Positions 1 to 29,919 of a stretch of 29,919 nucleotides of DNA are shown here, in pieces (the stretch's first letter is position 1; each line of letters opens with the position of its first letter). Made by a program: the position numbers and the translations under genes. The DNA lies in IMG/VR virus record IMGVR_UViG_3300027714_000075, positions 1 through 29,919 of that record. One strand, given 5' to 3'. The DNA is from a virus. Below the pieces are notes generated by a model that was not told the DNA's origin, did not search any database, and saw only the letters and a list, made by a program, of their open reading frames with translations.

Positions 1-111
1 CTCTAATTCGTAATCTTCTGCACAATCTAAAAGCTCTTTAACGTCATAAAGACAATCATATAACGCTTGAACTTTTATATTAAATTTTTTAAGTAATAAA
101 GACCTAGTCAT
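1..111 (-). CDS. Hypothetical protein, N-terminal fragment (runs off left edge)
   Basis: An open frame starts with ATG at 111 and reads 37 codons leftward without a stop to the window edge, so only the N terminus is visible. The peptide begins MTRSLLLKKF and continues with a mixed, mildly acidic stretch; no family is recognisable. Support for a real gene is the perfect TATAAATA late-promoter element on the same strand just upstream (119-126) and the same orientation as the nuclease gene to its right. Function unknown. Confidence 0.5.
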   Translation of the reverse strand, partial: MTRSLLLKKFNIKVQALYDCLYDVKELLDCAEDYELE

Positions 112-126
112 GTTACTCTATTTATA
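112..126 (-). promoter_or_regulatory. Late promoter-like element for the left-edge gene
   Basis: The minus strand reads TATAAATA at 126-119, an exact match to the T4 late promoter consensus, followed by a 7-nt spacer to the ATG at 111. No Shine-Dalgarno sequence lies between. Confidence 0.6.
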
Positions 127-152
127 TAAATAAAATCTTTTGCAATGTCCTA

Positions 153-830
153 CTACATACTAGCTAATATAGCTTCTACTTCTGCTTTCATATAATTTAT
201 ATGATGAGATACAAATCTTTCATCCTGTAGATAAAATATTACACATTTTCTACATCTCTTACCAGACATCTTCTCATATAGGTAAGCATAGAGTGATAAC
301 TGTAACCCGTACAAATTAAATTCGCAATTATGGAGATGACTTATTGGGTCCTTTAAACGTTCAGAGTAAAGTGAACTAAACCTAAATCTTTTATTAGTTT
401 TAAAATCACCAATTGTAAATTCATTTTTATGTTCATAAATTAGGTCTGCAGTTCCAGCGACTGCACTATCTTCATCGTATAAAAGGTTCTCACATAAAAT
501 ATTTTTAAATGAATCTATCGACCTTTCTACAGATTTATCATACGACTTGCAAAGCCAACCGTAACTATCTTTCACCTCACCAAAATTAATATAATTTTCA
601 AGAATTTTATGAATATCAGTACCCCTCTTACACGCTCTATTCTTTTCTTCCTCCCACATTTCTAATACTAGTTCTTGCGATACACCTTCTCTCTCTGCTA
701 CCCTTTTTGAGTGTCTATCTCTGTCAAAAGGTTGCTTATATTTACCGAGTAAGGTTGTTACAGAAATAAACGGCTTCTTAGTATCTATGTGAGTGTACGT
801 ATGTGACTCTTCGTCAAATTTAATTTTCAC
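153..830 (-). CDS. PD-(D/E)XK superfamily nuclease (RecB/Cas4-like exonuclease)
   Basis: 225-residue protein with the hallmarks of the RecB-like branch of the PD-(D/E)XK nucleases. An early helix carries GTDIHKILE (His74). The metal site is GTADL (Asp129) followed by GDFKTNK (Asp142 and Lys144). The trailing QLSLYAYL (from Gln177) matches the conserved Q-x-x-x-Y motif. Such enzymes act in phage recombination or DNA processing as single-strand-end exonucleases; the exact substrate cannot be told. The start is GTG at 830, chosen because MKIKFDEESHTY fits the usual N-terminal beta-hairpin of these proteins and because a TATAAT hexamer lies just upstream. It is transcribed away from the holin gene, with 51 bp between the two starts. 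The TATAAT rather than TATAAATA box suggests early expression, which fits a DNA-metabolism gene. Confidence 0.8.
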   Translation of the reverse strand: MKIKFDEESHTYTHIDTKKPFISVTTLLGKYKQPFDRDRHSKRVAEREGVSQELVLEMWEEEKNRACKRGTDIHKILENYINFGEVKDSYGWLCKSYDKSVERSIDSFKNILCENLLYDEDSAVAGTADLIYEHKNEFTIGDFKTNKRFRFSSLYSERLKDPISHLHNCEFNLYGLQLSLYAYLYEKMSGKRCRKCVIFYLQDERFVSHHINYMKAEVEAILASM

Positions 831-864
831 TTATCTTATTATATCTAGGATTTTATTATTTCAA
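831..864 (-). promoter_or_regulatory. Possible sigma70-type early promoter for the nuclease
   Basis: On the minus strand TATAAT (843-838) lies 7 nt before the GTG start, with TTGAAA (864-859) 15 nt further upstream as a poor-spacing -35. The same bases can be read as a degenerate late element (TATAATAA plus 5 nt), so the class is uncertain. Confidence 0.4.
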
Positions 865-867
865 TAC

Positions 868-881
868 TATAAATAATATAT
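868..881 (+). promoter_or_regulatory. Late promoter-like element for the holin operon
   Basis: Perfect TATAAATA at 868-875 followed by a 6-nt spacer (ATATAT) and the ATG at 882. No ribosome binding site is present in the spacer. Confidence 0.7.
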
Positions 882-1199
882 ATGGAACCCGAAAAGTCCT
901 TACTTAAAGAGTTTATTAATGGTGGCTGGATTATTCCGCTTATTGGAGCAGGGGCCATGCTGGCGCGGTTACTGTCATCTGATACTAAGCTTACTTGGGT
1001 TCAGCAACTTAAGAAGATTGTAACTGCTGCGATAGCTTCATTAGTAGCTTGGTTTGTATTGGAACAAACAGATATACCTTCTGTGTATAAGGCTGTAACA
1101 TACGGAATTATAGGTGTAATATCCCCGGAAGTAATAACAGGTATTGTTAAACTTGGAAAGCGCTTTGCTGCTAATCCAGAAAAAATACTAAAAAAATGA
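882..1199 (+). CDS. Holin (LydA / holin superfamily III-like)
   Basis: 105-residue membrane protein. Hydrophobic segments lie at about residues 13-32 (GGWIIPLIGAGAMLARLL), 44-61 and 70-90, followed by a lysine-rich cytoplasmic-type tail ending in KKILKK-like basic residues. Size, three-segment topology and the GGW...P...G.G entry into the first helix fit phage holins of the LydA/superfamily III kind, which permeabilise the inner membrane at lysis so that endolysin can reach the peptidoglycan. No endolysin gene is visible in the window, so the lysis module is incomplete here. It is the first gene of a two-gene unit: its last codons overlap the next ATG by 4 nt. The late promoter suits lysis timing. 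The family assignment is from recognition of the pattern. Confidence 0.65.
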   Translation: MEPEKSLLKEFINGGWIIPLIGAGAMLARLLSSDTKLTWVQQLKKIVTAAIASLVAWFVLEQTDIPSVYKAVTYGIIGVISPEVITGIVKLGKRFAANPEKILKK

Positions 1200-1435
1200 A
1201 CCCTCGATGCTTAGTTTATATCCTAGCGGCTATTGTGGTAGCATTTGTATTTCGTGGTTACTTGGCTGCAGAAGAAGTACAATCAATTATGCATGAGGCA
1301 GCAAACGGAAATGTAGAAGCCATAACATGTAGTAACGCGTGTGGTACTATTGATCGGTTTCAAACATATTTGTTATGTTCTGGTGCTCTAGCGGTAGTTA
1401 TGGCAGTATGCTGTAGATTAAAAGCGCCGAAGTAA
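1196..1435 (+). CDS. Small two-segment membrane protein, possible holin partner
   Basis: 79-residue protein whose ATG overlaps the holin stop (ATGA), implying translational coupling. Two hydrophobic helices lie at about residues 5-19 (CLVYILAAIVVAFVF) and 58-73 (TYLLCSGALAVVMAVC), joined by a roughly 38-residue polar loop with two cysteines (C45, C49). The C terminus is basic. I do not recognise the family. Position and topology suggest a holin accessory, antiholin or other lysis protein, but it lacks a lipobox or coiled coil that would point to a spanin. The loop would be periplasmic if both termini are cytoplasmic, and the cysteine pair could then form a disulfide. Confidence 0.6.
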   Translation: MNPRCLVYILAAIVVAFVFRGYLAAEEVQSIMHEAANGNVEAITCSNACGTIDRFQTYLLCSGALAVVMAVCCRLKAPK

Positions 1436-1446
1436 TTACTCCTTAC

Positions 1447-1459
1447 CATAAATATATGT
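1447..1459 (+). promoter_or_regulatory. Late promoter-like element for the fibre gene
   Basis: CATAAATA at 1447-1454, then a 5-nt spacer (TATGT) and the ATG at 1460. Confidence 0.65.
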
Positions 1460-3784
1460 ATGGGGAAAAAGATCACTCAGCTTAATGGTAATGAATTACC
1501 ATATACTGGTACTGAACAAGTAGCAATAGTAGAAGACCTAGAAACAAGAAGAGGTTCATTAAGTTCTATTGTTACTTACCTCTCTTCGGCAGATTATGGA
1601 GGGTCTCAGCCTCTAGCATCTCCTCATAAAGACAACAAATTTTCAACTACCCAGACTATAAATGCCGCCTTAAGTGTAACTGGTGGTAAAATCTCTTTTG
1701 ATGCTAACGTTGCATGTCTAGGTGCAACTGCAGCTGGTGGATCTGTACTTGGGGGATCTACACATGTTAATTCTGGCGCGTGTAGTACAATCGCTGGAGG
1801 TAAATCTAATACAATGGCAGGTTCGTATTCTACAATTGCCGGTGGGACTAATAACCAGACGAGTGCAGACACTACCAATTCAACTATTGCAGGTGGATAT
1901 AATAACGCCATTAATGGTTATTGCAGCTTCCTTGGAGGTGGTTGTGACAATACAATCGAAGGAGCGGTCGACGGCCAGGTCCTCGTAGGTGGTAGACGGA
2001 ATTATGTAGGTGGTAGTGAAGCTTTCTTAGGTGGAGGATGTGGCAATAAAGCTACCGGAAGTCATTCTACTATTGGTGGTGGGGGATTATTATCAGCTAT
2101 AGGGGGATGCTCATTTGTAGGAGGTGGATTGTCATCTGTTGCTGTTGGTAATTTTTCAACCATAGTTGGTGGGCTAAGTAACACAGCGCAAGGATATGCT
2201 TCCTTCATCGGCGGAGGGTTTTGCAATACAGCGCCAGGTTTAAGCGCAGCAATAGTTGCTGGTCATAGGAATATAGCTAGCGGTAAGGCAGCTTTCATAG
2301 GCGGTGGTGTAAAAAATACTGCTAGTGGTAGAGCATCATTTGTAGGCGGTGGATATTGTAACATAGCCGCAGGGCTAAGCTCCACTATTGTAGGAGGATT
2401 AAGCAACTGTGTGAAGGCGGGCGCGACCGGCTCTACTATTGTCGGAGGAATTAGTAGCACTGTGGTTGGCGTTGCAGGGTTTATAGGAGGTGGTGGAGAG
2501 AACTGTATTGGTAATCAGGTCGGTCATGACTATAGCTTTATCGGCGGCGGGTGGCAGAATAGGACGAGTGGTTACAGAGTAGCAGTTGTAGGCGGGGTGG
2601 CCAACAGCGCGACGAGTTGCCACAGCTTTATTGGAGCAGGGTGCGAAAACCAAAGTGATGGGTATGAAACCTTTGTTGGAGCGGGTAATAATAATTTAGC
2701 TTGCGCTAATCAAAGTTTTGTAGGAGGCGGAAACAATAATACAGGTTGCGGAGTTCGTTCAGTAGTCGGTGGTGGCTGGGGCAACGAGACAAAAGGTGAG
2801 CTCTCCTTTATTGGTGGTGGTAAGAGTAATTTAGCTTGCGGGTTAAGTGCTACTATAGTAGGTGGGGGTGATAATTACACTCTTGGTGAGGGGACATTTA
2901 TAGGAGGCGGGTGCGGGTTATCAGCTATTGCTAATTGGTCTACAATAGTTGGTGGTGTTAGTAGCTGTACAAAGGGTGTAGGGTCGTTTGTCGGAGGAGG
3001 ATTTGCTAACATAGCTTGTGGATTAAGTTCTGTAGTTGTAGGTGGTGCTCACAACACTGCTAGCGGATGTGTATCCTTCATAGGCGGTGGTTGTGGTAAT
3101 GTTATTTCAACCGCAGGACATAAGGGGTTTATAGGAGGAGGTAACTGCAACAATGTTGTCTCTGAGACTTCCTTTGTGGGTGCTGGGTATAATAATAAGG
3201 CAGGAACTACTTCAGGGTGCGCAGCTGTAATGGCTGGTTATGGTAATACCGCGACAAACAATAACATAGTTGTTGGTGGTGGGCTAAACTGTGCTGTGGG
3301 TAGTATGTCTATTGTAGCTGGTGGTTATTGTAACTGTACTTACGGATCTAATGCCTTTATCGGATCAGGAGAGTGTAATAGAGTTATTGGTGCCGGCGCA
3401 ACTATCGTGTCTGGTACGAGTAGCCGAGCTGAGGGTGCCCTGTCTGTTATTGTAGGTGGTAGCTATAACAAAGTTTCCGGAGCCAGTTCTGGTATTTTGG
3501 TGGGTGTCCGCCATAAAATTACAGGCACGTGCTCGTCTATCGCATCCGGTGTTAGCAGCTGTATCACAGCCAATCGCGGATTTATTGGAGCAGGTTGTTG
3601 CAACGCGTTAATACATAATGATTCGGCTATTTTTGGAACTGATATGACCTCTGTGTCGACTAACATGTTACATGCGCAAAAATTGTTTTTGAACCTCGAT
3701 GATATACCGTCTTCTGATCCTACAGTATGTGGGGTCATTTGGCATGACAGTGGTACTTTAAAAGTATCTACCTCACAGTCGTAG
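1460..3784 (+). CDS. Tail fibre / receptor-binding-type protein with YadA-like beta-roll repeats
   Basis: 774-residue protein in three parts. Residues 1-45 (KITQLNGNELPYTGTEQVAIVED...) match the N-terminal module common in phage fibres, which likely attaches it to the virion. Residues about 94-736 are some 42 tandem 15-residue repeats of the form S-[FT]-I-x-G-G-x-x-N-x-x-x-G-x-x, where SFIGGG copies often alternate with STIVGG copies; this resembles the head repeat of trimeric autotransporter adhesins, which folds as a left-handed beta-roll. Residues 737-774 end in GVIWHDSGTLKVS, a motif frequent at fibre C termini. About 31 cysteines occur, nearly all inside repeats, which is unusual. No chaperone-type peptidase domain is seen. 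Host-surface adhesion is inferred. The gene is visibly richer in G than its neighbours because of the glycine codons. Confidence 0.75.
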   Translation: MGKKITQLNGNELPYTGTEQVAIVEDLETRRGSLSSIVTYLSSADYGGSQPLASPHKDNKFSTTQTINAALSVTGGKISFDANVACLGATAAGGSVLGGSTHVNSGACSTIAGGKSNTMAGSYSTIAGGTNNQTSADTTNSTIAGGYNNAINGYCSFLGGGCDNTIEGAVDGQVLVGGRRNYVGGSEAFLGGGCGNKATGSHSTIGGGGLLSAIGGCSFVGGGLSSVAVGNFSTIVGGLSNTAQGYASFIGGGFCNTAPGLSAAIVAGHRNIASGKAAFIGGGVKNTASGRASFVGGGYCNIAAGLSSTIVGGLSNCVKAGATGSTIVGGISSTVVGVAGFIGGGGENCIGNQVGHDYSFIGGGWQNRTSGYRVAVVGGVANSATSCHSFIGAGCENQSDGYETFVGAGNNNLACANQSFVGGGNNNTGCGVRSVVGGGWGNETKGELSFIGGGKSNLACGLSATIVGGGDNYTLGEGTFIGGGCGLSAIANWSTIVGGVSSCTKGVGSFVGGGFANIACGLSSVVVGGAHNTASGCVSFIGGGCGNVISTAGHKGFIGGGNCNNVVSETSFVGAGYNNKAGTTSGCAAVMAGYGNTATNNNIVVGGGLNCAVGSMSIVAGGYCNCTYGSNAFIGSGECNRVIGAGATIVSGTSSRAEGALSVIVGGSYNKVSGASSGILVGVRHKITGTCSSIASGVSSCITANRGFIGAGCCNALIHNDSAIFGTDMTSVSTNMLHAQKLFLNLDDIPSSDPTVCGVIWHDSGTLKVSTSQS
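1739..3667 (+). repeat. Coding tandem repeat, about 42 units of 45 bp
   Basis: Degenerate 45-bp units encoding the 15-residue beta-roll repeat. The protein pattern is well kept while the DNA has diverged between units, so this is an old, selected array and not a recent slippage expansion. A few units carry 1-4 extra residues (for example near residues 128 and 360). Confidence 0.8.
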
Positions 3785-3788
3785 TAGT

Positions 3789-4577
3789 CTAAAAATCGTA
3801 AGTAAAGCTAACGTACTGTTCGTACATAGGACCTAAAATTTGCTCAGAGTCATCTTCTTGTGGCTCAATGACTGGCCGTATAGTATGTAAATCAGCAAAG
3901 CCATGCTCGGCATCGTTTTCTTGTGTGTATTGCTCTACATTATTAAAATTATGTTTGAAGTATGGCTTATCTAAAAACTTATACACCTTTCTTATAATTG
4001 TATCAGGTGTATGTGTAAGGTCGTCATAATCTATAAAATGAAATTTATCCTTATGACCTCTTATACACGCATCAAATAATGCATTATATGTTTCACCGAC
4101 TATACCATCAGTGGCTGCCCATGTATTTACCCTACCTTCAATAGTACCCATTTGAGGTCCAGGTTGCATGAGAGAAGAGGCACATTTAATCTCTCTACGA
4201 TAAAGTTTTTCTAAGGAAGCTAGGACACTAGTAAGTTTCCTTGTTGTTGAAATAATCTTTATTGGTCGATCTAGTGCATTTTCTACTAACTCGATCATAC
4301 CAGCCCACGCACGGGACTTGTTAAAGACAATAGGTCGATCATTATCTAAATGATACGATTGAAAGAGGTCTCGTATCAACACCAGCTGCTTGTCAGAAGG
4401 TTCAGCAGCCTTAATTACTGGATTGTTTTTCCATAAACTTTGTATCCCGTGTATTATATCTGGTAGACCTGATGTTGCAGTAACATGAAAGGCCGGGTTT
4501 TGGGCTAGAATATTACAAAAAAGTGTACTGCCGGATCGTGGCATGCCATTAATAAAAAAAATTTCTTTTTTATCCAC
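3789..4577 (-). CDS. Sulfotransferase family protein (PAPS-dependent)
   Basis: 262-residue protein starting at GTG 4577. Near the N terminus FFINGMPRSGSTLF contains the phosphosulfate-binding loop (PRSGSTL, about residues 13-19) that contacts the 5'-phosphosulfate of PAPS. A second site, IISTTRKLTSVLASL, sits where the 3'-phosphate-binding Arg/Ser motif is expected. Enzymes of this family move sulfate to hydroxyl or amino groups of carbohydrates, peptides or lipids; the acceptor is unknown. The open frame continues upstream to 4781, adding a hydrophobic segment, but that part overlaps the divergent neighbour, and ATTAAATC plus a 5-nt spacer precedes GTG 4577, so the shorter start is preferred. 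It ends 4 bp from the fibre gene stop (convergent). Late expression next to a fibre and a glycosyltransferase suggests surface or virion glycan modification. Confidence 0.8.
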   Translation of the reverse strand: MDKKEIFFINGMPRSGSTLFCNILAQNPAFHVTATSGLPDIIHGIQSLWKNNPVIKAAEPSDKQLVLIRDLFQSYHLDNDRPIVFNKSRAWAGMIELVENALDRPIKIISTTRKLTSVLASLEKLYRREIKCASSLMQPGPQMGTIEGRVNTWAATDGIVGETYNALFDACIRGHKDKFHFIDYDDLTHTPDTIIRKVYKFLDKPYFKHNFNNVEQYTQENDAEHGFADLHTIRPVIEPQEDDSEQILGPMYEQYVSFTYDF

Positions 4578-4590
4578 GTTAAGATTTAAT
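4578..4590 (-). promoter_or_regulatory. Late promoter-like element for the sulfotransferase
   Basis: Minus strand ATTAAATC at 4590-4583 with a 5-nt spacer (TTAAC) to the GTG at 4577. One mismatch from the usual core; it decides the start codon. Confidence 0.5.
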
Positions 4591-4621
4591 CTCACATGAT
4601 TGAATATCCATTCTAGCGCCC

Positions 4622-4632
4622 TATATATTGGT
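4622..4632 (+). promoter_or_regulatory. Weak late promoter-like element for the glycosyltransferase
   Basis: TATATA at 4622-4627 with the standard 5-nt spacer (TTGGT) before ATG 4633. The spacing is right but the core differs from TAAATA at two positions. Confidence 0.35.
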
Positions 4633-5529
4633 ATGGCAAACACTGTATTCCATATTGAAGGTGGTATAGGGAAGAATATCGCAGCAACTGCAATGATAGC
4701 TGCATATAAAAAGGCTAAACCAAAAAGAAAAATTGTGGTAGTTTCAGCTTGGCCGGAAATCTTTGTAAAGAATCCTAACATCGATCGATTTTACCGAATA
4801 GGTAATACTCCTTATTTTTATAACGATATCATATTCAATAAAGATGTTGAAATTTATTGTCAAGATCCTTATAAACAAACTGGTCATATTACCAAAAAGA
4901 AGCATCTAATAGAAACTTGGTGTAATATGGCAGGGGTAAAATATGACAACGAGCCTGTATCACTACATTATAATTTTAGAGAGGTAGAAGAAGCGAAATC
5001 TATGGCAACACAATTTCATGACCCAGCTAAGCCTTTGCTAATTTTTCAGCCATTTGGTGGCCCTGGCAAGGACCATCAACCTTCTCCTTATGCTTGGACC
5101 AGAGATCTACATCCTCAACACGCACAAGAGATAGTAAATGCGCTAAAGGATAAATATAACATTGTCCACGTGTGCTATGATTTTCACCCTCAGTTAGAAA
5201 ATTGTCATAGATTTGACGCAATTATAGGAAAAAAACCATTATTTGCATTAATGAGCTTCTCGGAAAAAAGATTACTCATTGATTCATCTCTTCAACACGC
5301 TGCCGCCGCTCTAGGTTTACCTTCTGTTGTGCTGTGGGTTGCAACTCAGCCAGAAACATTTGGCTATCCAATTCATAATAATATTACACCAAATAAAACC
5401 TTTCCTGAAGGAACCATAGATTCATATCTATTTGATTATCAATTTACAGGACAGGTGCATGAATGCCCTTATGATCAAGCTACTGAAATACACAGCATTG
5501 ATACTATTATTAAAGCCGTAGAAGGTTAA
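4633..5529 (+). CDS. Glycosyltransferase family 9-like (ADP-heptose:LPS heptosyltransferase-related)
   Basis: 298-residue protein beginning MANTVFHIEGGIGKNIAATA, the glycine-rich entry loop typical of the N-terminal Rossmann domain of GT9 heptosyltransferases. A second Rossmann domain has LLIFQPFGG, a W...HAQEIVNALKDKYNIVHVC segment, and the diagnostic LLIDSSLQHAAAALGLPSVVLW, which in GT9 enzymes forms the nucleotide-sugar site. GT9 proteins add sugars, usually heptose from ADP-heptose, to lipopolysaccharide core; the donor here is not determinable. An upstream ATG at 4600 in the same frame would overlap the sulfotransferase promoter and lacks the spacing rule, so 4633 is preferred. Its stop overlaps the stop of the convergent neck gene by 4 bp. 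Confidence 0.75.
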   Translation: MANTVFHIEGGIGKNIAATAMIAAYKKAKPKRKIVVVSAWPEIFVKNPNIDRFYRIGNTPYFYNDIIFNKDVEIYCQDPYKQTGHITKKKHLIETWCNMAGVKYDNEPVSLHYNFREVEEAKSMATQFHDPAKPLLIFQPFGGPGKDHQPSPYAWTRDLHPQHAQEIVNALKDKYNIVHVCYDFHPQLENCHRFDAIIGKKPLFALMSFSEKRLLIDSSLQHAAAALGLPSVVLWVATQPETFGYPIHNNITPNKTFPEGTIDSYLFDYQFTGQVHECPYDQATEIHSIDTIIKAVEG

Positions 5530-6341
5530 TAATACGAGCCATATATATCGGTATCATTGACACTCATATCTAATACATCATCCTTTGAACTATCATCAAT
5601 GTTGTATGGATCCTCAGATGTTGGATACGTCTTACCTTTTGAAGATACTTGATCTGTAAGAGTCGTAGAAAGAATTCCGCTAAAGGAGCTGTCATATATT
5701 TGCTCGTTGGCCTTTTCACTACCTGGTCGACTATCTTGTGCAGTAAGACCATTTTCAAATGAGTAGTTGAATCGCTTACCTCGTAATCTATAAATGTAAT
5801 GACCTAGAATAGGATTAAGTGAAGACACATCTTGATCCATCCTCTCTGTAATTTCGTACATTACGCTACCTCTACCGTTAGGTCGATCACATCCTAATAC
5901 ATTTAAATCTATAAGATCACCAGCTTTTGGTTCTATAGATTGCCCAACTGCTGCATAATCAAAATAAGCAGACGCTGCGTCATAAAATGTGCTAATGTGC
6001 ACAAACGCAGTAAACTCGTCTCCGGGATCAAAACCAAACTTAGTCAGATTTACAGCATCATCAGAAAGCTCAATATACATTTGAATTGCAGACAGAGGCC
6101 CCTGAAACTTTTTAGTTGTTTGCTCACCATATAATAAATCAGCTGCTGATAAATTAAATGTATTAATGTAGTAATTAATAGGTATACCGAAATTGTTTAT
6201 AATCTCATTAAATGCTTGATCGTAAACTAACTGCTCTGCCTGAAGATTTAAAGGATTTACTAGTTGACCACACGCAGGGATAGCAGTAGCTGCCAGCACT
6301 TGGCCTGGTGTGCAATTAACTCTATTAGGATTACATGCCAT
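5526..6341 (-). CDS. 14: Neck protein, T4 gp14-like
   Basis: 271-residue protein. The central region follows the gp14 pattern: a helix leading into GIPINYYINTF, then LLYGEQTTKKFQGPLSAIQMYIE, KFGFDPGDEFTAFV, a KAGDLIDL element (about residues 139-146), VMYEITERM, and a YIYRLRGKRFNYS...E strand pair. In T4, gp14 forms part of the neck that closes the filled head and joins it to the tail. The C terminus beyond residue 200 is Ser/Asp-rich and probably flexible. It has no promoter element; its ATG follows the upstream stop by one base (TAACATG), so it is probably translated by coupling with the nucleotidyltransferase gene. Identification is from the motif pattern, without alignment. Confidence 0.6.
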   Translation of the reverse strand: MACNPNRVNCTPGQVLAATAIPACGQLVNPLNLQAEQLVYDQAFNEIINNFGIPINYYINTFNLSAADLLYGEQTTKKFQGPLSAIQMYIELSDDAVNLTKFGFDPGDEFTAFVHISTFYDAASAYFDYAAVGQSIEPKAGDLIDLNVLGCDRPNGRGSVMYEITERMDQDVSSLNPILGHYIYRLRGKRFNYSFENGLTAQDSRPGSEKANEQIYDSSFSGILSTTLTDQVSSKGKTYPTSEDPYNIDDSSKDDVLDMSVNDTDIYGSYY

Positions 6342-6342
6342 G

Positions 6343-7377
6343 TTACTTCTTTGTTAGCATTCCGCATTGATTACCTTCATCGTCTTCAAACATTTTTACC
6401 TCTACTCCAGAATTACCTAGCCCCTTTATTTGACCTGAGGCATATTCAACATCATAATCACCTAAGGCGTTAAAGAGAGGTTGCCCCATAAGCAAAATTT
6501 GACTATTGCCACCATTAATAAGATTTCTTACGTGTGGGCATTTGTGATTATATTGCTTGGGACTAGTATTTAAATGTTTTTTATTAGGCCCTAAGCTGTT
6601 AGGATTTTTACCATTACGCATATGTGGATTAGTAATGGGATCTCCTTGATAATACTCAAAAAATGTTTTAAAGTTTTCCATAAAAATTTTATCATAAGAG
6701 CGAGCTATCAAATCTATTAAAGTGCCGATCACTTCAGAGTTACGTAAAATTTTAAATGATAAATTCTCAACACTAAATTCACCTTCTCGTGATAGGCCAG
6801 CTTTACGCATTTTACTAATCTTTCGTTTTAATGCGTTGGCTCTATTATGAAACACTCTCGCATCCTCACCCTTGACCTGGGCTATTTTTTCCTCTAATAT
6901 TTCTACCTCTTTTTGTATAGCTCGAGCCTTTTTATAAACATCTCTTTTATCAATGGTCGGGGGGTCATATGATGGCTCTGTTAACCACTCACCATTTAAT
7001 AAGGAATATAATCCGGAAGCAATATGAGGCTCATCCTTATCCTGCATATACATTTCCACATCATGATCATTTAAATTAATATTATGTCTTAAATTCCACC
7101 TAAACCGTTGCCCGTCTATAGCCTTTTTAACCAACTCTTCATCATCATTAATGTCCTTATAATCGATTAAAACATGGACATCAAGATCTGAATATTTATT
7201 ATAATTATAATTGCTATTACTACCGGTAAGAGTAATATCGTGAATCTGGACGCCTTCTATATCCAAGCTATCAACAAAATCTTCTGTTATCGCTAACAGT
7301 TTTTTCCTAATTTCTGGATCAAATTTTTTATCCTCTGACCAAAACTTTTTATTAAGAGTTTTGTTGTAGAACTTCAC
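6343..7377 (-). CDS. Nucleotidyltransferase-fold protein
   Basis: 344-residue protein with the signature of the polymerase-beta-type nucleotidyltransferase fold: LTGSNSNYNYNKYSDLDVHV (Gly52-Ser53, Asp64, Asp66) plus a third acidic residue in NDHDVEMYM (Asp106). All three metal-binding carboxylates are present, so it is likely active, transferring NMP to an unknown target. Residues about 148-190 are a charged coiled-coil-like stretch, followed by a helical part and a C-terminal domain with Cys281/Cys338 of unknown role. Similar NTase proteins are carried by many large phages without known function. The start is GTG at 7377, supported by AATAAATA plus a 5-nt spacer. It is the first gene of a unit with the gp14-like neck gene, so it is expected to be expressed late, possibly as a virion-associated enzyme. 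Confidence 0.7.
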   Translation of the reverse strand: MKFYNKTLNKKFWSEDKKFDPEIRKKLLAITEDFVDSLDIEGVQIHDITLTGSNSNYNYNKYSDLDVHVLIDYKDINDDEELVKKAIDGQRFRWNLRHNINLNDHDVEMYMQDKDEPHIASGLYSLLNGEWLTEPSYDPPTIDKRDVYKKARAIQKEVEILEEKIAQVKGEDARVFHNRANALKRKISKMRKAGLSREGEFSVENLSFKILRNSEVIGTLIDLIARSYDKIFMENFKTFFEYYQGDPITNPHMRNGKNPNSLGPNKKHLNTSPKQYNHKCPHVRNLINGGNSQILLMGQPLFNALGDYDVEYASGQIKGLGNSGVEVKMFEDDEGNQCGMLTKK

Positions 7378-7390
7378 ATGTATATTTATT
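7378..7390 (-). promoter_or_regulatory. Late promoter-like element for the NTase-neck operon
   Basis: Minus strand AATAAATA at 7390-7383, 5-nt spacer (TACAT), then GTG 7377. An ATG two bases upstream (7379) is immediately followed by TGA, so GTG is the only sensible start. The element begins directly after the T-run of the preceding terminator. Confidence 0.65.
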
Positions 7391-7425
7391 AAAAAAGCCC
7401 GAAGAGGGGTAACTCAACGGGCTTT
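7391..7425 (-). terminator. Rho-independent terminator of the acidic-protein gene
   Basis: Arms AAAGCCCG (7394-7401) and CGGGCTTT (7418-7425) pair perfectly over 8 bp around a 16-nt loop. Read on the minus strand the right-hand arm is followed by a run of six T including the stem end, so it terminates transcripts leaving the gene that ends at 7452. It is the only clear intrinsic terminator seen in the window. Confidence 0.85.
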
Positions 7426-7451
7426 ATTTAAATTAATTTATTTTTTAATGT

Positions 7452-8540
7452 CTAAGCTCCGGGAATGGAACCAAGCTTTATATTACCGACCTTATTGTTT
7501 TTACGGGCATAATTAACTTCTTTGGAATATGTTGAACCAGCGTCAATACCGTAACCACCGCCAGTCTTCTGGACAGCGCCACCAGCAGCGCGAAGCTTAC
7601 CTACTTTATTCTTCCCTCCGCGGCCATAATTAACTTCTTTGCTAAGTGTAGAACCAGCATCGACTCCGTAGCCTCCACCGTCTTTCATTGCTGCTTCTTC
7701 GTCCTCTTCAAAGTCTACTGTTTCGGTCTCAGAGACGTCTACTTCGGTCTCAACATCAACTTCTTGCTCTTGGAGAGCTGCTTGAAGAATATCACAAAGG
7801 GTTTGTGCTAAATCGCTAGGAATTGTTACTGTAATGTCCACCGGCTCTTCTTCGGTAACACCAAGAGCTTCGAGATCTTCTGTTTCTGAAAATTCCTCTT
7901 CGAACTCTTCGGAAACCATTACCTTATTATAAAGTTTATCAAATACGGATTGTTTGGCCATAAAATTATTTAGGCTTCTGCGGGCATTTTTCTCGTGTTC
8001 TGCTAAAATTTCTTCCTCTTCTTCATATGCATCTCTAGCTAACGAGTCTCTCGTGTGTGCTGAAAGACTGCCATTGTCATCTATTTCTTTTTGAGCCTTA
8101 TCTAATAACGCTTTACCGGCTGCACCTTTTCTACCTCTTACCTTCTTTAAAAGGGCTTTATCTGATAAATGACCTGTCTTATCTTCACTCTCATTGTCTT
8201 CTTCTGGACCACCTACATTACCTGTATAAGATACTTGTCCAAATTCTGGTCCTGTTGGCTGTGATCGTTGATTTTGCATACCTGGATTATTACCATCGCC
8301 ATACGTATTGCCTTTAATATTATACAGATTGTCGTCTTTTTCTTTATCTGTCATTGTTGTAATGTCTAGGGCAGCCGGCATAAAGCCACCTTTTTCTGTA
8401 GGCCCTCCAGACTCTAGAGGAGCATTACCAATCTTACCAACTGGTACTGCCTTTTCTTCTTTAACGATTTGTTTCCTTAGCCCATTAAGTACTTGACCAT
8501 ACGCGGCTTCGATTGAATTTAGGTCTTTTTTGTGAGACAT
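7452..8540 (-). CDS. Acidic hypothetical protein with C-terminal repeat, possible prohead core or internal virion protein
   Basis: 362-residue protein starting at ATG 8540 (MSHKKDLNSIEAAYGQVLNGL). An in-frame ATG seven codons upstream is discarded because it lies inside the promoter element. The N-terminal helix with the IEAAYGQVL pattern resembles short N-terminal leaders of T4-type head-internal proteins. Residues about 170-185 are Glu-rich (EEEEILAEHE), residues 210-290 are strongly acidic, and the C terminus holds two copies of GGGYG[VI]DAGST[LY]SKEVNY separated by a Gly/Ala linker. I do not recognise the family. Low-complexity acidic composition, own promoter and own terminator suggest an abundantly made structural or scaffold-like product. 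It is divergent from the large terminase. Confidence 0.6.
   Translation of the reverse strand: MSHKKDLNSIEAAYGQVLNGLRKQIVKEEKAVPVGKIGNAPLESGGPTEKGGFMPAALDITTMTDKEKDDNLYNIKGNTYGDGNNPGMQNQRSQPTGPEFGQVSYTGNVGGPEEDNESEDKTGHLSDKALLKKVRGRKGAAGKALLDKAQKEIDDNGSLSAHTRDSLARDAYEEEEEILAEHEKNARRSLNNFMAKQSVFDKLYNKVMVSEEFEEEFSETEDLEALGVTEEEPVDITVTIPSDLAQTLCDILQAALQEQEVDVETEVDVSETETVDFEEDEEAAMKDGGGYGVDAGSTLSKEVNYGRGGKNKVGKLRAAGGAVQKTGGGYGIDAGSTYSKEVNYARKNNKVGNIKLGSIPGA
7485..7562 (-). repeat. C-terminal coding repeat, copy B (26 residues)
   Basis: Encodes GGGYGIDAGSTYSKEVNY then ARKNNKVG. It pairs with 7599-7679, with near-identical protein sequence and moderate DNA divergence. Confidence 0.85.
7599..7679 (-). 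repeat. C-terminal coding repeat, copy A (27 residues)
   Basis: Encodes GGGYGVDAGSTLSKEVNY then GRGGKNKVG, the first of the two repeats in the acidic protein. Confidence 0.85.
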
Positions 8541-8553
8541 GTAATTATTTATG
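8541..8553 (-). promoter_or_regulatory. Late promoter-like element for the acidic-protein gene
   Basis: Minus strand CATAAATA at 8553-8546, 5-nt spacer (ATTAC), then ATG 8540. It lies 6 bp from the opposing terminase element. Confidence 0.7.
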
Positions 8554-8559
8554 TTGCCC

Positions 8560-8572
8560 ATTAAATATTTCT
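8560..8572 (+). promoter_or_regulatory. Late promoter-like element for the terminase gene
   Basis: ATTAAATA at 8560-8567, 5-nt spacer (TTTCT), then GTG 8573. The position rules out the longer upstream open frame from 8513. Confidence 0.6.
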
Positions 8573-10315
8573 GTGACTAGGCAAGATAATATGTTCTATA
8601 TGGGGAACCGTAACTTACCCAATGTTAATTGGAAGGGCGAGTACTCCAAACAGCAAGTAAGGGACCTTAAAAAGGCTAGTGGTAACATACTCTACTTTGC
8701 TGAGAACTTTTTTCACATCATTAACCTAGATAGAGGTAAAGAAAGAATAAAGCTGTATAAGCCTCAAAAAAGAGCTCTAAGAAAAATGAGAGACACTAGG
8801 TTTTTCTGTCTTTTAGCATCTAGACAGATTGGTAAGTCGACTATGATGACCATTTATATATTGTGGCAAGCATGCTTTAACAATGATCAACGTATATTAT
8901 TAGTAGCAAACAAAGAGGCAACAGCTATTGAGATCTTCCAACGGGTAAGAATGGCATACGAAGAGCTGCCAAACTGGTTAAAGCCTCCTGTTAAAGAGTA
9001 TGCTAAGACATCCATGACATTAGAAAATGGAAGTAGAATAGGGATTACAACTACTACCGGTACTGCTGCTCGTGGTCAATCTGTTAACTGTCTTGTTATT
9101 GATGAGATGGCTTTTATTGAGTCTCATTTAGTAGATGAGTTTTGGAAATCAGTTTTTCCTATTATTACTTCTTCTAAAAAATCTAAAGTGTTTGTTTGTT
9201 CAACTGCAAATGGGACTGATAATCTATTTTATAAGTTATATACAGGGGCTATTGAAGGCACAAATAGTTGGACTCATGATAAAATAAGATGGGATGAGAT
9301 TCCTGGTCGCGATGCAGCGTGGGCCAAAGATACCAAAACAGCTCTAGGGTCTGCTGATGCTTGGTTACAGGAATTTGAATGTGAGTTTATTCATTCAGGT
9401 GAATCAACACTAGATGATGAACTGTTCGAAGAAATGATGCAGAAGGTATCTAAACCAAAGATTATACTAGATGAAGGACACTATAAGATTTGGGAAGAAC
9501 CAGATGATGCTAAGCTATACGTCGCTGGTGTTGATATATCTGAAGGAGTTGGTGTTGATGCTTCTGTTATTCAAATATTAGATATTACTGATCTAAGGGA
9601 TATTAAACAAGTGGCTATATATAGAAACAATAAGATACCTCCTTTAGAGTTTACTAATAGGGTATATAAAATTCTTCGTAACTGGGGATCGCCTCTAGCT
9701 TTAATAGAACGAAACAATTGTGGTGCTCAGGTAGTAGATAGATTAGCCACTGATTTAGGATATGAAAAGATAGTATCGTATGGAAATGCTAATGCACATC
9801 GGCGCAAAGTAATGAGAGGTATGATAGCTCATACTAATACAAAGTATAAAGGGGTACTAAACATGCGCTATTTTATGAATGAAGTACGTACTGTTCATAT
9901 AAATGAAGAAGAAACAGTAATGGAGCTAAGAAACTTTGTTAGATACCCCAATGGCACATGGAAAGCTCGATCTGGATTTCATGATGATCGGGTAATGGCT
10001 ATATTATATAGCCTCTTTATATTAGAGAAAGAAATTACAGAGCGCTTCTTTGAAATTGTAGAAGAAGATGATATGGGTAAACCATTAGTTATAGAGCCAA
10101 TGGATTTTGGTATTGACTACTTTGAAGATCCAACGTCAATTTACCTTGATGAGGAAATTGTAGGTGGGCATAACCACGCATTGCCAGCAATAGTATGGGG
10201 AATGGGAGAGGAGCAAAATGCTGATATGGATGAGTTACAATCATATGGATTTCAGCTAATAGGTGAAAAGCCGCCAGAAAACTGGCAGGGGGAGTTATGG
10301 AGACCGGGTCCCTAA
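8573..10315 (+). CDS. 17: Terminase large subunit (T4 gp17-like)
   Basis: 580-residue DNA-packaging motor with both expected domains. ATPase: Walker A SRQIGKST (residues 83-90), Walker B LVIDE (174-178, catalytic Glu178) and coupling motif STAN (210-213). RNase H-type nuclease: Asp321 in VAGVDISEG, Glu379 in LALIER, and Asp471/Asp472 in SGFHDDR. It pumps DNA into the prohead and cuts concatemers at headful. T4 gp17 is 610 residues, so the length is normal. The start is GTG at 8573, set by the promoter spacing; ATG codons at 8591 and 8600 in the same frame are alternatives. The partner small subunit is not adjacent: a candidate lies on the other strand at 22850-23296. Confidence 0.95.
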   Translation: MTRQDNMFYMGNRNLPNVNWKGEYSKQQVRDLKKASGNILYFAENFFHIINLDRGKERIKLYKPQKRALRKMRDTRFFCLLASRQIGKSTMMTIYILWQACFNNDQRILLVANKEATAIEIFQRVRMAYEELPNWLKPPVKEYAKTSMTLENGSRIGITTTTGTAARGQSVNCLVIDEMAFIESHLVDEFWKSVFPIITSSKKSKVFVCSTANGTDNLFYKLYTGAIEGTNSWTHDKIRWDEIPGRDAAWAKDTKTALGSADAWLQEFECEFIHSGESTLDDELFEEMMQKVSKPKIILDEGHYKIWEEPDDAKLYVAGVDISEGVGVDASVIQILDITDLRDIKQVAIYRNNKIPPLEFTNRVYKILRNWGSPLALIERNNCGAQVVDRLATDLGYEKIVSYGNANAHRRKVMRGMIAHTNTKYKGVLNMRYFMNEVRTVHINEEETVMELRNFVRYPNGTWKARSGFHDDRVMAILYSLFILEKEITERFFEIVEEDDMGKPLVIEPMDFGIDYFEDPTSIYLDEEIVGGHNHALPAIVWGMGEEQNADMDELQSYGFQLIGEKPPENWQGELWRPGP

Positions 10316-10333
10316 GGCTATCGATAACAGCCC

Positions 10334-10341
10334 ACTAAATA
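10334..10341 (+). promoter_or_regulatory. Late promoter-like element upstream of the first tube-fold gene
   Basis: ACTAAATA at 10334-10341, but 18 nt before ATG 10360. This is the main exception to the short spacing seen elsewhere and would give a leader of about a dozen bases. Confidence 0.45.
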
Positions 10342-10359
10342 ATAATAGACTAATAAGAT

Positions 10360-10941
10360 ATGGCTAAAAATGTATACCAGCAGTCAATGCTAAATAAATC
10401 AAGAGCTGATAAATTCTTGTTGGTCTTTGATATTCCGCCTATATTAAGAGAGTTTAATAAAAAACTAAGTCAGAGTAATACGACTATTATTAGCGACTCA
10501 GTACAATTTTCTATTTTTGGAACAACTGTACCAGAAATCACCGTACCTGCAGTAGAAAACAGATATGCAGGAAATACTCTATACGTATCTTCTCACGGCA
10601 AGAATCCTTATCCGCCTGTTAGTGTAAATTTTAATGTTGATAACGAATATAAAAATTACTGGGTAATGTATCAATGGTTAAATTTATTGCATGACCAATA
10701 TGAGGGAAGATATAATGCTAGAGAAATAAATGAAAATGATCCAGATTTTAATGATTATCAAACAAATTTAACAATATACGGTAAAGATGAATTTAATAAT
10801 AACAGAATAAAATTTACATATACCAAGGCTTTTCCTACCACTGTCGAAGCAATAACTTATAATTATCAAACACCAGATGAGATTTCAGCTGGGTTTACGT
10901 TTGTCTATTCACAATTACACACAGAAGTAATTAATTTTTGA
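10360..10941 (+). CDS. Tail-tube-fold structural protein (gp19/gp54-type), paralogue 1
   Basis: 193-residue protein with a layout like contractile-tail tube proteins: an N-terminal strand (DKFLLVFDIPPI), a V-P-x-I-x-V-P-A segment, NRYAGNTLYVSSHG, a central VSVNFNVDNEYKNYWVMYQWLN block, and a final AFPTTVEAITYNYQTPDE followed by GFTFVYSQL. The closing F-P-x-x-V-E-x-x-x-Y block is shared with the protein at 14535. It lies between terminase and sheath, where T4 has no gene. It is probably a virion tube, tail-completion or baseplate-tube component; which one cannot be decided from sequence. Confidence 0.55.
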   Translation: MAKNVYQQSMLNKSRADKFLLVFDIPPILREFNKKLSQSNTTIISDSVQFSIFGTTVPEITVPAVENRYAGNTLYVSSHGKNPYPPVSVNFNVDNEYKNYWVMYQWLNLLHDQYEGRYNAREINENDPDFNDYQTNLTIYGKDEFNNNRIKFTYTKAFPTTVEAITYNYQTPDEISAGFTFVYSQLHTEVINF

Positions 10942-10960
10942 ATTTATTTGTCTGGAAAAG

Positions 10961-10973
10961 GATAAATAATTTT
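10961..10973 (+). promoter_or_regulatory. Late promoter-like element for the sheath gene
   Basis: GATAAATA at 10961-10968, 5-nt spacer (ATTTT), then ATG 10974. It settles the start as MAQRTITSPG rather than the in-frame ATG at 10938. Confidence 0.7.
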
Positions 10974-13910
10974 ATGGCACAACGTACGATTACCTCTCCG
11001 GGAGTAGAAATTAGAGAATCTGATCTTTCACTCACAACGCCACAGAATATTGGAACAAATGTTTATGTAACTGGGTTTGCACAACAAGGTCCACTAGATG
11101 AAGTGTTGAAGATTACTTCAAAACAAGAATTGAATCAAATTTTTGGAGTTCCAACTAATTCTGCAGAAAGATATTTTTATTATACAATTAGTGAGTTGTT
11201 AAATTCACCAGCAAATGTATATGCAACTAGAATGCCTTATGGCGAAGGGACAGGTGATGGGTTTGGTTCCAAATATTCAGCATTAGTTTATCCCACAAGA
11301 CTAGTTTCCGGCTCAACCGGAAGCGACACACTGAGTGCTACTGTAGTAAACTTTAATAAAGATATTCTTTTGGGGTCGATGACTGCCGCCGCGGCGGCCT
11401 TATCTGGTACGTATATTTCATTGCAAATAGGTAGAGGTTACGATTCGTCAGGTGCCGGGTTAACCAAGACTGTTGGTTTTAGTGGGTATGTAGGCCCACT
11501 AGGGTCACAAACATTACTGGGAGGTGTTACTGCAAGACCACCTGGTGACCGGACTATGCCTGATTGGTGGGTGGACTTTAATGCTCAGGCTGGATTGAGC
11601 GCAGATCCGCACGGAAGTGCTATTTGGAATGGTAGTGGTGAAGGAGACGTGTCACCAGTCGGGGTAAATACGATAGGTAGCGTTATAAGTGCTTTTGCTG
11701 AAACTATTAGATTGTCTTCAGGACAATATGCAGGAGGTGAACTTGGATACCATGTACATGGAGGTGGATCATCGGAATCGGAAACAACCATCAGAGACTA
11801 TACCAACGTCTTAAACCATACAGTTACATTTACTTTAACTGCTGCAGAGGATAACGGTGGTGATCAAAAAATTATCCAATCAATTACACCAGGATATGAA
11901 GATCCTGGCGATACATGGACTTTAGCTCTTTCCACTAACCAGTTAATTCGTACTACTCTAGATGTCCTATCCGGAACTTATGTGTTAGGTCATCCTACTC
12001 ACTTAGAGCTTACCGAAGGAGAATATCTTAGCGCGGTTGAAGGCACGGCATGGGATTGGTCTACAGAAGCTAGCTTACAGAATTCATTTAGTGCCATTGG
12101 ATCTTCAGGCGGTGCAGGAGCAGTTTTATTAAACAAGTCGACTTCAACAATTAATGATCAATTTGAGGGATACTACGTTGGAATAGCTGATAACACCAAC
12201 CTTAACCCTGCTAGCAACTTTGACAGTATACTAAGAGTTAAGACGATAGATTCAGAATCTTCAGCAATTAGTTCGTATGTTACAATCCCTAGTGGTATTC
12301 TTCAGTTCTCTGTATCTGCTAATTTCCAAACTGGAGCTTCTAACTCAGTATCTGAAATAATGGAAAATCTTACTGATTACGATATTAATGGTAGAGAAGA
12401 TGATGATGTATTAAACTTAGGTGTATTTAAATTACGTAAGTCAATTTATGCAACTGAGGCGTTTAAGTTAGATTATGTATTAGAAGATGGTATAGTTGGA
12501 TCAATTAACCAATTTAGAACGCAGCTTAATCCACGTGGAGGATTAGATGTACCATTCTTTATTGAGCGAAAAGATACAAACTCAAGAAACGTTTCAATTA
12601 AGATTAACGATTATATTACTAACAGATTAAGAGGTAGCGATGCGTTAGATACTGACGGTAATCCCATTAAGAAGATCAGAGTTTTGACGCAACAGTTAAC
12701 AGCAAACTCAGATAGTACACAAACTGGTATTGATGAAAATCTCATGACCGGTCTTGTGGATGTGCTTGGTAAAGCGGATAATTTATACCCACTAGGTGCT
12801 TATACTAATAGTAAAGTAACTACCAAATTGCTTGGTAACATTCCTACAAAACTTGAAAGAGCTCTTGATGCAGTTAAGAATGATGACATCTATGATATTG
12901 ACGTTGTATGTGAGGGTGGTCTAGGAACAATTTACTCGGTAGCTTGCGCTGCTGCATCTGGTGACTATTATGATGAATTTGATACCAGTGAGTCTGTTCT
13001 AGAAGCATTTAACGGACTTAGAACATCTGGTGATATAAGTGGCACAGCACGAAGTTTAAGAAATAACTACTCAACTATCTTTAACAAATTAGAGCAATTC
13101 TGCTCTCCTCCTTATCTTGGAGGAGGTAGAGGTGATTGTATATTAATTGCTGATCCATTGAGACAAATATTTGTACTAGGTGATGAGTCTAAAGTGTTAG
13201 ACAACACTAGCAGAAATTTCCAAAAGGATTTGTATTGGCCAATTAGGCACCAGTTTGAGAATGAAAATACTTCTTATGCTGCTACTTATGCTAACTGGGC
13301 ATTAGTTTATGATGACTATTCCGGTCAGCAGGTTTGGGTCCCATTCTCTGGATTTGCTGGAGCTATAATGGCTAGAACAGACGCTGCAACCTTCCCATGG
13401 TTTGCGCCAGCAGGCTTTACCAGAGGGTTGGTTCTCTTTGCTAATGATATTGCAGTTAATCCTAATCAAAAGCAAAGAGATGAGTTATATAAGGCTAATC
13501 TCAACCCGGTAGCGTTCTTCCCATCACAGGGACAAGTAGTATTCGGTCAAAAGACACTTAGCAAGAAGCCAAGTGCATTTGATAGAATTAACGTTAGAAG
13601 GTTATTCTTAGCGCTTGAAAGGCCTACTAAGAAAGTTTCAAGATTCTTCGTATTTGAGCAAAATACAGAGTTTACTAGAACCAGGATTATTAATACACTT
13701 ACCCCGATATTTGAAAGGGCTAAGAACAACGAAGGTTTATATGACTACTTGATAGTATGTGATGAAAGAAACAACACACCATCAGTTATCGATGCTAATG
13801 AGCTAGTGGTTGATATATACATCAAGCCTACTAGAACAGCAGAGTTTATCTTAGTTAACTTCTACGCTACAAGGACAGATGCTAATTTCGAAGAGTTAAT
13901 TGGCGGTTAA
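10974..13910 (+). CDS. 18: Tail sheath protein (T4 gp18-like), enlarged
   Basis: 978 residues against 659 in T4. Residues 1-110 (ITSPGVEIRE, NVYVTGFAQQGP, TRMPYGEG) are the conserved N-terminal domain that begins in nearly all contractile sheaths. The C-terminal part, including LYWPIRHQFEN, ANWALVYDDYSG, FFVFEQNTEFTRTRI and the final LVNFYATRTDANFEELIGG, is the conserved inner domain that wraps the tube and links neighbours. The extra length lies mainly at about residues 110-450, a Gly/Ser/Thr-rich, low-complexity-looking region whose DNA is richer in G+C (32 of 60 bases at 11581-11640), likely an exposed outer domain. The sheath contracts to drive the tube through the envelope. The tube gene follows directly. 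Confidence 0.93.
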   Translation: MAQRTITSPGVEIRESDLSLTTPQNIGTNVYVTGFAQQGPLDEVLKITSKQELNQIFGVPTNSAERYFYYTISELLNSPANVYATRMPYGEGTGDGFGSKYSALVYPTRLVSGSTGSDTLSATVVNFNKDILLGSMTAAAAALSGTYISLQIGRGYDSSGAGLTKTVGFSGYVGPLGSQTLLGGVTARPPGDRTMPDWWVDFNAQAGLSADPHGSAIWNGSGEGDVSPVGVNTIGSVISAFAETIRLSSGQYAGGELGYHVHGGGSSESETTIRDYTNVLNHTVTFTLTAAEDNGGDQKIIQSITPGYEDPGDTWTLALSTNQLIRTTLDVLSGTYVLGHPTHLELTEGEYLSAVEGTAWDWSTEASLQNSFSAIGSSGGAGAVLLNKSTSTINDQFEGYYVGIADNTNLNPASNFDSILRVKTIDSESSAISSYVTIPSGILQFSVSANFQTGASNSVSEIMENLTDYDINGREDDDVLNLGVFKLRKSIYATEAFKLDYVLEDGIVGSINQFRTQLNPRGGLDVPFFIERKDTNSRNVSIKINDYITNRLRGSDALDTDGNPIKKIRVLTQQLTANSDSTQTGIDENLMTGLVDVLGKADNLYPLGAYTNSKVTTKLLGNIPTKLERALDAVKNDDIYDIDVVCEGGLGTIYSVACAAASGDYYDEFDTSESVLEAFNGLRTSGDISGTARSLRNNYSTIFNKLEQFCSPPYLGGGRGDCILIADPLRQIFVLGDESKVLDNTSRNFQKDLYWPIRHQFENENTSYAATYANWALVYDDYSGQQVWVPFSGFAGAIMARTDAATFPWFAPAGFTRGLVLFANDIAVNPNQKQRDELYKANLNPVAFFPSQGQVVFGQKTLSKKPSAFDRINVRRLFLALERPTKKVSRFFVFEQNTEFTRTRIINTLTPIFERAKNNEGLYDYLIVCDERNNTPSVIDANELVVDIYIKPTRTAEFILVNFYATRTDANFEELIGG

Positions 13911-13921
13911 TAAAAACATTT

Positions 13922-13934
13922 AATAAATAATCAT
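13922..13934 (+). promoter_or_regulatory. Late promoter-like element for the tail tube gene
   Basis: AATAAATA at 13922-13929, 5-nt spacer (ATCAT), then ATG 13935. Confidence 0.7.
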
Positions 13935-14486
13935 ATGGCAACAACAATTCAAGACTTCTTTACAAGAGCGGCAGAAAAGCAATTTTCACGAGATTTCTTA
14001 TTCCGAGTTAGACAAATCGATATAACAGGGCCTACACCTGGATCTATAATTCGATTTGACGGGGAAAGTGATTTAGTTTATGCAAGAACAGCAGCTTTAC
14101 CGGGCAGGACTATAGAAAATAAAAATGTTAGCTACTTTGGTCAAGAGTTTCAGCTCCCAGGAAGAGCAACATATAATAATGCTGCTGCATATTCTATAGA
14201 ATTCTACCATGATGAAGATTGCGATCTTAGATCTAAAATGGAAGCAGCTTCTAGAGCTGTTTGGAATAATGATAATTCGTTAGGCCAATACGGTATGCCA
14301 GGTAACGAGTCAATAATTAACTTGGTACAGATCGACAAGCAATTAAACGATGTCAGAAATATTGAGCTAGTGGGCGCTTCACTTAGAGAAATCGGTGATG
14401 TTTCTTATACCATAGCTGAAGGTACTGGTGAGGTTGTTAACTTTCCTGTTACATTCGCTTATCACTATTATAGAGACTTCAGTTAA
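13935..14486 (+). CDS. 19: Tail tube protein (T4 gp19-like)
   Basis: 183 residues (T4 gp19 has 163). The pattern is that of myovirus tail tube monomers: FSRDFLFRVRQID at the start, LVYARTAALPGRTIENK, the FGQEFQLPGRATYNN loop, YSIEFYHDEDCDLR, and the C-terminal strand VVNFPVTFAYHYYRDF. Monomers stack as hexameric rings to form the inner tube through which DNA passes. Placement immediately after the sheath matches the T4 order 18-19. Of the three tube-fold proteins in the window this one fits the canonical family best. Confidence 0.88.
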   Translation: MATTIQDFFTRAAEKQFSRDFLFRVRQIDITGPTPGSIIRFDGESDLVYARTAALPGRTIENKNVSYFGQEFQLPGRATYNNAAAYSIEFYHDEDCDLRSKMEAASRAVWNNDNSLGQYGMPGNESIINLVQIDKQLNDVRNIELVGASLREIGDVSYTIAEGTGEVVNFPVTFAYHYYRDFS

Positions 14487-14521
14487 TTTGCTGGGAAAAA
14501 GGTTAGCCCCCTAGGTTAACC

Positions 14522-14534
14522 CCTAAATAATAGT
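14522..14534 (+). promoter_or_regulatory. Late promoter-like element for the second tube paralogue
   Basis: CCTAAATA at 14522-14529, 5-nt spacer (ATAGT), then ATG 14535. Just upstream lie two near-copies of GGTTAgCCCCcTA in tandem. Confidence 0.65.
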
Positions 14535-15137
14535 ATGCCTGGCACCCCGGTAAGAGATTTTTTACAATCATTTAGTACTGATGAAAAGTACTTTATTCCA
14601 CATCCGTTCTTATGGAAGGTACGTTTCGAGACTAGTAATGCAATTAAAGGGCAGATTAATGCAGCATTAAACAAGGCAGGTGAAGATTGGAGAGCAAGGA
14701 CGTTTCCAGACGACTATACTAAGAATGGCAGTGTACTAGTAGCTCAAACCATTACAATCCCTGGCGAACAAACTTCCTTTCAGGAAGTTGGGCAAGCAAA
14801 TAGAGGAGGATTTTTACCTGGTTATGGGGTTACACAAAGAGAAAGCTTTTTAACTAGACAGTTAACTATTAACTTTATTGAGACTGATCAAGATATATGC
14901 CATGACTTTTTTACACCGTGGTTAATAGCGATTGGCATAGACGGACTAATTAACCAACAATTAAAATGTAACATTACTTTAAAGCAGTACAATAATCAAG
15001 GAAAGTTACGTAAAGGCTTCATATTTGACAAGGCGTTTCCTACTAACGTCGAAGGCGGAGGCACTCTAAGTTATGCTGACAGTGAATTTATAGTTAAAAC
15101 AGTTACTTTTGGTTGTAAAAATTATAGGCAGCTATAA
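14535..15137 (+). CDS. Tail-tube-fold protein, possibly baseplate tube initiator (gp54-like)
   Basis: 200 residues. The core resembles the tube fold: HPFLWKVRFET, SVLVAQTITIPGEQ, RQLTINFIETDQDICHDFFTPWL, CNITLKQYN, then FDKAFPTNVEGGGTLSYADSEFIVKTVTFGCKNY. The ending F-P-x-x-V-E-x-x-x-L-S-Y-x-D-x-E is typical of tube and tube-initiator proteins. In T4 the baseplate-side starters are gp48 and gp54. Its position between gp19 and the hub/chaperone genes, and the longer N terminus, favour a baseplate-proximal ring component, but a second tube subunit cannot be excluded. Confidence 0.55.
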   Translation: MPGTPVRDFLQSFSTDEKYFIPHPFLWKVRFETSNAIKGQINAALNKAGEDWRARTFPDDYTKNGSVLVAQTITIPGEQTSFQEVGQANRGGFLPGYGVTQRESFLTRQLTINFIETDQDICHDFFTPWLIAIGIDGLINQQLKCNITLKQYNNQGKLRKGFIFDKAFPTNVEGGGTLSYADSEFIVKTVTFGCKNYRQL

Positions 15138-15145
15138 TTAATCAT
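15133..15145 (+). promoter_or_regulatory. Degenerate late promoter-like element for the gp26-like gene
   Basis: TATAATTA at 15133-15140 (one or two mismatches to TATAAATA), 5-nt spacer (ATCAT), then ATG 15146. The element overlaps the stop of the preceding gene. Confidence 0.5.
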
Positions 15146-15940
15146 ATGCAACTGTCTTTTGTACTTCCTAATAAAAAGGAAGTTGTCGCAGAGGAAATAC
15201 TATTTAAAGATTTAAGAAAATTTTCTCTATATAGTGACTCTGCCGTTGGTGATGCTCTTGGGTTTTTAGAAACATTCATTTGTACTAAGAATCTAAACAT
15301 CGTTGAGAAATTTATATCGCTTGTTATGCTACGGCAGCAGTGCATGGGAGATGAGATATCTCTTACTTCTAACAAAGGTCCCATACACGTAAATTTAGAC
15401 CTTATTATACAAAATATAGGAGACATAGAGGATAGGTCAAAAATAATTGAAGTTGATAATGCTAAATACCAATTAAATTACCCAACGCAATTCAATTGTG
15501 GTGATTCGGACTTTATTTTTTCTCTTATCCAAAGTATAGAAATAGAAGATGAAAAAATCATACTAAGTGAAGTTACAGCCCAGGAGTATACGCAGATTAT
15601 TAACACGCTCCCGAAAAACTTATATCGTCATCTAGTTCAGTTTGTTCAGCAAAATAAAAATTACTTTTCTTTAAAGGTATTTGAAGGAAGAAAAGATTTA
15701 GATATACCAGAAATTAATTTAGATGTGCTATCAGCAGATATTTCTAATTTTATAGTTAATTTGTTTAGTAGTATATCCGCAAACGATTATAGGCAAATGC
15801 TCTTTATTTTATGTAGCAGGATGCCTGATATAAATTATCTAATAAATTGTACTTTTGTAGAAATTGAAGATTATTATAATTTATACAAAGACGAGGTAGA
15901 TAAAGAAAACGAATCCTTGAAAAAGCAAACTATTCAGTAA
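15146..15940 (+). CDS. Baseplate hub / assembly protein (T4 gp26-like, T4_baseplate family)
   Basis: 264 residues. The opening MQLSFVLPNKKEVVAEEILFKDLRKF and the following ICTKNLNIVEKFISLVMLRQQCMGDEISL match the pattern of the T4_baseplate family that includes gp26 and relatives in other T4-like phages (LP-x-G/N-K, then K-F-x-x-L-x-x-L-R-x-x-C-x-G). The rest is helical and acidic, ending in a Glu/Lys-rich tail. In T4, gp26 acts in building the baseplate hub. Two such genes in tandem directly before the tape measure also recall the position of tape-measure chaperones in other tailed phages; the exact role is not determined. Confidence 0.55.
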   Translation: MQLSFVLPNKKEVVAEEILFKDLRKFSLYSDSAVGDALGFLETFICTKNLNIVEKFISLVMLRQQCMGDEISLTSNKGPIHVNLDLIIQNIGDIEDRSKIIEVDNAKYQLNYPTQFNCGDSDFIFSLIQSIEIEDEKIILSEVTAQEYTQIINTLPKNLYRHLVQFVQQNKNYFSLKVFEGRKDLDIPEINLDVLSADISNFIVNLFSSISANDYRQMLFILCSRMPDINYLINCTFVEIEDYYNLYKDEVDKENESLKKQTIQ

Positions 15941-15948
15941 ATATCATT
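15936..15948 (+). promoter_or_regulatory. Late promoter-like element overlapping a stop codon
   Basis: AGTAAATA at 15936-15943, 5-nt spacer (TCATT), then ATG 15949. The TAA of the element is the stop codon (15938-15940) of the upstream gene. Confidence 0.65.
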
Positions 15949-16689
15949 ATGAGTAACCAAGTGTCAAGTTTTATTTCTAAACTAGATAAGCTTAATAGTA
16001 AAAGTTTAGAAGTATTTGTACCATCCAAAAATAAAAAAGTCAAAGTAAAGCCGCTTACACTAAAGCAACAAAAAGATTTAATTTCATCTGTCCTAGACGG
16101 AGTAAAAGGATCTCTAAATTTTAGTCAAACCTTAAACAACATAATTACAGATAATTCAGAGTTAACAGATCTAAAAATATTTGATAGGATACCTTTCACG
16201 ATTGCTATGAGAATTGAAGCACTTGGTAATAAGTATACTACTGAGGGTGTAACGACTGACCTACAAGCCGTATTGGACAATATAGAGAAGACCAAATTAC
16301 AATTAAAGGACAAAAAAACTATTAACTATAAACAGCTAACAATAACAGTAGCGGCTCCTACATTGCAAGAGGAAAATGCTTTGTTAGCAAAAATGGAATC
16401 AGATTTAAAAGGGGAAGATGGTAACTTTAAAGAGGAAGTTGCGATGTTATACTTGATTGAGATTGTAAAGTATATTCAGGGGTTAGAAATAGACGGTGAA
16501 TCTGTTAACATGTCTGAGATTAAAATACCGGAAAGAATAAACCTTGTAGAAAAACTGCCTCTTGCTGTATATACAGATATTTCCGACTATATCGAAGCTG
16601 TTAACCGATACAATACAAGCTTACTTACAGTAGGGGATGATACAGTTACAATTGATGCTTTATTTTTTGATTCAACTAGCACAGAATAA
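15949..16689 (+). CDS. Baseplate hub assembly-type protein (second gp26/gp51-like protein)
   Basis: 246 residues. After a short helix it reads VFVPSKNKKVKVKPLTLKQQKDLISSVL, the same kind of [LV]PS-x-[KG]-K strand plus K-Q-Q-K helix seen at the start of T4 gp26/gp51-type proteins. Residues 60-110 have IPFTIAMRIEALGNKY, and the second half has alternating acidic helices ending near YIEAVNRYN. It is probably a distant paralogue of the preceding protein. T4 gp51 is a catalytic hub-assembly factor not found in the finished virion, so this may be non-structural. Identification is tentative. Confidence 0.5.
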   Translation: MSNQVSSFISKLDKLNSKSLEVFVPSKNKKVKVKPLTLKQQKDLISSVLDGVKGSLNFSQTLNNIITDNSELTDLKIFDRIPFTIAMRIEALGNKYTTEGVTTDLQAVLDNIEKTKLQLKDKKTINYKQLTITVAAPTLQEENALLAKMESDLKGEDGNFKEEVAMLYLIEIVKYIQGLEIDGESVNMSEIKIPERINLVEKLPLAVYTDISDYIEAVNRYNTSLLTVGDDTVTIDALFFDSTSTE

Positions 16690-16697
16690 ATATAAGT
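16685..16697 (+). promoter_or_regulatory. Late promoter-like element overlapping a stop codon
   Basis: AATAAATA at 16685-16692, 5-nt spacer (TAAGT), then GTG 16698. The TAA at 16687-16689 doubles as the upstream stop. Confidence 0.65.
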
Positions 16698-18596
16698 GTG
16701 CCACCTAAACCGAATAAAGATGCAGCAAAAGTTGAAGAAAAGCTAGATAAGAGCTTTGGTAAAGAAAAGCGCGGAAGAGATATAATTAAACAAGGGAGAG
16801 CGAGATTATATCCCTGGGAAATACTCCGATTAAAAAACGAATCCAAGATTTTTTGGGATGTTTATTATAAGGAGAAAGCTGCATCCGGGCCTAAAAAACA
16901 GGACCCTAAGAAGAAGGCTGCACAAGAAGCTAAAATATTTTTAGATGTTCAAAGTAAAGCTCTGCACAAGCTTGATAAAGATAAAGCAAAAACAGAAGCT
17001 AAAGTATTTTGGGAAGTATATTACGAGATCAAGAAAAAGAAAGAGCCTAAAATAGATAAAAAGCCTAAGACAAAAATTACCCCTGCTAAAAAAGCTATTG
17101 CAGGAGCAACAGATACCAAAAAAGTGCCCAAGAAAAAGGGCTGGTTTATGCAATTAATAGCAATGCTTAGACCGTTTATTACCAGTTTGATAACGGCGTT
17201 TGGTCCTTTTATACTGAAAATTGCCGCTATAGCATTGGCCATTGGGGTAGCTATAGATAGAATTCGCGCGCTTATTCCTATAGCCAAAGACGCACATCAA
17301 AATATCACCGACGCCAATGAACTCGCGAAGGATAATAGAGCCGCGACGGAAAGACTCAATAAGAAAGACCGGGATGAACTCGCGAAGAAGCGGAAGGAGG
17401 CTGAAAAACTGGAGGGTGAAGAGAAGGCACGCGCCGAGAGAAAATTGGCAGCTGAAGAAATACAGCAGAAGCTGACGGAAAACAAGCGGAAATCGGAAGA
17501 TCGAGCGCTGGAAAAACTGATTCCCGGTCACGGGGCCGGTATTCTTGAGACTCTGGGAGCGACGGTAAACATCTTCAAGAATATCAAGACCAAGTCTCCG
17601 ATGGAATCAATAGATGAGGTTACGGAGATGGGGAATGCCATCCGGAATAGTCGCATGCTAACGGAGAGGCGGATTGGCCGAGATGCTGGGGATCCCCTGA
17701 GGGAGGTCATGGCGAGGATCAATCGAGTAGATACGAGGACTGATGAAGAGTTGATGGAGCTATATGGTCCTGGGGGTAAGTTTGGAGGAGGCGAAGGTAC
17801 CCCGGGCGGTATAGAAGCCTTTCGCAACCTGTGGGAGGAGCATATTAAGAAGAAATTCATGAAAGGATTTGGTTCTAGATACGTAGACCAGCCCTTTATT
17901 TATGGAGATTCTATAGCGGCTGAGGAAGCGCGAAATTTGGCTTTCGCGAAGGGATCGAAAACCAGAGTGACCCGTAGGAAAGCAATTACCGGTAGCGATA
18001 GGAACGCATTTGGGGGGGATATAAGGGTGGAGATGAAGGCAGAGGAGGCATATAATAAGTTTATTAAAGATAGAGCCGCAGACAGAGCAAAGGCAATGCT
18101 AGAATATAAGGGGATTATAAAAGAGTTCGACAAGAAGAGCGACAGGAGGTTCAACCGTCCAACGGGGAGTGGCGGCGTTGGTGGTTGGGGACCTGCCAGT
18201 GCCTGGAATGCCGGTATTGGCCGGGAAAATAATGATTTTGTTCTGCGTCCTGGAATGCCACCTGTTTCTTTTAATTCTCAGGATACCCTATTCGGGTTTA
18301 AGGCAGGAGGCCCTATAAGTGATTTTCTAAGAGCCGGCTCCGCGTTTGCTGGATATCAACTTGGTGCAATAAATCGCTCGAACGAGTATTTAAAAACACT
18401 AGTAGATCTAACTAGAGGCCTATTAGCAAAAAGCGGTGGGGGTGGAAGTACTAATATAGTACCTGTTCCAATGCCCGGTAGCTCAAGTAGGGGTGGAGAT
18501 GTGGCAATATCAAATCCAGGAGTGGGTCGAGATAGCAGAGGAGACGCACATGATGCACCTTATAGTCTTAACGTTCCACCGGTACTCGCGTCGTAA
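16698..18596 (+). CDS. Probable tail tape measure protein (T4 gp29 position)
   Basis: 632 residues (T4 gp29 has 590). The N terminus is Lys-rich and holds three copies of an [AS]K-[IV]-F-[WL]-x-V motif (residues about 48-59, 78-88, 101-110). Two hydrophobic segments lie at about 149-167 and 168-187, followed by a charged coiled coil at 205-275. The C-terminal region has NDFVLRPGMPPVSFNSQDTL then GFKAGGPI (about residues 518-548), a motif typical of the distal part of tape measures. Membrane segments plus coiled coil, the place between hub-assembly genes and the gp48-like gene, and the similar length support a tape measure, which sets tail length and helps form the channel at infection. The start is GTG. 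The middle of the gene is markedly richer in G+C than the flanks. Could instead be another hub protein. Confidence 0.6.
   Translation: MPPKPNKDAAKVEEKLDKSFGKEKRGRDIIKQGRARLYPWEILRLKNESKIFWDVYYKEKAASGPKKQDPKKKAAQEAKIFLDVQSKALHKLDKDKAKTEAKVFWEVYYEIKKKKEPKIDKKPKTKITPAKKAIAGATDTKKVPKKKGWFMQLIAMLRPFITSLITAFGPFILKIAAIALAIGVAIDRIRALIPIAKDAHQNITDANELAKDNRAATERLNKKDRDELAKKRKEAEKLEGEEKARAERKLAAEEIQQKLTENKRKSEDRALEKLIPGHGAGILETLGATVNIFKNIKTKSPMESIDEVTEMGNAIRNSRMLTERRIGRDAGDPLREVMARINRVDTRTDEELMELYGPGGKFGGGEGTPGGIEAFRNLWEEHIKKKFMKGFGSRYVDQPFIYGDSIAAEEARNLAFAKGSKTRVTRRKAITGSDRNAFGGDIRVEMKAEEAYNKFIKDRAADRAKAMLEYKGIIKEFDKKSDRRFNRPTGSGGVGGWGPASAWNAGIGRENNDFVLRPGMPPVSFNSQDTLFGFKAGGPISDFLRAGSAFAGYQLGAINRSNEYLKTLVDLTRGLLAKSGGGGSTNIVPVPMPGSSSRGGDVAISNPGVGRDSRGDAHDAPYSLNVPPVLAS
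18563..18576 (+). repeat. Direct repeat copy 1 at the tape-measure 3' end
   Basis: TAGTCTTAACGTTC, repeated exactly at 18607-18620. Here it encodes SLNV of the C terminus SLNVPPVLAS. Confidence 0.9.
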
Positions 18597-18606
18597 TGAA
18601 GAATAT

Positions 18607-18620
18607 TAGTCTTAACGTTC
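18607..18620 (+). repeat. Direct repeat copy 2, out of frame after the stop
   Basis: Second TAGTCTTAACGTTC, 44 bp downstream. In its own frame it reads ISLNVHSVVS then stop, echoing the tape-measure C terminus. Confidence 0.9.
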
Positions 18621-18632
18621 ACAGTGTAGTGT

Positions 18633-18645
18633 CATAAATATTAAT
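18633..18645 (+). promoter_or_regulatory. Late promoter-like element for the tube-cap gene
   Basis: CATAAATA at 18633-18640, 5-nt spacer (TTAAT), then ATG 18646. Confidence 0.7.
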
Positions 18646-19854
18646 ATGGCGGTTAATATTGTTAAAGACTACGCTTGGACTTCTATACCAACAAATTCTG
18701 GTTATAGAGATGAGGCGCCATGTGCGTTCGTTAGAGCATTTGAACTGGAACATTCACAGCTACAACAATTTATTGCTGGGTATATTAATCTCGGGACAGC
18801 AGTTGGTACGGGTGCTGTGCATTCCGGGCAGACAGCTCTTGCCGGTACTGCTGCCGGCAAGGCAATTGGTGTTAAGAAACCTCCCCCTAAGACTCCATTT
18901 AATGCGATGGATTTTTATAAAAATTTATACCAGTCAAATAAACTTATCGAAAGTTATAACTTTCCCTTCTTTGGTGATAATATAAGAGGGTTTAATAATG
19001 CGTATGATGATACCTTTTCAAGCATTAGTCAGCGTGGTGCTAAGTTTATGGGCGCTAAGTTGATGGATATGGCAACACCTATCGTTGAAGAAATCGGATT
19101 TGGTAGTGCAGCAGGCTTTAACGAAGTGAAAGATGTTTTTAACAATGCAAAATCGGGTTGGGACAAGGCAGAGGATAATGCAACTATGGCGCAGAAGGCG
19201 CGGTCAGCACTGGGGGCCATGGGTACGTTCCAACCAAAAGAACCAGGAGCCCGGGCTCCTGGCTCCTACATAGAGACGCCTAAGATGTATCAGTATGACA
19301 TGACTGACGCCCCATTAGCAGTTAATTTTGTCTTGGCAAATACTATCGAAGAGGGAGATATGGATAGAAATACAAAATTTATTAGAGATTTTACTGCTAT
19401 AAATAGGCCGCGGCGCACGGGCCCTGTTGCAATAACTTTCCCAGCAATATATCATGTAGAAGTGCCAGGATTAAGATATATTGAGTGGGCGTTTTTAAGC
19501 AATTTTAGTATAGGGTTGTTGGGTACACGGAGAAAAATAAACAATACAATATACCCTGAGGCCTACGATTGCAATTTTGAATTTACTTCTTTAACTATTG
19601 AGGCTGCTAACTTTATGGATGAATTAGATAATGCTGGAGGTGGAGATTTTGATGCCTTTGCGGCGGGTGAAGATACACGTGGGCTAGCGGAAAAATTAGA
19701 GGGAAATCCTAACGCCGTGCCGGCTTTCGGTACAGAAAGGTATTACGAGCTCTACCCTGATGAGCGACCTACTCCAATGAAACCGTTTCCCGAAGCGAGT
19801 TTTAATCCGGATGATCTTCCCAATTCGACCTTCACCGGGGTGGCGGACTTTTAA
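18646..19854 (+). CDS. Baseplate tail-tube cap / initiator (T4 gp48- or gp54-like)
   Basis: 402 residues (T4 gp48 has 364). The first 200 residues are variable, with Gly/Ala-rich stretches and proline-rich KKPPPKTPF. The conserved part is C-terminal: MYQYDMTDAPLAVNFVLANT, FIRDFTAINRPRRTGPVAITFPAIYHVE, YIEWAFLSNFSIG and CNFEFTSLTIEAANFMDEL. A final strand of the form [YF]-x-x-x-F-E-F-T-S-L-x-I-E-A is typical of proteins that cap the baseplate and start tube assembly in T4-like phages. Gene order tape measure then this protein matches T4 order 29-48. Whether it is the gp48 or the gp54 equivalent is undecided. Followed 11 bp later by gp53. Confidence 0.65.
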   Translation: MAVNIVKDYAWTSIPTNSGYRDEAPCAFVRAFELEHSQLQQFIAGYINLGTAVGTGAVHSGQTALAGTAAGKAIGVKKPPPKTPFNAMDFYKNLYQSNKLIESYNFPFFGDNIRGFNNAYDDTFSSISQRGAKFMGAKLMDMATPIVEEIGFGSAAGFNEVKDVFNNAKSGWDKAEDNATMAQKARSALGAMGTFQPKEPGARAPGSYIETPKMYQYDMTDAPLAVNFVLANTIEEGDMDRNTKFIRDFTAINRPRRTGPVAITFPAIYHVEVPGLRYIEWAFLSNFSIGLLGTRRKINNTIYPEAYDCNFEFTSLTIEAANFMDELDNAGGGDFDAFAAGEDTRGLAEKLEGNPNAVPAFGTERYYELYPDERPTPMKPFPEASFNPDDLPNSTFTGVADF

Positions 19855-19865
19855 AAATAAAGATC
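19852..19865 (+). promoter_or_regulatory. Weak late promoter-like element for gp53
   Basis: TAAAAATA at 19852-19859 with a 6-nt spacer to ATG 19866. It overlaps the preceding stop, is off-consensus and may be fortuitous. Confidence 0.3.
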
Positions 19866-20276
19866 ATGAGCTTAACAGGAAAGACAGGAAAATATCAAGA
19901 CGATGTAGAGGCATTAAGAAATTTGCCACTTACGCGGTATGAACGGATATTTAAATTATTTACCCAAGGCACAGGCGGTAAACAATTCTACTTTTATAAT
20001 ATTTTAAACAAGATTGAATTCCCGGATAATATACAACCACATATGTTAGACATGTATCAAGTTAAGTCTAACCGAGAGCCATTAACCACGACCTCATTTA
20101 ATATATATGAAGACATTGATAGTTGGTGGATTATTTACCTCTTAAATAAAACTGTGATTGGTAATAATTTTTACGCTAAGGGCGGTCAACAATTAAAATA
20201 CATCTTGCCTGACCAAAGAGGGCTTATATATCAACAAATAACCCAGTCGACTGTATTTAAAGATAGACACTTTTAA
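19866..20276 (+). CDS. 53: Baseplate wedge protein (T4 gp53-like)
   Basis: 136 residues. The centre YFYNILNKIEFPDNI...MYQV followed by EPLTTTSFNIYEDIDSWWIIYLLNKTV is the gp53 signature: a tyrosine-rich strand, then D-x-x-W-W-x-I-Y-x-L-N. In T4, gp53 joins neighbouring wedges around the hub and triggers star formation from six wedges; the W-W-x-x-x-x-L-N segment also resembles phage LysM-adjacent baseplate proteins. T4 gp53 is 196 residues, so this is a short form with the core intact. The next gene starts one base after its stop (TAACATG), indicating coupled translation. Confidence 0.75.
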   Translation: MSLTGKTGKYQDDVEALRNLPLTRYERIFKLFTQGTGGKQFYFYNILNKIEFPDNIQPHMLDMYQVKSNREPLTTTSFNIYEDIDSWWIIYLLNKTVIGNNFYAKGGQQLKYILPDQRGLIYQQITQSTVFKDRHF

Positions 20277-20277
20277 C

Positions 20278-21633
20278 ATGAAAGAAATTTTTCCAATAAA
20301 CGGGGCTGATTTTGAATGTGAATTTACACTGTATAATTCTGATAATAATGAAGAAATATCATTTACTAAATCTAGTATAAAATCATTAGATTTACAAGAA
20401 AATCTTTTTGAGCCATTTCAAAACGCAACAGTTACTATTAATAACCCATTTGATTTTATTGATAATACTGTATTGACACGAGGTGACGGCAGAGATAAAT
20501 TTAAGTTTTCTCTTAAAAATAAAAATGCTCCTGATGAAGATACTCTAGAATATACTTTTGTTGTTGATGGAGAGAATAATAATACTTCTAAAACAGATAG
20601 ATCTAATAACTTTAAGGAATTTCGATTATTAGACGATAAGTATTTTAAATTAAATGAACCTATACCTTACGGTACACGTTTTAAGGGGTATGTAGGTGAC
20701 ATAATAAGGGAAATTATAGAAGAAAAAATTGGTGAAGATGTAATCGGGGACTTCGAGCCAGGTGACCACGAAATAAGGCCGGATAGTATTCCAGAATATA
20801 TCATTCCCCCAATCTCTTTTAGATATTCCGACCTTATTAAATACCTACTTAGAATTTACTATAAAAAAGAGGGGGATTTAATGGTCAAGTCGTTATTAAG
20901 GTATGACAGATTTGAAAAGAAATATTCCTTAATTCCTATTACTAAAATGTTTGCAGATAATACAAAGCTTTTACAAGAGGGATTTACAGCAGGTGATCTA
21001 ATAGGTAACCCGTCGGATAACAAAAATAATCCCCCACCAGAAGCCCCTGTTAATGTGTATCAAACACAGCTGTTTAACACAAACTTTACGACCCCGATGT
21101 TAACTTATAGTAATGAGTACTTTTTAAATTTTATGGCATCGGGATACGATCCAATAATGGGGATGCATGGAATAAGAGAGGTAAGAATTGCTGATGTTAA
21201 AGAAAAATGGGCAAAGAAATTTGTAGATGTGTTTAAAAGTGTAGGTGGCCGACCAAAACCTTTTTTACCATTAAATCAGGAAAAAACAGAAAGGTTATTT
21301 AAAACGTTTAGTTTTCCCTTTACATTAGAACACACCCGTGCATTAGCAGAAGCAGAGATGGTATATGATTTAACATTTTACAACTTACAGCTTTCTATTA
21401 ACAATTTAGGTGACACAAGACGAACAGCTGGTAAATTTATAGATATATACAGACAGGATTTTGACGTTGACCCTGAAACAGGAGACGAAAGAAAAGTAGA
21501 TAAAAAACTGTTGGGTAGATGGCTGGTGACTAAGTGCCGACATACTTTTACATACGATAGCTATCAGAACACTCTGCAATGTATAAAGCCGTATGTCGGA
21601 CCGGATACAAAAATTAATGACGATATAGCATAA
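20278..21633 (+). CDS. Baseplate hub protein (gpD/gp27-type barrel)
   Basis: 451 residues (T4 gp27 has 391). The N-terminal part, FECEFTLYNSDNNEEISFTKSSIKSLDLQENLFEPFQNATVTINNP, has the strand-rich look of the hub barrel domain. The C-terminal part, GKFIDIYRQDF then LLGRWLVTKCRHTFTYDSYQNTLQCIKPYVG, is typical of hub proteins of the gpD/gp27 kind, where this strand pair closes the second barrel. In the virion a trimer forms the base on which tube and spike sit. It is coupled to gp53 upstream; its stop overlaps the next start (TAATG). No lysozyme domain is present in this or adjacent genes, so a gp5-type spike must lie elsewhere. The assignment rests on fold-level resemblance. Confidence 0.55.
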   Translation: MKEIFPINGADFECEFTLYNSDNNEEISFTKSSIKSLDLQENLFEPFQNATVTINNPFDFIDNTVLTRGDGRDKFKFSLKNKNAPDEDTLEYTFVVDGENNNTSKTDRSNNFKEFRLLDDKYFKLNEPIPYGTRFKGYVGDIIREIIEEKIGEDVIGDFEPGDHEIRPDSIPEYIIPPISFRYSDLIKYLLRIYYKKEGDLMVKSLLRYDRFEKKYSLIPITKMFADNTKLLQEGFTAGDLIGNPSDNKNNPPPEAPVNVYQTQLFNTNFTTPMLTYSNEYFLNFMASGYDPIMGMHGIREVRIADVKEKWAKKFVDVFKSVGGRPKPFLPLNQEKTERLFKTFSFPFTLEHTRALAEAEMVYDLTFYNLQLSINNLGDTRRTAGKFIDIYRQDFDVDPETGDERKVDKKLLGRWLVTKCRHTFTYDSYQNTLQCIKPYVGPDTKINDDIA

Positions 21634-22853
21634 TGGCAATCCAACTTACAAATAAAGTAGAAATTTTAAGAGCTTTAGAACGAACTAAAAGCCAGTTCGA
21701 CACTCTAATCCAATCTAACTGTAGAGGCGCAAAACGCGGCCCAATCTTAGGTCAGATTTTTTCTGAAAAAGACAAGGAACTTCTTGAAGCATTTAAAAAA
21801 ATTACCTCTTCTGGCCTGAGACAATTAAACTTTTTTATTAATAAACTATCTTCTGACGGAGATGCTATAGATGAATTTTCAGTAATTTACTATACGTATC
21901 AGCTGTTTAATGGACCATTAGCTAAGCATGCTAAAGAGATAACAAAAAATAGAACCTTGCCCAACTTTAAGCTTAATCCTGATATATTAGGAGTTAACAG
22001 TAACACATACAAATCTAATTCTTCAACCCCTGTTTTTATAGAAGTAGCTGTAAACGCTAATTTTGAAACATTTAATAAATGCCCAGCATTTATTCAAGCG
22101 TCACTACAAGCCAATACCAGGTCTACTTCTGCAGTATTTAATTTTAATTTCGAAAGTAGCGTATATAATGATAATACATACCCCTACATGAATAAAAACC
22201 CTAAAACACGGGTTAGGGATGAATATGGACGCGGCTACGATAATGCTGCGCAAGGTAATTATATGGTAAAGGATGTAGAATTTTTCCATACTGCTAAAGA
22301 CATTACTCTAGATATACTTCTTAGGGTAAGGAGTTTCTTAGGCAAGGCTGATTATAGATTATATCTATTTAAAAAATTCATGAACTATTTTAATCCTAAG
22401 AATAATACAGCCGTATCAAATAATGATCCAGTTATAAGATTATTAAGCTTTATGGTTCAAGAATTTGATAAGGAGGGACATGAAAAAAATACAACTAAAT
22501 GTACTCCTATTGAAACAGATATGTTCGGAAATGCAATTGAAAGTATAAAAAATAAGCAATTCGAACTCAAAACAGATCAAGGAAAATTTAAACTGTTTAC
22601 AGTAGAGGGTCAACTTGGTAGTGGAGGTGATCCGGTGCCAAACCCGATTAGTGAGCAGGGAGAGTTTATACCTACATTTGCACCCGGCGTCGAGACTGAA
22701 GAGGTTATACCTGATACAGACTTAACTGCTGATACTGATATTGTACCAAGTGAACTAACAACGCCTAAACCTCCTGTAACGTTGGATTCAACGTTAACGT
22801 TGGAGAAGGCGCTATGTGAAGAAGATTGTGATAAAGATAACCTTCAGTACTAA
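21633..22853 (+). CDS. Hypothetical virion/baseplate protein
   Basis: 406 residues, family not recognised. Residues 1-110 are helical (RALERTKSQFDTLIQSN, ELLEAFKKITSSGLRQLNFFINKL). Residues 135-200 look beta-rich (PVFIEVAVNANFETFNKC, SAVFNFNFESSVYND). Residues 215-290 are helical again. The C-terminal 70 residues are Pro/Thr/Glu-rich and probably disordered, ending in LCEEDCDKDN with two cysteines. The ATG shares a base with the hub stop, so it is translationally coupled to the hub and likely belongs to the same complex. It converges with the small-terminase candidate, overlapping by 4 bp at the stops. Confidence 0.6.
   Translation: MAIQLTNKVEILRALERTKSQFDTLIQSNCRGAKRGPILGQIFSEKDKELLEAFKKITSSGLRQLNFFINKLSSDGDAIDEFSVIYYTYQLFNGPLAKHAKEITKNRTLPNFKLNPDILGVNSNTYKSNSSTPVFIEVAVNANFETFNKCPAFIQASLQANTRSTSAVFNFNFESSVYNDNTYPYMNKNPKTRVRDEYGRGYDNAAQGNYMVKDVEFFHTAKDITLDILLRVRSFLGKADYRLYLFKKFMNYFNPKNNTAVSNNDPVIRLLSFMVQEFDKEGHEKNTTKCTPIETDMFGNAIESIKNKQFELKTDQGKFKLFTVEGQLGSGGDPVPNPISEQGEFIPTFAPGVETEEVIPDTDLTADTDIVPSELTTPKPPVTLDSTLTLEKALCEEDCDKDNLQY
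22777..22804. repeat. Nested palindromes built on AACGTT
   Basis: TAACGTTG (22777-22784) and CAACGTTA (22789-22796) form an 8-bp inverted repeat with a 4-nt loop, while CAACGTTAACGTTG (22789-22802) is itself a perfect 14-bp palindrome. TAACGTTGGA occurs twice, 18 bp apart. All lies within the 3' coding end of the preceding gene. Confidence 0.8.
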
Positions 22854-23296
22854 ACATCAATAATATCATCATCATTTTTGTCCACAAGAGCATGCATTAT
22901 ATCTTCTCGAGAAAGAAGAACTCTGGTTTGATTGTCTACGAAACTTATCCGCTCTTTTGACTCAATATCCATTTTCTTAACCTCTTTTTGAGTTTCATTC
23001 CTCTTATTCCCGGTATGAAGCTTTTGTAATGTATCAATAGCGGTGGACGCTGCCTTAATTAATTCTGCTAATGCTGCTACATCTCTATTTTCTGGAGCAG
23101 AGGCAATATAGTCATTAACATTATCTACAATGTCCAAAGATTTAGTAACAAGCTTTCCAGAATTTTGCATAATAAACTCCTCTAAGCCTTCTCTATCTAT
23201 TTTTATATCATCTTGCTTCTCCTGTACAGTTTCTTTACTACTCTTTATTTGAGTAATAATATCATTTACTGCTTCATCTAGCTCATCGTTAGCCAT
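22850..23296 (-). CDS. Terminase small subunit candidate (T4 gp16-like)
   Basis: 148 residues, almost wholly helical. The central block SLDIVDNVNDYIASAPENRDVAALAELIKAASTAIDTLQKLH (about residues 53-93) parallels the T4 gp16 core, where a helix ending in A-x-S/D-P leads into an E-x-x-A-x-L-x-x-x-x-x-x-x-x-I/L-x-x-L-x-K hairpin that oligomerises. An N-terminal charged coil and a C-terminal acidic tail flank it. Small terminase recognises DNA and stimulates gp17. It is odd that it is on the opposite strand and about 12.5 kb from the large subunit. The pattern match is moderately convincing; an unrelated helical protein is the alternative. Confidence 0.55.
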   Translation of the reverse strand: MANDELDEAVNDIITQIKSSKETVQEKQDDIKIDREGLEEFIMQNSGKLVTKSLDIVDNVNDYIASAPENRDVAALAELIKAASTAIDTLQKLHTGNKRNETQKEVKKMDIESKERISFVDNQTRVLLSREDIMHALVDKNDDDIIDV

Positions 23297-23312
23297 TACA
23301 CATATATTTAAT
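23297..23312 (-). promoter_or_regulatory. Late promoter-like element for the small-terminase candidate
   Basis: Minus strand ATTAAATA at 23312-23305 with an 8-nt spacer to ATG 23296. Confidence 0.45.
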
Positions 23313-23318
23313 CTCTAG

Positions 23319-23346
23319 TTGATATTTTTATATAGCCTGCTATTAT
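23319..23346 (+). promoter_or_regulatory. Possible sigma70-type early promoter for dUTPase-gp44
   Basis: TTGATA (23319-23324), a 16-nt spacer, and TATTAT (23341-23346), each one mismatch from the bacterial consensus, with no TAAATA element. The ATG follows the -10 by 7 nt, so the start site would fall at or next to the start codon. Confidence 0.5.
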
Positions 23347-23353
23347 ATGGTAT

Positions 23354-23776
23354 ATGTTATTAAAGTTTAAGAAAACTAGGGAGAGCGCAGTGCTCCCAGG
23401 GAAAACCCATAAGGACGACACTGGACTAGATGTGACCTCAGTTGTGGATAAAGTCATCCCAGCACGTGGATCTGCTGTGGTGGATGTGGGATTAGAATTT
23501 GCGCACATTGATTCACAATTTTGGGTCAAAATAGAGGGAAGATCAGGCTTAGGCTTTAAGCATGGAATTTTACCTCATCCTGGTATTATCGATAGTGGCT
23601 ATAGAGGCGATGCCGGTGTGAAGCTATACAATCTTACTGATAAAGATTATAAAGTAAAAGCTGGTGATAGAATTGCGCAATTTGTAGTATATACTAATCA
23701 TGTAGTGGAAGTACAAGAGGGTGACATTCAAGAAACAGAGAGAGGTGCTAAGGGCTTTGGTTCTTCAGGTAAGTAA
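23354..23776 (+). CDS. dut: dUTP diphosphatase (trimeric dUTPase)
   Basis: 140 residues with all five conserved motifs in order: motif 1 DTGLDV (22-27), motif 2 GRSGLG (62-67), motif 3 GIIDSGYRGDAG (77-88, catalytic Asp80 and Tyr83), motif 4 GDRIAQF (104-110), and motif 5 R130-GAKGFGSSG. It hydrolyses dUTP to dUMP and pyrophosphate, keeping uracil out of phage DNA and supplying dTMP synthesis. Length is normal for a homotrimeric enzyme. Motif 2 has GRSGL instead of the more common GRSSL, keeping the key serine at position 64. It is the first gene of a unit with the clamp loader, 2 bp apart, and divergent from the small-terminase candidate. The promoter looks early-type. Confidence 0.95.
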   Translation: MLLKFKKTRESAVLPGKTHKDDTGLDVTSVVDKVIPARGSAVVDVGLEFAHIDSQFWVKIEGRSGLGFKHGILPHPGIIDSGYRGDAGVKLYNLTDKDYKVKAGDRIAQFVVYTNHVVEVQEGDIQETERGAKGFGSSGK

Positions 23777-23778
23777 TT

Positions 23779-24705
23779 ATGGTAGATTTTGATAAAATTT
23801 GGGTAGAGAAATATCGACCGCAGACGCTAGATGATATTATCTTAGATGAAGGGACATTACGTGTAGTTAAAGAATTTGAAAATGAAATACCTAATCTTCT
23901 TTTTGTTGGTAATCCTGGTACTGGTAAAACCACCCTTGCTAGAGTTATTGTTAACGACATTCTTAAGTGTAATTACCTTTATATTAATGCTTCTGATGAG
24001 TCTGGTATTGATACTATTCGACACAATATCACTAATTTTGCTCAAACTAAGTCTTTTGATGGGAAGGTAAAAGTCATAATACTGGATGAAGGTGACGGGC
24101 TAACAACTCAAGCTCAAGCTGCGCTTCGCAATACAATGGAGTCGTATGCTAAGTATTGCAGGTTTATTATTACTGCAAACTACAAGCATAAAATTATTCC
24201 AGCTGTCCAGTCTAGATGTCAGTCGCTAACTATCAAGCCTGTTTTAGACTTAGCAGTTAAGAGATGTTATAGTATTTTACAACAGGAGAATGTAAAAGTC
24301 CCGGAAGAGCAAAAGAAGAAGTTTGTACAGTTAGTTAAGAAGACTTTTCCTGATCTTAGGAAAACAATCAATGAGCTTCAAAAGAACGTTATTGATTCAG
24401 AGCTTTGTATTACAAGTATTAATACTGATAACGAACTATTAGAAACAATTTACAAAAAAATAGCTGGTAAAAAATGCTTAGATGCTAGAAGATATCTAAT
24501 TGAGAACGAAGATAGGTTTCAAGGTGATTACGATACATTGCTTTGCAACTATCTAGATTTTATCTACAATGCGAATGTAGAGGATATCAAAAAGAAAGAG
24601 ATGATTGCTATTATCGCAGATCATCTCTATAAGAGCGCGTTTGTTGTTGATAAGGAAATCAACGCATTTGCATGCTTAGTAAATTTAGAAAATGCCTTAG
24701 ATTAA
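23779..24705 (+). CDS. 44: Sliding clamp loader ATPase, large subunit (T4 gp44-like)
   Basis: 308-residue AAA+ protein (T4 gp44 has 319). It opens with WVEKYRPQTLDDIIL, the usual clamp-loader start. Walker A is GNPGTGKT (44-51), Walker B VIILDEGD (99-106), sensor 1 ITAN (131-134), and the SRC motif at 145-147 provides the arginine finger to the neighbouring subunit. The C-terminal 100 residues form the helical collar. With the small subunit gp62 it loads the gp45 clamp onto primer-template DNA and, in T4, also connects replication to late transcription. Neither gp62 nor gp45 is in this window. Co-transcribed with dUTPase; its stop lies 3 bp from a convergent gene. Confidence 0.93.
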   Translation: MVDFDKIWVEKYRPQTLDDIILDEGTLRVVKEFENEIPNLLFVGNPGTGKTTLARVIVNDILKCNYLYINASDESGIDTIRHNITNFAQTKSFDGKVKVIILDEGDGLTTQAQAALRNTMESYAKYCRFIITANYKHKIIPAVQSRCQSLTIKPVLDLAVKRCYSILQQENVKVPEEQKKKFVQLVKKTFPDLRKTINELQKNVIDSELCITSINTDNELLETIYKKIAGKKCLDARRYLIENEDRFQGDYDTLLCNYLDFIYNANVEDIKKKEMIAIIADHLYKSAFVVDKEINAFACLVNLENALD

Positions 24706-24708
24706 CAC

Positions 24709-25275
24709 CTATTGGCCGCCAGTCCGCGCGACTTGCCCGCCTACTTTTCCTTCGCTATCTTTGTAACGGGCCTCAGATGGGGCATCCTTCGCGAATTCCC
24801 TGGGGCCGGTTAATCTCTCACTTTGCACGTTCTCGAGAGAATTGGAAATAATATCAACTAATTGTTGTGTAAGTTCTTCTTCGGGGACCGAGAGAGCCAT
24901 TCCTAGCTTCTTAAGGTCATTAACAATAGTTTTAGCTGAATTGTTAATATAAGATGTATATTTAGCTTCTTGGCCCGATGCTTTTCCGGCAGCGGTATCT
25001 GCTGCTCCAGCTTGTTTCAGCTTCTCCGCCTTTTTAAGTAGTTTATTTTCTTTAGGGGCATCTGCCCAAATTGCTTCGCCGGCGCTTTGGATGCCTTTCC
25101 CGGCTGCTCCTACAGCTTGACCGGCTATATCTTTCGCGGCACCTTTGACCCGGCCGCCTAATCCCTTAGCAGCACCTACTGCTTGGCTACCTCTTGCCTT
25201 TAACCGGTCCCATAGCCCCTCTTGAATCTCTTGATAGGCTTCCGCTAATAGTTGTTGGTCTTTTTTTGCACTCAT
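24709..25275 (-). CDS. Ala/Gly-rich protein with prohead-type N terminus, possible internal virion protein
   Basis: 188 residues, family not recognised. It starts MSAKKDQQLLAEAYQEIQEGLW, which resembles the short capsid-targeting leaders of T4 internal head proteins and contains IQE-G, a fit to the [LI]-x-E cleavage rule of the T4 prohead protease. Residues 30-70 are an alternating Gly/Ala/Lys region (VGAAKGLGGRVKGAAKDIAG) that would make amphipathic or glycine-zipper helices. The remainder is helical, with a polar tail ending in GGQ. The DNA is clearly richer in G+C than the surroundings. It may be packaged in the head or act on membranes; neither is proven. Confidence 0.55.
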   Translation of the reverse strand: MSAKKDQQLLAEAYQEIQEGLWDRLKARGSQAVGAAKGLGGRVKGAAKDIAGQAVGAAGKGIQSAGEAIWADAPKENKLLKKAEKLKQAGAADTAAGKASGQEAKYTSYINNSAKTIVNDLKKLGMALSVPEEELTQQLVDIISNSLENVQSERLTGPREFAKDAPSEARYKDSEGKVGGQVARTGGQ

Positions 25276-25285
25276 TTTATTTATG
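25276..25285 (-). promoter_or_regulatory. Late promoter-like element overlapping a stop codon
   Basis: Minus strand CATAAATA at 25285-25278, only 2 nt before ATG 25275. Its TAA overlaps the stop of the upstream gene (25279-25277 region). Confidence 0.45.
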
Positions 25286-25909
25286 TTGTAACTTTTTAGC
25301 TACGCCGGTGTAACTAGCGGGTGTAAGATCACTAAGATATTGATTAGTATAAGAAGTTACAGCCTGTGAAGGAGTTACAGGATCAGACGGAATTACTGTA
25401 TTCTTTTTAGGTAGCGTTCTCTCTGTTGGGGTTAGTTTATGAGGCTCTGTACCGCCACGATCAGCCCTATTAGCAAGCATTTCTTCATCTTCTACAAATT
25501 CCTCTGGCTTAATAACTACATTATCCGGACGTTTCATAACATCCGGGATTGGAAGAAGATTAGGGTAATATTCTACAGCCTCGCCTAAATCACCGGGAAT
25601 GGAACAATAATGGGAAAATCTGCCTCCGCCTGTATCTAAAGCAATATTTAGTACAACATTTAAAGAAGAGGTATCCGGGTTTGCTGGGTATCTTGAGGGT
25701 GATGTATCTTTAATTCCTACAATTCTAATATGAAGGCCAGAATCAATCATTTGATCGAGTAGATCTTTTGTACTCGAACCAAGTCCTTTATATCCGTCTG
25801 AGCTTTTAAAATTATCGTTAAACTTAAAAACGTCACCTACGAGGAATCCACCTCGCTCGTATCTCCGCATATAAGATTCGTATAACTTAACAAACTTTTT
25901 ACCTGCCAT
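25277..25909 (-). CDS. Hypothetical protein, possible virion component
   Basis: 210 residues, family not recognised. The N terminus reads KKFVKLYESYMRRYERGGFLVGDVFKF: a short amphipathic helix with YES followed by a RGGFLVGD turn. Residues 35-110 look like a compact alpha/beta domain (DLLDQMIDSGLHIRIVGIKD, NVVLNIALDTGG). The C-terminal half, from about 125, is acidic then Pro/Thr-rich and probably disordered. It has a perfect TATAAATA element, sits upstream of the Ala/Gly-rich gene and is likely co-expressed with it late in infection. Confidence 0.55.
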   Translation of the reverse strand: MAGKKFVKLYESYMRRYERGGFLVGDVFKFNDNFKSSDGYKGLGSSTKDLLDQMIDSGLHIRIVGIKDTSPSRYPANPDTSSLNVVLNIALDTGGGRFSHYCSIPGDLGEAVEYYPNLLPIPDVMKRPDNVVIKPEEFVEDEEMLANRADRGGTEPHKLTPTERTLPKKNTVIPSDPVTPSQAVTSYTNQYLSDLTPASYTGVAKKLQHK

Positions 25910-25922
25910 AATATTATTTATA
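25910..25922 (-). promoter_or_regulatory. Late promoter-like element, perfect consensus
   Basis: Minus strand TATAAATA at 25922-25915, 5-nt spacer (ATATT), then ATG 25909. Confidence 0.75.
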
Positions 25923-25954
25923 CAACCCTGCAGATAATCACACGGATATGTAAC

Positions 25955-26221
25955 TTAATCTCTAAGAAATTCTGCTAATGTATGAAATGCTTCAAACACT
26001 TCAACATCCTCTTCCATAGCAGGCCCTAGATCCTCTTCGAGTTCAAAAGAATGTGTTGTGTGCGCGATAAACTGCTGCACCCATTTATTATCTTTAACAA
26101 ATACTCGGCCTTGTTTTGGATTTGGAATATCTAACCCTTTATAAACTTCGCTTTTTAGAGCCGATACTAGATCTTTAGTACTTACTTCAACATTAACATC
26201 AGCCCGGCCTTTAATTTGCAT
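25955..26221 (-). CDS. Small acidic hypothetical protein
   Basis: 88 residues. It begins MQIKGRADVNVEVSTKDLVSALKSEVYKGL, a strand-helix pattern, then KQGRVFVKDNKWVQQFIAHTTHSF and an acidic C-terminal helix (EEDVEVFEAFHTLAEFL). I do not recognise it. Support is a full-length frame filling the gap between two confident genes, same direction as the neighbours, a TATAAT element with the 5-nt spacing, and normal composition for this phage. The basic-strand plus acidic-helix makeup could fit a small regulator, but there is no specific motif. Confidence 0.55.
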   Translation of the reverse strand: MQIKGRADVNVEVSTKDLVSALKSEVYKGLDIPNPKQGRVFVKDNKWVQQFIAHTTHSFELEEDLGPAMEEDVEVFEAFHTLAEFLRD

Positions 26222-26234
26222 ACTTAATTATATT
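26222..26234 (-). promoter_or_regulatory. Degenerate promoter element for the small acidic protein
   Basis: Minus strand AATATAAT at 26234-26227, 5-nt spacer (TAAGT), then ATG 26221. It could be an early TATAAT box or a degenerate late element. Confidence 0.35.
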
Positions 26235-26266
26235 ATAGTTCCTTAAACTCTATTTACCACTGCAGT

Positions 26267-26280
26267 ATTAAATATTATAA
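26267..26280 (+). promoter_or_regulatory. Late promoter-like element for the gp25-gp6 operon
   Basis: ATTAAATA at 26267-26274, 6-nt spacer (TTATAA), then ATG 26281. Confidence 0.55.
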
Positions 26281-26769
26281 ATGGCTCTTATAAAAATATC
26301 AGATATCTCCGTAGATAAAGCGGATGATGCAGCTCTAGGTCAAGGTTATCTATATAAGGATTTATTTTTAGATATAGTAAACCGAGTATCATATAACAAG
26401 CAGCTCAATAGAACAGTAGAAATAAGAGACGTTCAAGGGCTGTATGACTTAGAGGCCGTTAAAAATAGTATTGTTAATATTATGCTGACTTCCCCGGGTC
26501 AAAAAATACTAAGTCCTCGTTTCGGAATAGATTTAAGGAGATATCTTTTTGAGCCTGTAAGTGAATTTACTTCGTTTGAAATTAGATCTGACATAAAGGA
26601 TAAGTTACCTGCATTAGAACCTAGAATATCGTTAGAAAAGATAGGAGTTAAGGCTGATGTGGATAATCAAGAATACAGAATTTCTCTTCAAATTAACGTC
26701 CCTTCGCTAGATATAACAGGGCTATCACTTAAATCAATATTAAATAGTAGCGGATATACCATAGTTTAA
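26281..26769 (+). CDS. 25: Baseplate wedge protein (T4 gp25-like)
   Basis: 162 residues (T4 gp25 has 132). The diagnostic block is LTSPGQKILSPRFGIDLRRYLFEP (about residues 69-92), the P-G-x-x-x-x-P-x-F-G-x-[DG]-L-x-x-x-L-F-E motif shared by gp25, phage P2 gpW and type VI secretion TssE proteins. It links wedges to the first sheath ring and triggers sheath assembly. A 25-residue N-terminal extension precedes the core. Coupled to gp6, 2 bp downstream, as expected because gp25 and gp6 form the wedge core together. Confidence 0.93.
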   Translation: MALIKISDISVDKADDAALGQGYLYKDLFLDIVNRVSYNKQLNRTVEIRDVQGLYDLEAVKNSIVNIMLTSPGQKILSPRFGIDLRRYLFEPVSEFTSFEIRSDIKDKLPALEPRISLEKIGVKADVDNQEYRISLQINVPSLDITGLSLKSILNSSGYTIV

Positions 26770-26771
26770 TT

Positions 26772-28607
26772 ATGCTTAAAAACAATACAACGAATGATTT
26801 CTTAGATTTTAATCTACCTCAAAATGCATATGTAGCTTTTGATGCTGTTAGCTTAAAGGATTACATCGTCGATAGATTAAACGAAAATGAAAAATTTACA
26901 GATCAAAATTTTGATGGAAGTAACCTAGCAGCAATAATTGATATAATTGCTTACTCCTACCACGTACTTCTATTCTATCTAAACAATACAGCCGCGGAAG
27001 TTAATTTTAATCAAGCTACTTTATATGAAAATATGAATAGAATTGTTAAGCTTATAGGGTATAAGCCTACAGGTAAACAGACGTCTATTGTACCTATTAA
27101 TGCAGTTGCATCAGGTGATATGGCTGCAGCTAACTATACTATTCAAAAATATAGTTATTTTTTAGTTGATAACATACAGTATAATTTTATAAATCATTTT
27201 TCTTTTGATAAGACTACAACAACTAAGGAAATAGTTGACTCCCTTAATGACCAAGTTATTTTGTATCAAGGGACTGTAGGTGAATATCCTGATTATACAG
27301 CTCAGGGAGAAAAATTTGAAGTGCTTCCAATCATTGTCGACAACATTGTAGATAAAAATGATGATAGGTTTATTGCAGATAACACAATAAGTGTTTATGT
27401 AAAAGAAGTAGACAATGGGCTATACTATGAATATTCAGAAGTAGATAGTATATTTTTAACTAAAGCTACTGAACGAGTATTTGAAAAACGGTTAAATGAA
27501 AACGGTCATTTTGACATAAAATTTGGTAATGGAATATTTGGTAACAAATTAACTCAGGGTGATATCGTTGCAGTAAATTATATTTTGTCTGATAGCGACA
27601 AAGGTATAATAAGTAAAAATGCAATTAATGGAAATAAATTATTCACATATGATTCTTCCAGACAAAGATTAATCTTCAATGATACATTTTTAAATAAAGA
27701 AGAAACTACCTTTATTACTGGCGGAAATAGTTCTCTGCTTACTTTTAATAATCCAACCAACTCTTCTACTTTAACAGATGAAGAAACAGTTGATCAGATA
27801 AAAACAAATGCCCCTAAAATTTACGCTTCGCAATTAAGGTTAGTTACTGAACAAGATTATGAAGGCTTTATAACTAAGAATCTGTCTAATATTATTGACG
27901 GGGTGGTGGCTGTAGGTAATGAAGAGTATATAAATGGATATATTCAATATTTTTATGACATATGCGTAGATCCAAATAAAGTTAATCGTGCAATTATTAA
28001 TCAAGTAAACTTTGCTGACGCTTGTGATTTTAACAATATTAATCTTTTTGTAGTTCCAAAGTTTGTTATAACAGAAGACGAGTCGTATCCTCCTTATCTG
28101 TCTAATTCCTTTAAAAATCTTATCGTTGATATGGCTAAGGATAAGAAAATGGTATCAAATAACGTTGTGCCAAGAGATCCCATATATATGGGATTTGGGC
28201 TAGGGTTTGGTAATACAAGCGAATTGTCTATGGCTGTTCTCGACCAAACAAAGCTAGTTATTGTAAGAGAAACTAAAAATAAAATTAACAAATCGACACT
28301 TAAAAGTAGAACGGTATCGACTATTACTGACTTTTTTCTACCTAAAAATAATACCCTAGGGCAAAATATAAAATTAACAGACCTGACGAGTAACATATTG
28401 TCTTTAGAGGGTGTAAAAAGAATTTACACACAAAATAGTGACGAGGGATTAATATTTGAAGGTATATCATTTTTAACATTTAACCCCCTATACCCGGATA
28501 GCGATATACAGCTAATGAATCAAGATTCTCGATTACCTTATTTTAAATTCCCATACCTATACTCTCCACTATCTGTTAGCAACCGCATTGAAGTAATAGA
28601 TGAGTAA
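26772..28607 (+). CDS. 6: Baseplate wedge protein (T4 gp6-like, gpJ family)
   Basis: 611 residues (T4 gp6 has 660). The N-terminal part, FDGSNLAAIIDIIAYSYHVLLFYLNNTAAEVNFNQATLYENMNRIVKLIGYKPTG in pieces, is the signature of the gp6/gpJ wedge family: the A-Y-x-x-x-x-x-x-Y-x-N-x-x-x-x-E segment and the L-x-x-x-G-Y-x-P strand. The middle has the HFDIKFGNGIFGNKL strand of the family. Six heterotrimers of gp6 with gp7, or with partners, form the inner iris of the baseplate. It is preceded by gp25 (gap TAATTATG) and followed by the PKD protein, whose ATG lies 8 nt inside this gene. Confidence 0.93.
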   Translation: MLKNNTTNDFLDFNLPQNAYVAFDAVSLKDYIVDRLNENEKFTDQNFDGSNLAAIIDIIAYSYHVLLFYLNNTAAEVNFNQATLYENMNRIVKLIGYKPTGKQTSIVPINAVASGDMAAANYTIQKYSYFLVDNIQYNFINHFSFDKTTTTKEIVDSLNDQVILYQGTVGEYPDYTAQGEKFEVLPIIVDNIVDKNDDRFIADNTISVYVKEVDNGLYYEYSEVDSIFLTKATERVFEKRLNENGHFDIKFGNGIFGNKLTQGDIVAVNYILSDSDKGIISKNAINGNKLFTYDSSRQRLIFNDTFLNKEETTFITGGNSSLLTFNNPTNSSTLTDEETVDQIKTNAPKIYASQLRLVTEQDYEGFITKNLSNIIDGVVAVGNEEYINGYIQYFYDICVDPNKVNRAIINQVNFADACDFNNINLFVVPKFVITEDESYPPYLSNSFKNLIVDMAKDKKMVSNNVVPRDPIYMGFGLGFGNTSELSMAVLDQTKLVIVRETKNKINKSTLKSRTVSTITDFFLPKNNTLGQNIKLTDLTSNILSLEGVKRIYTQNSDEGLIFEGISFLTFNPLYPDSDIQLMNQDSRLPYFKFPYLYSPLSVSNRIEVIDE

Positions 28608-29919
28608 TATACAAATAGATTTTGCTCTTTTTGATGTTGTAGATTATAAAAACGAGGCGGTTCTGTCTTCTTATAGTCTTTCTATAACTCCGCTAACCTT
28701 TAAAGCTAGAATTCCGAATAGAAATTCTGAACAATCTCTAAATATAAATACAACAGAGGCTACATTTGATTTTGGCGACGGTACTTTTGGTCACCATCTT
28801 ACCAGTACGCATGCGTATGAATACCCAGGGCAATATAATGTTAAGCTAATACTCCGTGATTGTAATAATAATGCAGTACTAGCCTCTTACAGCACAGATG
28901 TTACGATTGAAGATTATATTGATAATACCTTTACCATAGGAACTGCATCTCCATTTAAAGAGAGAGGAGGGTGTGACACTAATAGCGACAATTTTGAATT
29001 ATGCCCAGGCGCCTTTCAATGCATTATTATAAATTCTCAGACTCCTTTTTACCAACAATTTCAAGACATATTTTTTAGCTTATCAGGAATAGATGTACTT
29101 AATTATTTTAATCTTAATGAGAATAAATTTAATTACCTAAAAAAATACTACACGTTTGCTGAAAAAAATTGGCTACCTAACTTGTCAGCATATGAATATG
29201 TAGAATTAAAGAGAATATCTTTATCGGCTGAGAATATATACGTAAGGCTTAGTAGCTTTGATTCTACACTTTCAGCAAACACCATAGTAAAATGCGCAAG
29301 TAGTCATGGATCTTCTGTTTTAGCAGGTAGCTCCGGAACTAAATTAATTTGGTTTAAAACAGAAGATCAAGATTCTACAGGTTCACATGTCTCCTCCTTT
29401 AATGTTTCTCTTTTTAAAGATAGAAGTAACATATTTTCTAGAGGCCAAAATAAATACAAAAATCAGAATTTTTTAAATAATTTAACTGTTACTTTTTCTG
29501 CGGATTTAGCTGTCCCCTTTATAGGTAATTTATATACTGGACATGGTAAATGTACATTTGCCGGCGCACCATTAAATGGAAATTCCCTAAGTGCTATAGA
29601 AATTACCTCTAATGGTATGGGTACTCAATCTACCGATGATGTAAGTTCCTTTAAAATAAACCCTATCCAATATAAGGGACTGGGCATCCCATTTATATTA
29701 TCACCTAAAGCGTGGAATGGTGCTGTTGCTAAGTCTCTCTCTGCTGGTAATCCTATTTTTGAGGTACTGTCAGGAGGCCTAAGTGGCACATCTGTTAATG
29801 CACAGTACTACACAATATCAAGCCTAAATGATACGCTTTCAACTGTTACTGATACTAACTTTTGGTACAGAGGCGTCTTAACTTTTAACGATAATCTTTC
29901 AAGCAGTTCAACCTTTATA
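28600..29919 (+). CDS. PKD-domain baseplate or fibre protein, N-terminal part (runs off right edge)
   Basis: At least 440 residues, open to the window end. The ATG at 28600 overlaps the gp6 stop by 8 nt. Residues about 52-88 form a PKD domain: EATFDFGDGTFG with the typical W/F-x-F-G-D-G, then HAYEYPGQYNVKLILRD with the usual Y-x-x-P-G-x-Y-x-V-x-L. The rest is Ser/Asn-rich with many predicted beta strands and no further recognised domain; cysteines occur at 88, 123, 131 and 138. Being translationally coupled to gp6, it is probably a wedge periphery protein in the place of T4 gp7/gp8/gp10. PKD domains are common protein- or carbohydrate-contact modules in marine phage virion proteins. Confidence 0.75.
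   Translation, partial: MSNIQIDFALFDVVDYKNEAVLSSYSLSITPLTFKARIPNRNSEQSLNINTTEATFDFGDGTFGHHLTSTHAYEYPGQYNVKLILRDCNNNAVLASYSTDVTIEDYIDNTFTIGTASPFKERGGCDTNSDNFELCPGAFQCIIINSQTPFYQQFQDIFFSLSGIDVLNYFNLNENKFNYLKKYYTFAEKNWLPNLSAYEYVELKRISLSAENIYVRLSSFDSTLSANTIVKCASSHGSSVLAGSSGTKLIWFKTEDQDSTGSHVSSFNVSLFKDRSNIFSRGQNKYKNQNFLNNLTVTFSADLAVPFIGNLYTGHGKCTFAGAPLNGNSLSAIEITSNGMGTQSTDDVSSFKINPIQYKGLGIPFILSPKAWNGAVAKSLSAGNPIFEVLSGGLSGTSVNAQYYTISSLNDTLSTVTDTNFWYRGVLTFNDNLSSSSTFI

Follow-up and report, generated by a model that had tools for sequence, protein, structure and literature searches.

The head of UspA1 is a known LPBR with 15-residue repeats, its layers being mostly of 15 rather than 14 residues, and in the numbering used for this fold positions 5 and 7 point to the core while the intervening residue points to the chain interior (PMC9543794). 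BpaC of Burkholderia comprises 42 such layers, with a published rise of 81.5 Å over layers 23 to 42 (PMC9543794). YadA-like domains have already been reported in fibres or structural proteins of marine phages and pelagimyophages (PMC3909814, PMC7029224). The BAHT enzymes TibC and Aah hyperglycosylate Ser residues of beta-helical autotransporter passengers, TibC carrying a four-Cys iron-finger insertion (PMC4358343), and the enzymatic attachment of sugar to Cys is known from the glycocins (PMC6405829, PMC12457901).

The 29.9-kb virus record analysed here (the window) carries tail and packaging genes of T4-like type; its terminase is 32-38% identical to its best matches (Sinorhizobium phage phiM9, cyanophages and Pelagibacter phage HTVC008M). 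The window encodes a Cys-rich fibre close to a glycosyltransferase (GT) gene. From computation, we put at roughly 60% the probability that the fibre cysteines are acceptors for S-linked glycosylation by this GT9-fold neighbour, the sugars often being sulfated. The features concerned are:

882..1199, + strand: holin-like gene, two genes upstream of the fibre gene, conserved in the synteny block
1196..1435, + strand: probable membrane protein of 79 aa with 6 Cys (7.6%), directly upstream of the fibre gene
1460..3784, + strand: Cys-rich tail-fibre protein of 774 aa, with an N-terminal domain, a predicted left-handed beta-roll of ~40 layers and a short C-terminal domain; full-length homologs (L125-L151) share this layout
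1460..1714, + strand: N-terminal domain of the fibre (residues 1-85, MGKKITQL...), with zero Cys, conserved in 11 homologs
1739..3622, + strand: repeat array S-[FT]-I-[GV]-G-G-x-x-N-x-A-x-G-x-x, with Cys only at positions 7, 8, 10, 12, 14 and 15; matches the UspA1 head
3623..3781, + strand: C-terminal domain of the fibre (NMLHAQ...IPSSDPTVCGVIWHDSGTLKVS), kept in relatives
3789..4595, - strand: sulfotransferase (Pfam Sulfotransfer_3, E=2e-13), likely GTG start at 4595 or 4577, listed ATG at 4781
4633..5529, + strand: GT9-fold glycosyltransferase of 298 aa (AlphaFold and Foldseek), whose presence tracks fibre Cys

Layout and fold of the fibre

The reading frame at 1460-3784 is open throughout its 774 codons. 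An iterative profile placed 39 fifteen-residue repeats in it (40 with one 30-residue unit), from residue ~94-109 to residue 721; the fifteen-residue array described in an earlier note on this DNA is thus real, at a count slightly below the ~42 given there. The consensus can also be written S-[FT]-[IV]-[GV]-G-G-x-x-N-x-A-x-G-x-x, position 3 being I or V. Full-length homologs (747-820 aa, with 30-70 Cys each) have the N-terminus, the ~40 layers and the C-terminus in common, and residues 1-85 are probably the part that attaches to the virion. The fibre matched no PHROGs family, and a peptide search among genome contigs returned zero matches. Direct tblastn in named phages gave nothing useful, for which low-complexity filtering is probably to blame. 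A 6.7-kb contig, L002 (IMGVR_UViG_3300006164_000531), matches the window at 100% identity across the C-terminus of the fibre as well as the GT, and apparently represents the same virus population.

The fibre matched the UspA1 head (PDB 3PR7) with E=1e-13 by phmmer and E=8e-34 by profile search, with 3NTN also matched, which bears out the resemblance to a YadA-type head that had been proposed. Together with the 14-/15-residue repeats, the invariant Gly and the core hydrophobics, these matches support a left-handed beta-roll head of the UspA1/YadA type. The predicted monomer consists almost entirely of short strands (pLDDT 79, pTM 0.51), and Foldseek gave no confident match for it in the PDB, so that the assignment draws on sequence comparison; in BFVD its matches were uncultured phage proteins. 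Pfam returned a weak, sub-threshold match to the ice-binding beta-roll LbR_Ice_bind. It detected neither a YadA_anchor nor a coiled-coil stalk in the window fibre and 10 homologs, and thus the fibre does not classify as a trimeric autotransporter adhesin.

Reading the motif against the published numbering (PMC9543794), positions 2 and 4 would face the core and position 3 the chain interior, with positions 7, 8, 10, 12, 14 and 15 in the turn or outer strand. Of the 977 layers of viral beta-rolls that have Phe at position 2, 949 (97%) have Gly at position 4, which is consistent with the core-facing mapping of these two positions and probably reflects packing at the trimer axis. The alternation of SFIGGG and STIVGG layers that the earlier note had pointed out is present in the window fibre as a tendency (25 class switches against 20 expected), but the signal is weak (p=0.07) and the 30-residue super-repeat built on it was rejected. 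Adjacent F-class layers are somewhat rare across the viral family (101 seen against ~154 expected, from tabulated counts). At the rise published for BpaC, 40 layers would span ~17 nm; since BpaC itself has 42 (PMC9543794), the size of the fibre is not unusual.

Cysteine placement and turnover

The fibre contains exactly 31 Cys (4.0%), and all 27 that lie within parsed repeats occupy the variable positions 7, 8, 10, 12, 14 or 15 (p=2e-11 against a uniform distribution), with zero Cys at the conserved positions of these repeats. Both the number and its bias to variable positions agree with what had been claimed. So does the excess over neighbouring proteins, which average ~0.82% Cys across 29 genes of the window (p ~1e-12 for 31/774), one of these genes having been read in a wrong frame with hardly any effect on the average.

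In order to place this content among related proteins, a DNA pattern spanning two successive repeats was run against collections of viral and of bacterial/archaeal genomes, and near-duplicates were removed; the viral set additionally took in homologs reached through the N- and C-terminal domains of the fibre. Median repeat Cys was 3.8% in 133 viral proteins (3501 layers) and 0.0% in 116 bacterial ones (1973 layers; p=2e-29). At solvent-facing positions the values were 9.7% and 0.7%, and Cys was the sole residue there that differed by more than ~3-fold between the two sets. The nearly Cys-free bacterial beta-rolls would be expected if Cys were merely excluded from secreted adhesins by oxidising export and tolerated in phage fibres, which fold in the cytoplasm. 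Tolerance alone does not account for viral solvent-facing Cys at ~5 times the base-composition expectation, however, nor for the median of only 1.4% in viral fibres without GT, and we find this explanation hardly credible. A base-composition artefact was also rejected, given this ~5-fold excess over neutral expectation and a Cys content of 1.1% outside the repeats.

The earlier note had envisaged a ladder of stacked disulfides, or metal sites, along the fibre. Close layer stacking in beta-rolls would permit stacked bonds (PMC9543794), and the virion of Agrobacterium phage Milano is extensively disulfide-bonded (PMC10811340); fibre Cys might accordingly stiffen the fibre as in the Milano tail, whether as a ladder or through bonds formed opportunistically after lysis in oxic water. 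In permutations over 95 viral proteins, however, Cys pairs at the same position of the next layer were at chance (197 seen against 195 expected), and pairs within a layer were fewer than chance (555 against 633, z -3.8). Moreover, close homologs swap single Cys for Ser, Tyr, Asn, Arg, Glu and others, and only the Cys at residue 108 is invariant in an 11-sequence alignment of the fibre. Cysteines that are unpaired and exchanged singly argue against a ladder, against disulfide pairs and against conserved metal sites. Disulfide bonding would also leave the link to the glycosyltransferase unexplained, and we consider it highly doubtful. S-glycosylation would call for sites of another kind: Cys that are dense, exposed, unpaired, individually dispensable and slightly spaced within the layer fit the acceptors of a multi-site modification. 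A point against this reading is that no sequon was seen.

The glycosyltransferase and its association with fibre cysteine

The AlphaFold model of the enzyme at 4633-5529 (pLDDT 92.9, pTM 0.90) retrieved 3TOV (E=2.5e-12, TM 0.70), WaaF, WaaC and TibC in Foldseek. Pfam matched Glyco_transf_9 under its cutoff (E=6e-4), and in HHalign the C-terminal part alone aligned to WaaC/WaaF. Together these results indicate a GT-B fold with the C-terminal nucleotide-sugar motif of GT9. In an alignment of 26 glycosyltransferases, the loop that follows strand 1 has an invariant motif GG[ILVA]GK. WaaC and WaaF of E. coli have GD there, and it is no more than a guess that the Lys of the motif replaces the catalytic Asp.

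Among pattern-derived viral records, the GT was found in 44 of 66 with at least 2% fibre Cys and in 2 of 31 below that level (p=1e-8, kinship being ignored). The bias persisted among records of at least 30 kb that lacked the GT in the fetched locus: 20 of 34 Cys-rich and 1 of 9 Cys-poor records have it (p=0.02). One of the two Cys-poor exceptions with a GT is a marginal match, and the record of the other also has a beta-roll ORF with 2.0% Cys. The GT was missing from 22 of the 66 Cys-rich records, and from 14 of the 34 longer ones; these may be fragments or users of another enzyme, and in some records several kb separate the GT from the fibre. Where Cys-rich beta-roll records as long as 40-80 kb have no GT9-like gene (L012, L006, L104, L177 and similar), a different modifying enzyme may be present, and by-eye inspection of Cys-rich loci without GT brought out no common alternative.

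The same association appears in bacterial contigs, where a GT relative lies near 4 of 5 beta-roll ORFs with at least 2% Cys and near 0 of 111 Cys-poor ones (p=7e-7), the three highest-Cys ORFs all having one nearby. Contigs L216, L237, L198 and L247, which combine a Cys-rich beta-roll ORF with a GT relative, come from Bacteroidetes/Bacteroidia MAGs and may represent prophages, mis-binned phages or bacterial islands; L216 also has a sulfotransferase.

The computation was also run in the opposite search direction, starting from the GT. Relatives were confirmed at at least 590 IMG/VR loci, 80 of which were kept for neighbour analysis. Among 46 distinct loci, 63% have an upstream neighbour with at least 3% Cys, a level reached by 5.6% of 339 other ORFs, and the excess persists for neighbours that are not beta-rolls (p=0.002). 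These neighbours are of several types, including proteins with 20-residue SNFLGYNAG repeats, proteins with TNDAGYTCNTGT repeats and non-repetitive proteins of ~300 aa. Two proteins of the last type (L348:1644-2513 and L353:2194-3150; 290-319 aa, 4-5% Cys) lie directly upstream of the GT and have no Pfam match.

Pelagibacter phages HTVC111P and HTVC112P are, along with one single-cell marine virus, the only members of INPHARED that carry the GT. Both pelagiphages encode it directly after a fibre gene with another type of repeat, NTAIGxxAL, which is also found in many phages without a match to either GT query. Their repeats contain 24 Cys in 1060 residues (2.26%), as against 11 in 3604 (0.31%) for 12 named relatives, a ~7-fold difference that counts as one evolutionary observation because the two phages are related. 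In the 12 comparison records, whose repeats are homologous, the stretch fetched near the fibre contains no GT; several of them are also marine.

At solvent-facing positions, median Cys is 12.1% in viral fibres accompanied by the GT and 1.4% in those without it (~9-fold), Ser and Asn are unchanged and Thr is slightly lower. As BAHTs heptosylate Ser of beta-helical repeats (PMC4358343), the GT might instead glycosylate Ser, Thr or Asn of the fibre, with Cys used otherwise, for example to bind metal or attach lipid; this is quite improbable, for it is Cys and not these residues that rises with the enzyme. Fibres with and without the GT differ mainly in Cys. Read most simply, the Cys of the fibre are the acceptors on which the enzyme acts. 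Cysteines that are unpaired, not conserved and track the GT across several fibre types point to modified residues, and their association with it across unrelated viruses makes them probable sugar attachment points rather than disulfide partners.

The sulfotransferase cassette and the proposed modification

Seven inspected homolog loci conserve the gene order exonuclease (- strand), holin, small membrane protein, fibre, GT and neck protein (- strand). At every one of these loci the small membrane protein, with 3.9-5.1% Cys in the homologs, immediately precedes the fibre. The fibre and GT genes are adjacent in the inspected full-length homologs, the sulfotransferase lying between them in the window only. 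For the sulfotransferase, a GTG start at 4595 or 4577 is likelier than the ATG at 4781, with which the gene would extend into the GT. Of 59 loci with a window-type sulfotransferase, 56 have a GT too, and in most of them the two genes share a strand and overlap or lie at most 4 nt apart. Because many of these loci were picked by way of the GT, and several are fetches that overlap one another, this figure cannot serve as an independent test. In relatives, sugar-nucleotide genes occur near the GT (GDP-mannose dehydratase/epimerase, cytidylyltransferase-like, RmlD-like and nucleotidyltransferase).

Such genes would also suit an enzyme pair that remodels host surface glycans, for instance in a superinfection block, with fibre Cys a separate adaptation (e.g., for receptor contact) in one shared host-recognition module. 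GT9 enzymes are mostly LPS heptosyltransferases, and the fold that these share with the window enzyme means that it could act on host glycans. Furthermore, the host-recognition clusters of pelagimyophages are rich in LPS-type glycosyltransferases (PMC7029224). Host-glycan remodelling does not, however, predict that the GT should go with a single amino acid, Cys, in unrelated fibres and in one matched repeat family, and we regard it as unlikely.

Under S-glycosylation of the fibre, the protein would be a tail fibre, presumably a trimer, of a T4-like myovirus from an aquatic habitat, formed mostly by a UspA1/YadA-like beta-roll of ~17 nm, in which the 31 Cys per chain (27 at solvent-facing roll positions) would be sites of covalent modification and not a disulfide ladder. 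The GT9-fold enzyme encoded downstream would put a sugar on the Cys sulfur in the host cytoplasm, before assembly, and the sulfotransferase of the cassette would then often sulfate these sugars. Each trimer may thereby display dozens of sugars, sulfated or not, with possible effects on how the fibre binds its host, stays soluble or is protected. The broader proposition, that a widespread viral system S-glycosylates surface Cys of unrelated fibres through a GT9-fold enzyme, often with a sulfotransferase producing a sulfated glycan coat and with fibre Cys content as its signature, seems to us an even bet.

So far, the linkage of sugar to Cys is known chiefly from rare proteins and a handful of small bacteriocins. 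No report linking phage-fibre Cys with a glycosyltransferase was found, within an incomplete coverage of the literature. If true, this modification would be a protein coating new to viruses, through which many aquatic phages would sugar-coat their host-recognition fibres, and phage-host recognition would gain a genetically encoded, fast-evolving layer. It would also point to a role for phrog_8954 and related proteins (the confirmed IMG/VR loci above), and supply a new family of candidate multi-site S-glycosyltransferases. A Cys-rich fibre next to a GT9-like gene is a simple sequence signature, and the cultured phages HTVC111P and HTVC112P carry it.

Among known systems, the UspA1 head (Moraxella; 3PR7 and 3NTN) and the YadA/BpaC family resemble the fibre in their mostly 15-residue repeat, in the GGxxN/G pattern and, for BpaC, in a similar number of layers. 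The fibre differs from them in its phage-type N- and C-terminal domains and its lack of an anchor or stalk by Pfam, and viral members in general in having ~10% Cys at solvent-facing positions. Phage proteins with YadA domains were described in two studies in which a word search finds no mention of cysteine (PMC3909814, PMC7029224). Phage Milano shares with the window fibre the feature of Cys-rich structural proteins, but its Cys form inter-subunit bonds in the sheath and baseplate (PMC10811340), whereas those of window-type fibres are statistically unpaired and fast-evolving.

The glycocin S-glycosyltransferases (sublancin, pallidocin and Thg) resemble the proposed system in placing sugar on Cys, but their substrates are small bacteriocins with one or few sites. 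They belong to the GT2 family, different from GT9. TibC and Aah share with the window GT a GT-B/GT9-like fold and the pairing with a repetitive, beta-structured adhesin, for which multi-site modification of the repeats is likewise proposed here. The window GT nevertheless differs from them in its proposed substrate, a phage fibre, and its proposed acceptor, Cys rather than Ser. It also has no four-Cys iron finger, no such motif being conserved in the alignment with its relatives, and its 298 aa leave out the N-terminal beta-barrel of ~97 residues, the first strand starting at residue 3 and a helix at 12. The absence of both elements places the window GT outside the BAHT family, though the proposed arrangement of enzyme and repetitive substrate would work similarly.
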